Of a stretch of 64,000 nucleotides of DNA, positions 1 through 64,000 are shown piece after piece. Source of the stretch: a virus; IMG/VR virus record IMGVR_UViG_3300022939_001737, positions 22,001 to 86,000 of that record; one strand, given 5' to 3'. Position numbers and translations under genes: made by a program. The notes under the pieces are model-generated. The model was not told where the DNA came from and ran no database searches. It saw only the letters and a program-made list of their open reading frames with translations. Within the stretch, counting starts at the first letter, position 1, and every line of letters starts with the position of its first letter.

Positions 1-24
1 TCCAGTAACTAAAACAACTTTCAT
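1..24 (-). CDS. Start of an NAD-dependent sugar epimerase/dehydratase (truncated by window edge)
   Basis: Only the first eight codons are inside the window, reading MKVVLVTG on the minus strand. This is the standard beginning of a Rossmann-fold nucleotide-sugar epimerase or dehydratase, and HldD at 24728 begins almost the same way (MKILVTG). A late-promoter octamer lies five bases upstream of the ATG. The neighbouring sulfotransferase, FkbM methyltransferase and glycosyltransferases fit a nucleotide-sugar enzyme. The identity is an inference from eight residues and the context. Confidence 0.5.
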
Positions 25-28
25 ACTG

Positions 29-37
29 GTATTTATA
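29..37 (-). promoter_or_regulatory. T4-like late promoter octamer abutting a start codon
   Basis: The minus strand reads TATAAATAC, the full T4 late -10 consensus plus the common following C. It is followed by CAGT and then the ATG of the epimerase-like gene. T4 spacing puts the transcript start on the A of this ATG, and no Shine-Dalgarno sequence is visible. Confidence 0.6.
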
Positions 38-63
38 TGCGTATATTACTGCTAAATAAATTT

Positions 64-702
64 ATGAGTTATATATTACCTACCCAGCAGATAGTTTTTA
101 TTCATATACCTAAAACCGCAGGCGCAAGTGTAATAAACAGTTTTGCAGGTGAAAAAGTATTAATTCCGAACAGTAGAACAAAAAATCAAAATTATCATAG
201 TACTCTTCAAGATGCATTAAACTTCAAAGATGTTGATCATTATTTTAAGTTTACTGTTGTAAGAAATCCTTGGCATAGAATAGTAAGTTGGTATACATTT
301 AGGCGGAGAATTTTAGAGCTTAGTTTGAAAAGGTTTGCAAAAAATGTTCCTGTCAAAAAAGTTGTAAATGATCAAAAAATTATTGCAGACGAATACAGTT
401 CAATGCAAAACTTCCATAAATGGCTTCCTGATTACATAGAAAAACCTTGGGACTTTACTTGGTTTTCGTTAAAGGATAATCAAATAGACTGGATAGACAA
501 TATTGACAGTGTTGATAAAATATTTAGATTTGAAACACTAGGAAGAGATTTTACTAACCATTTTAATCTTACGTTGCCTAAGAAAAATGTATCCACACAC
601 AAAAGCTTTGATTGGCGTAGTCTATATAATACAGATACTATAAAACTTGTAGAGAAAGTTTACGAAAAAGATATTGATGTATTCAAGTATACATTTAAAT
701 AG
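64..702 (+). CDS. Sulfotransferase family protein
   Basis: Predicted PAPS-dependent sulfotransferase of about 212 residues, transferring sulfate to a glycan or similar acceptor. The N-terminal HIPKTAGAS motif is the 5'-phosphosulfate-binding loop of the Sulfotransfer_2 type, and VVRNPWHRIVSWY is the 3'-phosphate-binding motif. I chose the ATG at 64 because it puts the loop about 12 residues in, as is usual; an in-frame ATG at 37 adds nine unconvincing residues. Neither start has a clear Shine-Dalgarno. The gene converges on the FkbM methyltransferase gene and overlaps it by eight bases. It was probably acquired for surface-glycan modification. The acceptor cannot be told from sequence. Confidence 0.8.
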   Translation: MSYILPTQQIVFIHIPKTAGASVINSFAGEKVLIPNSRTKNQNYHSTLQDALNFKDVDHYFKFTVVRNPWHRIVSWYTFRRRILELSLKRFAKNVPVKKVVNDQKIIADEYSSMQNFHKWLPDYIEKPWDFTWFSLKDNQIDWIDNIDSVDKIFRFETLGRDFTNHFNLTLPKKNVSTHKSFDWRSLYNTDTIKLVEKVYEKDIDVFKYTFK

Positions 703-1318
703 GCTTATAAACTCTTTCTTCTTCAAAAGTTGTAAACAATTTATAGCCTAATGAGTGCATAAAGTTTTCTAAGTCTTCTAAGGTATAATTAAATCTAGTT
801 GCACACTTATCAAAAAATTCTAAAACAACAATAGGTTTGCATTTTTTTATTGTATTAACTGCACCTTTTAGTGCAAAATATTCATAACCTTCTATATCTA
901 AATGTATTAGATTACATTCTTCTAGGCCTAAATCATCTATGAGCATAGTTGGTATTTTGCCAATGCCGCGCACATAGTTTTTTCCTCTATTGCCTTCTTT
1001 AATATGTAAGTCAACTAGTCCTCTTTTGTCTCCGATACAAGCTTGATACTTGAATACATTTTGTGTATCTGCATTTTGTGTCAAACAATAAAAATTAAGA
1101 GGTTCTGGCTCAAATGTGTATACCCATTTAAAGTGTTTTGCATATTCTTTTACATAATATCCTGCATTGCCGCCTGCCTGTACAATAACGTTTTTTTGAT
1201 CTACCAATGCACAAATTTTTTGCGGTAAGTCGGCGTGTGTCAACATATAATTCCAACACTTTGTATCAGTCTTTGGCCATATGTAGTCTTGTCTATTTTC
1301 TAACAAGTTTCGCATCAT
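695..1318 (-). CDS. FkbM family methyltransferase
   Basis: SAM-dependent O-methyltransferase of 207 residues in the FkbM family, which typically methylates sugar hydroxyls. The family motif is visible in LIHLDIEGYEYFALKGA, followed by VVLEF; the SAM-binding loop is VIVQAGGNAGYYV. The start overlaps the end of the GT25 gene by 26 bases, so the two are probably co-transcribed and translationally coupled. With the sulfotransferase and glycosyltransferases it forms a glycan-decoration cassette. The acceptor is unknown. Confidence 0.82.
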   Translation of the reverse strand: MMRNLLENRQDYIWPKTDTKCWNYMLTHADLPQKICALVDQKNVIVQAGGNAGYYVKEYAKHFKWVYTFEPEPLNFYCLTQNADTQNVFKYQACIGDKRGLVDLHIKEGNRGKNYVRGIGKIPTMLIDDLGLEECNLIHLDIEGYEYFALKGAVNTIKKCKPIVVLEFFDKCATRFNYTLEDLENFMHSLGYKLFTTFEEERVYKPI

Positions 1319-2006
1319 CTATTGTTCCTTCTAGTCCTTGTGTCAAACTATGTGTTTTTATATTGTCGCCTATACTATAAAAAGGGTGCAATCTTGCTAG
1401 ACTTGGTACTGTAGTATTTGTGTTTAACACCCAATCACCTATTTGTTGGTCAGCTGTTACGTGCCCGTGTTGTCTAATATGTTTTATAAGTTTATGGGCA
1501 CCTTCTGGTTTTAAGATGTAAGCATATGCTCCTTTGAAGTAATTTCCTGTACCAATCTTATAGGGATTTTTTGGACTTTGGTTTACATATTTTTCTATCT
1601 GTAGTTCTGTATCTTTTTCTTCGTCAAGTAGTTGATTGTATTTTTTGCTATAAGGATCTAATCTGTCTAATTTTAAAACGTCTTCAAATTGATCGCAAAT
1701 AGTATTACCGAAAGGACGTAAAATATATCCATCGTGTTCTAGTATACACATAGGTTCACCTTGCTTCAAACATTCTAGCCACAGATAATAGTGACTAAAA
1801 AAGCATCCGCGGACACCTAGTTTTCCTTTTTTAAATTTTCTTTTAGGTTGTATGCCAGTTGCATAATAATGCTTTTTCCAATCTTTACCGTTTATTGCTT
1901 TAAAATATTTTGGTTTTAGTCCGTGTATTTTTGCTTGTTCAAAACACTCCTGGGCCATTCTACAAGAGTGTTCATTTTCTTCTAATCTAATTATGTATGT
2001 TATCAT
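1293..2006 (-). CDS. Glycosyltransferase family 25 (LPS-type) protein
   Basis: A 237-residue protein resembling GT25 glycosyltransferases of LPS biosynthesis. It starts MITYIIRLEENEHS with the family's early arginine-rich region. The GCFFSHYYLW motif matches the GC.SH..LW signature, and ILEHDGYI stands at the usual LEDDA position. There the second aspartate of the acidic motif is replaced by His-Asp, which may alter metal binding. Its ATG overlaps the previous gene's TGA (ATGA), indicating coupling. It probably acts in the host cytoplasm on lipid-linked or LPS glycans; the sugar transferred is unknown. Confidence 0.72.
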   Translation of the reverse strand: MITYIIRLEENEHSCRMAQECFEQAKIHGLKPKYFKAINGKDWKKHYYATGIQPKRKFKKGKLGVRGCFFSHYYLWLECLKQGEPMCILEHDGYILRPFGNTICDQFEDVLKLDRLDPYSKKYNQLLDEEKDTELQIEKYVNQSPKNPYKIGTGNYFKGAYAYILKPEGAHKLIKHIRQHGHVTADQQIGDWVLNTNTTVPSLARLHPFYSIGDNIKTHSLTQGLEGTIDDAKLVRK

Positions 2007-2668
2007 AGATTATCAATTGCTGTTTGTAAACTTACAACTTTTCTTTGAATGTTACCTTTACGAATAGCAAAACTCCTGTGTGTATTATCAAATGTTTTGT
2101 AGTTAGATCTTTTTCCAAAAACGTGCATTTCCGGAAGTTGGGCTACATTATAATTATCGTATATATGAGTTCTTACTTGTACATCTGAATCCCACTGTAA
2201 TTTATTTTTTAGTACCGATAATGCTACTTTGTTAATATCGGCAATAATATCACTCCGTAAAATTAACATTGCCATTCCGCCTTCAGTACCGTCTTTTTTA
2301 GTTCGTGTAATATTAATTGCGTGGTTAGTTTTAAACAACTCGTTTATTTTTTCTTGGTTTATTTTTTTAATTGCAATTATGTCTACATCAGAAACTACAA
2401 CATTTTGTTCTGCTTCTGGAATACTAAACCATCTTGCAAGTGCATAAAAACCTCTTGCATTAGAATTATCTGATTTATAAGTATTTTTTATATCTTCAAA
2501 GGTTATATGTGTATTTGTAATAAAATTAATATTATTATTTTGTGGAAGATTTAGTCCTACATAATGCAAAGACAATTCGCATTTAGGATAAAATTTTTTT
2601 ATAGTATGACTATAAAAATGATAAAATGTATTATAATAGATAGGATCAGTGGCTGTATGAAAAATCAA
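2003..2668 (-). CDS. Putative GT-A-type glycosyltransferase
   Basis: A 221-residue protein with features of a GT-A glycosyltransferase: an N-terminal alpha/beta region and VVVSDVDIIAI, which places a DxD-like acidic motif after a beta strand, preceded by ARGFYALARWF as in sugar-nucleotide-dependent enzymes. I do not recognise a named family with certainty. The reading frame begins with TTG, which overlaps the uvsY stop as TTGA; this supports TTG as a genuine coupled start, because no ATG follows until well into the protein. It lies directly downstream of uvsY and upstream of the GT25 and FkbM genes. Confidence 0.55.
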   Translation of the reverse strand: MIFHTATDPIYYNTFYHFYSHTIKKFYPKCELSLHYVGLNLPQNNNINFITNTHITFEDIKNTYKSDNSNARGFYALARWFSIPEAEQNVVVSDVDIIAIKKINQEKINELFKTNHAINITRTKKDGTEGGMAMLILRSDIIADINKVALSVLKNKLQWDSDVQVRTHIYDNYNVAQLPEMHVFGKRSNYKTFDNTHRSFAIRKGNIQRKVVSLQTAIDNL

Positions 2669-3120
2669 AGAGTGGCATCCTCCATACCTGCTACTCTTAG
2701 TTTTACAACGTTAGTAATTTGCCATTGCTTTTGATCAAGTGCTTTGAGTACACCTAACCATTTGTTACGCATTAGTGCAAATTCGTTAATAATTTTTTCA
2801 TAGTCAACAACATCTGCTTCGCCGTCAACATATTTTTCAACATCGCGGCTAGACAGAGCTCGTTGATAGTTTTCAAGATACTTTTTAAAATATGAGCTAC
2901 GCAACCTGCGTAGCTCAATATTCAAATAGTTTAGTATAGCTTCTATTTCTTGTAATTGATTAAAACGATGTTCAACAATACCGGGCATAGCAGCAGCTGA
3001 TTTTTCTACATTACCAACTAGCTTACATTCTTGACGAGCATCTGTCATCTCTTTTTCAAAATGTAATATTGCATCAGGAATTTTTGAAATATCTCTAGAT
3101 ATCTCTGAGTACCATCCCAT
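2665..3120 (-). CDS. uvsY: UvsY-like recombination mediator
   Basis: A 151-residue helical protein next to uvsX, the position and size of the T4 recombination mediator UvsY (137 residues in T4), which loads UvsX on gp32-coated single-stranded DNA. It is rich in Lys, Arg and Glu, with long amphipathic helices (for example RFNQLQEIEAILNYLNIELR) and WLGVLKALDQKQW near the C terminus. The ATG at 3120 overlaps the upstream stop as TAATG, the coupling pattern seen repeatedly in this genome; an ATG four codons upstream is the alternative. The assignment rests on synteny and overall character. Confidence 0.75.
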   Translation of the reverse strand: MGWYSEISRDISKIPDAILHFEKEMTDARQECKLVGNVEKSAAAMPGIVEHRFNQLQEIEAILNYLNIELRRLRSSYFKKYLENYQRALSSRDVEKYVDGEADVVDYEKIINEFALMRNKWLGVLKALDQKQWQITNVVKLRVAGMEDATL

Positions 3121-3359
3121 TAGTAATCCCAATCCTCGTCATTTTCGTCAGCATCATAATCAATAGATTCAATTTCTAAGTAGTAATAGATAGCTTCGTC
3201 TAATACACTATCATTACCAAGGACTTCTTTAAATGATTGATCACTTATTCCATAATCTGCGCATAAGTCGACAAACTTTTCGGCTGCTGCTTCCATATGT
3301 TTTTTATCTAGGTATTCTTTAAAGCACATCCAAACTTCAGCTATTTGTTCTTCATTCAT
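3120..3359 (-). CDS. Conserved small acidic protein between uvsX and uvsY
   Basis: A 79-residue acidic protein that starts MNEEQIAEVWMCFKEYLDKK and ends in a run of Asp and Glu (DADENDEDWDY). From memory of the group, marine T4-like phages carry a similar small gene between uvsX and uvsY. It overlaps the end of uvsX by eight bases and uvsY by one, so all three are probably co-translated. The acidic tail suggests a protein partner in the recombination complex, but no function is established here. Confidence 0.7.
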   Translation of the reverse strand: MNEEQIAEVWMCFKEYLDKKHMEAAAEKFVDLCADYGISDQSFKEVLGNDSVLDEAIYYYLEIESIDYDADENDEDWDY

Positions 3360-4446
3360 TGGCTACAATTTCCTCGTCAAGGTTATCCTGCACTGCTTCT
3401 TCGTCAGTGTTGTCGATATTTACCACAGAAGCTTCTTTTTCGAGGTAATCTGACATAACCTTATCGAGTAAATCGCCTTTCCAATTTTTGCGATATTCTA
3501 ATAGTTCTTCGCCGTCAAGTGTTGTATACTTAAGACGATTGCCTTGTTTTTCAATAACACCTTTTGCTTCAAACAGTTCAAGTAGTCCGCTATAAGGATT
3601 CATACCTGTTTCGTATGGAATCTTTACCTGCACACCCTCAAACGGTTTAGCATAACGTGTTTTCATAACTTTACAGCCTGCACGAATACCTCGCACTTCG
3701 CTGATCTTGTTGCCATCTTCATCTTCTTTTAGTTTTAGTTTTTTCATTGCTACAACAATTGAAGATGCATAGATAAATCCTTGACCACCTGATATTTTAT
3801 CATCTGGATCAAACATATCTTGCGATGCATATGTGTGGTTAGTACATACAAGTCCTACATTGTGAGAACCAATCATATTAACTGTATTACGAACAAGTGA
3901 AGTTAATGCCTTAGGCTTACGACCCATATCACCTTTCATATCACCCTTGTTAAACTGATCAACATCTGTAGGTGTTAGCAACATACCCAAACTATCAATA
4001 ACAAACAGTACCTTAGGACGGTCTTCTTCTGGCATTGCCTTATAGTCTGCCATAAACACACTAATAGTTTTAGCAACGTCATCAATCATTGACATATTAA
4101 GTTTAAGTAGTTTTTCTTCTGAAGTGTCTACATCAAGTGCGTGTAACCAGCTCTCATCAAGTGCATTCTCTGAGTCAATAAGAACTACAAAGATACCTTG
4201 TTCTTGTGCATACTTAACAATATTACCTGCACAAATATAAGATTTGCCTGCGCCACTTTCGCCTGCAAATACTGTTACCTTACCCATAGGAACACCTTTG
4301 TTCCAGTCACCTGAAATAAGATAATTGAGTGCATAGTTACCAGTACTAATCCAATCAGTAGGATCGTTAAATCCCGCACTCATACCTGAAATAGATTTAG
4401 TTAATGATGTTCGAAACTTTGTAGGATCGAATGCCTTATTAGCCAT
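3352..4446 (-). CDS. uvsX: UvsX RecA-like recombinase
   Basis: A 364-residue strand-exchange ATPase of the RecA family, acting with UvsY and gp32 in recombination-dependent replication and repair. The Walker A motif GESGAGKS is at residues 62-69 and Walker B is VLFVIDSLGML. A conserved DNA-binding loop follows (SGGQGFIYASS), and the C terminus is acidic, as in the family. The start has a good Shine-Dalgarno (AGGAG). It lies downstream of gp32, separated by a rho-independent terminator, so expression probably depends partly on read-through from the gp32 promoter. Confidence 0.95.
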   Translation of the reverse strand: MANKAFDPTKFRTSLTKSISGMSAGFNDPTDWISTGNYALNYLISGDWNKGVPMGKVTVFAGESGAGKSYICAGNIVKYAQEQGIFVVLIDSENALDESWLHALDVDTSEEKLLKLNMSMIDDVAKTISVFMADYKAMPEEDRPKVLFVIDSLGMLLTPTDVDQFNKGDMKGDMGRKPKALTSLVRNTVNMIGSHNVGLVCTNHTYASQDMFDPDDKISGGQGFIYASSIVVAMKKLKLKEDEDGNKISEVRGIRAGCKVMKTRYAKPFEGVQVKIPYETGMNPYSGLLELFEAKGVIEKQGNRLKYTTLDGEELLEYRKNWKGDLLDKVMSDYLEKEASVVNIDNTDEEAVQDNLDEEIVANE

Positions 4447-4464
4447 AAATAAACTCCTAATATA

Positions 4465-4492
4465 AAAAGTGTACGGGGTTTTACCCCCGTAC
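4465..4492 (-). terminator. Rho-independent terminator after gp32
   Basis: On the minus strand an 8-bp perfect stem (GTACGGGG pairing with CCCCGTAC) with a six-base loop is followed by ACTTTTTAT. It lies eight bases after the gp32 stop and before uvsX, and probably limits the flow of transcription from the abundant gp32 message into uvsX. Confidence 0.8.
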
Positions 4493-4499
4493 TATACTA

Positions 4500-5489
4500 T
4501 TATTGTTGTTGACGTGATCTAATCATTGCAAGGATATCTTGCGCATCACCTGCTGGCGCTGCTTCAGCAGCTGGTGCTGTAGTAGGCTCTGGTGCCGCTT
4601 CTGCTACCGGAGCAGGTGCTGCTTCAGGTGCTGGTGTTGGTGCAGTTTGACTTGTTGCTGTTCCATTCGATGACGGAACATTTGGATCACCGGTACGTGC
4701 AGCCATTCCGCTTGGACGGAAATAGTTGCTCCAGCGATCTGCGTCATATGCTTCACCATCAACAGATGCTTCGAACATTTCTTGCATAACTTTTACAGCA
4801 GTTTCATCTGGCTTTTTAGGCAGGAAGTCATTAAGATCAAACAATCCATAAGTATCAATTGCAGCCATTTCTGCATCACTTAATGGACGTTCTCTACGTG
4901 CCCAGTTTGATGTGCCGTAGTCTGCATAACCGCCTTTTGAAGTTTTATTAAGACGGAAGTCTACACCAGCAGTATAATCTGTTGGCAATTCTTCCATATC
5001 AGGATCCATAAGAGCCTGCTTAATAATTTGGAAAATTTGTGGACCAATAATAAAGCGTCTGATCGGATTATCAGGTGCTTCGTCATCCGCTAGTGGATTA
5101 TCCGTTACAAAACCTTGGAAGATATATGAACGCTTCTTCCAATACTTACGACCCATATCTTCTAGACTTGGATCTTTAAACCAACCACGTACTTCATTAA
5201 GAATATTACAAGTTTCTCCGTACATTTCCATACAAGGAACTTGGACTTGTACTGGACGGCTAGAAGTATCGCCTTTTACTCCACTAAATGGAAGTTTGAT
5301 CATCAAACGTTCTTTCCAAAAGAAAGTATTGTTTTGATCGCCATCAGGTAAGAAACGCATAGTTGCGCTTTCGCCTTCTTTAATATTCCAAAATGGGTAA
5401 ATTGGGTTTGGACCGCTTGGTCCTGAATTGCCACTTGTGCGTGATTCTTGTTCTTTGAGCTTTGCTCGGATTTCTGCTAATGATGCCAT
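4500..5489 (-). CDS. gp32: gp32 single-stranded DNA-binding protein
   Basis: A 329-residue homologue of T4 gp32, which coats single-stranded DNA and organises replication and recombination proteins. The core is recognisable from NPIYPFWNIKEGESATMRFLPDG and the aromatic FFWKERLMIKLPF. Two cysteines (VPCMEMYGETC) occupy the region of the T4 zinc site, but the full His-Cys3 set is not obvious. The C-terminal part is a Pro/Ala/Glu-rich linker (about residues 270-315) ending in AQDILAMIRSRQQQ, in place of T4's more strongly acidic tail. A strong Shine-Dalgarno (GGAGG) precedes the ATG. Confidence 0.92.
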   Translation of the reverse strand: MASLAEIRAKLKEQESRTSGNSGPSGPNPIYPFWNIKEGESATMRFLPDGDQNNTFFWKERLMIKLPFSGVKGDTSSRPVQVQVPCMEMYGETCNILNEVRGWFKDPSLEDMGRKYWKKRSYIFQGFVTDNPLADDEAPDNPIRRFIIGPQIFQIIKQALMDPDMEELPTDYTAGVDFRLNKTSKGGYADYGTSNWARRERPLSDAEMAAIDTYGLFDLNDFLPKKPDETAVKVMQEMFEASVDGEAYDADRWSNYFRPSGMAARTGDPNVPSSNGTATSQTAPTPAPEAAPAPVAEAAPEPTTAPAAEAAPAGDAQDILAMIRSRQQQ

Positions 5490-5552
5490 AGTTTGTGCCT
5501 CCTATAATGTTATGCCTATGTGCTTGTGCCTATTTCGTATAGCACATAATAT

Positions 5553-5581
5553 ACTATACGCTAGTATTTATAAAAAGTCAA
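5553..5581 (-). promoter_or_regulatory. Composite sigma70-like and late promoter for gp32
   Basis: The minus strand has TTGACT (5581-5576), a 17-base spacer and TATAGT (5558-5553), close to the sigma70 consensus. Inside the spacer lies TATAAATAC (5572-5564), the late octamer. The two elements would start transcripts at different places, both upstream of the gp32 Shine-Dalgarno. This suggests expression of gp32 throughout infection, first by host polymerase holoenzyme and later by the late sigma factor. Confidence 0.75.
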
Positions 5582-5616
5582 GTACTTTTTACAAATTTTT
5601 TAAAAAAACTAGCGGA

Positions 5617-7926
5617 TTATCTTAAACCCGCTAATTCTTTCATTCTATCAAACCCTTCTGTATCCAACTGCTGTGGTTGTGTTTGCATCTGATACTCATC
5701 GAAGAGTGCTTGTACCTGTTCAATGAAAGCCTTTGCGGGTTCTATGAACTCTTCGCCGTAGTCTTTCTCGACCATAGTTAATACTGCGGTCTCGCCTTTT
5801 GGAAACAGGCCTGTTTCTCTATCATAGTATGATAGTATAAATTCGCCTAATGGTGTCTTTTGGTCCTTTTCAAGTGTAATCTCATCACCGTCTGGGCCTT
5901 GGATCTTATCACCTTTTTTCTTGCCGTCTTTTTTAGCTTGTGCTACAGCACCTGAGTATGCATTGCCTTCTCCCATTTGCTTTACTTGAGCATATGCTGG
6001 TTGAATCATTGTTACATCTGCTTTTTTATCAGTTGACATTGCTTTAAATAATTCATTTACTGCACTATATTTTTCTGGTTCAATGCCTGCATTATCCATA
6101 TCTTGTATTAAACCGCCTAATATTTCTATTTGCTCGTCTTTAACTTCGCCTTTATATTTTTTAGAAGTTTTTGCTATATCCACAAGTGCCTCTAATGCAT
6201 TTTTCTTAACTGTGTCTTGATCAATACCTTCCATCTCAATATCATCTTTGATCTTAACGCAATTATCTACACGCTTGCCACCTTTCATTTTGGTGCCCAT
6301 ACGCTTGTAGCCTTTCCAGCATACTTTGCCGTCTACGCCCTTTTGTTTTTCTTCATCAAGTGTGCGCCAGCTTGGGTTGCCACATTCTTCACATACACTG
6401 TCAGCAAATTGACCCATAGTGTCTTCAAAAGCCTGTTCTAGTTCAAACTCTTCTTTTGTTTTAGGTTCGTCGCCTTTGCCCATTAACCAATTTATTACTT
6501 TCTTGCCACCATAAAGAAGAGCAACAACTGCTAGTGCAGGTAGTGCGTATTTAGATGCAAAATTAGCAACTTTTAGGAAACCGCTGCTGCCTATCGCTGC
6601 TGTAACCTGATCCTGTATAGCTTCTATTCCTGCACCTGCTTGTGCTATTAATGCGTCAGCATCGCCTTTGAGATCAGCAGCCATATCACCAACAGCGTCA
6701 ATTGCATCGCCTGCTTTTTTACCAGCGTATGCTGCGCCGCCTGCTACTGACGTTGCAATAGGATGTTTTACAGCCATTGTGCCTACACCTTTTGCTGCTG
6801 CACCTGCGCCTTTTGCTGCTGCACTGCCTCCTCTTGCAATAATGTTTGCACCTATACGTGTAAGTTGAGGGACCGCTGCTCTAGCCGCTGTCATTATACC
6901 TGCTGCTATAAGCGGGGCTATTTCGTCTAACTGCTCATCTGATTCACCTAGTAAATCGTCTGGGCCTAATTCTTTAGCCTTCGTGCCTTCTTTTACTAGA
7001 TTGTAAATGTATGGGAAAACATCTGCTAGTTCTTCATTAAACTGTTTGATAGTTAGTTCGTCAATCCAATTTTCAGCAACGTCACTTGGTACATCTTCTA
7101 GAACTGGGGATTCAAAAGATTCAAATGCTTCTTTGTATGCTGCTGGTTTTTGTAAACTCTCAATTGTTTTCTTGACTGTAGAGATACGCTCTTTGACAAC
7201 ATCCATATATCCTGCTAGGCTTTCTGCCATTACAGCACTACGACCCATATATGTTTTAAACTTACGTAATTTTGCTAGTTCTTCTGAAAGTCCAACAATA
7301 TGCTTGCCAAAGTCATCATAAGCATTTCCACCTTCAGCAACGTGACGAGCCATTGCTCTTGCACCGCTTAGGTGTTTGTATGGATATTTAAATCTTTCGC
7401 CTTCAGGTGATTCGATGTAGATTTTACCAATCTTTTGTATCCTTCCTGTTGCACTTTCTTGATTAATATTTTCTGTATGCTTAATCATTATACGTGCTTC
7501 GCCTACCTTTTGGTAGCTAACACGACTTGTACCATAAAGTTTTGATTCTGTCATTGTATCGTCCCCAGATCGATTTGCTAAAAATTTGTAGTCTCTTTTT
7601 GTTAGGTTTGTTTTATTAATATCTCTTACACTAAAATCTAACATACGTTTTTTACTGAACACTCTAAGTTCTTTTAAAAAGTCGTACCAATCCTTTTTTG
7701 TTAGTTCGTCTTCGTTACTAATAAAATCTTTGGAATATATTACAGAGAATCCATCTTCATCTAAACTAATACTTACTTTGCCTAAACCTTTGTAATCAAA
7801 ATCAAAAAACTTTGCTGCTTTTGGCATATTAGTCACATTACCGTCAGCATCTCCGATTACTACATCAGGAAATCTGCTGCGTATTTTTTTGAATAGATCT
7901 TCGCTTATTTTCTCTTGTTCCATCAT
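5617..7926 (-). CDS. Large virion/ejection-like protein with a membrane segment
   Basis: A 769-residue protein beside the terminase gene. The N-terminal region (about residues 1-130, including KKDWYDFLKELRVFSKKRML) resembles a conserved domain in marine phage virion proteins. The middle (about 340-455) is rich in Ala and Gly, and a hydrophobic segment follows at about 460-480 (ALPALAVVALLYGGKKVINWL), likely to cross a membrane. Cysteines then occur in CEECGNPSW and KVCWKGYKRMGTKMKGG. This architecture suggests a protein packaged in the head and delivered into the host envelope, but that is inference. The late octamer ends four bases before the ATG and there is no Shine-Dalgarno; a second ATG follows immediately. 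Confidence 0.6.
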   Translation of the reverse strand: MMEQEKISEDLFKKIRSRFPDVVIGDADGNVTNMPKAAKFFDFDYKGLGKVSISLDEDGFSVIYSKDFISNEDELTKKDWYDFLKELRVFSKKRMLDFSVRDINKTNLTKRDYKFLANRSGDDTMTESKLYGTSRVSYQKVGEARIMIKHTENINQESATGRIQKIGKIYIESPEGERFKYPYKHLSGARAMARHVAEGGNAYDDFGKHIVGLSEELAKLRKFKTYMGRSAVMAESLAGYMDVVKERISTVKKTIESLQKPAAYKEAFESFESPVLEDVPSDVAENWIDELTIKQFNEELADVFPYIYNLVKEGTKAKELGPDDLLGESDEQLDEIAPLIAAGIMTAARAAVPQLTRIGANIIARGGSAAAKGAGAAAKGVGTMAVKHPIATSVAGGAAYAGKKAGDAIDAVGDMAADLKGDADALIAQAGAGIEAIQDQVTAAIGSSGFLKVANFASKYALPALAVVALLYGGKKVINWLMGKGDEPKTKEEFELEQAFEDTMGQFADSVCEECGNPSWRTLDEEKQKGVDGKVCWKGYKRMGTKMKGGKRVDNCVKIKDDIEMEGIDQDTVKKNALEALVDIAKTSKKYKGEVKDEQIEILGGLIQDMDNAGIEPEKYSAVNELFKAMSTDKKADVTMIQPAYAQVKQMGEGNAYSGAVAQAKKDGKKKGDKIQGPDGDEITLEKDQKTPLGEFILSYYDRETGLFPKGETAVLTMVEKDYGEEFIEPAKAFIEQVQALFDEYQMQTQPQQLDTEGFDRMKELAGLR

Positions 7927-7929
7927 ACT

Positions 7930-7937
7930 GTATTTAT
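7930..7937 (-). promoter_or_regulatory. Late promoter octamer four bases before ATG
   Basis: The minus strand reads ATAAATAC followed by AGT and ATGATG. The octamer directly follows the gp17 stop codon. The predicted transcript start falls within or next to the first ATG, so the message for the 769-residue protein would be effectively leaderless. Confidence 0.6.
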
Positions 7938-9518
7938 CTAATAGTTGCTACTTACGAAGATTGGCATAGGTGGATCGTAATCATCAATATCTTCTGCTTG
8001 ACTGAAAGTATTGTACACTCTTGGATCCCAATCTTTTAAAACACCCATCATCCTTATTGCAAGTAATGCCGAACTAATCAAATCATCAGTCATTCCTGAT
8101 TTTGCTTGGTAACTAGAACCTGTTGCAACATAACCTTTTAATTCAGATATAAACGGTTTTGAATGTATAATCATTTTATCATTTTCTATCATTGTTTTGA
8201 GTCTGGAACAAGCTGTAACTTTGGTGCTGTGTGTTGTGTTGAATCCTTTGCGGAACTTTCTAACGTGTCCTTTTCTAATGGGTTCACTAACAAACAAACC
8301 AGGGATGTTTTCCTCCCCAAAGTCATTGATAACGATAAGTGCGGCTTCTCCCAACCCATTGTTTTCTACGCTCCAATATATTCCTTGTGGATTCTGTGTT
8401 TCTTGTTCTATGTATTTACATACATCAGCAAGCACTCTGATTTGTCCGGGTATAGCAGTTTGATTATGTTGCCATTCTGCTACTTGTTCGTATGTAGGCA
8501 ATTCGAATACCTGTATTGCCGCATAATCTCCTCCTGTGCCCATCGACGGATCTAATGCAATACAGTATGTATATTGGCTAGTTGGTTTTTTGTACCAACG
8601 TGTCTGCCCCATATTAAGTACAGGACTACCGCCTTCCATCGCGGCTAGTTTTATACTGTTGATAAGTGTTTCATCAAATACTAAAAACTCGCAACCATAC
8701 TCACGTCGAAATTTTTCTTCTCCTATGCGCCCAATTTCAGCAGATTTCCATTCCTCGTCACGGTCAGGATGTTCGTACCAAAATGATCTAAATGCGTGAA
8801 ACCCATTTATTCCTACTTCTGCTTCGTTACCGTGGTCATCAAATTTTTGCTCTGCCTGTTTCCAAATAGTAGCAAATGTATCTTCATCACTATTAGGTGT
8901 GCTTGTAATAATAGCACGACCACCGGTTGCTAGTGTAGGTGATATTGAAGTCCAAAACTCTTCCGCAATGTTAGGTTGCACAAACGCAAACTCGTCACAA
9001 TATAGTAGTGAGATAGACAAACCACGTCCTGTGTTGCCTGTTGTTGTTTGTGAAATAATTCTTGAACCATTTTCAAATTCAATTGAACCTTTGTTATAAC
9101 TTGTAACACCTGCTCTAATATGATCTGGACAAGTTTCGTATACATAACGAATACGTGCCATAATTTCTTGCGCACCTGTGTATTTGTGTGCAGCAATTAG
9201 AATAGTTTGGTCAGGATGGAACATTGCATACCAACACAAATATATACTAGCACAGGTAGTTTTACCTGTTTGTCTAGGCATCATATTAATATTAAATCTA
9301 TAACTATGATAACTGTGCAACAAACGAAGTTGATATTCATAAGGATCAAACATAAGTTTGCCTTGCACAGGGTGTTGTATGTAAGCAAAATGCCTTGCAA
9401 AATGCAAGTACCCTTCATCAGGATCCATACACAACATAAGATCCTGTATCTGTTGTTCAGTAAATGTTTCTTGTTTATTGGCTTTTTTAGTTAATACGCC
9501 GTCTAATGATTTACTCAT
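7938..9518 (-). CDS. gp17: Terminase large subunit gp17
   Basis: A 526-residue packaging motor and nuclease that translocates DNA into the prohead and cuts the concatemer. The ATPase domain has Walker A PRQTGKTT at residues 81-88 and Walker B LLYCDEFAF at 171-179 with the catalytic DE pair. The coupling motif TSTPNS is at about 206-211. The RNase H-like nuclease domain starts with ALDPSMGTGGDY (Asp323), and a later acidic pair occurs in GMTDDLIS. Length is slightly below T4 gp17 (610). A terminator lies just upstream, so it needs its own promoter; TTAAATA in front of the ATG is a weak late-type candidate. Confidence 0.96.
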   Translation of the reverse strand: MSKSLDGVLTKKANKQETFTEQQIQDLMLCMDPDEGYLHFARHFAYIQHPVQGKLMFDPYEYQLRLLHSYHSYRFNINMMPRQTGKTTCASIYLCWYAMFHPDQTILIAAHKYTGAQEIMARIRYVYETCPDHIRAGVTSYNKGSIEFENGSRIISQTTTGNTGRGLSISLLYCDEFAFVQPNIAEEFWTSISPTLATGGRAIITSTPNSDEDTFATIWKQAEQKFDDHGNEAEVGINGFHAFRSFWYEHPDRDEEWKSAEIGRIGEEKFRREYGCEFLVFDETLINSIKLAAMEGGSPVLNMGQTRWYKKPTSQYTYCIALDPSMGTGGDYAAIQVFELPTYEQVAEWQHNQTAIPGQIRVLADVCKYIEQETQNPQGIYWSVENNGLGEAALIVINDFGEENIPGLFVSEPIRKGHVRKFRKGFNTTHSTKVTACSRLKTMIENDKMIIHSKPFISELKGYVATGSSYQAKSGMTDDLISSALLAIRMMGVLKDWDPRVYNTFSQAEDIDDYDPPMPIFVSSNY

Positions 9519-9532
9519 ATGTATATTTAACC

Positions 9533-9558
9533 AAAAAAATAGCGTCCGAAGACGCTAT
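9533..9558 (-). terminator. Rho-independent terminator with UUCG tetraloop
   Basis: The minus strand has ATAGCGTC-TTCG-GACGCTAT, an 8-bp stem capped by the very stable UUCG tetraloop, followed by a run of seven T. It closes the operon that ends with the glycine-zipper gene and separates it from gp17. Confidence 0.92.
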
Positions 9559-9579
9559 TGATTTTGCTGGGGGAATGTT

Positions 9580-10635
9580 TTATTTTTTCTTAGCTTCTTT
9601 GTCTTTTATAGCTTTTTTCATTGGTTCTTTTTTATCGCCATCTTTGTCCATATCTAAAAAGTCAGGCTTTGCTTTCTTTTCAGCAAGTGCTTGCATTAAA
9701 GCTGCTTTAATTGACTCTACAGCCATTGCATTGTCGCCATCTTGTGCTTTAGCATATGCTTTCTTCTCACGGTTAATACCGCCGCTTAGATCTTTTGTCA
9801 TATGCTTGTGATCTTGATATTCTGGGTTTGGTTCATTTTCATAACCTTCGCCCATATTGTCCATATAATCTTCAATGTATTCTTGAGCTCGTGCCATTAC
9901 CATATCAAACTTATCACTGCCGCCATCTTGATCAGCCATAGCATCTGCCATTTCTCCAGCAGCATCTTCTGTATTACCTTGCTTTATTAACATACTTACT
10001 TTAGCAACATCAGGTTCGCCGTAGTACATCATATCTGTATCCATTTCATCTACAAACTTGGCAATCATCGACGCAACTTTAGGATCAGCATCTTCTTCAA
10101 TGTTGTCGGTCATTTTATCGCCAATAGCTGCGCCTGCTGCACCCGGTAATGCGCTACCTACAGCCGAACCTACTTTAGAACCTATTGCACTGCCTGCCAT
10201 TTTACCTGCCAAACCTTTGCCCATTGCGCCAGCAATTCCTGAACCTGCTTTAGCACCTAGTGCAGCACCTTTTGCTGCTAGTGCGCCTGTAGCACCTGTT
10301 GCTGCTCCTGCTGCGGAACCTAATGCGCCGCCTGCTAATGCACCCAGTACTCCTGCTTGTAGATCTTGATCGCCGTCTACGTCATCTTTTCCTGGAATTT
10401 TTGGATCGTCGTCCATTGCTGCACGGAACTTTTCAATGTCAGTACGCATTGGCATTGGCATATCTGCTGGTACTGGCTTTGGACCCATACCTGCGTGTCC
10501 TTGCATAGCGGCTATCATATCTGCAATCTCTGCGCCTGTTTCTGCACTAATTGAAATTGTTGCAGCTTCATTTAACTGCTCTTTTTTTGAATTTTCTATA
10601 TCAGTCATTTGCTGAATTAAGTTTTTCATATCCAT
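9580..10635 (-). CDS. Ala/Gly-rich glycine-zipper protein, possible ejection protein
   Basis: A 351-residue protein with a long Ala/Gly segment (about residues 93-180) containing repeated GxxxG and AxxxG spacings typical of glycine zippers, which pack in membranes or pores. The rest is acidic and helical, with many Met and Asp (for example VDEMDTDMMYYG). The C terminus carries KPDFLDMDKDGDKKEPMKKA, an Asp-rich loop like a calcium-binding turn. The start at 10635 is preceded by a strong GGAGG; an upstream in-frame codon at 10677 would lie inside the previous gene. Its place beside the terminase, near another membrane-segment protein, suggests a packaged ejection protein. I know of no function for it. 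Confidence 0.6.
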   Translation of the reverse strand: MDMKNLIQQMTDIENSKKEQLNEAATISISAETGAEIADMIAAMQGHAGMGPKPVPADMPMPMRTDIEKFRAAMDDDPKIPGKDDVDGDQDLQAGVLGALAGGALGSAAGAATGATGALAAKGAALGAKAGSGIAGAMGKGLAGKMAGSAIGSKVGSAVGSALPGAAGAAIGDKMTDNIEEDADPKVASMIAKFVDEMDTDMMYYGEPDVAKVSMLIKQGNTEDAAGEMADAMADQDGGSDKFDMVMARAQEYIEDYMDNMGEGYENEPNPEYQDHKHMTKDLSGGINREKKAYAKAQDGDNAMAVESIKAALMQALAEKKAKPDFLDMDKDGDKKEPMKKAIKDKEAKKK

Positions 10636-10639
10636 TGTG

Positions 10640-11197
10640 TTAACCTCCAACGACCGCTTTGCTGTTTTCTGTATCACCTATATCGCTTGATTCTCCTACA
10701 GGTGCACCTTCTGCTGCATCGTGGTCGCGTTCTTTGCGAGCAGTTTCTAATTCTTTTAATAAATCCATAACACGATTGCCGCCTACCGATTCTTGAGCAC
10801 TTTCTCCGCCCATATCTTCTTTATCTAACAAAGTTTCGTACGGAGCATCGTCTTTGGTTTCTTGGTATTCTTCTCTAGGATCGTTCATATTGCGCACAAT
10901 AATATAACTTTGATCTACTCCACAGCATTTTCCTAAATACTCTTGTAAAACTATCGGTGTAGTTGGATATTCTACAGTTGCTTCAAAATATGTCACTTCC
11001 ATATTTTGTAATTGCGGAAAATCTAATGGACGTTCTTGTATAGGCGTTTTTTTACCTGACGACATATTAGACAAGTTGTATTTTTTCAAAGCAGTTTCTA
11101 GCTTGTCAACACATTCAGGTGGACAGTCGCCAGCAATGCCTATTTTGAATTCGTAAGTCTTTTTAGACTCTGTAAGTATTTCTGTAAATGATCTCAT
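10640..11197 (-). CDS. Conserved phage protein of unknown function
   Basis: A 185-residue protein beginning MRSFTEILTESKKTYEFKIGIAGD. The ferredoxin-like pattern of the N-terminal half and the KKTPIQERPLDFP segment recall a conserved protein of marine T4-like phages that has no assigned role. The C-terminal third is charged and low in complexity (GGESAQESVGG). The gene sits in the terminase region directly upstream of the glycine-zipper gene, with only four bases between stop and next start, so the two are co-translated. A late-like octamer (ATAAATAA) and AAAGGA Shine-Dalgarno precede it. Confidence 0.6.
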   Translation of the reverse strand: MRSFTEILTESKKTYEFKIGIAGDCPPECVDKLETALKKYNLSNMSSGKKTPIQERPLDFPQLQNMEVTYFEATVEYPTTPIVLQEYLGKCCGVDQSYIIVRNMNDPREEYQETKDDAPYETLLDKEDMGGESAQESVGGNRVMDLLKELETARKERDHDAAEGAPVGESSDIGDTENSKAVVGG

Positions 11198-11215
11198 TGC
11201 GCAATGATCCTTTGT

Positions 11216-12058
11216 TTATATATTATTTATCATTATTTGACTAGATTGTTCTTCTCTTCGAAGCCATTCCATTATTCTATTCATTAGGTCAAAATAGTCG
11301 TTATTTTCTTGTGCATTTTTAAATTTAAACACTTCATAAATGTTTTCTAAAAGAAATATGTTATACCATCCAGATGTCATTCTTGTTAAAAAATCTTGTG
11401 CTGCATATACAAAAGCAGTTCTAGAATCATTTTCTCGATAGTGCCTTTCGCAAGCTAGAACAGATATTTCTTCTATAAAAGTATTAATTTGTTCTTGTTT
11501 AGATAAGAGATCGAATTTATCTTTACTTACTTTAACAGTGACATCGTTATCTAATATTTTCGAAAAGGCTGGCTTGTCACTTAGTTTTAACAAATCGTGT
11601 AGTTCGTCGTGGTTTACAAATCTTTGCACATTACTGTTGAAGAAAATTTCCGGAGGTTGATTCATATCCATTTTTTCTCTAAAACCTGCATATCGTATTT
11701 TCCAGTATTTGCGCAGATGTTCAATCTTTACAACATCGTGTTTTGCACCTTTTTGTTGCAAAAAAATGATATCATTAATTGCCTTATCTAGATTATAATT
11801 ATACATTGCGTGTGACATACGTACACTCAACATTCCATCTGGTGATAATATATAATCCTGTATGTCATCTTCAAACGCTTTATAAAAATGCGCTTCTTCT
11901 TCCCATACTATTTCTTCAATCAAATTATTTTTGTTTATTTTGTTTATAATATTTTTATTGTATAAATTATTATCATACACAACAATATCAATATCAACTG
12001 GTTCCCGAAAATAATCTGGAAACCAATGCTTCATAGCAAAGGATCCGTATATAAACAT
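11216..12058 (-). CDS. Nucleotidyltransferase-like protein
   Basis: A 280-residue protein starting MFIYGSFAMKHWFPDYFREPVDIDIVVYD. A glycine-serine pair followed by a DxD-type acidic pair (DIDIVV) is the signature of the DNA polymerase beta-like nucleotidyltransferase fold. Related proteins of similar layout occur near packaging genes in T4-like phages, but their substrate is unknown to me. The ATG overlaps the gp16 stop as TAATG, so translation is coupled to the small terminase. Catalysis is unproven. Confidence 0.55.
   Translation of the reverse strand: MFIYGSFAMKHWFPDYFREPVDIDIVVYDNNLYNKNIINKINKNNLIEEIVWEEEAHFYKAFEDDIQDYILSPDGMLSVRMSHAMYNYNLDKAINDIIFLQQKGAKHDVVKIEHLRKYWKIRYAGFREKMDMNQPPEIFFNSNVQRFVNHDELHDLLKLSDKPAFSKILDNDVTVKVSKDKFDLLSKQEQINTFIEEISVLACERHYRENDSRTAFVYAAQDFLTRMTSGWYNIFLLENIYEVFKFKNAQENNDYFDLMNRIMEWLRREEQSSQIMINNI
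11223..11230 (-). promoter_or_regulatory. Probable late promoter before the 185-residue gene
   Basis: ATAAATAA on the minus strand overlaps the stop region of the nucleotidyltransferase-like gene. It lies about 25 bases before the ATG at 11197, with AAAGGA as Shine-Dalgarno between. The final base differs from the commoner C. Confidence 0.45.
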
Positions 12059-12558
12059 TATTTTCCTTTATCTAAACCTTTTAATTTTTCTAAAAGACTG
12101 TTTCTATCTGTTACAACGTAACCTTCGCCATTTACAATATCGCCAGCGACTGCATTACCATCTTTGTCCTGCTTTTCTTTTTTAAGTTGTAATTCAACCA
12201 TCTTAAGTTTTTTATCTAGTTTTGCAACTTTGGCGTCTAGTGATGTTTTTAACATTCCGCCTGCAACTTCAAATACTCTGCCGCTGTAACGACTTTCAAC
12301 ATTCATACCTAAGTCCATTAGATCTTCGTATGCACTCATTGCTTTATCAGCAACTTCGTTAAGTTCTTTGTCAGCCATTTCGCCTAGGCCTTTGACTTGT
12401 GGTAACGCTGCTGTTATTTTATCAAACTCGGCTATTTCACGAAAAGTTTCTTCTCTTTCTATTTCGTGTTTTGTTTGCTCTGCTTCTTGAGCTTCTGCTT
12501 GTTCTATTATTTCTTTAGAATCGGGCAAGTTTAATAAATCTTCTAACTTTTTTGTCAT
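12058..12558 (-). CDS. gp16: Terminase small subunit gp16
   Basis: A 166-residue helical protein matching T4 gp16 (164 residues) in size and position. It recognises DNA and regulates gp17 during packaging initiation. A central helical region (KGLGEMADKELNEVADKAMSAYEDLMDLGMNVE) and a C-terminal coiled coil of Lys, Leu and Glu (AKLDKKLKMVELQLKKEK) fit the family's oligomerising core. I prefer the ATG at 12558, which has GGAAG nine bases upstream; an ATG at 12570 adds four residues. ATAAATAA at 12583-12590 may be its late promoter. Confidence 0.85.
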   Translation of the reverse strand: MTKKLEDLLNLPDSKEIIEQAEAQEAEQTKHEIEREETFREIAEFDKITAALPQVKGLGEMADKELNEVADKAMSAYEDLMDLGMNVESRYSGRVFEVAGGMLKTSLDAKVAKLDKKLKMVELQLKKEKQDKDGNAVAGDIVNGEGYVVTDRNSLLEKLKGLDKGK

Positions 12559-12586
12559 TGTAGCTTCCATTATATGCTAGTATTAT

Positions 12587-13024
12587 TTATCGTCTTTTAC
12601 CATTATGGAATATGTCTTGTTCGGTCACTATACGAAAATATATACCTTTTTGTTTGCACCAGGCTCTAGCAGCTTCCCATTTTGCTTGATTGACGACATA
12701 ATGTGCTTGATTAGCTCTTGAACGACCTAGCTTTTCCTTTAGTGCTTGATTGCTAGGCTTTACTTCAATTAATTCTACACGTTTTTTGCCGCCTTTGTCT
12801 GCATAAACAATAAAAAAGTCAGGAACATATATCGTGTGTTTGCCACTCAAAGGATTTCTATAAGGAATACGAACTGCTTCACTAGCCCATTGTGATACAT
12901 TAGGATGTTCATCACAAAATTTCATAAAAGTAAATTCCCAACCTGACCTATATGTTGGCGTTTTATTTCCTACATATTTTTCAGGGTTTTTGAGATTGAA
13001 TTTACCTTGTGCAAAATGTGCCAT
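12587..13024 (-). CDS. gp4: Head completion protein gp4 (nuclease fold)
   Basis: A 145-residue homologue of T4 gp4 (gp50/65), needed to finish filled heads so that tails can attach. YVPDFFIVY and VELIEVKPS give the D...ExK pattern of a PD-(D/E)xK nuclease, preceded by YRSGWEFTFMKFCDEHP with an early acidic residue. The length is close to T4 gp4 (150). The ATG overlaps the previous stop as TAATG. It is part of a coupled chain with the 124-residue gene and the tail-tube-like gene. Confidence 0.88.
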   Translation of the reverse strand: MAHFAQGKFNLKNPEKYVGNKTPTYRSGWEFTFMKFCDEHPNVSQWASEAVRIPYRNPLSGKHTIYVPDFFIVYADKGGKKRVELIEVKPSNQALKEKLGRSRANQAHYVVNQAKWEAARAWCKQKGIYFRIVTEQDIFHNGKRR

Positions 13025-13398
13025 TATACAATAATTTGACGTTGTTCAAATAACTGTGTTTTTTCAGGAACTCTATAACCTAGTGTGCTTACCTTACTGC
13101 GGTTGATGTTGAGTATTTGTGCAACAATATTGCTAAGTTGAACGTCATTAACTCCCTTTAATGTGTCTATTAATTTAAAAACAGTTATTTGGTCAATATC
13201 TGCTTGCTGTAAAAGAACACTAGCTGTATTTACAGCAGCAATTTTATCGAATCCTCGCTTGAGAAAATAACCAATTACGGCGTCAACTTCTGATGCATTG
13301 TAATTTATTTCTCTATTGTAGTAATTATCAAAAAACTTTTTTGTTAATTCTTGTGTAACCTTTTTTGGATTATCTGAGAAACTATTTGAATCTGCCAT
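13024..13398 (-). CDS. Conserved virion-associated protein
   Basis: A 124-residue helical protein (MADSNSFSDNPKKVTQELTKKFFDNYYNRE) lying between gp4 and the tail-tube-like gene, joined to both by TAATG overlaps. The pattern of short amphipathic helices and the segment VDAVIGYFLKRGFDKIAA recall a conserved structural protein of marine T4-like phages, without a settled role. Its coupling to tail and head-completion genes suggests a baseplate or tail role. Confidence 0.6.
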   Translation of the reverse strand: MADSNSFSDNPKKVTQELTKKFFDNYYNREINYNASEVDAVIGYFLKRGFDKIAAVNTASVLLQQADIDQITVFKLIDTLKGVNDVQLSNIVAQILNINRSKVSTLGYRVPEKTQLFEQRQIIV

Positions 13399-14618
13399 TA
13401 TACATTAAATCCTTTTGTTGCGTTCACTGCATTTTTTGCAAAGTTTGCTAATTTAACATCATTTGGTATACGATTAATTAAACCATCAGTAATATCTTGT
13501 TGACCAGATGTAGACAAATTTGAATATTGGATAATATCAATTCCTGGCACAGCCCCTGTGTTGATTGCCTGTGCTACAAAGCCTGATCTTGCTACTGGAT
13601 CTGTAGTCAAATTTTCTATTACCGACTGTGTATTGATTACAGTTGATCCTGTGCTTAATTGGCTGGTATCTACCGTTTGAGATTGTAGTGGTACAATTAT
13701 TTGCTCTAGTACACCTGTTTGTGGCGCTTCATTTATATTACTTTGTGGTATTGTTGATGCAGTATTAGCTGCTCTAGCTATCAAACCGTAAGGTGTATTA
13801 GTATTTGTATTCAAAAGGTTAGGAGATAAATTATATCTTTCAAATATACTTTCATCTCTATATCCTATAGGGCTAGGTACATTATCATAACGTGTTTCGT
13901 CTGAAGTAAAGTGTGTAGGTTCACCACTATCGCCTATTCTCCCTTTGTCGTAAAGAACCGATTCATATGCAACTGTCATAGTATTCTCTACTACTCCAGA
14001 TCCGTCTCCATACTCTAAATCACCGTGTTGCCAAGCAGACAATAACGGATTAACTAGAGTATAACTAAACCATTCTTGTCTACTAAGTTGATATATCTTT
14101 ATAAAATCAAAAAATGGAATTTCTTTTGACGGATCGGATTTTTTTACGTTCAAACCATATGAAGGAACCTTTTCTGCATACTTGTCTCTTGGATTAAATG
14201 CGCCGCCTGCATTTATATTTTGGCTCCCGTCTACAAAATACCATTTGTAGTATTCTTCTAACATTGCTCGTGTGGCGCCTAAATTATCATCGTGTAAAGT
14301 AATTCTTACATCTTGATAATCTATCCTAGTTTGTACATTCTTTTTTCTATTATATTGTTGTTTATTTTCTATGCTTGCTCTAAAGCTAGGAAGGTCTACT
14401 TGTTTTGCAAGTACTCCGATCTCCTTTATAAACTTCATAGTATTGAATTGTGTAAAATCAAACAAAGCACTGCTAGGTTGAAAAACCACGTGATAAAGAA
14501 ACTTTTGTTTAGGAGCAAAAGCGTGGCCGTATTCTGTAAACAATTGGTGAGCGTGTCTTGCATCACGTAAATGCACATCAAGGTTTACATTTATTAGATA
14601 TGGATCTATTGTACTCAT
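13398..14618 (-). CDS. Tail-tube-fold protein, candidate baseplate tube initiator
   Basis: A 406-residue protein whose first 200 residues have the pattern of a phage tail-tube domain: LYHVVFQPSSALFDF, then GVLAKQVDLPSFRASIENKQQYNRKKNV, then a strand and ITLHDDNLGATRAMLEEYYKWYF. The second half is less structured and rich in Asn, Thr and Gln. In T4 the tube initiator gp54 and cap gp48 are tube-related and longer than gp19, so one of these roles is plausible; I cannot say which. A late octamer ends five bases before the ATG. Confidence 0.65.
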   Translation of the reverse strand: MSTIDPYLINVNLDVHLRDARHAHQLFTEYGHAFAPKQKFLYHVVFQPSSALFDFTQFNTMKFIKEIGVLAKQVDLPSFRASIENKQQYNRKKNVQTRIDYQDVRITLHDDNLGATRAMLEEYYKWYFVDGSQNINAGGAFNPRDKYAEKVPSYGLNVKKSDPSKEIPFFDFIKIYQLSRQEWFSYTLVNPLLSAWQHGDLEYGDGSGVVENTMTVAYESVLYDKGRIGDSGEPTHFTSDETRYDNVPSPIGYRDESIFERYNLSPNLLNTNTNTPYGLIARAANTASTIPQSNINEAPQTGVLEQIIVPLQSQTVDTSQLSTGSTVINTQSVIENLTTDPVARSGFVAQAINTGAVPGIDIIQYSNLSTSGQQDITDGLINRIPNDVKLANFAKNAVNATKGFNV

Positions 14619-14622
14619 ACTA

Positions 14623-14630
14623 ATATTTAT
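14623..14630 (-). promoter_or_regulatory. Late promoter octamer five bases before ATG
   Basis: The minus strand reads ATAAATAT, then TAGT and ATG, the spacing at which T4 late transcripts would begin on the A of ATG. AGGA just upstream overlaps the octamer and could act as a Shine-Dalgarno on a read-through message. Confidence 0.55.
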
Positions 14631-14653
14631 CCTATGAAAATATGTGCGTATAT

Positions 14654-14686
14654 AAAAAAAGCGAGGACTGAATAAACAATCCCCGC
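14654..14686 (-). terminator. Rho-independent terminator after gp19
   Basis: The minus strand has GCGGGGA pairing with TCCTCGC (one G-U) around a 12-base loop, followed by seven T. It ends the gp18-gp19 transcription unit. Confidence 0.88.
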
Positions 14687-14714
14687 CTTATTAAACGCCA
14701 ATCTATAGTATGTA

Positions 14715-15359
14715 TTAGCCAGTAACTGTTGTACCACCAGTGCCGCCAGCTAAAATTCTAGCTGTAGGCTCGCCGATGCCATTAAAGTCTTCATCTGCGC
14801 CGAACTGGATAGCATTGTCATAACGAATACTTAATGTAGTAGTAACTGGATCGTTAGTTGCATATGCTAGTGTGTTATAGTTTGCAGATTCAATGTAGCA
14901 ACCTACAAGATGGAATCTGTCAATAACATTTGCACCAGTTGCACCATTACCGCCGTCTAGTATTTCTATTCTTGTTTGGAATTTGTATGTACCTGAACTT
15001 ACTGCACTTGACTGTTCAAAGAAATCAAACTGTCTCTGAAGCTGCTGACCAACAATTTTTTGTACATTGTTGTTGGCATCTTCGCGCATTGTAAGTGTTA
15101 CAGGATCCCAAGTGTGCTTACCGGCAAGATATGTTCTTGAATTGTAAGCATCAATTGTAATTTGATCAAATGTTAAGTTTGGACGAGTTACGTCAACTAC
15201 TTGTCTTGAAATTTCTCTAGTACCATCAGCGCCGCCGGTTGTTCCAAAATTATCAAGGAAAACACGGAAACGATATTGTAGCTTAGGCATTAGTAGTGAA
15301 CTATTAGAACCTGCGCCTTCTGTTGGTATCGAAATATTTGTTAAAGTTGTGATTGGCAT
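14715..15359 (-). CDS. gp19: Tail tube protein gp19
   Basis: A 214-residue major tail tube subunit. The fold is recognisable from KLQYRFRVFLDNFG, the strand VVDVTRPNLTFDQITIDAYNS, WDPVTLTMREDANNNV and the closing TTTLSIRYDNAIQF. The protein stacks as hexameric rings inside the sheath. It has its own late promoter (TATAAATAC) and a strong Shine-Dalgarno (AGGAG), separate from gp18, consistent with the high copy number needed, and is followed by a terminator. Confidence 0.93.
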   Translation of the reverse strand: MPITTLTNISIPTEGAGSNSSLLMPKLQYRFRVFLDNFGTTGGADGTREISRQVVDVTRPNLTFDQITIDAYNSRTYLAGKHTWDPVTLTMREDANNNVQKIVGQQLQRQFDFFEQSSAVSSGTYKFQTRIEILDGGNGATGANVIDRFHLVGCYIESANYNTLAYATNDPVTTTLSIRYDNAIQFGADEDFNGIGEPTARILAGGTGGTTVTG

Positions 15360-15378
15360 TCTTTATCTCCTATACATA

Positions 15379-15387
15379 GTATTTATA
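15379..15387 (-). promoter_or_regulatory. T4-like late promoter for gp19
   Basis: The minus strand reads TATAAATAC, then TATGT and the Shine-Dalgarno AGGAG before the gp19 ATG. It lies just downstream of a hairpin closing the gp18 message, so gp19 can be transcribed independently. Confidence 0.75.
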
Positions 15388-15394
15388 CACATTT

Positions 15395-15416
15395 GAGTAG
15401 GGGCAATCCCCTACTC
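15395..15416 (-). other. Perfect hairpin between gp18 and gp19
   Basis: GAGTAGGGG and CCCCTACTC form a 9-bp perfect stem with a four-base loop (ATTG on the minus strand). No T-run follows on either strand, so it is unlikely to terminate well. It may protect the 3' end of the gp18 message or mark a processing site. Confidence 0.6.
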
Positions 15417-15430
15417 ATTATATGCGTATA

Positions 15431-18400
15431 TTATCCTAGTGCCGCTATTTCACCTGTGTTTTTAATTCTTAATGGAATGTAAATAAATTCAATAGCCTTA
15501 ACTGGTTCAATAGCTATGTCTAACCAAAGCTCATTTCTATCAATTCTTGCTGGCGTATTGTTTGATTCATCACAAACTACTAAGAAGTCATATAGTGCTC
15601 TTAAACCTACAAGTTCTAGTAACAGAGCATCTGCTGCTGCTTTAACTTGATCACGTGTGATCTTATCGTTTGGTTCAAACAAGTAAGGTCTTGCTAGTAG
15701 CTCTAGTTGTCCACGTAAGTAAACAATCAAACGTGCTACGTTTACACGATCTAGCGCACTTGCATTTCTTGCACGAGTTTTCTGACCAAACACAACTAAA
15801 CCAGCACCACTTATAAACGTAATTGGGTTTATATTGTTGCTGTATAGTGTATCACGTTGTCCAGTGTTTAATGCAACACTTACAAATTCACCTTCGCTGT
15901 TAATGTAGCCTGAGCTTGTAGCGTTTGTAACACCGCCACGTCTTGTACCTGCTGGAGCAAACCAGGGGAACGCAACTTGGTCATTTAGTATGATTGTTCT
16001 TAGTGCCATATGGCTTGGAGGAACAACAACATTGTTACCTGCATTATCACTTGTAAAGCCCCAAGGATAATACATTGCCATATATTCATCACGGCTTACT
16101 GCACCATCATCGTTATCTTCAACTGCTAGGTTAACGTTAGTTGCCCATTCGTTTAGTGATGTAGCATCAGGCGTCAATCTTGCTGGTGTATCACCTACAA
16201 CAAACGCTGTTAATCTGCGATCGTAGTTTAGAGTGATCATTTCACCTATTAGTTCTGGATAACCAGGTGTAGCAATTAAGTTAAACTGACGTGATTCTTC
16301 GTCACGTATTTCTTGGTTGCTATTGACTGTTGCCTGTAGGCCTTGAACAACTGACTTACGTTGTGCAAAACGTCCAAATGTGCCTGAACCGTCATCATTG
16401 TTTCCGGAATCAGTTACCCATCTGTGTGGGTAGTATGCTTCCATAGACTGATCTTCAAGGTCACCACTATTTCCAACAACCTGGAATCTTCCATTGTCTG
16501 CACTTGTATCAATGTAATTACGCTCAAAACGCTTTACATTGAATCCGCTTCTACGTGTGTTCCATAGCAGCATACCTTCTGGGTAAAGTGCTGGATCTGG
16601 AGCATCTGGATCTAAGTAATCACTGACTAGTAGTTCATCAATATCAGCTGCTGCTGAGTTGGAACCTGCATCTGACCAACGTGCATCTGAAAATAGTATT
16701 CCATTTTCTGTTGTTTGATCAGTTTTATCAATTAGAACCCATTGTAGTAAAGTCGCATTCCAACGGTATACATTGCCGTATTCTTCAATATCTGCTGTGC
16801 TTATCCAAAGATCGCCTTCAACAAGCGAGCTCACATCGTCTGTTTGGGTAGTAGGCGCAGTAGCACTTACAATTGGACCAGTAGCATTTGTGTCTGGATA
16901 CACATTAAGGTATCCTCTCCAGCCGCCGCTGCCGTCGTGTACTAGCATATCAACTTCGTCAACTACAGAGCTATACCATAGTTCGCCATCTGCTGTTAGG
17001 CTTGCAGGCGCATCGTCGCTTGCTGTTGCTTCTAGCGGCTTCCAGTTTGAAAATACTAAATCATTTGCTGAATCGCCTGTAGGAGCAGTGTAAACATTTG
17101 CTTTTTTATTGTTGCCTGTTGCAACAAATCCTGCTAGACCTAGCAATCCGTCTGTATCAGCTGCTCTAATATCGCCACCTAATTTATGTTGGATGCTTAC
17201 TTTGTTTGAAGCGTCAACCAAAGCGACAATGTTAGTAAATCCTGCTGCATTAATTGCTGCTGCTAGTTTATCTGCATCTGTACTTGCACCTAGTGTAATA
17301 AGTGTTATTGTTTTAGATGATCTTGTTAGACTTCCTGCTGTGGTTTCTTCTAAAGTAAATGAGTAAGTACCTGCTGTTAGATTAGTTGTGATTTTGTCAC
17401 CTGTAACAACTGTTGCGCCGTTTGCTACTCTTTCATTTACTTGGAAATCTACTACTATAGGATTAGTTTCATTAATATTTGCATTTACATACAAATCTCC
17501 AGCTAGTAGATTTGACCCACCGCCGGCTTTATCTAAACCAAACAGTGCTGCTTCTGGTGATGCATACATCGGAGCATCAACGCTTGCCCATAATTGTGTA
17601 TCACTGTTATACTTTTTAACACTGAAATCTGCACCGCCGTTTGGTTGTGTAGTTTTAATCCACAATGAACCTGTAGGTGCTTCAGCTGTTCCGCCATCTT
17701 TGTAAGCAGGAACACTTGTATGAGGAGCAATTGTAATTTTAGGTGCAGCATATGTACCTGTAATAATACCTAGTGCGCCGCCATCTTCTGAAGCAGTGTT
17801 TTCATCACCAACTAGTGCTCCGTCACCTGTTTCGATTACAACATCTACTCCGGTAGAATATATTTCTAATGCGCTATCAACTGCTGCTGCTGTTACACCT
17901 GCGATTCCTCTTGCATTAATGTCTGTAGCAAGCTGTGTAATTGTTGTACCAGTTGCAGTTACTTCTAAACCATTAATTATAATAGTATCGCTGAGTGCAA
18001 TTGAAACTGGAGTTTTTGTACCTCTTACAACTGGCCAACTTGCTGACCATTGTGTAGATCCTACTCTTACCCAGTCACCTGCAGATCCTGCATTTGCAGT
18101 TCTTCCTGGTGTTTTATAAAACACTCTAAATTCAGTAGCAACGTCACCTGCATCAATTGTACCGTCTATAGCATAATCGCCTATTTGACCAATTGATGTT
18201 TTTGGTGCTGATGTATTTGAATCAATATCAGATGATTCAACTAAAACTGTTCTTGGTACTACAGAAAATGACTGTCCGCCTGTTGAAGTAACAGGTGCAC
18301 CGTTCCATTCTAAGATACCAAAGCTAGTTGTTTGAGTGTCTATCCAAGCTGCACCATTTGCTGGCTCGCCGCCAGGTGCATCTGATTTTGCTGTTAGTTT

Positions 18401-18751
18401 TGCTAAGTCTAAATCAGCTCTTACAACGTATGCTCTATTAGATACGCCCAAAACTGAATAAGCTGCTTGTAGTCCGTACTCATTTAATTCACCTCCGTGA
18501 ATCATATTGCCGTTTGCATCTGAGTAAAATAACGGATCTCCAAATGTTTCACCAAGCTCTCTTTGGCTGGTGATTAAATATGGTTTACCAGCGTTTGCTT
18601 TGGTTGTACCTGCTGCAATTCCTGCGCCACTGCTTGAAGTTTTATTCGTAGCAGTTGCAACAAAAATCATAGGTACCGTACCAGCTGCGGCCGGAGTGTA
18701 GAATGATTCGTCAATTACATTGACTTCTACGCCTGGTGATACTAATGCCAT
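15431..18751 (-). CDS. gp18: Tail sheath protein gp18, enlarged
   Basis: A sheath subunit of 1106 residues. The start MALVSPGVEVNVIDES and the C-terminal region (from about LIATPGYPELIGEMITLNYDRR to FIYIPLRIKNTGEIA) are clearly sheath. T4 gp18 has 659 residues; the extra length is in the middle, roughly residues 90-780, which is rich in Gly, Thr, Ala and Asp. That part repeats a short GxLWI.T...V...W pattern (for example GDLWISTADIEEYGNVYRW and GELWYSSVVDEVD), probably surface beta domains. I chose 18751 because AGGAG lies eight bases upstream; an ATG at 18769 overlaps that site. A late-type motif CTAAATAC lies at 18791-18798. Confidence 0.93.
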   Translation of the reverse strand: MALVSPGVEVNVIDESFYTPAAAGTVPMIFVATATNKTSSSGAGIAAGTTKANAGKPYLITSQRELGETFGDPLFYSDANGNMIHGGELNEYGLQAAYSVLGVSNRAYVVRADLDLAKLTAKSDAPGGEPANGAAWIDTQTTSFGILEWNGAPVTSTGGQSFSVVPRTVLVESSDIDSNTSAPKTSIGQIGDYAIDGTIDAGDVATEFRVFYKTPGRTANAGSAGDWVRVGSTQWSASWPVVRGTKTPVSIALSDTIIINGLEVTATGTTITQLATDINARGIAGVTAAAVDSALEIYSTGVDVVIETGDGALVGDENTASEDGGALGIITGTYAAPKITIAPHTSVPAYKDGGTAEAPTGSLWIKTTQPNGGADFSVKKYNSDTQLWASVDAPMYASPEAALFGLDKAGGGSNLLAGDLYVNANINETNPIVVDFQVNERVANGATVVTGDKITTNLTAGTYSFTLEETTAGSLTRSSKTITLITLGASTDADKLAAAINAAGFTNIVALVDASNKVSIQHKLGGDIRAADTDGLLGLAGFVATGNNKKANVYTAPTGDSANDLVFSNWKPLEATASDDAPASLTADGELWYSSVVDEVDMLVHDGSGGWRGYLNVYPDTNATGPIVSATAPTTQTDDVSSLVEGDLWISTADIEEYGNVYRWNATLLQWVLIDKTDQTTENGILFSDARWSDAGSNSAAADIDELLVSDYLDPDAPDPALYPEGMLLWNTRRSGFNVKRFERNYIDTSADNGRFQVVGNSGDLEDQSMEAYYPHRWVTDSGNNDDGSGTFGRFAQRKSVVQGLQATVNSNQEIRDEESRQFNLIATPGYPELIGEMITLNYDRRLTAFVVGDTPARLTPDATSLNEWATNVNLAVEDNDDGAVSRDEYMAMYYPWGFTSDNAGNNVVVPPSHMALRTIILNDQVAFPWFAPAGTRRGGVTNATSSGYINSEGEFVSVALNTGQRDTLYSNNINPITFISGAGLVVFGQKTRARNASALDRVNVARLIVYLRGQLELLARPYLFEPNDKITRDQVKAAADALLLELVGLRALYDFLVVCDESNNTPARIDRNELWLDIAIEPVKAIEFIYIPLRIKNTGEIAALG

Positions 18752-18790
18752 TTTCTTTTCTCCTATCAAAATGATATTGTTCTATATGTT

Positions 18791-18798
18791 GTATTTAG
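18791..18798 (-). promoter_or_regulatory. Late-type promoter for gp18
   Basis: The minus strand reads CTAAATAC, one base off the usual octamer, about 40 bases before the gp18 ATG, with AGGAG in between. It is the only promoter-like element visible in the gp18 leader. Confidence 0.5.
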
Positions 18799-18855
18799 TA
18801 ATTTGCAAACATTTCACCAGGTAATTGCACCAAAAAAAGGGACCGAAAAGGTGAG

Positions 18856-18863
18856 GTAAATAC
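18856..18863 (+). promoter_or_regulatory. Late-type octamer before the HNH gene
   Basis: GTAAATAC lies three bases before the ATG at 18867, the close spacing seen at other genes in this window. GAGG directly upstream could be a Shine-Dalgarno on a longer transcript. Confidence 0.35.
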
Positions 18864-18866
18864 AAT

Positions 18867-19202
18867 ATGAGGCCATTATGCAAATGCGGACAACGTCCTG
18901 CTGCAATAAATTACAAAAAAGATAATAAAACATATTATCGCAGTCTTTGCGAAACTTGCTTACGTAAGGGAATAGGTCACGGCATACCAAAATGGCAGCA
19001 ACGAGGTTATGAAAAAAAAGATACTTGTGAAAAATGCGGACACACAAGTAAACACCAAGAACAGTTTAATGTATATCATATAGACGGAGATTTAAATAAT
19101 TGCCGTCCTAATAATTTAAAAACAATATGTGCTAATTGTCAAAGGGTAATGCAAAAAGAAGGTTCACGTTGGAAGCAGGGAGACCTTACGCCCGACTTTT
19201 AG
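18867..19202 (+). CDS. HNH endonuclease-like protein
   Basis: A 111-residue protein with zinc-binding cysteine pairs (LCKCG, CETC, CEKCG, CANC) and an HNH-type core around FNVYHIDGDLNNCRPNNLKTICANCQ, where His-Asp and Asn-Asn-Leu match the family. Proteins of this kind occur in T4-like marine phages near tail genes. It may be a free-standing homing endonuclease or a packaging-associated nuclease. It is encoded against its neighbours, and its 3' end overlaps the dNMP kinase gene by 39 bases. No inverted repeats or intron edges are visible. Confidence 0.75.
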   Translation: MRPLCKCGQRPAAINYKKDNKTYYRSLCETCLRKGIGHGIPKWQQRGYEKKDTCEKCGHTSKHQEQFNVYHIDGDLNNCRPNNLKTICANCQRVMQKEGSRWKQGDLTPDF

Positions 19203-19685
19203 ATTTTCAATCAGTTGGTATGTATTAAACATAAGTTCGTTTATTGTGCCATTATTATCAATTGTAAAATCAGACATCCATTGTTCTAAACTCATACTAT
19301 CTTTAGGTTCTGGAGGCAAATGATCACTTCTATCTACCCAAATACAATAATCAAATACATTTGTATTTTTCATTGCAAAGAATTCACGCTTATTTCTCAG
19401 TCCGCAATAAATGTCGTGTTCTTTAAATATTTCTCGACCTAGACGAGCTCCGTCGCCTTTATTAAAATCACAGATAGCATCATACCATTCTGCTCTGTGA
19501 TTATGCCTGTCAGCATAGCACTCTTCTTCATTAGTATAACCATACTTGTCCTTTAACATATCATAGATAAAAAGTTTTGAGCAGAATCGACTACTGGATT
19601 CAAAACTTAGATTATAATTTTGTTGTAATATTTCACAAACGGTATCTTTGCCGTGGCGGCCGTGCCCAATTACTAGCAATTTCAT
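19164..19685 (-). CDS. Deoxynucleoside monophosphate kinase
   Basis: A 173-residue P-loop kinase with GHGRHGKDT at residues 7-15 and the nucleotide-kinase sequence that follows (EILQQNYNLSFESSSRFC). T4 gp1 (241 residues) is the related dNMP kinase that phosphorylates dTMP, dGMP and hydroxymethyl-dCMP; this is a shorter version. It would feed dNTP synthesis. A consensus-like sigma70 promoter precedes it, suggesting early expression unlike the late genes on either side. Substrate specificity cannot be read from sequence. Confidence 0.78.
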   Translation of the reverse strand: MKLLVIGHGRHGKDTVCEILQQNYNLSFESSSRFCSKLFIYDMLKDKYGYTNEEECYADRHNHRAEWYDAICDFNKGDGARLGREIFKEHDIYCGLRNKREFFAMKNTNVFDYCIWVDRSDHLPPEPKDSMSLEQWMSDFTIDNNGTINELMFNTYQLIENLKVGRKVSLLPT

Positions 19686-19710
19686 TCTATACCTCTACTT
19701 AATAAAATTA

Positions 19711-19739
19711 AGTATAACGTAAAATAGTAACTTTGTCAA
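19711..19739 (-). promoter_or_regulatory. Sigma70-like early promoter for the dNMP kinase
   Basis: The minus strand has TTGACA (19739-19734), 17 bases, then TATACT (19716-19711), one base off the full consensus. The kinase ATG is 26 bases beyond, with AGAGG between as Shine-Dalgarno. The -35 box lies over the last codon of gp13. Confidence 0.88.
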
Positions 19740-20494
19740 CCAATTAAGAAACCGTAACCTGTCCCGCCGGGCACAGCAAGAGATACATCAGACTCTAATT
19801 TTTCTAATTCTGCTTGTGCTTCTGCTTTTAGGGCATCACCATTAAGTGTTGAACCGCCTTGTGGCCCTGCAATAGTAGCAAACTTTGAACGTGCTTCGCC
19901 TAGCATATATTTACAACTTGCTAGTGTGTAATCTTTGATCCATTGAACAGCTAGGTAATCACTTAATAGTTCGCTGTCAGGACGATAGTTATAGCAATAA
20001 AGTAACAGTTCTTCTTCTGCTCTGGGGCGTTGTAACAAAGTTAGTTTTTTACTAGTATTGTTCCATTTAAATTCAATAAACGAACCAAACATTCTACCTA
20101 CTAGCTCTTGGTGCTGAGAAAACAGGTCATATGTAGCAAGTCCGCCCATTTTAGAGCTAGACAACAAATAAGTATTTGTATATGCCAAGTTAAATGGTTC
20201 AAACAAACTACCGCCATCGCCTCCGCCTGTTCTAGAACCTATACTTCTACGAAATAGTTTGCGTACTTCAATTACTTCATTCGGCAAAACATAATCATTT
20301 TGATCAATAACTGTAGTTAAAAACATATATGATTCTTCAACTGAATTGTCTGAACGCTGTCTAAATTTTGTCAATGCTTTTGTAAGTGCAGTTTCATAAT
20401 GTATAGGATCTAATTCAACATCAATCATCCCTCCGCCTAGGAAGGTATTAACATAATCATATACTTCTTGTTTTTGTGTTGCTAAATTTGCCAT
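19736..20494 (-). CDS. gp13: Neck protein gp13-like
   Basis: A 252-residue protein that I assign to gp13, one of the two neck proteins closing the filled head. The C-terminal part (QWIKDYTLASCKYMLGEARSKF, then GGSTLNGDALKAEAQAELEKLE) matches the closing helix pattern of gp13 in marine T4-like phages. The N-terminal half includes YVLPNEVIEVRKLFRR. The start at 20494 has GGAG eight bases upstream and a late octamer at 20511-20518; a longer frame to 20575 would run through the promoter. gp14 is divergently encoded next door. Confidence 0.7.
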   Translation of the reverse strand: MANLATQKQEVYDYVNTFLGGGMIDVELDPIHYETALTKALTKFRQRSDNSVEESYMFLTTVIDQNDYVLPNEVIEVRKLFRRSIGSRTGGGDGGSLFEPFNLAYTNTYLLSSSKMGGLATYDLFSQHQELVGRMFGSFIEFKWNNTSKKLTLLQRPRAEEELLLYCYNYRPDSELLSDYLAVQWIKDYTLASCKYMLGEARSKFATIAGPQGGSTLNGDALKAEAQAELEKLESDVSLAVPGGTGYGFLIG

Positions 20495-20510
20495 AGAAGT
20501 TCTCCGTATA

Positions 20511-20518
20511 GTATTTAT
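20511..20518 (-). promoter_or_regulatory. Late promoter for gp13
   Basis: The minus strand reads ATAAATAC, followed by a short leader with GGAG and the gp13 ATG. It lies back to back with a plus-strand octamer at 20526-20533, forming a compact divergent late promoter pair. Confidence 0.7.
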
Positions 20519-20525
20519 GTTATCG

Positions 20526-20533
20526 ATAAATAT
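20526..20533 (+). promoter_or_regulatory. Late promoter for gp14, leaderless spacing
   Basis: ATAAATAT is followed by GTAT and then the ATG at 20538. Counting five bases from the last A of the octamer core puts the predicted transcript start exactly on that ATG. No Shine-Dalgarno is present upstream. Confidence 0.6.
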
Positions 20534-20537
20534 GTAT

Positions 20538-21707
20538 ATGCCAAGACTATCATTATATAAACCAGAACGCGGCAATGATTATCATTTTATAGACAAGCAA
20601 GTCTATGAAATGTTTACTGTTGGCGGCACAGACATTAATATACACAAATATTTAGGTCCTGCTAACCCAGCAGACGGCGAAGCTACTGCTGATCAGCCAC
20701 AATATGATGCTGTAAAAGAAACAAATATTCAAGATTTACTTTTCTTAGAAAACAGGGACAGGAAATATGATCCTGATGTTTACTCTATGAGAGGCATATA
20801 CAATGTTCAAGACATTGACTTCGATCTTTCACAGTTTGGATTATTTCTAAGTAATGATACACTGTTTATGACAATTCATATAAACAGTTCAGTAAAAACA
20901 CTTGGTAGAAAAATTATGCCTGGTGATGTAGTTGAACTTCCGCATCTCAAAGACGAATATGCACTTAATGATTATACTATTGCATTGAAAAGATTTTATG
21001 TAGTTGAAGATGTTAATAGAGCAGCTGAAGGATTCAGCCAAACTTGGTATCCGCATTTATACAGACTAAAGTTAAAACAAATCGTAGATAGTACAGAATT
21101 CAAGGAAATTTTAGATTTACCTGCAGAAGAAGGTTCAGATAATACACTACGTGACATTCTTTCTTCATATGAAAAAGAAATGCAAATTAATAATGCTGTA
21201 GTAGCACAGGCAGAAGCAGATGCGCCCAAGAGTGGATATGATATAAATCATTACTATACAGTAGCAACAAATGATGATGGAAGTATTGACCTTAGAACAG
21301 CCGATTCAGAAGAATTAGATGCAAGCGGGTTTACAGTAAGTGCTGACGAAGTAACTAATAGACCAGAACGTGAAGGTTATTCAGGATACCTAGTAGGTAC
21401 AGGCGATGTTGCTCCAAACGGTGCACCATTTGGATTTGGTATACAATTCCCAAGGGACAACAATGAAGGAGATTACTTTTTACGTACAGACTTTTTACCA
21501 AATAGAATGTTTAGATATGATGGGTCAAGGTGGGTGAAAGTAACAGACGATATAAGAATGACACTAAGCAATACACTAGAAAGACAAACTTATAAAACAA
21601 CATTTATTAATAACACAAATGTCAACACAATAAGCGGTGAAGAAGTTGAAGAAAGACAAAGTTTGTCTAAAGCACTTAGGCCAAAGAAACCAACGGCGGA
21701 TAACTGA
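20538..21707 (+). CDS. gp14: Neck protein gp14
   Basis: A 389-residue neck protein, joining with gp13 to form the head-tail collar. The start MPRLSLYKPERGNDYHFIDKQ and the block QFGLFLSNDTLFMTIHINSSV...GDVVELPHLKDEYAL are characteristic. The C-terminal third is extra relative to T4 gp14 (256 residues). It carries a short GDYFLRTDFLPNRMFRYDGSRW module that recurs in other virion proteins here. The ATG at 20538 gives the family's usual N terminus; in-frame ATGs at 20517 and 20532 are less likely. The end overlaps the gp15 ATG by one base. Confidence 0.85.
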   Translation: MPRLSLYKPERGNDYHFIDKQVYEMFTVGGTDINIHKYLGPANPADGEATADQPQYDAVKETNIQDLLFLENRDRKYDPDVYSMRGIYNVQDIDFDLSQFGLFLSNDTLFMTIHINSSVKTLGRKIMPGDVVELPHLKDEYALNDYTIALKRFYVVEDVNRAAEGFSQTWYPHLYRLKLKQIVDSTEFKEILDLPAEEGSDNTLRDILSSYEKEMQINNAVVAQAEADAPKSGYDINHYYTVATNDDGSIDLRTADSEELDASGFTVSADEVTNRPEREGYSGYLVGTGDVAPNGAPFGFGIQFPRDNNEGDYFLRTDFLPNRMFRYDGSRWVKVTDDIRMTLSNTLERQTYKTTFINNTNVNTISGEEVEERQSLSKALRPKKPTADN

Positions 21708-23119
21708 TGCAACACTTTTATGACGGACAAGTAAGAAGATATCTTACACAAATGATGCGCATACTTAGTAATTTTCCTATCAAAGAAGGCGATGGAAGAA
21801 CCAAAGAAGTGCCCGTTACGTATGGAGATCTAACAAGACAAGTTGCAAATATAATTCGAGAAAATTCTGAAAATAAATTGCCTAGTGCACCTCGTATCGC
21901 TGTGTATCTAACAGGCTTAGAATTAGATAAAGACAGGCTTACGGATGCAACATATACACGTAAGACAAATATTAGAGAACGAGCATACGACGAAACAAAC
22001 GAAGAATATCTAAATTATCAAGGTAAAAACTATACAGTCGAAAGGCTAATACCAACACCTTATATGATGCGTGTTAATGCAGATATATGGACAACTAATA
22101 CAGATCAAAAATTACAAATATTAGAACAAATACTCGTACTTTTTAATCCTAGTTTAGAAATGCAAACTACAGATAACTTCATAGACTGGACAAGTATTAC
22201 TGTTGTAAATCTTGAAAATGTACAATGGTCTAATCGCAGTGTTCCTGTAGGTGTTGATTCGGAAATAGATATTGCTACACTTACTTTTAGTGTGCCAATT
22301 TACATTAGTCCTCCTACCAAAGTTCGCAAAATGGGTGTTATTACTAACATTATAACTAGTATGTTTGATGAAGAAAGAGGAACAATAGAAGACGGCATTA
22401 CTGTGCCTGAATTAAATCAATACGACGATTTTGCAAATTCTGGTATTACAACAAACGAATTTGGAAGCAAATCAGAAACTGACCTTGCACAAAACACAGC
22501 AAATGTAAATTACAACAAGTACGGCGTTTATTTAGATACAGACACTGCCCAGCTTTATTCAAATGGCATAGTAGGTAACAGAGGATGGCGCGAAGTATTT
22601 GAAGCATTGCCAGGCACTTATGCAGCAGATATAAGTAGAATATATCTAACTAATCTTGATAGTGATGCAACTGTTACAGGCACTTTTACCCTTAGTCCAT
22701 TTGATGAGGGTAAAATATTAATTAACTGGGACACTGACAGTTTTCCTAGTGACACAATCATACAAGGTAGAACAAGTATAGATTATATCATAAATCCTGT
22801 GAGTTTTAATCCGAGTGCTATCAAAGTTACAGGCTTAAGGCTATTATTACTTGAAGACTTGGGAGATCCTAATGCAGTAAACGTTCCTGCAGCCTGGCAA
22901 AATACAGATGGCACAGGACTGGTTGCTAAGGCTAACGATATTATAGAATGGGACGGTTCTAAATGGAACATTGTATTTGATGCAAGTGAAACTACAGCAA
23001 TTACTTACACAACAAATTTGAATACAAGTGTACAATATAGATTCAAAAACGGAGAATGGTTTAAATCTATAGACGGTGATTATCCAGTTGGATCCTGGAG
23101 GATTGAGCTTGCAGGATAA
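21707..23119 (+). CDS. gp15: Tail completion / sheath stabiliser gp15
   Basis: A 470-residue protein whose first 240 residues match gp15, the terminator that caps the tail tube and sheath: MQHFYDGQVRRYLTQMMRILSNFPIKEG, YTVERLIPTPYMMRVNADIW and EQILVLFNPSLEMQTTDNFIDWTSITVV. T4 gp15 has 272 residues. The C-terminal addition of about 220 residues includes a DIIEWDGSKWNIVF module like those of gp14 and gp18. Translation is coupled to gp14. No terminator follows, so the Nudix and heptose genes downstream can be reached by read-through late in infection. Confidence 0.83.
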   Translation: MQHFYDGQVRRYLTQMMRILSNFPIKEGDGRTKEVPVTYGDLTRQVANIIRENSENKLPSAPRIAVYLTGLELDKDRLTDATYTRKTNIRERAYDETNEEYLNYQGKNYTVERLIPTPYMMRVNADIWTTNTDQKLQILEQILVLFNPSLEMQTTDNFIDWTSITVVNLENVQWSNRSVPVGVDSEIDIATLTFSVPIYISPPTKVRKMGVITNIITSMFDEERGTIEDGITVPELNQYDDFANSGITTNEFGSKSETDLAQNTANVNYNKYGVYLDTDTAQLYSNGIVGNRGWREVFEALPGTYAADISRIYLTNLDSDATVTGTFTLSPFDEGKILINWDTDSFPSDTIIQGRTSIDYIINPVSFNPSAIKVTGLRLLLLEDLGDPNAVNVPAAWQNTDGTGLVAKANDIIEWDGSKWNIVFDASETTAITYTTNLNTSVQYRFKNGEWFKSIDGDYPVGSWRIELAG

Positions 23120-23127
23120 TTAATTAT

Positions 23128-23568
23128 ATGACTGACCATATAATTTGCAGCGGCGCACTTTTTTATACATTAAAAACCAATAGATTTTTATTCTTACATA
23201 GAGCAAACGGCAAGCGTAGTAATATGTGGGGGCTAGTTGGTGGACAAAACGAACTGTCTGAAACTCCGTTCGAAGGCTTGAAAAGAGAAATAGAAGAAGA
23301 AATTGGATTTTTGCCCGATATAAAGAAGACATTACCGTTAGAAAGTTTTATTTCATCTGATAATAAATTTTACTTTCACACTTATTTGTGTGTAATAAAG
23401 GAAGAATTTATCCCCCAACTTAATAATGAACACAACGGTTACGCCTGGTGCAGTTTTACAAAATGGCCTAAGCCTTTACATCACGGTCTACGTAATACTC
23501 TTCAAAGTAAAGTCAATCTACGTAAATTAGACACAGTATTCCAAACTATTAATTTACTTGACACATAA
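23128..23568 (+). CDS. Nudix hydrolase
   Basis: A 146-residue Nudix hydrolase. The Nudix box is complete at residues 39-61: G39, E45, then REIEEEIGF from 53. The region before it (LFLHRANGKRSNMWGLVGG) is like GDP-mannose mannosyl hydrolases and NTP pyrophosphatases. It lies nine bases after gp15 and ahead of the heptose genes, so it may act on a nucleotide-sugar, perhaps to adjust pools. The substrate is not determinable. The promoter of hldE overlaps its last codons. Confidence 0.85.
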   Translation: MTDHIICSGALFYTLKTNRFLFLHRANGKRSNMWGLVGGQNELSETPFEGLKREIEEEIGFLPDIKKTLPLESFISSDNKFYFHTYLCVIKEEFIPQLNNEHNGYAWCSFTKWPKPLHHGLRNTLQSKVNLRKLDTVFQTINLLDT

Positions 23569-23586
23569 CAAAAAATAAAGTATAAT
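23558..23586 (+). promoter_or_regulatory. Consensus sigma70 promoter for the heptose operon
   Basis: TTGACA (23558-23563), a 17-base spacer and TATAAT (23581-23586) give a perfect sigma70 consensus. The hldE ATG begins five bases after the -10 box, so the transcript is expected to start on or beside it. The -35 box overlaps the end of the Nudix gene. Confidence 0.9.
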
Positions 23587-23591
23587 AAAGT

Positions 23592-24731
23592 ATGAAAGTC
23601 CTAGTTATTGGCGATATAATCATTGACAAATATATCTACGGAAGCAGCACACGTTTGAGTCCGGAGGCTCCTGTTCCTGTGGTTACACAAGAACATATTG
23701 TAGAAACTATAGGTGGCGCAGGATTAGTTTATAAAAATTTAGAAAGTCTAGGTGTTGATGTTACACTTTACGATTATGATCAGCCTAAAAGTGTTAAGAC
23801 TCGTGTAATGTGTGATGGACATTATGTTACACGTATAGATAACGATTATGATGTAAATGGTGCTGAAATACTAAACGATATTCTTAATAAGGATTTTCAA
23901 TGGTATGATTATGTAATATTAAGTGATTATGACAAGGGAGTGTTAGACGAATCTAAACGTATTATTGAACACATTAATAAATTTGGTTGTAAGATAATTG
24001 TAGATCCAAAAACACACGCGACTCATTATGAAGGTGCTTGGTTGGTAAAACCTAATAGTTCTGAATTTGAAAGGTTAGGCTTTACAAAGTGGCTTGGTAA
24101 TATTATAACAACAAATGCATCAAATCCTGTAATAGCAGAAATTGACAAAGAATATTATACTATACCGGTAGACCCCGTAGAAGTAAGTGATGTCACAGGT
24201 GCAGGGGATTGTTTCCTAGCAGCATTTGTTTATGCGTTAACCAGAGGGTATAATCATAGAACTTGTTTAGAACTTGCTGTTAAAGGATCTACAGAAAGTG
24301 TGAAACATAGTGGTACATATATTCTAAAACAAAATGATTTGGAAGAACGTATAATTTTCACAAATGGTGTATTTGATATACTCCACAAAGGACATTTTGA
24401 ATTACTAAACGAAGCACGTAATTTAGGAAATCGTCTAATTGTAGGCATTAATTCAGATGCTAGTGTAAAACGACTAAAGGGCGAGACTAGACCCATTAAT
24501 AATGTGACTAAACGCATAGCACAATTAGAAATGTTACCGTGGGTAGATGAAGTTGTTGTATTTGACGATGATACTCCATATGAATTAATTAAACAAATAA
24601 AACCGCATCTAATCGTAAAGGGCGGTGATTATAAAATAGAAGAAGTTGTAGGTAATGATTTAGCAGATGTACACATAGTTTCAACTGTTGATGGTTATTC
24701 TACAACTAGCATAATAGAGGCAGCACTATGA
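23592..24731 (+). CDS. hldE: HldE-like bifunctional heptose-7-phosphate kinase / heptose-1-phosphate adenylyltransferase
   Basis: A 379-residue two-domain enzyme of ADP-heptose synthesis. The N-terminal ribokinase-type domain has GDIIIDKYIYGSSTRLSPEAPVPV and the anion-hole motif DVTGAGDCF at about residues 200-208. The C-terminal nucleotidyltransferase domain has FTNGVFDILHKGH (about 255-267, the HxGH motif) and VKGGDY. It would phosphorylate D-glycero-D-manno-heptose 7-phosphate at C1 and later adenylylate the 1-phosphate. E. coli HldE has 477 residues; the kinase domain is shortened here but both active sites are present. The ATG is at the predicted transcript start and has no Shine-Dalgarno. 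Confidence 0.9.
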   Translation: MKVLVIGDIIIDKYIYGSSTRLSPEAPVPVVTQEHIVETIGGAGLVYKNLESLGVDVTLYDYDQPKSVKTRVMCDGHYVTRIDNDYDVNGAEILNDILNKDFQWYDYVILSDYDKGVLDESKRIIEHINKFGCKIIVDPKTHATHYEGAWLVKPNSSEFERLGFTKWLGNIITTNASNPVIAEIDKEYYTIPVDPVEVSDVTGAGDCFLAAFVYALTRGYNHRTCLELAVKGSTESVKHSGTYILKQNDLEERIIFTNGVFDILHKGHFELLNEARNLGNRLIVGINSDASVKRLKGETRPINNVTKRIAQLEMLPWVDEVVVFDDDTPYELIKQIKPHLIVKGGDYKIEEVVGNDLADVHIVSTVDGYSTTSIIEAAL

Positions 24732-25558
24732 AAATATTAGTAACAGGAGATAAAGGGTTTATAGGTGCAAACGTTGCACAATATTTACACGCACAAGGAC
24801 ACGAAGTAGAAGGATGGGATTATGTACCTAATGCTATTCCGGATCCACAAGGCTATGACTGGGTAATACACTTAGGTGCAAATAGTTCTACAACAGAAAC
24901 AGATGTTGAGCTTATATTAGAACAAAATTTAGAAATGAGCACTAGACTTGTACAAGCCTGTGGTCATTTTGGTGTAAATTTACAATATGCATCTAGCGCA
25001 AGTGTTTATGGAGATTGGCGTCCTACACATTTTAAGGAAGACGGTCCGTTACTACCTAAATCGCCATATGCTTGGAGCAAGTATCTGTTTGATAGATTTG
25101 TAAATCAATACAAAGATGAATTTGATATTACAATACAAGGCTTTAGATATTTTAATGTTTATGGGCAATTCAATGAAGAACAAAAAGGAAATATGGCAAG
25201 TCCGTTTACTAAGTTTACAAAACAAGCAAAAGAAAAAGGTTATATTGAATTGTTTAAAGGTTCAGAAAACTATTTAAGAGATTTTGTCTGTGTTGAAGAT
25301 GTTTGTCGTGTACACGAAAAAATGTTTAGTATCAATGAGTCTGGTATTTGGAATGTAGGCACAGGTCGTGCAGTAAGTTTTGATACTGTTGCAAATTGTA
25401 TTTCAAAAAAATACGGAGCAAAAATTAATTATATCGAAATGCCGGAAAATTTAAAAGGTCAATACCAAGAATTTACTTGTGCAGATTTAACAAAGCTAAA
25501 CAATACTATAGATATGGAATGGACAAACATAGAGGATTACATAAATGCAGCGACTTGA
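24728..25558 (+). CDS. hldD: ADP-L-glycero-D-manno-heptose 6-epimerase HldD
   Basis: A 276-residue short-chain epimerase converting ADP-D,D-heptose to ADP-L,D-heptose, the donor for inner-core LPS. The NAD(P)-binding GDKGFIG motif is at the N terminus, with the catalytic YxxxK at Tyr114/Lys118. The HldD-specific segments GFRYFNVYG, MASPFTKF, LFKGSENYLRDFV and LKGQYQEFTCADLTKL closely resemble bacterial RfaD. It is slightly shorter than E. coli RfaD (310). The start overlaps the hldE stop by four bases (ATGA). This is a confident specific assignment. Confidence 0.92.
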   Translation: MKILVTGDKGFIGANVAQYLHAQGHEVEGWDYVPNAIPDPQGYDWVIHLGANSSTTETDVELILEQNLEMSTRLVQACGHFGVNLQYASSASVYGDWRPTHFKEDGPLLPKSPYAWSKYLFDRFVNQYKDEFDITIQGFRYFNVYGQFNEEQKGNMASPFTKFTKQAKEKGYIELFKGSENYLRDFVCVEDVCRVHEKMFSINESGIWNVGTGRAVSFDTVANCISKKYGAKINYIEMPENLKGQYQEFTCADLTKLNNTIDMEWTNIEDYINAAT

Positions 25559-25946
25559 AGGATTTGTAAAAAAGGGTTGGGGTTACGAATTAATTTGGGC
25601 TACTAACGACAAATACTGTGGCAAAATTATGGTTTTTGAAAGAGCAGGTAATATGTTTAGTATGCATTTTCATAGAGAAAAAGACGAAAGTTGGTTTGTT
25701 AATTCTGGCAAATTTAAAGTTCGATGGATTGATACTACTAATGCAAGACTTCACGAAAAAGATTTAGCTGAAGGAGATACCTGGCACAATCCACCACTAC
25801 AACCGCATCAATTAATTGCACTTGTTGACGGTAGCAGTATTACTGAAGTAAGTACAGCCGATAGTGTAGAAGACAACTATAGAGTTGGACCTGGTGATAG
25901 TCAAAGAGCACAAGAAGCTCTAGAAAAAGAAGATACTAATGGTTGA
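25545..25946 (+). CDS. Cupin protein, sugar-isomerase-like
   Basis: A 133-residue single-domain cupin. The metal-binding motif is MHFHREKDESW, with a second-motif histidine in QPHQLIAL. The sequence WGYELIWATNDKYCGKIM is like type II phosphomannose isomerase C-terminal domains. It overlaps hldD by 14 bases and gmhB by eight, so it belongs to the heptose operon. Its place in an operon without gmhA suggests a role in a sugar isomerisation step, but that is hypothesis. A non-catalytic sugar-binding role is also possible. Confidence 0.75.
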   Translation: MQRLEGFVKKGWGYELIWATNDKYCGKIMVFERAGNMFSMHFHREKDESWFVNSGKFKVRWIDTTNARLHEKDLAEGDTWHNPPLQPHQLIALVDGSSITEVSTADSVEDNYRVGPGDSQRAQEALEKEDTNG

Positions 25947-26553
25947 TATTTATTGGGGAGACGAATCACAACAACCAGGATATATTGCACCTAAGTGTGT
26001 AGTTGGTTTAGATAGAGACGGTGTAATTAATGTTGATATAGGAGACTATGTCTATAAAGTAGAAGATTGGCAGTTCGAAGAAGGAAGCTTAGAAGCTATA
26101 GTAAAATTACGTAAACTAGGACATAAAATAGCAATTATTACAAATCAGGGCGGCATAGCAAAAGGATTGTATACACAACAGGATGTAGATACTCTACACA
26201 ATCATATGTTTGAAGAATTAGGCAAAGCCGGTTGTCATAGCATAGACGGATTGTATTACAGTGAAAGCAGCCACAAAACAGATATGTATGCTAAGCCTAA
26301 CATAGGAATGTTTAGGCGGTGCGAAAAAGAAGTGCCGCACGTTAAATTTTCTAAAGGGTTTTATGTAGGAGATAGGATTAGAGATCTTAAAGCTGCTATG
26401 AAAATAGGTGCAAGACCTATACTAGTTAGAACAGGTCACGGAAAAGAAACTGAAGAACTAATCAACAAAAGATTTACATATCAAAAGATAAAAAAGGCAA
26501 CCAGAGTATTTGATAATTTAGCTGCCTTTGTTGATTATTTAGAAACTGTTTAA
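25939..26553 (+). CDS. gmhB: GmhB-like heptose 1,7-bisphosphate phosphatase (HAD family)
   Basis: A 204-residue HAD phosphatase that would remove the C7 phosphate from D-glycero-D-manno-heptose 1,7-bisphosphate. LDRDGVIN (Asp25, Asp27), TNQGGIAKG (69-77) and VGDRIRDL (143-150) are the HAD motifs in GmhB form. The zinc-binding loop of typical GmhB, with Cys and His residues, is replaced at about 107-120 by YYSESSHKTDMYAKP, which keeps one His and no Cys. Its stop codon overlaps that of the convergent giant virion gene. Confidence 0.85.
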   Translation: MVDIYWGDESQQPGYIAPKCVVGLDRDGVINVDIGDYVYKVEDWQFEEGSLEAIVKLRKLGHKIAIITNQGGIAKGLYTQQDVDTLHNHMFEELGKAGCHSIDGLYYSESSHKTDMYAKPNIGMFRRCEKEVPHVKFSKGFYVGDRIRDLKAAMKIGARPILVRTGHGKETEELINKRFTYQKIKKATRVFDNLAAFVDYLETV

Positions 26554-29500
26554 GCCTGAGCTTCGCCCCATTTAAGAATTAAGTTACCAGTTGTATCTGC
26601 ACCACTAACTTTATAGACGTTTAGAGCTAGTACGTCAGGACCGTTAGGATAAGTACCTCTACCACCTAGTGGAGTATTTGTTAGTTCTTTAAGTTCACTA
26701 AAATCAACAGTTGCACGTTCGCCTGGCTGTGCAATGAAAGAGAAAATTGTTTCTCCTGGCTGTGCATAAGGAGGTTCTAACTGTGTAAACTGGATTGTGC
26801 CGCTACCTGCATTTAATGTTCCTGTGAAAGAGTTATTAAATGTAATTCGATAAAATTCTGTGCCGCCGTGGTTCAACAATGATATATTAGATATAAAGGT
26901 GTTTGCAGGGAAAGTAACAGATCCACCTGTCACTGATGTACCTTGTGTTGCTCCAGAGGCATCAAAACTTGCTTTAGTTATATAAGCAAAGTTTCTGTTA
27001 GTTAAATTACCTCCAAATGTGAAAGTAACTGTGTCTCCGGAGTAGAAATAGTTCACATCATTATTAGTATCAATTTCCCAATTTCCGTTATTTCTTTGTC
27101 GGACTCTTTCTACAGTTGCAGCAGGAATAGTTCCTCCGTCACCGTTTGTACCACCTGTAACAGATCCTATTAGTATAGGACCATTAGTAGAATAACTAGC
27201 GCCTTGAAGTCTAAAATTATCGTCGGTATTGGTCTGGCTAGCTAGTATCCCAGTTGTAATTGCACTTTGAGCCGTGACTGTTGTTACTACAGCTGAAGCA
27301 CCCGTTGACCAATTAACAGACGCACCTGCAGCAATCTGTGCAAAACTTGGTTGACCACCTTGTGCTTCTGTACTCAATGTCTGCCACAAGATATCCGCAG
27401 GGTTTGTAGGATAGTTTTTAGGATTAAGTACCCCTTCAACAACAATACCACCTTCAATAGGTGTTCCGCTCGATTGTCCTTCTGACGTAACTTCTAGTTC
27501 TTGCAACAATAACTGCGCACGATTTAAAAGTTCTCGTTCTCCTAAATCTCCAACAAGTGCGTTTGAAACACTCGGTGACAATCTAATTAAAAATGCTGTT
27601 TGTTTTGATGTTGACATTTCTAACGCTGTTTCTGTATAAGAGAAAATGTAACCGCGGTCTTCATCAAAACCACCATCTGTTAAGAACGCAGAACCCCAGT
27701 GTGATATAAGTGGAGTAATAGTTTGTGATATTAATACAACACCAGTTCTTGCATCGTGATTTGCAGCAAGTCCTGCTGTGTATTGTCTATTTGCGCCAGC
27801 CTGAAAGTTTTCAAATGTTGCACCTCTAATTAATCCTGTTAATTGGTTAAGTGTGTCATTTTTTCCAGTAAAGTCAATAATCTCATTATCTATATAGACT
27901 GTTCCATATTCGGGGAAAAAGCTTGTATCTTCTAATGTCATTACTGTATCAGTGTCATTCAAAGCAGCAGCAAGTTTGCCTGAAGGCCCTTCATTGGTAA
28001 CCTCATATCGTACAGGCAAGTTACCTGAACGCATAAATGCTTCTGTGTTTACGTTTGAGTTACGCATTCTATGACAGAATACAAAGTTACCATCTGAACC
28101 ACGTAGCATAAAGTCAATGAAACCGGCACCATACCAGCTGTACTGAATACCAATCATCTGCATCTTAGCAATATCAATATCGTATCCGCTTGGACCGGTA
28201 CCGTCTAGTCTATCTAAATTAAACTCGCTCTGTTTAACTTTTTTATCAACTACTAAGTTAATCTTTGCACCTGTAATATCAACTACTCCTCTAAAGTCAG
28301 GAGTAACTGTACATTCTGTTTGATCGTTAACGTGTGTAACAACGTGTGTCATACCTTTAATAATAATTCTATCTCCGGCCTTGAGTTGATCTACAAATCT
28401 TGTGTTTGTGCCTGTAATTAGATTGCTGTCAACACCTATTGCCACTGTTCCTGCTAACTGTCTGGTACCTGTGCGTTGTACAACAGATATTTGTGTACCA
28501 TCAAATTCCCAGAAAATGCCATTTTGGTCATCAAATATACCAGAGCGTACTGTAGCGCCGTGCCAGCTAACAACACTCATTTGCGATCCAAAACCTAGCA
28601 CTGCTTCAGTTGCACCTAATCTGCGTTGAGCTCTGATTGTAAAAGTTCTTTCGTCTAATACATCAACAACTTCATAGTCAAATGTTGGCGGTACTGCTGT
28701 TTCAGGACCACTGTTGTATCCTGGTGTTTCAACACCTAGCAGGCGCACTATTCCTCCTGATTGTACACCGTGATCATTATCATCTGTTACGACAGTGATT
28801 AATGAACCAACTTCAACTCCGTCGGCTGTTAAACTGCGTAAATCGTAACTTGGAGCAAATAGCGCACCAGTTGTATACATAATACCTTTACCTGACTGGT
28901 AACGAATATACTTTTTACTTTGACGTATTGCTTGCGCACCGTGTTGCGGGCCGCCCGTACCTAACTGTACACCGCCATCATACGGTCTGTGAATAAAGAA
29001 ACTGTCAGGGCGCGGATATACTATTCCAAGTATTGGATCGGCATTATTTGTGCCTGTATCAATAAATCCTTCAGCCCTTGCTTGATATCGTAGACTATTC
29101 ACAGTTGGCACATCAGTAACAAAGAATGATCCAGCAGCAAGATCGTGATTATTATTGCCGTCGTCGGAACCGACAGACACAATAAAGGTGCCGCCTGGAA
29201 CAAGTCCGTGAGCACTAGTAAATTCTATTTCTAATGTTGCTAATGATCCAAAGTCAATATCTGTTAGCCTAGGCATATCAGCTGTAGTCGCTTCTGACAT
29301 TTGTACTGTAGAAATCAAATCAAAATTTGTTCCTCTAGAAGCTTCAATAAAGTCAGGAGTAAACCCAGTCACTCCTCCTGTACCGTCAACCCCGGATACT
29401 CTTATAGTTAAATCATTTAGTGGTGATATGCCTCCTAATGTATTACCCGAAATAATAATTCTATCTCCGATTTTGTAATCTTGGCCGGTGTTCGTTGTAA

Positions 29501-32500
29501 GTATAGTTCCATACAATCCGTTATCTCTAACTAAACTAAATTCTGCATTAGTACCAACATTAGGATCATTTGCCCCAAAAACATCAATGTATATACCAAT
29601 AGGTTCGTAGCCTGTTCCGCTTGATGATACAGTAACAATTTCACCTTCGAGTAAGCTATTAACCCCTGTCACTGTAATTGTAACATCATTAGCAGGACTT
29701 TCTGCCCCGAATAATGTACCAGGTATAGTTAATTCTTGCCCTATATAGTAATTTTCGCCTCCGTTTACAAGATCAACTACATATACAGCATCATTCTGAC
29801 TTACATTAAATTCAGCGTCGGTTGGCGTTACATTACTTCCCGGTTGTCCTTGAGACGTTGCACCATTACTCGTAACACCACTCACTGTTGTTGCAGTGAT
29901 TTCTCCATTAGCACCTACATTATCAATTACAATAGTTACATCATTAGTCGGCGTTGCTCCGCCTACATCTGTACCTAGTACTGTAAAACTTTCTGTAGCA
30001 AGATAGTTTACACCTGTGTTATTGAATGTCACTTCATAGTTTGTGCCATTTACTCTTACATTAAAATCGGCGTTAGTACCCGAAACACTTGTTGTGCTGT
30101 ATGATACGCCATTATATGTCGTGTCTACATTAGGTGCAGTTCCAGCAAAACTTACGCTTGTAATTGCTCCGTTAGGGTCAACTGCATCAACACCTATTTT
30201 TAAAAACTGCAATGGATTAGCAGTTGCGGAAAATATGAATCCTTCAATCCTAATAACATCGCCTACTGCATATCCTGTACCTGCTTGACCAGATGATACT
30301 GTAACATTTGTAAAAACATTATTTAAAAACGTTACATCAAATGCAGCATCAGTTCCTGTGCCGCCTGTAAAAGTAGCTGATTGTGCAGGCAAGTATATGT
30401 CGTTGTTAAAGTGGGTTCCGCTTATTTCAACGCCGGTTGGCGCGATACTGTCAGCACTATCTAAAACTTCTATTACAGTAATTGTAGCATCGTTTTCTGG
30501 ACTTGTACCGCCTAAACTAGTTCCAGGAATAATAATTCTATCACCTACTTTATATCCTTCTCCGCCGTCGTTAGCTACAGCATCTACAACATATGTAAAG
30601 GAAGAATCTACAGCAAAACTAATATCAAATTTTGCATTCTCACCGTCTGAAGTATCATTTACACCTGTAACTCCTGTATAAGTAGTTCTGTTACCTATTA
30701 CTGGTTCAGTAAAGTTGCCACTAAATGTGATATCGTTGTTTGATATACTATCCACATAAATTGCGTAACCGTCACCTCTGTCTACCGCTAAATTCTCAAC
30801 TACTCCGGCTATATTACTTACTGTAACAGTATTATTTCCTGCCTGTACATCTCCTACAAGCGTTGGTGTTAAATATACTCCGCCGCCTTGTGATTGGTCA
30901 ATAATACCAGTAACCTGTGAACCTAAAGGAATTTGTCCGCCCACTGTTTCTAAGGGAGAACCAATTTCAGGTGCATCGTCGTCATAAGGAATAATTGTGC
31001 TCCCTGATAAAACAGCAAGTTCTGTAGTCATTGTACCTGAACTACCTTGACTTGCTACTGTCCAAGATGAGCCACCTATGTCAGCACCTGTATAAAATCC
31101 TGCTTCTCTTAGCTGAGTATATGTAGTAGACAGAATAGTACCTTGAACTGTACCAACCTTAGATTTTGCATAATATGTAAATTCATTATTGGATGGTACT
31201 GTAACAATAACAAACGAACCTTCTGCTCTTGCAGCACCATTTACACTATCTTCAAGTGCTTTTATAGTAATTGGTGTACCTGGTATAAACCCGTGCGGTG
31301 CAACAGTTTTGACTGTTATTAATGATTGACCTACACCTTGTGTTCCCGCTGATGCATCAGTAGTAACTTCTAAAACAGCAGTATCTGTTCCTGGTACTTC
31401 ATACACTGAAGGATAACCTCTTAGTGTACCAATTGCTGCCCATTTAGTAGGCTGTAAGCCGTACTCAAAGTCAGCGTCAAGCATAGATAGAGGTTGTGCA
31501 ATTCTATTACGTTCGATAGCATCAGTGCCAAAATCATAAGGTCGGGTTGTAACAACACTTCGTCCGTTTTCAATTTTTTCAACAAATACCTGTATTTCGT
31601 CGTCTACACTGTGTGAACTTGTATCATAGTTCAATTCAATAAGTGTAACTGCATCTGTGGTTTGTAGATAAAAAGGAAAGTCATCATCAGCTGAATTATT
31701 ATCCGTAATTCTAACTTTAGCACCTGTTTGTACATTAGTAAAGTTATACATAACTTCACTTCTTGTAGAGTTAGTAATTAAAAGTAGTTCATCTGCATTA
31801 TAACGACCTTGAATCTTTACATATCCTAATCCAATTGGTGCTAATACAGGTAAAGCACTTAATCCGTTTTCTATAACATCAACAGTATTAAATGCAAGTG
31901 TATTAATTTTAGCCGGAGCACCTGCTGTTATTGCACCAGCAGTAGCACTTACAAATGTGTGCAAGCTTGTATCTGAACTTACTCCAACATTTACTGTAAT
32001 AGTATTTGATGTTGTAGAGGTAATCTTAACTGGAGAATAGTAATATTTGTCTTTACCGTAGTCGTTAGGAACACCTGATGCTCTAGGATATGGATGAGTT
32101 GTTGCATTACCGTCTAATGCACAAGTAAATGTTATTCCAGCAGGTGCAATGTGTATTTCGTCGCCAACACTTAATGAGTGGCTTCCAATTGTTACTTCCA
32201 TAAATCCTGTTGAAGGATTATAGTTAGCACCTAAAGGTGTATAACTTAAATCTTGAACAGTTTTGGTTGTATCTATGGTTTGTGATACTTCTGTATTTAA
32301 TTTTGTATATACTGTATTTGTAAAAATATAATCGGTAATTAGAGTCCCAATAAATTCGTGTACATCTGTTTCGGGAGTCCTATCGCCATCAATTTGAGCA
32401 ACACCTTGATCCCAATAATATTTGATTGTATTTTTTAAAGTTTCATTGCCGCCATATCTTAAATCTTCTAAGTATGCATCAATTACATAACCAACATCTC

Positions 32501-32699
32501 TTTCGCATTTTTCTGCATTGTAAGTATATCCTACATAACCAACTTGTCCTTGATTAACTTTGTTTTGAATAAATGCATTTGCTTCTTTTTGTATAAAAGT
32601 TTTGTTAGAACTTAATAGTGAGTATGCATCAGGAAATAAATTATCTAATCTTCCTAATCCTGGTTTGAATACATAATTTTTTATTTGTGTCTTCGCCAT
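26550..32699 (-). CDS. Giant virion protein (VrlC-like baseplate/fibre component)
   Basis: A 2049-residue protein. The first 500 residues (MAKTQIKNYVFKPGLGRLDNLFPDAYSLL; NAEKCERDVGYVIDAYLEDLRYGGN; DADFEYGLQPTKWAAIGTLRGYPSVYEVPGTDTAV) match the large VrlC-type structural protein of marine T4-like phages. A central array of five beta-rich repeats (about residues 687-1112) is followed by a conserved part with GYDIDIAKMQMIGIQYSWYGAGFIDFMLRG. The region was probably built by repeat expansion. It is likely a baseplate-attached or fibre protein; no enzymatic motif is visible. It ends head-on with gmhB. Confidence 0.75.
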   Translation of the reverse strand: MAKTQIKNYVFKPGLGRLDNLFPDAYSLLSSNKTFIQKEANAFIQNKVNQGQVGYVGYTYNAEKCERDVGYVIDAYLEDLRYGGNETLKNTIKYYWDQGVAQIDGDRTPETDVHEFIGTLITDYIFTNTVYTKLNTEVSQTIDTTKTVQDLSYTPLGANYNPSTGFMEVTIGSHSLSVGDEIHIAPAGITFTCALDGNATTHPYPRASGVPNDYGKDKYYYSPVKITSTTSNTITVNVGVSSDTSLHTFVSATAGAITAGAPAKINTLAFNTVDVIENGLSALPVLAPIGLGYVKIQGRYNADELLLITNSTRSEVMYNFTNVQTGAKVRITDNNSADDDFPFYLQTTDAVTLIELNYDTSSHSVDDEIQVFVEKIENGRSVVTTRPYDFGTDAIERNRIAQPLSMLDADFEYGLQPTKWAAIGTLRGYPSVYEVPGTDTAVLEVTTDASAGTQGVGQSLITVKTVAPHGFIPGTPITIKALEDSVNGAARAEGSFVIVTVPSNNEFTYYAKSKVGTVQGTILSTTYTQLREAGFYTGADIGGSSWTVASQGSSGTMTTELAVLSGSTIIPYDDDAPEIGSPLETVGGQIPLGSQVTGIIDQSQGGGVYLTPTLVGDVQAGNNTVTVSNIAGVVENLAVDRGDGYAIYVDSISNNDITFSGNFTEPVIGNRTTYTGVTGVNDTSDGENAKFDISFAVDSSFTYVVDAVANDGGEGYKVGDRIIIPGTSLGGTSPENDATITVIEVLDSADSIAPTGVEISGTHFNNDIYLPAQSATFTGGTGTDAAFDVTFLNNVFTNVTVSSGQAGTGYAVGDVIRIEGFIFSATANPLQFLKIGVDAVDPNGAITSVSFAGTAPNVDTTYNGVSYSTTSVSGTNADFNVRVNGTNYEVTFNNTGVNYLATESFTVLGTDVGGATPTNDVTIVIDNVGANGEITATTVSGVTSNGATSQGQPGSNVTPTDAEFNVSQNDAVYVVDLVNGGENYYIGQELTIPGTLFGAESPANDVTITVTGVNSLLEGEIVTVSSSGTGYEPIGIYIDVFGANDPNVGTNAEFSLVRDNGLYGTILTTNTGQDYKIGDRIIISGNTLGGISPLNDLTIRVSGVDGTGGVTGFTPDFIEASRGTNFDLISTVQMSEATTADMPRLTDIDFGSLATLEIEFTSAHGLVPGGTFIVSVGSDDGNNNHDLAAGSFFVTDVPTVNSLRYQARAEGFIDTGTNNADPILGIVYPRPDSFFIHRPYDGGVQLGTGGPQHGAQAIRQSKKYIRYQSGKGIMYTTGALFAPSYDLRSLTADGVEVGSLITVVTDDNDHGVQSGGIVRLLGVETPGYNSGPETAVPPTFDYEVVDVLDERTFTIRAQRRLGATEAVLGFGSQMSVVSWHGATVRSGIFDDQNGIFWEFDGTQISVVQRTGTRQLAGTVAIGVDSNLITGTNTRFVDQLKAGDRIIIKGMTHVVTHVNDQTECTVTPDFRGVVDITGAKINLVVDKKVKQSEFNLDRLDGTGPSGYDIDIAKMQMIGIQYSWYGAGFIDFMLRGSDGNFVFCHRMRNSNVNTEAFMRSGNLPVRYEVTNEGPSGKLAAALNDTDTVMTLEDTSFFPEYGTVYIDNEIIDFTGKNDTLNQLTGLIRGATFENFQAGANRQYTAGLAANHDARTGVVLISQTITPLISHWGSAFLTDGGFDEDRGYIFSYTETALEMSTSKQTAFLIRLSPSVSNALVGDLGERELLNRAQLLLQELEVTSEGQSSGTPIEGGIVVEGVLNPKNYPTNPADILWQTLSTEAQGGQPSFAQIAAGASVNWSTGASAVVTTVTAQSAITTGILASQTNTDDNFRLQGASYSTNGPILIGSVTGGTNGDGGTIPAATVERVRQRNNGNWEIDTNNDVNYFYSGDTVTFTFGGNLTNRNFAYITKASFDASGATQGTSVTGGSVTFPANTFISNISLLNHGGTEFYRITFNNSFTGTLNAGSGTIQFTQLEPPYAQPGETIFSFIAQPGERATVDFSELKELTNTPLGGRGTYPNGPDVLALNVYKVSGADTTGNLILKWGEAQA
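29365..30640 (-). repeat. Five tandem beta-rich repeats in the giant virion protein
   Basis: Five repeats of roughly 80-90 residues, each with AxFxV, a strand ending in NxGxxYxVGDxIxIxG, and a closing SPxNDVTIxV. Examples are GEGYKVGDRIIIPGTSLGG, GENYYIGQELTIPGTLFG and GQDYKIGDRIISGN-like segments. The copies are diverged at protein level, so the expansion is not recent. Related units appear once in the protein at 37761-38723 and partly in the one at 42395-47440. Confidence 0.8.
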
Positions 32700-32702
32700 T
32701 AC

Positions 32703-33596
32703 TTATAATCCAAATGCTATAGATAGTGCTAGTGCTGTACTATCAGTGTATTGTTTGTTTGTTATATCTTCGTCCGCTGTCGGTGTCGCAGTAACCTTTG
32801 CTGTGCTAAATGATGCAGCAGCCGGTGTAATTGCTCCAATTGTACTGTTATTTATTGTACTATCAATTATTGTTCCTGACAAGCCGGTTGAACCTATTTT
32901 TGATATTTCTTGTCCTTCTATTCGCAAAGATATTTCGTTTACTGCCTCTAACTCTAAGTTATTAGAGGATGCTAAACTTGTAATTCCTGTGCCGCCTACA
33001 TTCAGTGATCCGCCGATATATAAATCTTTTTCAATTCCTAATCCGCCAGCTAACGTTACTGAGCCAGTAGTAGGAGAGGTCGAATTTAAAACATCAGTTA
33101 CACTTATTGTTCCAAATCTTCCTATTGGATCAACAACATTTATGACACCAAAATTAGTACGATTTGTATCTGTATAATACAGCGTATCTGGAGCATTCAA
33201 CGGTATACTAAATCTTAAAGTACCGTCGTTCTTTCCCTGAGCGTCAGATCCTGTTGATCCGTCACTGTGAGAGATGCCTGTGTTGTATAAACCAGAATCT
33301 ATTTGGTTTCCTGAAACTATAAAAAAGTTTAGTACAGGAACATCAAGAGCAAAAGTATATACTGATTGCCTAGCAACACTTATAGAAGGATTTGTGCCCG
33401 TAGCTTCTGCTATAGAAAATGAGTTAGTTTGTGTATCTACTGTTACGGTGAAATCAACAATAGTTACATCGTCATCGTCGCCTGGAGTAGTTGCTGTGAT
33501 AATACTATTTGCAATAATATTACCTTCTTCATCTACAGTGAATCCTGGCCCTTTGAAACCATATTTTGATTCAAACGGTGAATTAATTACAGCCAT
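32703..33596 (-). CDS. Fibre-like virion protein
   Basis: A 297-residue protein, MAVINSPFESKYGFKGPGFTVDEEGNI, with a middle beta-rich part (TFALDVPVLNFFIVSGNQI; TLRFSIPLNAPDTLYYTD) and a C-terminal fibre-like part with GSVTLAGGLGIEKDLYIGGSLNVGG, typical of phage tail-fibre stems. It lies four bases upstream of the giant protein gene and has a late-type octamer and AGGAG ahead of its ATG. It may be a fibre or baseplate connector; no specific T4 counterpart is recognised. Confidence 0.6.
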   Translation of the reverse strand: MAVINSPFESKYGFKGPGFTVDEEGNIIANSIITATTPGDDDDVTIVDFTVTVDTQTNSFSIAEATGTNPSISVARQSVYTFALDVPVLNFFIVSGNQIDSGLYNTGISHSDGSTGSDAQGKNDGTLRFSIPLNAPDTLYYTDTNRTNFGVINVVDPIGRFGTISVTDVLNSTSPTTGSVTLAGGLGIEKDLYIGGSLNVGGTGITSLASSNNLELEAVNEISLRIEGQEISKIGSTGLSGTIIDSTINNSTIGAITPAAASFSTAKVTATPTADEDITNKQYTDSTALALSIAFGL

Positions 33597-33613
33597 TATT
33601 ACTCTCCTATATG

Positions 33614-33621
33614 TTATTTAT
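33614..33621 (-). promoter_or_regulatory. Probable late promoter for the 33596-26550 operon
   Basis: The minus strand reads ATAAATAA, then CATAT and the Shine-Dalgarno AGGAG before the ATG at 33596. It overlaps the stop codon of the upstream 139-residue gene. Confidence 0.5.
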
Positions 33622-34040
33622 CAGACAATAGGAGGAGTAAGTGTGTGAAAATATTGTCCTGTGAATATAGCTTTGGCGCCAGTAAAGTTTGTTCCAAGCT
33701 CTGTATCTATAACCGGAGTAAGATTTACATCAACATAACTGTCATTAACTGTTACTTCGACTTCTACAATGTCATTAAGAGTATTATTTCTTGCAAATAC
33801 TACAACACTTGCTCTATCAATACTAGCAGTAACTAATGCTTTAAGTATTTCTTTGTTGTCTCTATCAAAGTCTACACTTATAGTATATTCAACTGTTGCA
33901 AAATCGCCAACGTGCCATCGATCTATGCGTGTAGAACCATAGATTTGTTTCCAGGGACCTTTATGACTTAATCCTGCGTTATTTCTAAATAATACTGTGT
34001 TTTTCATTCCTTTTGCTAGGAATTTTTTTAGATCTTGCAT
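33621..34040 (-). CDS. Conserved small virion-type protein
   Basis: A 139-residue beta-rich protein (MQDLKKFLAKGMKNTVLFRNNAGLSHKGPWKQIYGS) with strands DFATVEYTISVDF and IVEVEVTVNDSYVDVNL. The N-terminal LKKFLAKG leader resembles the short helical leaders of several phage virion proteins. It lies between the carbamoyltransferase gene and the fibre-like gene, with its own late promoter at 34064-34071. The function is unknown. Confidence 0.55.
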   Translation of the reverse strand: MQDLKKFLAKGMKNTVLFRNNAGLSHKGPWKQIYGSTRIDRWHVGDFATVEYTISVDFDRDNKEILKALVTASIDRASVVVFARNNTLNDIVEVEVTVNDSYVDVNLTPVIDTELGTNFTGAKAIFTGQYFHTLTPPIV

Positions 34041-34063
34041 TATGATACCTTGCTATTGACACA

Positions 34064-34071
34064 GTATTTAT
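34064..34071 (-). promoter_or_regulatory. Late promoter for the 139-residue gene
   Basis: The minus strand reads ATAAATAC at the end of the carbamoyltransferase gene, about 23 bases before the ATG at 34040, with AAGGTA as a weak Shine-Dalgarno. Confidence 0.65.
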
Positions 34072-35864
34072 CAGTTTTTTACAGTTATTAATTTTCCGTA
34101 TTCGGGCAAGTAAAGATATTCTATTCTACTATTAACTAAAGTACGTACAGCATCATCTAGAGTTTCCACTAAAGGTTCGCCGCCTAAATTGAAACTAGTA
34201 TTGAAAATAATTGGACAACCTGTGCGTTCTTTAAATGCTTTAATTATATTGTAATAGTTTTCATTCTGTTCTTTATTCACTGTTTGTATGCGACAAGTTC
34301 CGTCTACGTGAATAATAGCAGGTATTTTTTCTTCAACACCGGGTTGACAATTTACAGCATACATCATTGTAGGCGACGACTTCATACCGCGTAGATCAAA
34401 CCATTCGTGTGCATCTTCTTCTAGAATTGATCCTGCAAACGGACGAAAGTACTCTCGACGTTTGACTTCGTTTACAAAATCCTTACCATTAGGATCTGTT
34501 GGATCATACATAATACTTCTGTTACCTAAAGCTCTTGGACCATTTTCACTTTTACCTTGAAACAGTGTAACGATATTTCTATCAACCATTAAGTTAATTA
34601 TATCGTCTTGTGAGGCATCAACTATACCGGCATTATACTTTTTCACAACACTTTCGATTTCAGAATCGGTATAGCAGTATGCCGGACCGTAGTAAACTGT
34701 TTCTGCTTGTGGTTTAACTGTAGTATCACCGGTAGTATTGTGATGCCAAAGTAAAGCTGCACCCATTGCTGTGCCTGCATCATTAGAAACAGGCTCTACA
34801 TAAATTTCAATTCCTTCGTCTTTTAATTCGTTAAGGTAATAATAATTTGCTACACAATTTAATCCATAGCCGCCACTTATAACAACTTTTTTACAATCAC
34901 TTAGTTCAACAGCGTGTCTAATTAAATCTGCTACTGCTTTTTGTGATTCTGTTTGTACAGCATACGCCATATCTCTTCTATTATCTAAAGTGGTTATGTC
35001 ATCTGCTTCATAGTTTTGTAAGTACTTGTACATATTTGCATTTACAACAGCACCGTTAGGATATCTTGGTAGTATTAAATTTCTATTTGTTGTAGGAACT
35101 ATACAATCATTATCTTCTATAATTTCAGGAAATTCGTCATTAGGTTTTCCGTAAGGAAATAGTCCCATAGTTTTACCTGCTTCAATACTGCTCCAACCAC
35201 AATATTCTGTTACTGCTTCATATGCTTTTACAATACCTGCTTTGTCTGATAAGGACAAATTAAATTTTGCGTCTGGTTCCCAATCTCCGCCACTAAAATC
35301 CGGAAGATAAACATTAACCAACATATTTCTTGCACCCATTGTTTTGTGCAGTGTTTCGATATTAGCAGGATATGTGCATTTGTAGATACTTTCAGTTTCA
35401 TATACAGTCATACTTTCGTCTCCTATTGTAAGAGGAAAGAAAGTTCCTGCTCCATCAACAATTACTGCAACTGCTTCTTCAAAACCACTATTATAAAAAG
35501 CAAGTCCAGCGTGTAACTTATGATGGAACATTGCCATATCAATCACTTGCGGGTGACCGTCATCCGAATGAGGTAAATCTTCGATTAAACCTATTTTTCT
35601 AGCAAGCCCGGTGTAAATATCTTCACCGGTATAATCAAGTTGTCCCGCACCATTAAGTGGTGTAGTATGTGCAACAACCAAATAATCAATTTTATCTGTA
35701 TACTCTTTAATTGCAAGAATAGATGCTAGAGGTCCACCGTCGTACTTTTTTCTTGTAAGTCTTTCTTCTTCTATACTAAAAACTATCTCGCCATCTTTTA
35801 GAAGACAAACTCCTGCGTTATGTCCTCTTGCAATGCCTGCTATCCAAACTGGACTATTTTCCAT
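34071..35864 (-). CDS. Carbamoyltransferase (NodU/CmcH/TobZ family)
   Basis: A 597-residue O-carbamoyltransferase, which uses carbamoyl phosphate and ATP to carbamoylate a hydroxyl, often on a sugar. The Kae1-like domain carries GHNAGVCLLKDGEIVFSIEEERLTRKK and the metal-binding FHHKLHAG (about 111-118). The YrdC-like C-terminal domain has GPRALGNRS (about 440-448), FRPFAGSIL and PIIFNTSFN. The length is normal for the family, so the enzyme is probably active. It sits two bases from the SGNH-like gene, in a three-gene surface-modification cassette with the GT9 enzyme. Confidence 0.92.
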   Translation of the reverse strand: MENSPVWIAGIARGHNAGVCLLKDGEIVFSIEEERLTRKKYDGGPLASILAIKEYTDKIDYLVVAHTTPLNGAGQLDYTGEDIYTGLARKIGLIEDLPHSDDGHPQVIDMAMFHHKLHAGLAFYNSGFEEAVAVIVDGAGTFFPLTIGDESMTVYETESIYKCTYPANIETLHKTMGARNMLVNVYLPDFSGGDWEPDAKFNLSLSDKAGIVKAYEAVTEYCGWSSIEAGKTMGLFPYGKPNDEFPEIIEDNDCIVPTTNRNLILPRYPNGAVVNANMYKYLQNYEADDITTLDNRRDMAYAVQTESQKAVADLIRHAVELSDCKKVVISGGYGLNCVANYYYLNELKDEGIEIYVEPVSNDAGTAMGAALLWHHNTTGDTTVKPQAETVYYGPAYCYTDSEIESVVKKYNAGIVDASQDDIINLMVDRNIVTLFQGKSENGPRALGNRSIMYDPTDPNGKDFVNEVKRREYFRPFAGSILEEDAHEWFDLRGMKSSPTMMYAVNCQPGVEEKIPAIIHVDGTCRIQTVNKEQNENYYNIIKAFKERTGCPIIFNTSFNLGGEPLVETLDDAVRTLVNSRIEYLYLPEYGKLITVKN

Positions 35865-35866
35865 AT

Positions 35867-36715
35867 TTAATAACCTCTATATGTTTTATCAAAATTGCTT
35901 AATTCTCTATACAACACATCACCATACATTTGTAAATCGTCTATGTTTTGTTTTAATGCATCGCACGTATTAACACAATCTTTTTGTTCTAACGTTAATT
36001 TAGAATTATCTATATTCAAACTTGGTTTTAATACATTATATAACCAATCTATACCTAGAGCAGGTGACGGATGTGGATCTATAAAATCTTTCCATTCATA
36101 TAACAGATCTTGACTTTTCCAACAATATAACCCTATTGGGTCTACCCAATTTTTATTGTCTAATATTTTTTTGTATGGTAAAAAATCTAAATCTTGCCAT
36201 AAATTTATATTACTATTTTGTGCCTCACCATAACTGGAGGGAATATTATAGTCTGAACCTAGTTTTGCAAAGTCCCCTATCGTTGTCATTTTCCAATTAC
36301 AATCTGTAGTTTCTAATAGTTTTATTGTACTATAGATTGCATTCAATGTCAACATTACATAAGATTTTTCATCAAAAAAATTATCAATCCATTTTTTATC
36401 ATAAAGATCTTTATTCGTATATGAAAATAGGCCGCCTTTCGTTTTCCAATTATATTCAGTATCTCTGCCTTTTGGGGGTTGTCTAAACATATGATAATCA
36501 TTACGTAAATGGCTAGTCCATTGAACTACAACAATATCATCTTTTGTAAAATTATTTTTTAAATTACATTCTGCAACTCTATTGGATATTGCAACATTTC
36601 CTATACCGGGTACACCCCAATTTTCAAATTGATCAAATTCTAATCCAAATAAATCTGCATAAGAAGGCCAGGCATAGTTAGTAAAACTACAGCCAAATGT
36701 GAAAAGTCTTTCCAT
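35867..36715 (-). CDS. SGNH/GDSL-like hydrolase
   Basis: A 282-residue protein with the block I signature FTFGCSFTNYAWPSYAD (Ser10 the presumed nucleophile), a block II-type glycine in NWGVPGIGNVAISNR, and DPHPSPALG (about 212-220) as the likely Asp-His of block V. SGNH enzymes of this kind often add or remove acetyl or other ester groups on glycans. The ATG overlaps the stop of the GT9 gene by one base. It is probably an esterase or O-acyl-modifying enzyme acting with the carbamoyltransferase; the acceptor is unknown. Confidence 0.7.
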   Translation of the reverse strand: MERLFTFGCSFTNYAWPSYADLFGLEFDQFENWGVPGIGNVAISNRVAECNLKNNFTKDDIVVVQWTSHLRNDYHMFRQPPKGRDTEYNWKTKGGLFSYTNKDLYDKKWIDNFFDEKSYVMLTLNAIYSTIKLLETTDCNWKMTTIGDFAKLGSDYNIPSSYGEAQNSNINLWQDLDFLPYKKILDNKNWVDPIGLYCWKSQDLLYEWKDFIDPHPSPALGIDWLYNVLKPSLNIDNSKLTLEQKDCVNTCDALKQNIDDLQMYGDVLYRELSNFDKTYRGY

Positions 36716-37647
36716 TATTTTAAAGCAGTCTTTACCTCTTTCACAATTACATCTTCTATCTTTTCATTCATTGCCATTACGCCTTCGTTCTGTCTATCAA
36801 CATATTCATCTACTGTAATTCTTATAGGAGAGTATATTCTTACACCTTCTCCCATATCTAGTATTTTAAATTTTTCCTCATTCGGATAAGAAACATTTTG
36901 TTCAAATGTACTTCCTAATATTACAGTAGCATTTTTTTCAAATGAGTATGCAATATGCTGACCTACACTATCACAACCTAAAAAATGATCTGCTTGAGCA
37001 ATAATTGCACTCCATTCTCTTAGTCCAATACCTTGGGGTATAGCAATAGGTTCTGTAATTCCGTGTTTTTGAAATTCAAATGCAATTTCGCCCATATATA
37101 CAACAGCAAAATCTTTTGTAAGTTTTTTTACTAGACTTAATACATTTTCTGGTTCGAAACTTCTGCCACTAAAATCAGTGATCATACCATTTTCGTTAAA
37201 CACTCCGCGGCCAAAAGGTTGAAATACAATTACTTTATCTTTTTTTGTTTTTTCTTTAACGTCTTTTATAACTTGAGCTCCAGCAATTTTTTCTTGTTTG
37301 CTTAAAACTATTTTTGGTCTAGGTAAGTCTCTTATACCTTTATCATTGATAGCAATATCATATGCTTCTGCTAAACTTGCTTTTTGATTATAGTATTCCC
37401 AAACACGGTATGGCTCAGGACTAACTAGATCCATATCTTTCAATTTGTCTTCAAACAAATTTTTATGCCAAACATCATATGCCTTTGCGTGTAACAAAGG
37501 ATGTCCTTTATAAAAGTCAGTGCCGCCCTCGCATACAATAATAAAATTGTTATCTGGGTTTTCTTCAGCAAATTTTTCTAAAGCAGGTATTGAACAAACT
37601 ACTCTCCCTGCACCACCGTTTATAAAAAAGGCTTTATCTCTTGACAT
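36715..37647 (-). CDS. Glycosyltransferase family 9 (heptosyltransferase-like)
   Basis: A 310-residue GT-B enzyme. It starts MSRDKAFFINGGAGRVVCSIPALEKFAEENP, the acceptor-domain pattern of GT9, and has ADHFLGCDSVGQHIAYS (about 217-233), the family's donor-site signature with Asp-Ser-x-Gly replaced by Asp-Ser-Val-Gly. GT9 includes the ADP-heptose:LPS heptosyltransferases, so it could use the ADP-heptose made by the HldE/HldD operon at 23592-26553; that link is inference. It is first in a cassette with the SGNH-like and carbamoyltransferase genes, behind a full TATAAATA promoter. Confidence 0.72.
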   Translation of the reverse strand: MSRDKAFFINGGAGRVVCSIPALEKFAEENPDNNFIIVCEGGTDFYKGHPLLHAKAYDVWHKNLFEDKLKDMDLVSPEPYRVWEYYNQKASLAEAYDIAINDKGIRDLPRPKIVLSKQEKIAGAQVIKDVKEKTKKDKVIVFQPFGRGVFNENGMITDFSGRSFEPENVLSLVKKLTKDFAVVYMGEIAFEFQKHGITEPIAIPQGIGLREWSAIIAQADHFLGCDSVGQHIAYSFEKNATVILGSTFEQNVSYPNEEKFKILDMGEGVRIYSPIRITVDEYVDRQNEGVMAMNEKIEDVIVKEVKTALK

Positions 37648-37680
37648 ATTTTAAAATCCTATCTAAGTAATGTACGCACT

Positions 37681-37688
37681 TATTTATA
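37681..37688 (-). promoter_or_regulatory. T4-consensus late promoter for the GT9 cassette
   Basis: The minus strand reads TATAAATA exactly, about 34 bases before the ATG at 37647, with AGGAT as Shine-Dalgarno between. It drives the GT9, SGNH-like and carbamoyltransferase genes. Confidence 0.75.
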
Positions 37689-37717
37689 GGTGATTTTTAT
37701 TTGGTGTAGTCAAAGTG

Positions 37718-37738
37718 AAAGGCGCTCAAGGCGCCTTT
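37718..37738 (-). terminator. Likely terminator hairpin after the 320-residue gene
   Basis: AAAGGCGC and GCGCCTTT form an 8-bp perfect stem with a five-base loop, about 20 bases past the stop at 37761. The T-run that follows is short and interrupted (CACTTTGAC), so termination may be partial. Confidence 0.55.
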
Positions 37739-37760
37739 CTATTTAAGTATAAATTAGTAA

Positions 37761-38723
37761 TTATATATCTAAATTGTCTATAGCGTTATTTCTAAAATCA
37801 GGTTCCCCTGCGCCTTCTGCTGGATTTCTCAGTACATTAATCTTCCAGGGTTGAACAAGCTTTAATTTAGACATATTCAATTGTGCACCTGTTCCTGTGG
37901 AACTAGTTGTATAAAACACATTGTTGTACGTGCCTGCATCTGTATGATATGTGTGAGCATAAGACGGTGTTGATTTTTTCATCGCGGTAATTGTCCCACT
38001 TTCGTCTACTTCTGTCACAGTCATAAGTATGTCTGGTGCAGACGTACCATTTTTGAATACAGGATCACTAATAAGCAATCTATCATCTACACTGTAGCCT
38101 GAGCCACCATTGCCAATACTAATTGTCCATCCACATCCGTATAGTTCTGGAAACTGTCTTAGATATCTTTTGTACTTTGCTTGTTTTTCATATACTGCTG
38201 TTGGCATATCTTCAGACGTGTTTTTATCTGAAATTTCTAACAAATGATTTCTACGTTCTAACAATGCGTCCCACGTATCTATAGGTGCCTTCCAAGCAAA
38301 TGGTTTAACCCATTCTTGTGCGCCAGGATTGTATGTTATTTCATTTTTTTCGTATACGTGGTCAGGTAACATAGGATTGTTACGACGATAAGGTAAAGGA
38401 CTGTTTGGAATAATTTCTTCTATTTCTTCTACTGATTCAACATCTATTCCGCCCATATCATTAATAATAGCACAAAGTAGTGTATCTTCGTTACAGTCAA
38501 CTTCAACAGCATACTCATCACTAGTTCCGTCATTAAACTGTCCGTTATTCCAAACTTCTTCTGTAATGCAAGACCCAGTAACTTTATTTGTTTCTTTGTA
38601 TACCATTACATATTTTTTTGCAGGACCATTGTATGTCAATGTTCCTGTATTGTTTTGTTCGTTAGTTTGAGAATACTGATCGTCTGTAACCGGATAAGTA
38701 AATTCTTTTGAAATATTTTCCAT
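37761..38723 (-). CDS. Tail-adhesin partner protein with inserted repeat module
   Basis: A 320-residue protein related to the one at 40280-40930. Both begin with a beta domain (FTYPVTDDQYSQ...GTLTYNGPAKKYVMVYKETN), then carry TWDALLERRNHLLE, EDMPTAV and YLRQFPELYGCG, and end in a WKINV segment. This copy has an extra insert (GNGGSGYSVDDRLLISDP and following) that matches the repeats of the giant protein at 26550. It lies next to Cys/Gly-rich proteins and is probably part of the same adhesin assembly. The role is unknown. Confidence 0.6.
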   Translation of the reverse strand: MENISKEFTYPVTDDQYSQTNEQNNTGTLTYNGPAKKYVMVYKETNKVTGSCITEEVWNNGQFNDGTSDEYAVEVDCNEDTLLCAIINDMGGIDVESVEEIEEIIPNSPLPYRRNNPMLPDHVYEKNEITYNPGAQEWVKPFAWKAPIDTWDALLERRNHLLEISDKNTSEDMPTAVYEKQAKYKRYLRQFPELYGCGWTISIGNGGSGYSVDDRLLISDPVFKNGTSAPDILMTVTEVDESGTITAMKKSTPSYAHTYHTDAGTYNNVFYTTSSTGTGAQLNMSKLKLVQPWKINVLRNPAEGAGEPDFRNNAIDNLDI

Positions 38724-38736
38724 ATTAAAATCCTAT

Positions 38737-39516
38737 TTAATAATAAACCACATATACTAGTCCGCCGCCACCCGGCTCACCTCCACAACACTTCGAGTCA
38801 TATTGTTGCGCAGAGTTTCCACCTGATCCTGGAAACGGAGCGTTACCGTACGCACAGGTACAACCGGCGTGCCAGCTTCTACATCCGCCTGGCCCTATTC
38901 TAAATCCACCAGCAGTAAATGGCGCTGTAGCTGTTGCGCTGTGAGCTTGGTCATAGCAATACTGTGTAGGATGGGCTCTTCCGTGTGTGCCCGGAGCACA
39001 AAAATCAAATGTTCCATTTGTACGTCCGCCACAACACCAACACATTGAACAGCATCCGTAACAGTTTTGGAAGTAAAAACACCTTCTGTAAGGACCGAAC
39101 TGTGCTTGACCTCCACACACTCTTGCTAGCCAGGTGCTGCTACCGCCACCACCTTGGTTACAAACGTGTGAACAACATCCGCAACATCCATATTCTGAAC
39201 TTGGGTCCGTACATTTGCCGCTACCAGCAGCACAGATTTGTATATTATCTCCAGGGCATACATTAATGCCTTTTACAGCATATCCTCCAGACGCTGAGCC
39301 GCCACCTTGTTGACAACAACAAACACCAGGCCCGGATCCGCCACCACTCCAAATTTCAAACACTGCATAGCTTACACCTGCTGGTACTGTCCATAAACAA
39401 CAACGACCACCATTTTCCCAGTTACGAGTGCTTGTATTATAAACCATAAACTCATTAGGCTCAATGGTTTCTCCTGCTTGGTATCCAAATAAATAATCTC
39501 TTAAACTTATAGCCAT
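38737..39516 (-). CDS. Cys/Gly-rich tail adhesin candidate (copy 3)
   Basis: A 259-residue protein with 28 cysteines and very many glycines. It shares the motif CCLWTVPAGVSYAVFEIWSGGGSG with the proteins at 39527 and 40944. Cysteines cluster in CCC, CCGCC and CWCCGG runs, and the end is GGGGLVYVVYY. Glycine-rich sequences with short conserved strands resemble the polyglycine sandwich of phage adhesins such as T2/T6 gp38, but the high cysteine content is unusual. The N-terminal MAISLRDYLFGYQAG probably anchors it to a fibre. It is the most cysteine-dense of the three. Confidence 0.7.
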   Translation of the reverse strand: MAISLRDYLFGYQAGETIEPNEFMVYNTSTRNWENGGRCCLWTVPAGVSYAVFEIWSGGGSGPGVCCCQQGGGSASGGYAVKGINVCPGDNIQICAAGSGKCTDPSSEYGCCGCCSHVCNQGGGGSSTWLARVCGGQAQFGPYRRCFYFQNCYGCCSMCWCCGGRTNGTFDFCAPGTHGRAHPTQYCYDQAHSATATAPFTAGGFRIGPGGCRSWHAGCTCAYGNAPFPGSGGNSAQQYDSKCCGGEPGGGGLVYVVYY

Positions 39517-39526
39517 ATCGTATTCC

Positions 39527-40279
39527 TTAACTCGCTACCGGATAATATATTGTTACCAATCCGCCTGCGCCATATTGTCCGCAGTATAATGTATTATCGT
39601 GACTTACAGCACTTGCTCCGCCGCCGCCGGGCCAATGTGGATCTCCACCTAGTTGTGTGCCGCAACCCTGACGACAGTAGCTCATTGTTCCTCTGTTACC
39701 TCCTGGTGTAAATGGTGCGCTTGGCATAAATCCGAATGCGTTTTGTGAACAAAAGCTATTTCCTTTTGCACTACCTGACATTCCGCAAAGTCCCATACCG
39801 CCTGTCCAGCTGCCGCAAGCAAATCCTGAGCATCCTTGACAATTACAACCAATCATAAAGTAACAGCGTGTGCCGCCTTGGCCGCCACCGCTTGCACAAG
39901 CAATTACCGAACCACCGTTAACTGCCATAAAACTAGGATTGCCCATACAACCGCAACAGTAACTTTGTGAACATCCTGTAGTTCCCGCTGCACATATTGT
40001 GTATTGTGCGCCTTCTGATACACCTTTTTCAAATTTTCTAGCATAAGAGCCTGAACCACCAGGCCAGCCAGCTCTACAGCAGCACGTTCCTGCGCCGCCG
40101 CCACCGCCGCCCCACATTTCAACAGCAAACCAATTTACACCTGCAGGCACTGTCCATAAGCAGCAAAACCCGCCATTGCTTTGTGTAGTTTTATTTGAGT
40201 TAAAAACGTGAAATTCAGTAAAAGCAACCGAACCTGCTCCACCTTCTCCAACCTGTAGTAGATCTCTTAAACCGGCCAT
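39527..40279 (-). CDS. Cys/Gly-rich tail adhesin candidate (copy 2)
   Basis: A 250-residue homologue of the neighbouring protein, with about 21 cysteines. The shared core is CCLWTVPAGVNWFAVEMWGGGGGG, and the N terminus MAGLRDLLQVGEG matches the LRDL leader of the other two copies. The C terminus ends GGLVTIYYPVAS. The middle carries GC and CC pairs spaced between glycine runs. The divergence of the middle against conserved ends suggests a variable binding surface. Confidence 0.7.
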   Translation of the reverse strand: MAGLRDLLQVGEGGAGSVAFTEFHVFNSNKTTQSNGGFCCLWTVPAGVNWFAVEMWGGGGGGAGTCCCRAGWPGGSGSYARKFEKGVSEGAQYTICAAGTTGCSQSYCCGCMGNPSFMAVNGGSVIACASGGGQGGTRCYFMIGCNCQGCSGFACGSWTGGMGLCGMSGSAKGNSFCSQNAFGFMPSAPFTPGGNRGTMSYCRQGCGTQLGGDPHWPGGGGASAVSHDNTLYCGQYGAGGLVTIYYPVAS

Positions 40280-40930
40280 TTATTCGCTCCCTGGTTCTCT
40301 TGGCATTTCTACCTTCCACGCTGCAATTTCATCTGCTGTACCATAACCGAATGTAGCAGGTAAATCTCTTAATTTTTGTCTATAATCAATCCACGGTTGC
40401 TTGATTTCATCTGGCATATCTGGAGATATTTTTCCGTCACTGCCTTCTAATGCACCGTTTCTTCCGTTAAGCACATCTTCCCAAGTAAAAGGTTCACCTT
40501 TCATTGGTCCTAGTGTCCAGCTTGAGCCGTCGTGTACTAATTCGTCTTTATTATATGTTTGACTCAGTCTAGCTACTGCTTCAAACTCTATAACTGTACC
40601 GTCTGGTAAAGTTTCTTGTGTAACTGACTCGTCTGCGTATGTAACTTTATCTTCGCAAATGATTCCCATAATCACAGGATCGTCAGCAGCTACTACTTCT
40701 ACTCGTCTATGGTTTACTGGTACAGGTACTTCTGCACCATCTTCCATTGTAGTCAATACAGGTTGTATTTGACTGAATGCTCCAGTATCTTCGTGTACAA
40801 ATATCCAAACTCTGTCTGGTCCTGTATAAGTTGCTGATGCTGTTAGTCCTGCATCTGTGGTAGATGCATACAACTCGTCAGCAATATTGTACGTAAAGTT
40901 TACTGTTGTTTCTGTAATTGGTGTTGGCAT
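40280..40930 (-). CDS. Tail-adhesin partner protein
   Basis: A 216-residue protein beginning with a beta domain (VNFTYNIADELYASTTDAGL; TYTGPDRVWIFVHED) and ending with a helical part (FTWEDVLNGRNGALEGSDGKISPDMPDEIKQPW). It is a shorter paralogue of the 37761-38723 protein without its insert. It lies between two Cys/Gly-rich genes, the position expected of a chaperone or connector for an adhesin. The function is unproven. Confidence 0.6.
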   Translation of the reverse strand: MPTPITETTVNFTYNIADELYASTTDAGLTASATYTGPDRVWIFVHEDTGAFSQIQPVLTTMEDGAEVPVPVNHRRVEVVAADDPVIMGIICEDKVTYADESVTQETLPDGTVIEFEAVARLSQTYNKDELVHDGSSWTLGPMKGEPFTWEDVLNGRNGALEGSDGKISPDMPDEIKQPWIDYRQKLRDLPATFGYGTADEIAAWKVEMPREPGSE

Positions 40931-40943
40931 CTTTTTCTTTCCT

Positions 40944-41696
40944 TTAAGTATATGAAACTTTTATCATTCCACTAGCACCGTGTTGTCCGTAACAACGTCC
41001 GTCACTACAGGCTCTACCTGTTGATCCAGCACCTGCTGGATTACTAGGAGGTGAACACATATAGTAAACGCCCGATCCTGATGGTTCTTTAGCGCAGTAT
41101 TGTGCAGTTTGTCTATCTGCTTGGAATCCTCCGGAGGTCCAGGTTGATATGTCACTTCTGCAATAACAATTTATATAACTGATGTTTCCTGTTCCGTCCA
41201 TTACAACATCGCCTAAGCCAGTTCCTGATAGTAATCCCCAGCAGCATATATATCCGTAACAAAATCCGCCTCTTGTCATATCAGAGCAGCCGCCGTTTCC
41301 GCCAAGGGCACATCCTATTGTTCCACTTGTTTGTATATCATAAACATAACTTGGTTGCGCTCTAGGTGAGATTCCACAGCAACCATTACAGTCACTTGAT
41401 CCGCCTGCGCAAAGCCTGTATTGACATCCTTCGGCTGTGGCGATAGAAATTTTTGCATATGAACCGCCTGTTGGCATTGTGCCAGCACGTTCACAACATC
41501 TAGCTCCCTGACCTATACCGCCTGATCCCCACATTTCAAATGTAACTCTGGATGTGCCTGCAGGCACTGTCCAAAGGCAGCAACAACCTCCGCTGTTTGC
41601 TCCATTATCATTTAATCTGTGAACATAGAAAACTCTATTAGGATTTCCTATTGACGGCGGTGATTGATCTGAAAGTAGTGTACGTAAACTTGGCAT
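40944..41696 (-). CDS. Cys/Gly-rich tail adhesin candidate (copy 1)
   Basis: A 250-residue member of the same family with about 21 cysteines. The N terminus MPSLRTLLSDQ corresponds to the LRDL leader, and CCCLWTVPAGTSRVTFEMWGSGG is the conserved core. It ends GASGMIKVSYT. The overall length, the core motif and the ends match the copies at 39527 and 38737, while the middle is diverged. It is the first of the three genes in transcription order. Confidence 0.7.
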   Translation of the reverse strand: MPSLRTLLSDQSPPSIGNPNRVFYVHRLNDNGANSGGCCCLWTVPAGTSRVTFEMWGSGGIGQGARCCERAGTMPTGGSYAKISIATAEGCQYRLCAGGSSDCNGCCGISPRAQPSYVYDIQTSGTIGCALGGNGGCSDMTRGGFCYGYICCWGLLSGTGLGDVVMDGTGNISYINCYCRSDISTWTSGGFQADRQTAQYCAKEPSGSGVYYMCSPPSNPAGAGSTGRACSDGRCYGQHGASGMIKVSYT

Positions 41697-41697
41697 C

Positions 41698-42036
41698 TTA
41701 TGTTCCTGAAATTACCCATCCATATGTAGCGCCAGTGTAAATTAAAATTGGTGCTGAGTTGTTAATGTCTATACTCAAATCATCTGCTGCGCCTTGGATA
41801 TTTGCTCCGTTCCTACCAACAGTAATTGCTGATGAACCTGCATTTCCTCCTACGTCAACAATTTGAACAGTATCTCCGTCTTGTAGTGCTCCGCCATCTG
41901 CTGTAGTATTTGGTAGAGTAACAGTAATGCCTCCGGCAGTACAAAGTACTCTATCATTAACACTTGCGCTATAGCTTACACCGGTAGAAACTGTACTAGT
42001 TGAGTATGTTAAAGTGTTTGTAATGTATCTTCCCAT
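41698..42036 (-). CDS. Small beta-rich virion protein
   Basis: A 112-residue protein, MGRYITNTLTYSTSTV, with a beta pattern (DRVLCTAGGITVTLPN, DGDTVQIVDVGGN, SAITVGRNGANI) typical of small trimeric fibre or decoration proteins. I start it at 42036 because AAAGGA lies ten bases upstream and the late octamer at 42058-42065 lies inside the longer frame that begins at 42090. It heads the run of Cys/Gly-rich adhesin genes. Confidence 0.6.
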   Translation of the reverse strand: MGRYITNTLTYSTSTVSTGVSYSASVNDRVLCTAGGITVTLPNTTADGGALQDGDTVQIVDVGGNAGSSAITVGRNGANIQGAADDLSIDINNSAPILIYTGATYGWVISGT

Positions 42037-42057
42037 AACAGTTTGTCCTTTATTAAT

Positions 42058-42065
42058 GTATTTAT
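42058..42065 (-). promoter_or_regulatory. Late promoter for the adhesin operon
   Basis: The minus strand reads ATAAATAC, followed by ATTAAT and the Shine-Dalgarno AAAGGA before the ATG at 42036. It overlaps the stop codon of the upstream 105-residue gene and probably drives the genes down to 37761. Confidence 0.7.
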
Positions 42066-42379
42066 GCAGATGTCTCAATTCCAAAGGCAACGCAACTTAC
42101 GTTAGCTTGAGAGGAATATATGACAATCTTTTGTGTTGCAGCAAGCACTATACCAGTTCTTTCTAGTACGTTTTTGGGTAATAGTTCTGTTTGATATTCT
42201 ATATACTCGCCGTTTGTTGGTGTCGCTAAATCTGCAATTGCTAAATTAACAGTAGTAGGCTGGCTACCCCTGTTAACAATGTTAACACTCGCCACAGTAT
42301 ATGTTTCTGCTGGGCAAGTATAGACAGTTGTATTAGTTGCTGCAGAAATATCTTCACCTGCTAGTCTACCTGTGGCCAT
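42062..42379 (-). CDS. Small beta-sandwich virion protein (paralogue A)
   Basis: A 105-residue protein (MATGRLAGEDISAATNTTVYTC) with strands YTVASVNIVNRG, TVNLAIADL and KIVIYSSQANVSCVAFGI. It shares its layout with the 112-residue protein at 59926 and the 109-residue protein at 53128: an early strand, VNIVNRGSQPT-type turn, then an insoluble-looking beta run and a final strand. It probably caps or decorates a fibre or baseplate. Confidence 0.6.
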   Translation of the reverse strand: MATGRLAGEDISAATNTTVYTCPAETYTVASVNIVNRGSQPTTVNLAIADLATPTNGEYIEYQTELLPKNVLERTGIVLAATQKIVIYSSQANVSCVAFGIETSA

Positions 42380-42394
42380 TTTTATATGTCTCCA

Positions 42395-45300
42395 TTATTG
42401 TTGTAAAAAGTAATTCAACGCAACAGGATCACCTGAGATTCCGCCGGTATAATTTACTTTCTGTAATATATTTATCTGAACACCAGTTGTAGTTGTAATT
42501 TCTTGTCCTGAAATAAACACACTACCAGCTGTAATACTGTTGACGTTCAATTCGCCTGCACCACCACCTATCTGTGAAGCGATGTATGTTTTAATTGCCT
42601 TTTGTGTAGGTACAATGTTATCACTGTTAGCAGTAAATGTACCATCTACGCTAAATTCAGTAATTGTTGCACCTGTGCCGCCTAATTCTAATTGTCCTAG
42701 TGTAAGTTCTTGTAGTCCTGAAATATTGAATGCATCTGCATTTAGAGTTGCAATACCAGTTGACTGTTCAACGTTAAACAATCTGCCCACTCTAAAGTTA
42801 CCATCTTGGTCAGTGGATGTGTAGAACACTCTACCACCACCGCCAACAACAACTTCATATTCTGCATCAGGAGAATTCGCTGGTGAGTTAGGGTAGTTTG
42901 TATCAGCAAAGTTACCAGTACCGATATCTAGGAAATCGTGTCCTGTCAAACGTACTTGAGAATAACGTATTCTCATCTCAATCGCTTCAGCGTGTTCAGG
43001 AGCTTCTGTCACTGTCAAATCTGGTGATAGTTGAAGTTGTGCTGTATAAGGACCTGTGCCTTCTAAATCTCTCACAGTAACCAATTTAAAGTATTGATTA
43101 GGCAAGCCACTAAATGTAATATTGGAGCCTGCCTTGGGTTCTTCCGTTAAACCTTCTACTCTTATCAAGTTTCCTGGTTGATATCTATCCATAAAGCCGT
43201 CACCAACAACTTCAGCAGTTGCAGTAGCCATTGCAGTACCTCTACTTGTCCAAGTTGGCTGGCTTAGTACGCCATCTGCAATTCTAACTTCGTGAGGTAC
43301 ATCTACAGTATTGTTTGGATCTACAATTGTCATATTAGGAGCAGTTACATAACCTGTTCCTGGATCCCAAATTGTAATAATTACAATTTTACCATCTTCT
43401 ACTATAGCTCTTCCTTTAGCAGTATCAGCATATAGTCCGCTTCCTGGAGCATCAAAATCTACATATGGTTCAATACTATAGTTTGTGCTATCGTCAAGTG
43501 TTGCTTCAATAGCTGCGCCTGTTAAGTGATCCCAACCTGCTGTACCATCGCTTGCTTTTACAATCGTTGCAACTTTTGTACCAGAATTATATGTATCAAT
43601 TATACCATACTGTCCTGCACCGCGTCCTGCTGTCAAATAAATTACCATTCCTATATACTGACTACTAAGTCTAGAATCAGTGTTAGATAAAGTAATTTGT
43701 GTATTGGTACCAACCTGAGCAACATTTTCAGCACTGATGTAATCTGCGCCGCCAAAATCTTCGTTGGGATCAGTAAGTCTAACTTCAAATACGCCGCCAT
43801 TTGATATATTTGCGTTTGCAACTGATGCACCAAAGCCCTCGCCTGTTACTGTAAATCTTGTAGCATCTCCGACAGTTGCAACATCAAATGTTAGATCTGC
43901 ACCTCCGCCGTTGCCTAGTTGCGCATCAGTGACCGTAATTGTATCTGTAGCAACGTGTCCGCTGCCTCCTTTTAAAATTTGAATTATTGCGCCACCTACA
44001 TCATCAACAACAATTCTAAACTCTTGTCCTGTTCCTGCACCTGAACTAGTACCTGCTACTGTGTATGTGCCGGTTGTTCTATTACTATCTGCTACACCTA
44101 TATTGTTTACAGTAATAATTGCGTCAGTTGCAGTTGTGTAGTCTTGTCCTGCATTCAAATATTCTAATGTTAGTATTTCATTACCATCAGTAAATACTCT
44201 TTGTATTGTTGCATCGAAGTTTCTGTTTGTAACAGTACCAGTAACTGGTACTTCCGTTACATCTACACCTTCAGCAACAGTACCAAATGCACCATAGGAT
44301 GAGTTACCATTTGTAGCACGTATCTTGCCGCCGTTTTCTGCAAGGTAACCAATGTGTGCATAGTATGAGAACACGGAAACAAGTTCTGTTCTACCTAAGT
44401 TTGTACACCATACACCAATGCCATCGCTTACAAGTTGTGTAAAGTCGTTTGCAACAATAGAATCGTTGCCGCCATCGTGTAAATCACCGTCAATTTTACA
44501 TCCAACGCACCCTGTACCGAATGTTGTAACATTTTGCACATAAGGTGATTTGTTTATAATCCACGCATCAACGTGGGCGGGGCCCCAACCTGGATCAAGG
44601 CTAACAAAAGCACCTGCTGTAGGACGTTTAGTACCGTAACCGTTAATAGTGCCTAATGTACCGGTAAGTCCTAATACTGTACAGTTTCTTAAGCCTGTGC
44701 CGTTTCTCACATAGAACATATCTTCAGTCAAGCTACCGTCAACTGCATTTGAATAATAACGTGCATACAGTAAAGATTTATAGTTACCTGTATAAATCAA
44801 ATCGTGTTTAATAGCATCAATGTATCTATGAATGTCTCTTTCGCACTTAGCAACATTATATACATATGCAGGATATGTTGCTGCAATATACGCTGTTACT
44901 TCTGCAACTAAAAAGGCTCTGTTTGCTTCTAAAACTTCTACAGCATAAGTGTAATCTGTTGTTGTGTTAGGAGTGTTTGAACCTGTTGTAGCAGGAACAG
45001 TAGAATCGCCTGTTACACCATTTGCTCTATAATCTATGTAATCATAAATTTGTTGCCAAAGTTCAGCTGCATCTGTGCCAGCCTGAGCAGATCCTGCTGG
45101 ACGAGTTGTATCTTGTGTTTCAGCATTTCCTGCACTTGCTGTTACTGCAACATTGGTTACAACATCGCTTGTAATTGATTGCAGCCTTGAAATAGCATCT
45201 AGCGTATACGGAGTATCTGTACTGTCAACTAAAACTCCTGCTGGTTTAATTCTAGTTGAACGTAATTCGTCTCCTATTACTGCTGTATTTTCAGGAACAA

Positions 45301-47440
45301 TTATTGGAAGGACTTCTTCAAATTCTCCTGTTTTTACAAAAATTGAATTCTGTGGTTTACGCTCTGCCGGAACAGCATCTGTATTGCCCGCTGTAATAGC
45401 ATCAGTTATAATATTAACTAGCGTTTCTAAAGTTGCTTGTGCATCTGCTTCTTCAATTAAAGAACTATCTTGTACTTGCGCAATAGATCCATATTTTGTT
45501 CCTGTGTCAGTGCCTATTAATAAGTCAGACAAAATTGCATCTGCTAATGTTTTAATGTAATTTAAACCGTCTGCTGTCTCTGTAGCATTATCAGCTAGAT
45601 AAGTTTGTCCGTCTGCGCTAAAATATGCTACTGCTGCATCTCTCGAACGCTCGTTACCACCGTGTGATAGATCCCATATTAAAGCGTCAACTACTTGACC
45701 TGTGTCTCTACGACATTTAACTTTGTCGTATACACCTACTAGTGCAGGATATGTTGCATCAATATATTCTACAACTTCTTCCTGGATAAAAGCTCTATTT
45801 TTCTCTAGTAGTTTTTTGGCGTTGTATCTAAGAGCACCTGCTTGTACTTGTTCAGTTGCATAACGAATTGTTTTAAAAGGTCTGTCTAGTGTAACTCCGT
45901 AACTAGGAGCAGGTTCGTCTACGCCGCCGCTGCCTTCTACATAAAATACATTGTTGATAGCACCAAAGTTAGTCCATTCAGGAGCAGTTGCAGTATCGTT
46001 TACTTTTAATACTTGACCTGGTTGTCCTATTCCTAATCTTACAGGTCCTGCGCCGCCATAATAAACTATGTCACCTTCTGTAGTAAGGTTACCTGATTCA
46101 GCACCAGCTGTCAGCAAATTCCAATTGATACCCGTAACATCCTGATCTGGTCTATTTTGTGTAACAGTCTCGTCAGCAGTGTGTGCATATACACAAACAT
46201 AAGTGTTTACACCGTGTTGTACAGAATCGCCCGCGTCGTAGAAAGTACCGTCTGCCCACGTACCTTTCCATTCAAAGCCTTCGTTTAATCTTTCCCAATA
46301 AGTTGTCCACGTTGGATAATTGTCTGTATCGCCAGGTCTTTGAGCTGTGTGTTTTAGAATACACAAATAAGTATAACCGCCTAAACGAACAACATCGCCT
46401 TCAATATACTCACGATTGGTACTATCATCGTCCCAGTCGCCTATAAATTTAAATCCTGTTGTATATAAGTCCCAATCGTCTATATTGTCGCTAGGTTTCT
46501 TTGCTTGGTTATTTGTAATTGCAATATATGAATAACCTCCATATGTAACAAAATCTCCTGGCTGATATGCTTTACCTACACTCCAGGTATCTTCAAATTC
46601 TAGAGATTCAACAAATTGTGCCCAGTTAGATTCGTCTGCTGCTAAATTTGTGCTTCCTGCTGTGTGGTAAGTTGTACAAATCCAAAGTCCGCCACCGTAT
46701 TTCACAACGTCATTAATTCTGTACCTTGTACCAGCAGTCCAATTTGATCTATATTCTATTCCTTTGTGTAGATAATCCCACTTTGATTGATCAGTTTCAA
46801 GGCCGTCTGCAACTGTTGCAGCACTAGTATGTCCTTGGTTGGCAACATACAAAGTTCCGCCGTATCTGACAACATCATTTACTCTATATCTTGTTCCTGG
46901 CAACCAATCATTTGTCCAGTAAAATCCTTCTGAGAAAATATTCCATTTGGCTTGATCTACTTCCAAACCGTCTGCAAGAGTAGCAGCACTTGTATGCTCC
47001 TCGGTACAGATAAAAATTGTACCGTTGTATTTTACAATGTCGTTTATTTTATATCGTGTTGCTATTGCCCAATCAGTTTTATAATCAAAACCTTCTGCAA
47101 ATAAATCCCATTTTGTTTGGTCTAGTTCTAACCCATCTGTAAGATTTGCAGCAGAAGTGTGTGCTTCGTTGGCAATATAAAGGTATCCACCGTATTTTAC
47201 AATGTCATTTACTTTATAATATGTGTTTGTTGTCCAGTCGGATTTCCAATCTGTACCATCTGTAATTTTATTCCAATAGTCAGCTTGGTCAGTTGTAAAT
47301 AAAGCAGGAGCAGTATGACCTGCAATACACACAAACGTATTACCACCATTACGGACTATATCATCCTTGTAGTAGATTGTAGAAGCGGCCCAGTCGCCCT
47401 TCCATATAAATCTAATTCTACCTAACTTAAACTCTGCCAT
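42395..47440 (-). CDS. Giant tail protein with eight carbohydrate-binding-like repeats and a beta-helix
   Basis: A 1681-residue virion protein. Residues 1-440 hold eight repeats of about 50 residues (see the repeat entry). A beta-helix follows, from FYVEGSGGVDEPAPSYGVTLDRPFKTIRYA to GYLAENGGKIRATNGNSSYG. The C terminus carries GHDFLDIGTGNF, GGRVFYTSTDQDGNFRVGRLFNVEQ and NSDNIVPTQKAIKTY, the signature of gp10-like wedge or fibre proteins of marine T4-like phages. It is a paralogue of the 1752-residue protein upstream. It probably binds host glycans. Confidence 0.75.
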   Translation of the reverse strand: MAEFKLGRIRFIWKGDWAASTIYYKDDIVRNGGNTFVCIAGHTAPALFTTDQADYWNKITDGTDWKSDWTTNTYYKVNDIVKYGGYLYIANEAHTSAANLTDGLELDQTKWDLFAEGFDYKTDWAIATRYKINDIVKYNGTIFICTEEHTSAATLADGLEVDQAKWNIFSEGFYWTNDWLPGTRYRVNDVVRYGGTLYVANQGHTSAATVADGLETDQSKWDYLHKGIEYRSNWTAGTRYRINDVVKYGGGLWICTTYHTAGSTNLAADESNWAQFVESLEFEDTWSVGKAYQPGDFVTYGGYSYIAITNNQAKKPSDNIDDWDLYTTGFKFIGDWDDDSTNREYIEGDVVRLGGYTYLCILKHTAQRPGDTDNYPTWTTYWERLNEGFEWKGTWADGTFYDAGDSVQHGVNTYVCVYAHTADETVTQNRPDQDVTGINWNLLTAGAESGNLTTEGDIVYYGGAGPVRLGIGQPGQVLKVNDTATAPEWTNFGAINNVFYVEGSGGVDEPAPSYGVTLDRPFKTIRYATEQVQAGALRYNAKKLLEKNRAFIQEEVVEYIDATYPALVGVYDKVKCRRDTGQVVDALIWDLSHGGNERSRDAAVAYFSADGQTYLADNATETADGLNYIKTLADAILSDLLIGTDTGTKYGSIAQVQDSSLIEEADAQATLETLVNIITDAITAGNTDAVPAERKPQNSIFVKTGEFEEVLPIIVPENTAVIGDELRSTRIKPAGVLVDSTDTPYTLDAISRLQSITSDVVTNVAVTASAGNAETQDTTRPAGSAQAGTDAAELWQQIYDYIDYRANGVTGDSTVPATTGSNTPNTTTDYTYAVEVLEANRAFLVAEVTAYIAATYPAYVYNVAKCERDIHRYIDAIKHDLIYTGNYKSLLYARYYSNAVDGSLTEDMFYVRNGTGLRNCTVLGLTGTLGTINGYGTKRPTAGAFVSLDPGWGPAHVDAWIINKSPYVQNVTTFGTGCVGCKIDGDLHDGGNDSIVANDFTQLVSDGIGVWCTNLGRTELVSVFSYYAHIGYLAENGGKIRATNGNSSYGAFGTVAEGVDVTEVPVTGTVTNRNFDATIQRVFTDGNEILTLEYLNAGQDYTTATDAIITVNNIGVADSNRTTGTYTVAGTSSGAGTGQEFRIVVDDVGGAIIQILKGGSGHVATDTITVTDAQLGNGGGADLTFDVATVGDATRFTVTGEGFGASVANANISNGGVFEVRLTDPNEDFGGADYISAENVAQVGTNTQITLSNTDSRLSSQYIGMVIYLTAGRGAGQYGIIDTYNSGTKVATIVKASDGTAGWDHLTGAAIEATLDDSTNYSIEPYVDFDAPGSGLYADTAKGRAIVEDGKIVIITIWDPGTGYVTAPNMTIVDPNNTVDVPHEVRIADGVLSQPTWTSRGTAMATATAEVVGDGFMDRYQPGNLIRVEGLTEEPKAGSNITFSGLPNQYFKLVTVRDLEGTGPYTAQLQLSPDLTVTEAPEHAEAIEMRIRYSQVRLTGHDFLDIGTGNFADTNYPNSPANSPDAEYEVVVGGGGRVFYTSTDQDGNFRVGRLFNVEQSTGIATLNADAFNISGLQELTLGQLELGGTGATITEFSVDGTFTANSDNIVPTQKAIKTYIASQIGGGAGELNVNSITAGSVFISGQEITTTTGVQINILQKVNYTGGISGDPVALNYFLQQ
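46110..47430 (-). repeat. Eight tandem CBM5/12-like repeats
   Basis: Each unit has the pattern W...W...T.Y...DIV.YGG..Y.C...HTS, for example TDWKSDWTTNTYYKVNDIVK and FYWTNDWLPGTRYRVNDVVR. The layout of Trp, Tyr, Asp-x-Val and Gly-x-x-Tyr resembles carbohydrate-binding modules of the CBM5/12 chitin-binding type. The repeats are diverged, so the DNA does not look repetitive at a glance. Confidence 0.75.
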
Positions 47441-47462
47441 TTAAAAACTCCGCTTCTATAAT

Positions 47463-47470
47463 GTATTTAT
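47463..47470 (-). promoter_or_regulatory. Late promoter for the 1681-residue gene
   Basis: The minus strand reads ATAAATAC, about 20 bases before the ATG at 47440, with GCGGAG as Shine-Dalgarno between. It lies just after the stop codon of the 1752-residue gene. Confidence 0.7.
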
Positions 47471-47477
47471 GCATTTC

Positions 47478-50400
47478 TTAAATTCCAAATAATTGCAGTG
47501 CAAGATAATCACCATCTACACCGCCACCTGTTTGATTAACTAGTACAGGAATATTAATTTGGTTATCTGATGTAGTAGTAATATAACTTGCACTTACTTT
47601 AACTTGTCCCGCAATCAAAGTATTCGTTAACGCATCTGAACCACCGCTTGAAATTCTACTTTCTAAGTATTTTATAATCGCTGCTTGTGTTGGAACAATG
47701 TTATTAGAGTTTGCAACAAATGAGCCATCTTTAGAAAATTCTCTAATAACAACCTGAGATCCGCCTATTACAACTCCACCTAGAGAAAGTTCGCTCAAAC
47801 CATTTAATTCAAATAAGTCTGCATTAACTGTAACGCTACCTGTTGCTTGTTCTACTTCAAATAATTCACCTACCCTGAAGTTACCATCTTGGTCTGTTGA
47901 TGTGTAGAACACTCTGCCGCCGCCATTATCTACAGTTTCGTTAAATGGCTGTGGTTCATTTAAAGAGTCAACACCTTCGAGATACAAATCAGGATATCTT
48001 GTGGTATTGGTATTTCCTGTTCCAATGTCAAGGAAGTCGTGACCAGTCAATCTAATCTGGCTGTACTTTTCTCTAAGTATAACACTTTCTTCGTGTGCCG
48101 GAGATTCAAGATCTCCTAGTGTTGGACTAATAGTAATTTCAATGCTATAAGGACCAGTTCCTGTAGTACTAACAACTTTAGTTAATCTATATGTTACATC
48201 ATCAATTCCATTGATCACAACGTTTGCACCTGGGCCAGGAATAGCGGAAACATTTTTTAAGAATAATGTTCTTCCAGTTTGGAATATATCTGCATATCCA
48301 GGGCCGGATACTGTTCCTATAGCCGATACATATGCGTTACCCCTATTACTAAATACAGGTTGCGCAAGCACTCCGTCCCTTACAAATGCTTCATATAATG
48401 CTTCGGCTGTGTTGTCAGGATCATAAAATATAACATCAGGCGCACTATCATACCCTCCGCCTGGATCGTACATTTTCACACTAGTCACCCTGCTGCTTTC
48501 TACGATTGCTCTTGCAATTGCTTGTGCACCTGATTCTATTTCAATGACACTTGTGTAGTCAAATGCTGGTGCAACCCAAATTTCTGTGTTGCTAACTCCA
48601 AATTCGTATGATTGAGTAGTACCGATAGAATACTGTGTGCTATCTTCTGCAAACCATTGCCAAGCCCAGCCGTCTTGGCTTTTGACTACGTGGGAACCGC
48701 TAGTAGATTCAGAGAATGCTAAAAATTCTCCGTTTCTATAAATTACTCTGCTTGTATAATAAGTAGGTAAAGTAACAATATGATTATCACTTGAGTACCA
48801 AGTAACTCCGTCAAAACTGTATGCAGCTTGTGCCTCATATGATGTAGGAGCATTTGAATTATCTGCTCCTACTGCTACATATCTTCCGTTGCCGTATGCA
48901 ATATCTAACCAATTAGGTTGATTCAAAGCACTAATGTTATTTGTTTCGGACCAAGTTATCCCATCAAGACTTATTGCAGTTACACTATCTGCTTTGATAG
49001 CTACAAAACCTTTTGACCCGTATGTAACTGAAGCCCAAGGTGTTCCTCCAACATTTGTAAATGTTGTGTAACTCTGACTTGAACCGTCTTGGTTACATTT
49101 CGTTGCTCCTTGTTCCCAAACAGCAACAATTGTGCCGTTTTTATCTGTAGTAATTGCTGACCATTGATTATTATGACTATCTAAGGTCCAATTAATCCAG
49201 GTGTTTGTTTGAGATTGATATCGATAAACTGTACTAGATCCTGTATGTAAAAAATATGCATAATCGTTATCACTTGTAGAAAGTAATCCGCTGCCTACAC
49301 TATCTCCTATACCTGTCAAATCTAGTGCTGTAATAGTAAAGGTTTGCCCGTCATTACTAAAAGCAGCATCTCCCTTTGTATTAATAGCAATCCAAGTACC
49401 ATTATCAAAAGGAGCACTTGCACCGTAATTTTCTATCCATTCAATACTACCAATGTACTCATTGCCCGGACCTGCAGTGAATCCTTCTGGATAATTTTTT
49501 GTAATATTAGGTTGTATACTTACAGGCGGCGCTTCTATTTCAACCCTTGGTTCTAAACTGTATCTAGTTGTTGTATCTAATGTACTGACAATCGGTCTAC
49601 CTGGATCTAAATTTTGCCAACCTGCTGTGCCATTGTATTCTTTAGAAATAATGGCTACCTTTGTTGCTGCATTGTATCCTGTAATATAGCCATATTGTCC
49701 AACTCCTGCACCTGAAACAATAACGATTCTCATTCCTATATATTTTTCGGGTGTTCCGGTTTCATCTGCTGCTGCAAGTGTAATACTAAATTCATTGCCG
49801 CCTTGTGCATTGTTAAGCAAGTACTGATAATTAAGACCGCCAGGTATACTACTATCAGCTTCACCTAAAATTCTAATATTAGATAAACCTTTAGATCTTA
49901 CTTCGTCGTAAATTGCTGCGGCGCCTGCGCCTGTCCCAGTAAATTGAATCTGTGCGTCTGGTGCGCCTGTTACAGAGTTAAAATAGTGTCCGCCTAAATT
50001 ATCGTACTCTAGTGCAACAATTTCGTTACCATTTGTTATCACTCTTGAGACAGGTGCTTCTTTAGTTTGATTATCTATTTGTGCTGAAATAGGAATTTCA
50101 GTTGCATCAACACCTTCAGCTACTGATCCATATAACCCATAGGAGTTGTTACCATTTGTTGCACGTACAACCCCGCCATCTTCAGCAAGATACCCAATAT
50201 GACAAAAATATGTAAACACCGATACAAGTTCCGAGCGTCCGCCATCTTTTGCCCAATAACCTATACCATCACTTAAAACTTGGGTAAAGTCGTTTGCTAC
50301 TACTGATCTATTTCCGCCGTTATGTAACGATCCATCAACTTTAAGTCCTATACACGCAGTTCCAAATGTTGTAACATTTTGTACGTAGCAAGATTTGTTT

Positions 50401-52736
50401 ATAATCCAAACACTTTGATCGTCAGGACCCGATCCAGGATCTAAACTTACAAATGCACCGGCTGTGGGGCGTCTTGTAAAATATTGGTTAGGATCACCAA
50501 GTGTACCGCTTAATCCTTGTAGTGTCATATTTCTTATACCACTACCATTGTTTACAAAGAACATATTTTCTTCTTCATAACCAGGTGCAGGTTGTATCAC
50601 AGTTCCACGTAATTCATCACCAACTAGCGCACAGTTTCTTGGCAATTTTATTGGTGTTATTTCATCATATATTCCAGTTTTAACAAATACAGTTGTATTA
50701 GGATATGTATCTATTGTGACTGGCATAACTATATCATCGCCGGTTTGAACATATGTAACATTTTCTGCACTAAGAGTATCTGCTATAGAATTCAAATAAT
50801 TTACTAGTTCTAAATATCTTAGTGCTTCTTCGGATGTTGCTCCTGCTACAAATAATTGTCTTTCTAATGCAGGTATAGTATCAGCAACATCTAGTCCTAC
50901 ATTAATATCTAAATCACCGTAGGCTGTGCCTGTTCTCGGATTAGTTGCATTAAGTGCAGCTGATAGAGTCGGAGCTTCTGCTGCCAAGGTTCCTAAAAAA
51001 TCATTTAAGATTGCTGTTGATATTACTGTTACAAATCCGCCAGTTGCATTAGTATATCTTGTAGGATTATATTTTACTTCACCTAGATTATTATATATGT
51101 AATCAAGTGCATACTTTACTGTTCTAAATGGTGCACTAATTGTTCTGCCGTTTCCTATGCCGTCTGTGCCGTCTACACTTACATAAAATGTGTTAGGTAC
51201 TTCTTCAAAAGCATCCCAGCTTAATGCACTTGAATTGCTAACTTTCAATGCGTTACCCGGAGTTCCAATTGCTAACCTAAGTGTTTCAGAACCGTCGTGA
51301 GTTCTAATATCACCTATTGTTGTTAATACATTTGTATCTTTGCCTTGAAGTAGCACTCTCCAATAATTTTCGTTTGTATTTTCTATATCTAAATCAGGTC
51401 TAGTATCACTTTCTGTACCAGTATGACGTTGTATACAAATATACAATGTGCCTGCATATGTTACAATGTCGCCTAGATAATAAACTGTGTTGTCAATCCA
51501 AGTATTTCTAAACTGTCTACCTGTTACTAAAACTCTCCAGATTGTGTCGTTGCTATCTGGAAATGTTCCTGAATTGTCTGTAATTGCTTCCCATAAATAG
51601 CCGCTATTTCTAACAACGTCTCCGGTAAGATAGTTTACATCAGATGCCCATTCTCCTATAAATCTATAACCTTGTGTAGCTAATTCCCAGTCACCTTGAT
51701 TTTGAAGTAATCCATTTGCACTAGGAACTGATCCTACATTGTTTGTAAGTGCTGTATAAGAATAGCCACCATACTTTACAACATCGCCTATATCATATTC
51801 TACACCAGAGTCCCATACTCCTTCATATTCTACACCTAAAACCCAAACATCCCATACTGCATCGTCTACTCTTAAACTGTTTTGCGAAGTATGGTGTTGG
51901 TTTGCCTTAAATAATGTTCCGCCTGATTTTACAATATCGTTCTTTTTATAACGTGTCTCAGGTAACCAATCACCTTTGAATTCTATACCTTCAACAACAA
52001 TTTCCCATTTGTCATCCGAATCTTCTAATCCTGCAGACACAGTTACCGCAGATGTATGCTCTTCTGTACATCTATAAACTATTCCGCCGTACTTTACAAT
52101 ATCATCAATTACATAGCGTGTGTTTGTCTGCCAGTCTGTTCTCCAATTATCACTTCTTGTAACAAACTGCCACTTGTCTTGATCGTCTTCTAAACCTAAA
52201 GCATATGAGTTAGCAGCAGTATGTTTTTCTGTACAAATATAAGTTAACCCGTTGTATATAACTACATCGCCTAAATCATAATTTGAAATAACACCAATGT
52301 CTCCTGGAACATTTGGATCAGGTGCAACTGTCGGAGTCCAGGTATTACGCCAATTATATGTTGTAGCAACAATAGTCCATTTTGTAATATCGGCTATAGG
52401 TCCTTGAACTATTTGTGCAGTACTCTGATGACCTTCAATACACTTATAGACGTATCCCTTCCATTTAACAATATCACCTAGTTTATAATACGTATCATTT
52501 GTCCAATCTGCTTTCCATTCGGTGCCATCAAACATTAATTCCCATCTCGGAGCAGGTTTATTGTTTACTACTGCTGCTAAATCAGTGTAAATATTATTAG
52601 CAGCCGATTCGTGTCCTGTCAAACAAACATATGTTTTTGCACCATAAACTACAATATCGTCTTTAACATATTGTGTAGATACCTGCCAGATGTTTTTCCA
52701 TCTAAAACGTATTCTGTCAATATTAAAATCTGCCAT
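47478..52736 (-). CDS. Giant tail protein with eight carbohydrate-binding-like repeats, beta-helix and propeller insert
   Basis: A 1752-residue paralogue of the 42395-47440 protein. Residues 1-465 hold eight CBM5/12-like repeats. A right-handed beta-helix follows (FYVSVDGTDGIGNGRTISAPFRTVKYALDY; VFVKTGIYDEITPIKLPRNCALVGDEL). Unlike its paralogue, residues about 1120-1365 contain Asp-box motifs (SLDGITW, SFDGVTW, SNDGQTF), suggesting a sialidase-like beta-propeller insert. The C terminus has GGRVFYTSTDQDGNFRVGELFEVEQ and NSNNIVPTQAAI. It was probably duplicated, with the propeller gained or lost afterwards. It is likely a receptor-binding tail protein. Confidence 0.75.
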   Translation of the reverse strand: MADFNIDRIRFRWKNIWQVSTQYVKDDIVVYGAKTYVCLTGHESAANNIYTDLAAVVNNKPAPRWELMFDGTEWKADWTNDTYYKLGDIVKWKGYVYKCIEGHQSTAQIVQGPIADITKWTIVATTYNWRNTWTPTVAPDPNVPGDIGVISNYDLGDVVIYNGLTYICTEKHTAANSYALGLEDDQDKWQFVTRSDNWRTDWQTNTRYVIDDIVKYGGIVYRCTEEHTSAVTVSAGLEDSDDKWEIVVEGIEFKGDWLPETRYKKNDIVKSGGTLFKANQHHTSQNSLRVDDAVWDVWVLGVEYEGVWDSGVEYDIGDVVKYGGYSYTALTNNVGSVPSANGLLQNQGDWELATQGYRFIGEWASDVNYLTGDVVRNSGYLWEAITDNSGTFPDSNDTIWRVLVTGRQFRNTWIDNTVYYLGDIVTYAGTLYICIQRHTGTESDTRPDLDIENTNENYWRVLLQGKDTNVLTTIGDIRTHDGSETLRLAIGTPGNALKVSNSSALSWDAFEEVPNTFYVSVDGTDGIGNGRTISAPFRTVKYALDYIYNNLGEVKYNPTRYTNATGGFVTVISTAILNDFLGTLAAEAPTLSAALNATNPRTGTAYGDLDINVGLDVADTIPALERQLFVAGATSEEALRYLELVNYLNSIADTLSAENVTYVQTGDDIVMPVTIDTYPNTTVFVKTGIYDEITPIKLPRNCALVGDELRGTVIQPAPGYEEENMFFVNNGSGIRNMTLQGLSGTLGDPNQYFTRRPTAGAFVSLDPGSGPDDQSVWIINKSCYVQNVTTFGTACIGLKVDGSLHNGGNRSVVANDFTQVLSDGIGYWAKDGGRSELVSVFTYFCHIGYLAEDGGVVRATNGNNSYGLYGSVAEGVDATEIPISAQIDNQTKEAPVSRVITNGNEIVALEYDNLGGHYFNSVTGAPDAQIQFTGTGAGAAAIYDEVRSKGLSNIRILGEADSSIPGGLNYQYLLNNAQGGNEFSITLAAADETGTPEKYIGMRIVIVSGAGVGQYGYITGYNAATKVAIISKEYNGTAGWQNLDPGRPIVSTLDTTTRYSLEPRVEIEAPPVSIQPNITKNYPEGFTAGPGNEYIGSIEWIENYGASAPFDNGTWIAINTKGDAAFSNDGQTFTITALDLTGIGDSVGSGLLSTSDNDYAYFLHTGSSTVYRYQSQTNTWINWTLDSHNNQWSAITTDKNGTIVAVWEQGATKCNQDGSSQSYTTFTNVGGTPWASVTYGSKGFVAIKADSVTAISLDGITWSETNNISALNQPNWLDIAYGNGRYVAVGADNSNAPTSYEAQAAYSFDGVTWYSSDNHIVTLPTYYTSRVIYRNGEFLAFSESTSGSHVVKSQDGWAWQWFAEDSTQYSIGTTQSYEFGVSNTEIWVAPAFDYTSVIEIESGAQAIARAIVESSRVTSVKMYDPGGGYDSAPDVIFYDPDNTAEALYEAFVRDGVLAQPVFSNRGNAYVSAIGTVSGPGYADIFQTGRTLFLKNVSAIPGPGANVVINGIDDVTYRLTKVVSTTGTGPYSIEITISPTLGDLESPAHEESVILREKYSQIRLTGHDFLDIGTGNTNTTRYPDLYLEGVDSLNEPQPFNETVDNGGGRVFYTSTDQDGNFRVGELFEVEQATGSVTVNADLFELNGLSELSLGGVVIGGSQVVIREFSKDGSFVANSNNIVPTQAAIIKYLESRISSGGSDALTNTLIAGQVKVSASYITTTSDNQINIPVLVNQTGGGVDGDYLALQLFGI
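51340..52720 (-). repeat. Eight tandem CBM5/12-like repeats (paralogue)
   Basis: Units follow the same W...W...Y...DIV...G..Y.C...HTS pattern, for example TEWKADWTNDTYYKLGDIVK and IEFKGDWLPETRYKKNDIVK. The third unit is lengthened by a proline-rich loop. The number of units equals that in the paralogue, so the array predates the duplication. Confidence 0.75.
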
Positions 52737-52740
52737 TTTC

Positions 52741-53118
52741 TTATCCTAATCCATTTGATGACGAATTTTCATCGTATACAAATCTTTGATTTACTCTTGC
52801 TACTAATTGACCTTCATCGTCGATATAATATGCAATATTTCTATCATCCCATTTAAACTGTTCATAATTTAAATTTTCATATACTAAATTATGATTTACA
52901 TCTCTGCCTTCATAAAAGTCTTGCCCTTCTTCAAAATCAGGAAAGTTATTTGTTGGATCTCCTGATTTGTTAATTTCTAAACTGTCTGTTCTACTTAGTT
53001 GATCAATTTTGCCTACAAACAATTCGCCTTGATCTGTTCTGCGCAAACCGTAAAAAAATCTGTTTTGTAGGGCTCCTACAATATGATCTGGTGATAATCC
53101 ACTATAATATTCTGCCAT
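52741..53118 (-). CDS. Conserved fibre-region virion protein
   Basis: A 125-residue protein, MAEYYSGLSPDHIVGALQNRFFYGLRRTD, continuing EGQDFYEGRDVNHNLVYENLNYEQFKWDD. This sequence is strongly conserved in marine T4-like phages next to the beta-helix and repeat proteins, but no function is established. It ends five bases before the 1752-residue gene, so it is probably co-translated. It may bridge baseplate and fibre. Confidence 0.7.
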   Translation of the reverse strand: MAEYYSGLSPDHIVGALQNRFFYGLRRTDQGELFVGKIDQLSRTDSLEINKSGDPTNNFPDFEEGQDFYEGRDVNHNLVYENLNYEQFKWDDRNIAYYIDDEGQLVARVNQRFVYDENSSSNGLG

Positions 53119-53127
53119 TTTTATTCC

Positions 53128-53457
53128 TTATACGATATCCACATAACTTATTACTGCATCAAGTGCTTCGTCTTGATCAGCTTGTAAATATAATTGATTG
53201 TTTGGTGCTAGAATTAATTTTTCTGCTGGCGCAAGAGCGTGAAATGTACTATTAGGAGGTATCATTACATCTTTCATATAAAATCCCATAACACTACCGT
53301 CGTCGTGTACCATTATGCTTGCATACACCATAAAGTCTGTAAGATTAGCTAGTGTCATACCGATTACAGTTGACCTAGTTGCTCCGTCAGTTTCTATTGC
53401 AAGTATAGGTACTGTCCCTATTTCCTTAACTACTTTATTTAAAAAACTTGTTGCCAT
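53128..53457 (-). CDS. Small beta-sandwich virion protein (paralogue B)
   Basis: A 109-residue protein, MATSFLNKVVKEIGTVPILAIETDGATRSTVIGMTLANLT, then FMVYASIMVHDDG and KLILAPNNQLYLQADQDEALDAVISYVDIV. Its order of strands and closing IxYV resembles the proteins at 59926 and 42062, so the three look like paralogues. It lies among fibre genes, and a role as a cap or collar of a fibre is plausible. Confidence 0.55.
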   Translation of the reverse strand: MATSFLNKVVKEIGTVPILAIETDGATRSTVIGMTLANLTDFMVYASIMVHDDGSVMGFYMKDVMIPPNSTFHALAPAEKLILAPNNQLYLQADQDEALDAVISYVDIV

Positions 53458-53461
53458 TTTA

Positions 53462-56413
53462 TTATCCTAAAACCAATACATATTCTAATACAAGATTTTC
53501 TGCCTGATTAAATGTAATTGAACCTGTAGAACCAGCCACTGACGCCCAACTAAATCCATCAAATATTTCTAAGTATCCTTCTTCAGTGTTATACCGAATC
53601 ATACCTGTTTCTCTATATGCTGGAACAGGTCTTTGCGCACTAACACCTAATGGTACAACAAATCCGCCTGTACCTTCAATTTTAACATATCCATCTCCTG
53701 TTTGGTTGAATTCAAACACACCGCCTGGGTCTGTATTAGTTAAAACAGAATCTTTTACTGAAATATTGTCAATTACAACTGAGCCTGTGCCATTACTTTG
53801 TAATTGTAAATCAGTATCAGCTGTTGCTGTACTTATTGTATTTCCATCTATTACAATATCATCAACTTCTACTCTAACTGTAGATAATTTTGTTGAATCA
53901 ATTGTTGTATTTAAATTACTACCTGTGTAGAATCTTATTGTATCATCATTTGCACCAGGAGTAAGTTCTGCTGTAATATAAGTGTCTTGATCTAAATCAT
54001 ATACACCATTAAGTGCAATCCAATTACCGTCATAACCTTCAAATAAGTTTGTATCTGTGTTGTAACGTATCATACCTTCTACAGGAGTAGGTCTACTTGC
54101 AGTATCACCTGTTGGCAATTGCAGACCGCTTGTGCCGTCTATTCTAATAGTACCATTAGCACTGTCTAAAATTATATCTCCAGCGGTGCTTGATATTGTA
54201 TTTCCACTTATTCTTAAATTTCCAGTATCAATATAATTTCCTGTTATTACAGTAGAAGATCCTCCTGTAGTGACAGTTATACCTTGTGTTGCTGCAATGT
54301 TTACATCACTTGCACTGAAGTTTACTGTGCCGTCTTCTTGGTTTACGTGAAATAAATCACCTACTCTAAAATCTCCTTTGTGATCGACTGAATTATATCT
54401 TACTTTTGCATCGTTTAGTTCTACAACTTCGTTTGCTTGTATCACAGTAGCAGTATTGTTTGTAGTTTCTTTTCCATTGCCTATGTATGCAAGATTTTGT
54501 CCAATAGCATAAACAATAACTCCGGGTCCGTCGCCCCAAAGGCCGTAATTGCCATACACACAAGCACTAGCAATCATTCTTATTTCAGCACCAAAGTCTC
54601 TTAGATCATAATTCAGTATTTCTGTAGCCGATGCAGCACCACTTGTAATACTTTGAGGTGTTGTATCAAACCCTATTAGATCAGTAAATTTGCCATCAAC
54701 AATAATTGTGTCTCCGTCAACACTGTCTATGGTTGCAGTTGCAACTGTTGATGCATCTGTAGATGTAAATGTTATAGTGTTGCCTTGTGAAAAGGTACCT
54801 GTCACTCCACCTAATTTGATTCTTGTTTTACCGTCGCCTGAAAGACCATCATTGCTATCAAATGCAATTACTCCTCTATCGGCAAAATATGTAAAACAAT
54901 TTAGCCATTCAACTCTTGCACCATTTGTACAAGTAAGTCCGTCTACTCCTGGTGTAATAAAAGTTACGCTGTGAAATAAACAACCTGCTTCTCTTGAATT
55001 TGCAGTTGCATAAGCACCGTCTATATAAGCGCCTTTGCCTGCATCTCCAGAATTAAAACCTCTAGGATCACTTACACTTACTGTGCTTCCTTTTGTAATT
55101 ACAGATATGTTTCTTACGTAAGGAGACCTGCTTGTAACTTCAAAGTCTGTAGCAAAACGGAATCCATAACCATTATCAGGAAATGTTCTATTACCACCAT
55201 TACAGCTGAAAATTAATCCTTTTACAAAAGCTGTTGTACCAATTGTGCCTGCAGGTCCTGTGTAATATATTACAAGTTCACCTGTTGTGTAATCATATGT
55301 AGAACTATTAATTGAGTACTCTACACTATCAATCGTTACTGTTCCACCACTTACATAAGAATGGGCAAAAGGTGCAGTGCCTACGTTAAATGTAGCTACA
55401 TTTGTTGTAGTACCTGCTATTAATTCAAAAAAGTTTCCGCCACTATAAAAATCTGCAACTGTTAAATCTTCAACAGTTGTTTCACCATTTAACAAGAATG
55501 CATCATTATATCTTGTAGTTGTTGTAGGCACAACTTTTACACCACGTAAACTATGGCCTTTAACTGTAACTCCTGCAGGAACATTTAAAGGAAAATCTTC
55601 TGCGTATACTCCAGGATATATGTGTACTGTATCACCACTTGTTGCCTGAGATAATGCATATTCTATACTACCAAAAGGATCATTTGGATGATCTCCGGTA
55701 TAAGCATCATTACCATTTTCTGCTACATAGTAAATGTTGCCCTGTCTAAGGGCTAAGTCAATTCCATCTGCGTCTATACTGTTTGCACTAATTGTTCCTG
55801 CAAAGAAGTTTTGTGTCCAGACATCGGCCCATCTTTTTCCTCCGGAATTAGGATCACTACCTAAACTGTATGTATCAGTTGCGTCTGGAATTATATCAGA
55901 AGCTATTTCTGCATTAAAGGTTACATTGTCAGTATCAGCATCACCGATTGTAATATTACCATCTGCTGTGATAGTTCCTGTAGCAAAAACATTACCGTAT
56001 ACATTTGTATCTGCAAACACTTCTACAGATCCTGTGCCATTTGGTGCTAATTCTAAATTTTCATTAGAAACATTAGTGCTAATAACATTGTTTTCAATAT
56101 CAATACTATCAACACTCAATCGAGTTTGGTATACAACATTATCAGCTGTGCCTAATGTTAATGTAGGTTGTGATGTTGAAATAGTTGTACCAGTGATGTT
56201 AATGTCACCTATATTAGCAAAGTCACTAACTTCTAATCCAGGTGCTCTAACACTGCCATTTACATCTAAGTCGTATTGAGGTGTGTTAGTTTTTATACCA
56301 ACACGGCTGTTATTCACATCTAAATATAATAGGTCGGTCTCAAAAGCAAGATCCACACCTTCCCTAAGAAGGTTTGCTTTTAAGAGCGGACCGGATATAC
56401 GACCAATAGCCAT
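53462..56413 (-). CDS. Beta-helix fibre protein (gp10-like)
   Basis: A 983-residue protein. It opens MAIGRISGPLLKANLLREGVDLAFETDLLYLDVNNSRVGI, shared with the 931-residue neighbour. It contains a right-handed beta-helix from IYYVAENGNDAYTGDHPNDPFGSIEYALSQA through GVYAEDFPLNVPAGVTVKGH. Near the C terminus are two GMIRYNTxxxxxEGYDGxW units. Such beta-helix fibres often have lyase or receptor-binding roles; I see no specific catalytic residues. A long structured leader precedes the ATG. Confidence 0.7.
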   Translation of the reverse strand: MAIGRISGPLLKANLLREGVDLAFETDLLYLDVNNSRVGIKTNTPQYDLDVNGSVRAPGLEVSDFANIGDINITGTTISTSQPTLTLGTADNVVYQTRLSVDSIDIENNVISTNVSNENLELAPNGTGSVEVFADTNVYGNVFATGTITADGNITIGDADTDNVTFNAEIASDIIPDATDTYSLGSDPNSGGKRWADVWTQNFFAGTISANSIDADGIDLALRQGNIYYVAENGNDAYTGDHPNDPFGSIEYALSQATSGDTVHIYPGVYAEDFPLNVPAGVTVKGHSLRGVKVVPTTTTRYNDAFLLNGETTVEDLTVADFYSGGNFFELIAGTTTNVATFNVGTAPFAHSYVSGGTVTIDSVEYSINSSTYDYTTGELVIYYTGPAGTIGTTAFVKGLIFSCNGGNRTFPDNGYGFRFATDFEVTSRSPYVRNISVITKGSTVSVSDPRGFNSGDAGKGAYIDGAYATANSREAGCLFHSVTFITPGVDGLTCTNGARVEWLNCFTYFADRGVIAFDSNDGLSGDGKTRIKLGGVTGTFSQGNTITFTSTDASTVATATIDSVDGDTIIVDGKFTDLIGFDTTPQSITSGAASATEILNYDLRDFGAEIRMIASACVYGNYGLWGDGPGVIVYAIGQNLAYIGNGKETTNNTATVIQANEVVELNDAKVRYNSVDHKGDFRVGDLFHVNQEDGTVNFSASDVNIAATQGITVTTGGSSTVITGNYIDTGNLRISGNTISSTAGDIILDSANGTIRIDGTSGLQLPTGDTASRPTPVEGMIRYNTDTNLFEGYDGNWIALNGVYDLDQDTYITAELTPGANDDTIRFYTGSNLNTTIDSTKLSTVRVEVDDIVIDGNTISTATADTDLQLQSNGTGSVVIDNISVKDSVLTNTDPGGVFEFNQTGDGYVKIEGTGGFVVPLGVSAQRPVPAYRETGMIRYNTEEGYLEIFDGFSWASVAGSTGSITFNQAENLVLEYVLVLG

Positions 56414-56547
56414 CTCTTCTCCTCAATACGGGGATCCTGTCCCTCTAGCCAAATTCTCAGCCTTTCGGCTCTTTGCTGGTTAACCACAGTTTGGACCTGC
56501 AAGTATTGGTCTTACATTGCATTAATTATATTTATCGTTTTTTAGGA
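56414..56547 (-). promoter_or_regulatory. Late promoter and structured leader of the 983-residue gene
   Basis: The minus strand has ATAAATAT (56535-56528) followed by a leader of about 110 bases. It contains AGCC-GAAA-GGCT, a stem capped by a GNRA tetraloop, TGGTTAACCA, which is self-complementary, and a GGGacaggaTCCCC stem, ending with GAGGAGAAG before the ATG. The leader is long and GC-richer than its surroundings, which suggests a regulatory or stabilising role. Confidence 0.6.
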
Positions 56548-59343
56548 TTATCCTAGTATAAGCACGTAAAGATCAAGCAAATCGTTAATGATAGCTTCGT
56601 CTACTCCTCCGCCTGCGCCTGTTGCAGATTGCCACGAAATTGTGTCATAAACTTCTAATTGGCCCGTGCTTGTGTTATAACGCATCATTCCGTCAGGGGG
56701 GTTAGCTGGTCGATCTATATCAGGTCCAGAAGGTATTACAAGTCCTTTTCCTCCACCGAACTTAATGTATCCGCTAGAATCTCCTCTGAGGATTTGAATA
56801 TCATTGGATGTATTAATAATATTGTTATTTTTTATAATAATATTGTCTATGATTAGAGATTCGTTTGTTACGCCTCTTTCTAAAATCAAATCAGTGTCAA
56901 TTGTGTTACTTGAAACAACGTTGCCGTCAAATAACACATCATCTACACCTAATCCGTGTATACTTACTTTGTCTACATCAATTGTTCCTATCTCAACATT
57001 GTCAACTGTAAGCACAACTGAATCGTTTGTAGGATGAACATCTACACTAGTTTCTCTATCTGAAGAATATATTCCGCTAAAACTTAAATTACCTGTAGAA
57101 AATCCTTCAAACAAATTTGAATCTGTATTGTATCTAATTTCGCCTTCAACATCATTTCTTTGAAGATTAGTACCTCTTGCAATTATTAAGGCAGGGTTGT
57201 TTGCTAAATCTAAATAGTCACTATTAGGTGAAAAAATTAAACCGTCGTTTGTAGTTGTAATAGTGTTTCCACTAATTCTTATATTTCCTGTTTCTATAAG
57301 TGTGCCATCTATGTAAGTTATATTGTCATTTTCTCCTATATAAAGAGCACTTACATCATCTAAATTTACAGACTCAAGATCAAAACTTGTAGTGCCGTCT
57401 TCAAAGTTTGCAAAAAAGGCATCACCTACTCTAAAGGTTCCAGATTGATCAGTTGTAACATAATGTATTTTTCCGTTATTAAGTTCAACTGTTTCTTGAT
57501 CTTGTAAAAAAAGACTTAAATCATTATCTACATTTTTTCCAGCGCCAATGTATCCAAAATTATGTCCTATTAGATACATTAGGGTATCTGCACCGTCTGC
57601 TTCGGCACCGTAATTTCCATATACATTTGCAGATCCTATTGATCTTAATTCTGCACCAAATCTAGAACCGTTACTGCCTAGTCCTAACAAACCTTGTGTT
57701 GCATATAATCCTCTATTTGCAAAGTATGTAAACGAATTTAACCATTCAACTCTAACACCGTTAGTCATTGTAATAGTATCAACGCCAGGTGTAATAAATG
57801 TTGCACTATGGAATAGCATACTACCTTCTAGCGTAGCACTGTCAAGTACACCTCCGTCGATATATGCTCCGCCTCCTGCATCTCCGCTTTCGAAAAATCT
57901 TGGATCTGGGTGTACTTCTTCAAAAAATTGACTGTAAGTAGCTTTGTCACTGAAATATAAAGCTTCTAATGCAGGTCTAAATTCATCGTATACCCACATA
58001 CCAGGACCGTAAGCATAAGTTCCGTCACCGTATCTTACAGCGTCTAACGCATCACCTGAACTTATTTCAGCAGCAAACGAAGCATAATAAGGTACAGTTG
58101 GATTTGTGGTAGTATTACTAATATCACCATATAAGTATCCTGATGGACTTTGTGTTGTAAAAAAGTCTACTAACGGTCCTGTAGTAATGTTAGCAGCGAG
58201 TTGTAATATTTCATAAGATATAGCAGACCATTTTATAGGAGGTGCATATTCTGTGCCCTTTGTAATCACTGTTACATTTCTAATATACGGAGATCTTTCA
58301 GATATAACAGTTCCGTTTTGAAATACAAATGCATATCCTGGTGCATAAAAGTCTTTTATTGTAACATCTGCTATAGTTGTATTTTGTGTTAATTCAAAAG
58401 CATTGTTAGTATTTGTTGCAGTTGTTGGTTTTATTATAGTGTTTCTTAAATCTTCTCCACGTATTGTAACATTTTCTGGTACAACTAATGGAAATGTTTC
58501 CTCATATTCACCTGGATAAATGTGTATTGTTACCGGACCGCCGGCACTAGAATCTGATACGCTGAGTGCGTGTGATATTGTTCTAAAAGGCCCGTGTTGA
58601 TGATCACCGACATTTGTATCGTCGCCGTTTACAGAAACATAAAAAATATTTCCTTGTCTACGACTTAATGAAGTATCCTGGATAAAGACTGTATCAACTT
58701 CTACTCTTTCTCCGTTGAGTAAATTACTATAAATGTTTAGCCATTTTTTATTTTGTCTTCCTAAATCACTTGTATCAGTAACATCTGGTATTATGTTGCT
58801 GTTAACATCAGCAGCAAAAGTCACATCATCTTGATCATCACTACCGAATACAATGTCACCTGTAGTTTCTATATTTCCAGTTGCGTGTAAATTACCTGTA
58901 ATATTAAAATTACTTCTAATATTGACTGTACCGTTTCCGTCTGGTCTTAATTCTATATTAGAATCAGCAACTGTTGATCTAATAGTGTTGAAATCAAGTT
59001 TTAATCCATCTGTGGCAATACTTGTAGCAAATATATTACTACCACCACCTAAATTAATATCGCCTGCTGTTGTTGTTATTTGACTATTTTGTATTTCTAA
59101 ATCTGCAACATTAACAAAATTCGTTGTAAGATTATTTGCTCCAAGTGTATCATTTACTGTAAGGTCATCAACAGGTGCATCTGTACGTATACCTATTTTA
59201 CTGTTTACAACATCAAGATGTATAAGAGGAGTTCCGCCTGCTACATCAGCAGAAACATTTGCGAAATTTAAATTTACGCCTTGTCTTAATAAATTATCTT
59301 TGAGTACGCCACCGCCAATGCGGCCATTTTGTGGTTCAGGCAT
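56548..59343 (-). CDS. Beta-helix fibre protein (gp10-like, paralogue)
   Basis: A 931-residue protein beginning MPEPQNGRIGGGVLKDNLLRQGVNLNFANVSADV, with the same opening domain as the 983-residue protein. The beta-helix runs from IFYVSVNGDDTNVGDHQHGPFRTISHALSVS through GEYEETFPLVVPENVTIRGEDL. The C terminus has RPANPPDGMMRYNTSTGQLEVYDTISW. The two proteins arose by duplication. It is probably a tail-fibre or baseplate component; the catalytic status is unknown. Confidence 0.7.
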   Translation of the reverse strand: MPEPQNGRIGGGVLKDNLLRQGVNLNFANVSADVAGGTPLIHLDVVNSKIGIRTDAPVDDLTVNDTLGANNLTTNFVNVADLEIQNSQITTTAGDINLGGGSNIFATSIATDGLKLDFNTIRSTVADSNIELRPDGNGTVNIRSNFNITGNLHATGNIETTGDIVFGSDDQDDVTFAADVNSNIIPDVTDTSDLGRQNKKWLNIYSNLLNGERVEVDTVFIQDTSLSRRQGNIFYVSVNGDDTNVGDHQHGPFRTISHALSVSDSSAGGPVTIHIYPGEYEETFPLVVPENVTIRGEDLRNTIIKPTTATNTNNAFELTQNTTIADVTIKDFYAPGYAFVFQNGTVISERSPYIRNVTVITKGTEYAPPIKWSAISYEILQLAANITTGPLVDFFTTQSPSGYLYGDISNTTTNPTVPYYASFAAEISSGDALDAVRYGDGTYAYGPGMWVYDEFRPALEALYFSDKATYSQFFEEVHPDPRFFESGDAGGGAYIDGGVLDSATLEGSMLFHSATFITPGVDTITMTNGVRVEWLNSFTYFANRGLYATQGLLGLGSNGSRFGAELRSIGSANVYGNYGAEADGADTLMYLIGHNFGYIGAGKNVDNDLSLFLQDQETVELNNGKIHYVTTDQSGTFRVGDAFFANFEDGTTSFDLESVNLDDVSALYIGENDNITYIDGTLIETGNIRISGNTITTTNDGLIFSPNSDYLDLANNPALIIARGTNLQRNDVEGEIRYNTDSNLFEGFSTGNLSFSGIYSSDRETSVDVHPTNDSVVLTVDNVEIGTIDVDKVSIHGLGVDDVLFDGNVVSSNTIDTDLILERGVTNESLIIDNIIIKNNNIINTSNDIQILRGDSSGYIKFGGGKGLVIPSGPDIDRPANPPDGMMRYNTSTGQLEVYDTISWQSATGAGGGVDEAIINDLLDLYVLILG

Positions 59344-59363
59344 TATTCACTCCCTCTGACAAT

Positions 59364-59371
59364 GTATTTAT
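59364..59371 (-). promoter_or_regulatory. Late promoter within an inverted repeat
   Basis: The minus strand reads ATAAATAC about 20 bases before the ATG at 59343, with AGGGAG as Shine-Dalgarno. The octamer lies inside an imperfect inverted repeat (CTTTGACA and TGTCAGAG, 59380-59354). Confidence 0.65.
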
Positions 59372-59925
59372 TTGTCAAAGTTATGAATAACGGTTACAGG
59401 TTTTCCTAAAGGCACAGCAGAGTTAAAAACAATATACCATCCTGCTGCATAAGGTGGATTAGGACCAATACTTGGTACGTTTGTTCCGTCACTTTGTTCA
59501 AGTGTGTAGTTAGTGGTTGAAATTTGTAAAACGTTTTCTATCAGCACCAGTACGTTTTGAGCTGCTGCTGGCACTGGATAAACAGTGTCTCCGCTATCTA
59601 ATGGACCAAACACTGTTTCTGTTGCATCTCCTACACCTAAATTTTGTTGTGTAATACCAGGATTTTGATAAGGTTCTTTGAATCGAATATTGCGCCAAGC
59701 ACCGTTTTGGTAAGCTTCTAATTCATTAGATGTAGTATTATATCTAATCTGTCCATCTACTGAGCCAGTTGCTATACCTACTTCGCCTGGTCTTTGTGCT
59801 TCAACACCTTTAGGTACTAACATTGCACGTTCGCTGTCTGCAATAATCTGACTGTCAATGTCGTATATTACACCTGCACCTGAAGGATTTCTTACATTTG
59901 TTGTTTGACGCTTAATTAATCTCAT
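59368..59925 (-). CDS. Fibre-associated virion protein
   Basis: A 185-residue protein starting MRLIKRQTTNVRNPSGAGVIYDID. It contains RPGEVGIATGSVDGQIRYNTTSNELEAYQNGAWRNI, the same GxIRYNT...W module found twice in each of the two beta-helix proteins. The C-terminal half is a beta domain (NVLVLIENVLQISTTNYTLEQ). It starts right after the stop of the 112-residue gene. It is probably a fibre attachment or hinge protein. Confidence 0.65.
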   Translation of the reverse strand: MRLIKRQTTNVRNPSGAGVIYDIDSQIIADSERAMLVPKGVEAQRPGEVGIATGSVDGQIRYNTTSNELEAYQNGAWRNIRFKEPYQNPGITQQNLGVGDATETVFGPLDSGDTVYPVPAAAQNVLVLIENVLQISTTNYTLEQSDGTNVPSIGPNPPYAAGWYIVFNSAVPLGKPVTVIHNFDK

Positions 59926-60264
59926 TTAAACTTCCAAGTAACTGATTGTAGCTGCAAGGTCAGTAACGTTATTTGGATTACCGTTTCCTGGTTGTGCTAC
60001 AAATGTAATTTTATCTCCTGCTTCTAAAACAATTTTTTCTGTATCAAAAGTAAAGGTTTCTGCTCCAGGTAAATTTAAATTGTTTATAACTCGTGTTACT
60101 GAGTTATCTAATGCGCTGCCGCTTGGTATTAGATGCATATCGAATTGTGCATCAGAACTACCATTATTACAAATTAATATATTAGTTACAGCGTAAGATT
60201 TACCTCCTGGAACTAACACTCCGTCAATCTGTGTTGTTGTTAATTGTGTGTTAATTATTGCCAT
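59926..60264 (-). CDS. Small beta-sandwich virion protein (paralogue C)
   Basis: A 112-residue protein, MAIINTQLTTTQIDGVLVPGGKSYAVTNILICNNGSSDAQFDMHLIP, then TFTFDTEKIVLEAGDKITFVAQPGN and ATISYLEV. Strand order and length match the proteins at 42062 and 53128. It is translated together with the 185-residue fibre-associated protein. Confidence 0.6.
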   Translation of the reverse strand: MAIINTQLTTTQIDGVLVPGGKSYAVTNILICNNGSSDAQFDMHLIPSGSALDNSVTRVINNLNLPGAETFTFDTEKIVLEAGDKITFVAQPGNGNPNNVTDLAATISYLEV

Positions 60265-60273
60265 TTTTTATTC

Positions 60274-61323
60274 CTAAAATAACATTGAAAATAACAATGC
60301 TCTGTTTTTACTTACCAGTTCGTCTCTATTACTTTCGTCATTAACGAAGAATATACCTGATTTACCTGTAGATTGATTGCTAACGTATAATTTCGAACCA
60401 TCTGCAGGTTGCGAAGGCTGCATAGTAACGTCATCTATTCCAGGCACACTGTTTAAATGTAAAGTATCATCTATTCTTACGCTACCAACCCCTGGTGCAG
60501 ATAAAATTAGATCTTCGTTACTAGAAATAGTTTCGATTTGTGTTCCTACAATTCTAACTTCATCTAGTTCCCATCTATCCTTATACACTCTTGAAACAAC
60601 ATCAGAATCGATACTAAATGTAATTACGCTGTCGTCTCCTGTAGTTTCTTGGTCACGTATAACAATACTAGATGGTGTGATTGTACCGTCACCGATTTGA
60701 CTTAGGAATACATTTGCAAAGTTATATGCTACATAATCAACAACTGCCTGCGCATTAGGTAAAGCATCAGGTGCAATTACAGTTCCTGTTAGTGTATCTG
60801 TGTTGTCATATTCAAATACACATTTTTCATAATCGGTTATACCTGTAACTGATACTACTGGACCTCCATTACTATTGCCTAGGCCATCTGTTGTTGGTAC
60901 ACCGCTACTTATAAGGTACAAGTCGCCGCCGCCGGTAGTAATGCTATTTGTTCTTATACCAATTAAACCTTCGTTTTCATCCTTAAAAACAAACGATCCT
61001 TGTCTACCACCTGGATTCAACCAAGCTAAATCTTCATCAAAACCAAAAAATACATCAGGAAATGTACCTCTTTCAATTTCAAGACCAGAAAATCCATCAG
61101 GACCTTGAATACCAGCTCCGCCTTCGTCGCCTGTATTAAGATGAATAACTCTATCTTCGATATTTAAATCAGTTGTATTAATTGTAGTTGTTTCACCTTG
61201 GACAACTAAGTCACCTGTGATATAAACTTCGCCAACATTTAATCCTGTATCCAAAGTTATTCTATTACCGTCTTGAACAGTAATTTTATAATTTCCTTTA
61301 GGTACATTTACATACTTTGACAT
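60274..61323 (-). CDS. Tail fibre-like virion protein
   Basis: A 349-residue protein, MSKYVNVPKGNYKITVQDGNRITLDTG, followed by NVGEVYITGDLVVQGETTTINTTDLNIEDRVIHLNTGD, the sequence repeated in many marine T4-like fibre proteins. The C-terminal part has SDVVSRVYKDRWELDEVRIVG and SVRIDDTLHLNSVPG. It probably forms a fibre segment or connector. No late octamer is seen right before it, so it is probably expressed from the promoter at 61907-61914. Confidence 0.65.
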   Translation of the reverse strand: MSKYVNVPKGNYKITVQDGNRITLDTGLNVGEVYITGDLVVQGETTTINTTDLNIEDRVIHLNTGDEGGAGIQGPDGFSGLEIERGTFPDVFFGFDEDLAWLNPGGRQGSFVFKDENEGLIGIRTNSITTGGGDLYLISSGVPTTDGLGNSNGGPVVSVTGITDYEKCVFEYDNTDTLTGTVIAPDALPNAQAVVDYVAYNFANVFLSQIGDGTITPSSIVIRDQETTGDDSVITFSIDSDVVSRVYKDRWELDEVRIVGTQIETISSNEDLILSAPGVGSVRIDDTLHLNSVPGIDDVTMQPSQPADGSKLYVSNQSTGKSGIFFVNDESNRDELVSKNRALLFSMLF

Positions 61324-61343
61324 TCTTGATTCCCAGTAATAAT

Positions 61344-61363
61344 GTGGGGGATTGCTCCCCCAC
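61344..61363 (-). other. Perfect GNRA-capped hairpin
   Basis: On the minus strand GTGGGGGA-GCAA-TCCCCCAC is an 8-bp perfect stem with a GCAA tetraloop, between the 146- and 349-residue genes. No T-run follows. It resembles the gp18-gp19 hairpin and may stabilise or process the message. Confidence 0.6.
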
Positions 61364-61372
61364 TACACGTTA

Positions 61373-61813
61373 TTAGCCGTCGCCTTCAGTATCGTCAGCA
61401 CCTGTTAGTACGTCATCATCTGTACCTAGTGTTGCGTCAGCACCTGCGCCTACACCTGTACCAGCTTCTTCAACTGCTACTGTATCGCCTGTACCTGTAA
61501 AGTCCCAAGTAGTAACAGAACCGTTGTCCATTGTTACTTTGCGTCCTGAAATTTTAGTAACTTGACGTGCTGTTCCGCCGTCGTCAACAACAATTGACAT
61601 TTCACCTTCTAGCAAATCAGCCGATGCTTTATCAACTAATGTGCATAGGCCTGTATCTGTGCCGCCTGCATTTGAAACATTAAAACGCTTTGAACCTTTT
61701 TGATTTACAATGTAGCCCGGTGTAGAACCGTTGCCTGCATTAAATTGAACTTTAATTTCGTTGCCACCTGCTGTAGGTGCTCCGAAGTATCTTTTGTTAA
61801 GTGGTCTTCCCAT
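61373..61813 (-). CDS. Small virion structural protein
   Basis: A 146-residue protein, MGRPLNKRYFGAPTAGGNEIKVQFNAGNG, with QVTKISGRKVTMDNGSVTTWDF, a sequence conserved in marine T4-like phages near the capsid gene. The C terminus is Asp/Gly-rich (GAGADATLGTDDDVLTGADD). The start at 61813 has AGGAGA upstream; a longer frame to 61939 runs through its promoter and leader. It may be a head-associated or fibre-base protein. Confidence 0.65.
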   Translation of the reverse strand: MGRPLNKRYFGAPTAGGNEIKVQFNAGNGSTPGYIVNQKGSKRFNVSNAGGTDTGLCTLVDKASADLLEGEMSIVVDDGGTARQVTKISGRKVTMDNGSVTTWDFTGTGDTVAVEEAGTGVGAGADATLGTDDDVLTGADDTEGDG

Positions 61814-61914
61814 TTGTTTTCTCCTATTTAGAAGTCCGATGCGGGTTCTATCCGCTACGCTGTTGGGACAGCATAAGTCCGCCTTGCGGCACACTATCTG
61901 ACACAAGTATTTAT
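61814..61914 (-). promoter_or_regulatory. Late promoter and hairpin-rich leader of the 146-residue gene
   Basis: The minus strand has ATAAATAC at 61914-61907 and a leader of about 85 bases. It contains GCC-GCAA-GGC (GNRA loop), GCTGT-CCCA-ACAGC, and GCGG...CCGC stems, then AGGAGA before the ATG. This is a second structured late leader, like that at 56414-56547. Confidence 0.6.
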
Positions 61915-61923
61915 CAAATAAAG

Positions 61924-61956
61924 AAAAAGCCCGACACACTAATGCATCGGGCTTTT
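61924..61956 (-). terminator. Terminator of the candidate ncRNA
   Basis: On the minus strand AGCCCGA pairs with TCGGGCT around a 12-base loop, followed by TTTTCTT; flanking A and T runs extend the stem. It separates the RNA unit from the late promoter of the 146-residue gene. Confidence 0.85.
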
Positions 61957-62168
61957 ATTAAAGGGTGGGTGAAGGACTTGGGTTTACCTCCAACTAAGCG
62001 CCTAGATACCTGTCTATGTTACGCCTAGAACCTCAGTTCTGCTTAGTATCGCAGTGTGCGTACTGCTTGTCTCCAAACTCTACGCCGGGCACTACCCCTA
62101 ACCAAGTGCGCTTATCTCCTCTAGATCGGAAATTATTAGCGCCAACCCGTATAACAACGTCTTGTTAT
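61924..62168 (-). ncRNA. Candidate structured non-coding RNA
   Basis: A transcription unit of about 245 bases with no convincing reading frame, between a sigma70-like promoter (62202-62175) and a rho-independent terminator (61956-61924). It is much GC-richer than its surroundings. Hairpins on the minus strand are GCGCT...AGCGC enclosing ATTTCC/GGAGAT (62142-62108), GCAGT/ACTGC (62066-62051) and AGAAC-TGAG-GTTCT (62040-62027). An outer 7-bp stem ACTAAGC/GCTTAGT (62047-62041 with 61999-61993) closes a multi-branch. I find no T-arm consensus, acceptor stem or other known RNA signature, so it is not an obvious tRNA or tmRNA. Function unknown. Confidence 0.6.
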
Positions 62169-62174
62169 ATTATT

Positions 62175-62202
62175 AATATAACATCATTAAAACAAATGTC
62201 AA
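62175..62202 (-). promoter_or_regulatory. Sigma70-like promoter of the candidate ncRNA, with a palindrome over the -10
   Basis: The minus strand has TTGACA (62202-62197), a 16-base spacer and TATATT (62180-62175). A perfect 9-1-9 palindrome, GTTATATTA-A-TAATATAAC (62182-62164), covers the -10 box and likely start site, where a repressor could bind. Confidence 0.75.
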
Positions 62203-62220
62203 CCACTTTTTTATGTTTTT

Positions 62221-62763
62221 TTAAATTTTTCTTCTTCTAATATCTAATGCCCGACTTGCACGATACATTTCTATACTTACTTTGTTTGATTGATTGCCTC
62301 CTAGTATCAAATAATATTTTATATTATCTTTTACATATGTTTGCAAATAAAATCCTACGTGACCTTGCCAGCCTTTATCGCCTCTTGGAAATACAACCAA
62401 ATCTCCTGGTTGAATATCTTCTTCGGATACTTTGTCACCCCAAGTTAAAAAGGAACGTGCCATTAGAGGTACATCACTAATACTTTCACTTCCGGGTATT
62501 CCGCTTTCGTGCAGTACACTATTAACAAAAGCTGCACACCATTCTGTACGTACAGGATCAACACCTGTATAGCTGCGTAGTTCTTGTCTGTCTGTACTTT
62601 CGTGAAGTCCGTAATAGTTATAAGCAGTAAGTGCAGGATTGTCTGCACTTATTTGTATAGGAACTTCTCCTCTAACAGCAGGTATTGGAACTGATTGTAC
62701 ACATCCTGTAAAAACAAATAATCCTATAAAAATTAATATGTAGTGTTTCATAAAATCTTTCAT
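62221..62763 (-). CDS. Lipoprotein-type cysteine peptidase/amidase, candidate lysis protein
   Basis: A 180-residue protein with an N-terminal KHYILIFIGLFVFTGC segment, a positively charged start, a hydrophobic core and a lipobox-like Cys21, so it is probably exported and lipid-anchored. The catalytic domain resembles NlpC/P60 or CHAP-type hydrolases of the TIGR02594 kind. TEWCAAFVNSVLHESG holds the nucleophile Cys76, GWQGHVGFY holds His135, and ILGGNQSNKVS follows. It likely cuts peptidoglycan. It lies behind the gp23 terminator. An alternative start is the fifth codon. No holin is visible beside it. Confidence 0.78.
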   Translation of the reverse strand: MKDFMKHYILIFIGLFVFTGCVQSVPIPAVRGEVPIQISADNPALTAYNYYGLHESTDRQELRSYTGVDPVRTEWCAAFVNSVLHESGIPGSESISDVPLMARSFLTWGDKVSEEDIQPGDLVVFPRGDKGWQGHVGFYLQTYVKDNIKYYLILGGNQSNKVSIEMYRASRALDIRRRKI

Positions 62764-62774
62764 TTGTGTGAGTC

Positions 62775-62802
62775 AAAAAAATAGGGCGTTGCCGCCCTAT
62801 TT
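62775..62802 (-). terminator. Rho-independent terminator of gp23
   Basis: On the minus strand AAATAGGGCG-GCAA-CGCCCTATTT is a 10-bp stem with a GNRA tetraloop followed by a long T-run. It ends the gp23 message just before the hydrolase gene. The plus strand also carries T residues downstream, so it may work in both directions. Confidence 0.92.
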
Positions 62803-62826
62803 TAATTTTTAACAAAGTACTTAGAC

Positions 62827-64000
62827 TTAGCTGAATGAAACGTTGTTGTTTGTAATATCAACTTTGCCTAGGTAGTCTGCTGCGTTACCTAGTGATGACG
62901 CAGTGTTGTTAAGCTCAACGTAGCCATAACGTGTCATAAATGATACTGTTGGCTCGAATGTGCCTGGATCTAGAACAACACCTGAGCTCATTAGTGGGAT
63001 ATATGGGCAATAGAACGCTGCTGCGTCTGATTCACTTGAACCCTTATAACCTACTAGTACTGCTGAGCCGTCACCAGCGTATGTGTTTACATACACTTTC
63101 ATTGCGTTGTTTAGTGTACCAACCATCTTAGTGTTAGTTGGAGCTTCGAATGCACCTTCTGTTGTACGAGCGAACGCAGAAGTAGTTGCTGACTGTAGAA
63201 TTGTTAGCGCGAATGGCGAAACAACTGCCCAGTTACCAGCACCACGTCTTGTACGCTGTGCAATCAAGTTTGACACTCTGTTGATTTGAACTGCAAGTGC
63301 TGCGTGTTCGTCACCAACAAATGTAGCTGTACCTGATACTGCTGCTTGATCATAAGTTTCACTTGCAGTGCCTGCTAGTGTACCTAGTGAAGCTAGGATC
63401 TCTTGATCGATTTCAGCGGTAATTTCTTGTGCTAGAGCAGCCATAATTTCTGCTTCAACATCGATACCGTGCTGTGATTGAGCATCCTGAGCTGCCTCAA
63501 ATGTCCAGCGAGCTGACAACTTACGTGTCTTAGCTTCAACTGTCTGCTTGAGGATCTGGATGCTTAGTTGATTACCAGCTTCACCTTCTAGTGCTGATGT
63601 TGAAGCTGCTTTGTCGTCAAGTGCACCTGAATATGCTTCAGCAATTTTGAATGGGCTTAGAGCTTCTTCGCCTGCTGTAGTATCAGTACCTGCAGTTGAG
63701 TTTACAGAGTCGCTGTAACGTACACGTAGAGTGTGGATCTGACCAACTGGACCAGTCATTGGTTGTACACCAACTAGTTCGTTTGCAATAACTGTTGGCA
63801 TTACACGTCTGATTACTGGAAGAATCACACGGTTTAGTGTCGCAACGTTACCAGCTGAAGTTGCGCCTGCAGTTGCAGTCTCAGCCAAATACTTGCGAGT
63901 GTTTTCTAGCGTAGCAGCCATAACAGACTTCTTGTTGCCTTGCAAGCCTTCAAGAAGAGCAGTTTTGGTGTCCTGCCAGCGGCTTTCTAATAGTTCTGAC
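62827..64000 (-). CDS. gp23: Major capsid protein gp23 (5' end just outside the window)
   Basis: The main shell protein of the head. The frame stays open to the window edge, reading SELLESRWQDTKTALLEG before the TTG/ATG-like positions at 63945 and 63921. The base at 64000 is G, fitting an ATG two bases beyond, so the full protein would be about 391 residues. Recognisable segments are LNRVILPVIRRVMPTVIANELVGVQPMTGPVG, EALSPFKIAEAYSGAL, RWTFEAAQDAQSQHGIDVEAEIM and FMTRYGYVELNN. T4 gp23 has 521 residues as a precursor, so this is compact. It is followed by a strong terminator. Confidence 0.93.
   Translation of the reverse strand, partial: SELLESRWQDTKTALLEGLQGNKKSVMAATLENTRKYLAETATAGATSAGNVATLNRVILPVIRRVMPTVIANELVGVQPMTGPVGQIHTLRVRYSDSVNSTAGTDTTAGEEALSPFKIAEAYSGALDDKAASTSALEGEAGNQLSIQILKQTVEAKTRKLSARWTFEAAQDAQSQHGIDVEAEIMAALAQEITAEIDQEILASLGTLAGTASETYDQAAVSGTATFVGDEHAALAVQINRVSNLIAQRTRRGAGNWAVVSPFALTILQSATTSAFARTTEGAFEAPTNTKMVGTLNNAMKVYVNTYAGDGSAVLVGYKGSSESDAAAFYCPYIPLMSSGVVLDPGTFEPTVSFMTRYGYVELNNTASSLGNAADYLGKVDITNNNVSFS

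Follow-up and report, generated by a model that had tools for sequence, protein, structure and literature searches.

A manA-family RNA in a marine T4-superfamily phage has the predicted layout of a stand-alone small-RNA gene

Introduction

For the manA motif (RF01745), a location in 5' untranslated regions (UTRs) and a possible function as a riboswitch were proposed by Weinberg et al. in 2010 (PMC2864571). Rfam files the family under the type Cis-reg, and later phage papers restate it as "cis-regulatory" (PMC9964418, PMC12197685, PMC10665884), among them a review that classes the manA RNA of cyanophage S-CREM1 as cis-acting (PMC12197685). In the open-access main texts on manA in phages, we found neither a functional test nor a lineage in which the RNA forms a separate transcript.

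Here we analyze a manA element on the minus strand of a 64,000-nucleotide stretch of viral DNA (hereafter the window), which covers positions 22,001 to 86,000 of the 86-kb record IMGVR_UViG_3300022939_001737. The element resembles the described motif in its full-length model match, in its multi-branched fold with a closing helix, and in being carried by a T4-like marine phage. Unlike the manA RNAs filed as cis-regulatory 5' UTRs, the window copy is separated from the next gene by a predicted terminator and a predicted late promoter, so that it probably does not occupy the position of a gene's 5' UTR, although some read-through may occur. With its own predicted promoter and terminator and no open frame, it is similar to the stand-alone phage small RNAs described in the same review (PMC12197685), from which it differs in lacking a known target or antisense overlap.

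Family identity and genomic setting

The features of the locus are listed below in the direction of transcription; promoters and terminators, here and throughout, were called as consensus matches.

62221 to 62763, minus strand: upstream gene, lying between manA and the capsid gene, for a CHAP/NlpC-P60-like endolysin or tail lysozyme; it stops 18 nt ahead of the -35 box
62175 to 62202, minus strand: sigma70-type promoter, 11/12 in the consensus scan
61961 to 62167, minus strand: manA RNA (RF01745), full length; cmscan 79.3 bits, cut-off 55.2, E value 1.6e-18
61925 to 61956, minus strand: intrinsic terminator hairpin of 14 pairs, with a U-rich tail to about 61915
61908 to 61915, minus strand: T4-type late promoter octamer GATAAATA, assigned to the next gene
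61811 to 61893, minus strand: freshwater-2 RNA (RF02980); cmscan 73.9 bits, cut-off 49.9
61373 to 61813, minus strand: next gene (neighbor), encoding a 146-aa protein, with the ATG at 61813 placed from the freshwater-2 alignment

The match spans model positions 1 to 192 of 192 and has the architecture of manA, namely a 5' hairpin, a multi-branched core, and a long-range closing helix of 4 to 5 bp, and we assign the window element to this known RNA family on sequence grounds. It is the single manA copy in the whole 86-kb record. An earlier note on this DNA had called the element undescribed and of no recognizable RNA type; since the Rfam match lies well above the curated cut-off, this description was wrong, and a hit to a known family is what the note itself had named as evidence against it. 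Its suggestion of a divergent tRNA-like element was likewise not borne out, with ARAGORN finding 0 tRNA or tmRNA genes in the window and Rfam naming another family. That the RNA represents a new, undescribed class has nothing in its favor beyond the fold itself, and we regard this as extremely improbable: the full-length match exceeds the cut-off in the window as well as in 10 of the 20 relative loci scanned (55.5 to 88.2 bits, the four lowest at most 4 bits above it), no tRNA was found, and the same family is present in the named cyanophages P-SSM2, P-SSM4, P-SSM7, and S-SSM7 at 124 to 184 bits, against 79 for the window copy. Pelagibacter phage Mosig carries a manA at 64 bits and was the only hit when named phages were searched for similarity to the relatives' manA, while scans of S-SM2, S-ShM2, Syn9, Phosso, and Vibrio phage 2.275.O gave no match. 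As for cellular copies, 6 of 34 genome contigs holding a 16-nt pattern gave manA profile matches. Four of the six have phage-type genes next to them or an uncertain context, and one is cut at the contig end; among these 34 contigs no firm cellular copy was established, the match in Shewanella sp. TC10 being weak (21.8 bits). What looks less expected than the family assignment is the predicted stand-alone variant in the window's lineage.

Judging from its genes, the source is a marine T4-superfamily phage. T4-type capsid and tail-sheath genes are present in the window, and the best matches of the capsid protein among isolates are T4-superfamily jumbo phages (72% identity to Sinorhizobium phage Phosso); at the DNA level, the locus showed no similarity to named phages. 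The N terminus of the upstream gene's product resembles a lipoprotein signal (GLFVFTGC) when judged by eye. The 146-aa protein of the next gene had no Pfam hit, and a longer, 188-aa version of its open reading frame (ORF) had no PHROG hit; we rejected this version as an over-extension whose start falls inside the terminator. The freshwater-2 element, which the earlier note did not contain, is a short leader of this next gene that covers its ribosome-binding site and ATG. It lies outside the predicted manA transcript, with the terminator and the late promoter between the two RNAs, and is found beside or near manA in many relatives.

Promoter, fold, and terminator of the window copy

The predicted promoter consists of a -35 box TTGACA (62202 to 62197), a 16-nt spacer, and a -10 box TATATT (62180 to 62175) preceded by TG, from whose position the start of the manA transcript is expected near 62168. 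It is the top match within its 2.5-kb neighborhood and one of eight sites in the window with at least 11 matches. Elsewhere in the window, a perfect sigma70 promoter (TTGACA-17-TATAAT, 12/12) is located at 23558 to 23586 on the plus strand, just ahead of a plus-strand ORF at 23592. At the other end of the RNA, the terminator begins 5 nt past the manA 3' end.

When folded, the minus strand of 61924 to 62202 reached -92.4 kcal/mol, compared with -70.4 +/- 4.7 for shuffled sequences (z = -4.7, 0/200), and the plus strand folded less well relative to its shuffles (z = -1.9). Even without the terminator, the stretch from 61961 to 62167 was more stable than shuffles (z = -2.4, 3/200). The predicted minus-strand fold contains the terminator together with the manA closing helix (GGGU/ACCC), which has 4 bp in this fold and 5 bp in the Rfam model. 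A coding gene was ruled out, as the six frames average 2.8 to 4.9 stops across the RNA in 101 relatives and the alignment of relatives contains gaps whose lengths are not divisible by three. The sigma70-like promoter, the structured RNA of about 245 nt, the strong terminator, and the lack of a credible coding frame, all of which the earlier note had read from the sequence, were thus recovered. Its account of the stems held in part: the long perfect stem exists as the 5'-terminal hairpin AUAACAA-GACG-UUGUUAU, whereas the outer closing stem of 7 bp that it described is, in its supported form, the 4- to 5-bp GGGU/ACCC helix.

Covariation

Covariation was assessed in an alignment (A1) of 37 distinct sequences. 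RNAalifold predicted 31 pairs, 22 of which showed at least one double change. For the Rfam structure, the covariation score was 0.323, compared with 0.153 +/- 0.007 after shuffling and at most 0.160 with the partners slid, the latter control being somewhat favorable because a single member, the window, supplied the mapped structure. The closing helix aligns poorly between two sub-lineages and was therefore tested directly by comparing cognate with permuted arms: cognate arms formed 4.52 bp on average and permuted arms 3.91, and 0 of 2000 permutations reached the cognate value. The same held inside one sub-lineage (4.37 versus 4.01 bp, 0/2000). In these relatives, the consensus manA structure is thus supported by covariation, the check that had been proposed along with the original description of the stems.

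Conservation of the unit in the window's lineage

We gathered relatives of the locus by way of two genes (capsid and downstream), the freshwater-2 motif, and manA patterns; the copies are kin to each other and were sampled by similarity and neighborhood, so that the percentages below describe the sample. Within it, a sigma70 promoter (at least 9/12) is found at the manA 5' end in 92 of 97 testable lineage copies, against a background of 6%, and a terminator within 70 nt of the RNA 3' end in 77 of 101 distinct copies, against 1.5% at random places in the same contigs. An earlier count had given terminators in 39 of 40 sequences, and at least 3 of the 24 copies scored as lacking one have a terminator with a larger loop by eye (L144, L436, L473). 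The 77 terminator hairpins comprise 46 different sequences, which indicates that termination has been retained despite sequence change. Several relatives carry a different downstream gene and still keep the unit of promoter and terminator. Among isolates, no member of this lineage with a manA terminator was found; manA-carrying phages in culture include P-SSM2, P-SSM7, S-SSM7, and Mosig. The conservation of promoter, covarying fold, and terminator together agrees with the initial description of the element as a self-contained structured RNA gene. In loci L073, L188, L008, L141, L112, and L129, manA is preceded on its strand, at a distance of a few hundred bases, by a glutamine riboswitch aptamer (RF01739).

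Of 96 lineage copies, 71 have the late-promoter motif NATAAATA no more than 130 nt downstream of manA (background 4%). The window contains 19 T4-type late octamers; as 13 of them precede a gene start by 12 to 123 nt, the phage seems to employ T4-type late promoters. Given a late promoter of its own, the next gene probably belongs to a transcription program different from that of manA.

The cyanophage-type lineage and phage Mosig

A sister lineage of the cyanophage type, represented by 111 copies, keeps the promoter just as strictly (98 of 107 copies) but shows a different arrangement behind manA, with a terminator in 16 of 111 and a tRNA within 60 nt in 7. Here, manA frequently lies 10 to 40 nt ahead of the next ORF. 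The genes that follow, putatively identified by reading their sequences, include those for a gp32-like single-stranded DNA-binding protein, a transaldolase, a HAD phosphatase, and a mannose-6-phosphate-isomerase-like protein; others are purL in P-SSM2 and, directly behind manA, a carbamoyltransferase gene in P-SSM7. Across the family, the downstream genes are metabolically unrelated. A Nol-like carbamoyltransferase gene, like-named to the one in P-SSM7, is also present in the window at 34071 to 35864 on the minus strand. In Mosig, manA is located close ahead of a rubrerythrin gene, without a terminator. Together with the terminator-poor cyanophage type, this suggests that a leader function may be ancestral.

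In S-SSM7, the base immediately following the manA match is the first of a tRNA-Gly, and ARAGORN placed a tRNA (Gly or Asn) 2 to 16 nt past manA in loci L247 (S-SSM7), L333, L274, L285, L257, L300, and L338. With a tRNA so close behind manA, RNase P could free the RNA. In 38 of 95 testable cyanophage-type copies, the -35 box is located in or beside a terminator hairpin, which would stop upstream transcripts just before manA; by its sequence, this hairpin is a combined terminator and promoter. The -35 TTGACA can be found in the loop or in the stem of the terminator-like hairpin (e.g., GAGGGTTGACACCCTCTTTTTTT; loci such as L404, L246, and L260). In the window's lineage, a terminator hairpin around the -35 box was absent (0/36). 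What stays constant across the family is that manA is predicted to be the first part of a sigma70 transcript, while the sequence behind it varies.

Possible modes of action

With release predicted at the terminator and a late promoter of its own assigned to the next gene, trans action is the most likely mode for the window manA, and we consider it probable, though by a distance not certain, that manA in this phage is an autonomous small-RNA gene. In this scenario, the host sigma70 polymerase would initiate at the manA 5' hairpin, around position 62168; the RNA would fold into its multi-branched form, closed by the covarying long-range helix; and a constitutive terminator 5 nt later would end transcription, yielding an RNA of about 245 nt. 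The next gene would be expressed apart, from its own T4-type late promoter. We infer that the released RNA would act early in infection and in trans, via its folded core, with a protein of the host or phage, or else a small molecule, as its binding partner; a role as regulatory RNA is plausible. It is tempting to extend this idea to the whole family, although we do so tentatively and would not be surprised to see it fail: manA might primarily be a phage small RNA independent of the attached gene, with its own sigma70 start, released by the terminator in the window's lineage or perhaps by RNase P at the adjacent tRNA in some cyanophages, and the copies in gene leaders would be the same RNA at the 5' end of an mRNA.

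The main rival, owing to the cyanophage copies, is a general leader or stabilizing role, in which manA acts as a 5' leader on the stability or translation of any attached RNA and a leaky terminator lets some transcripts reach the next gene. Such a role would fit the cyanophage type, where predicted mRNAs of widely differing genes begin with manA, the position of manA close before rubrerythrin in Mosig, and the hairpin with which the RNA invariably begins at the start site. However, two features of the window's lineage, the conserved strong terminator directly behind manA and the late promoter from which the next gene would be transcribed, predict that few mRNAs contain manA, and we consider this reading rather unlikely for the window copy. 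Less likely than a general leader, and in our view improbable, is a transcription-attenuating riboswitch, in which ligand sensing by manA would decide whether the adjacent terminator forms and thereby control the gene behind. The order of promoter, folded RNA, terminator, and gene is the usual one for such switches, and manA was among the riboswitch candidates of Weinberg et al. (PMC2864571). Yet the 5' arms of the terminators showed no preference for pairing with their own manA, non-cognate arms being at least as good in 53% of cases and shuffled arms in 43%, so that no antiterminator switch was found, and the closing helix and the terminator coexist in the predicted fold. Taken together, these two observations argue for constitutive termination, although a switch of another kind may operate. 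The late promoter belonging to the next gene itself and the lack of a metabolic theme among the downstream genes across the family also speak against control of the gene behind manA.

Implications for the manA family

The manA motif is an orphan family that has been carried as a possible riboswitch since 2010 and as "cis-regulatory" in recent phage papers. If the lineage described here makes manA as a free RNA, with a promoter and a terminator dedicated to it, work on its function should seek a target in trans. A stand-alone manA RNA would, if true, also be a clean object for expression, deletion, and pull-down experiments.
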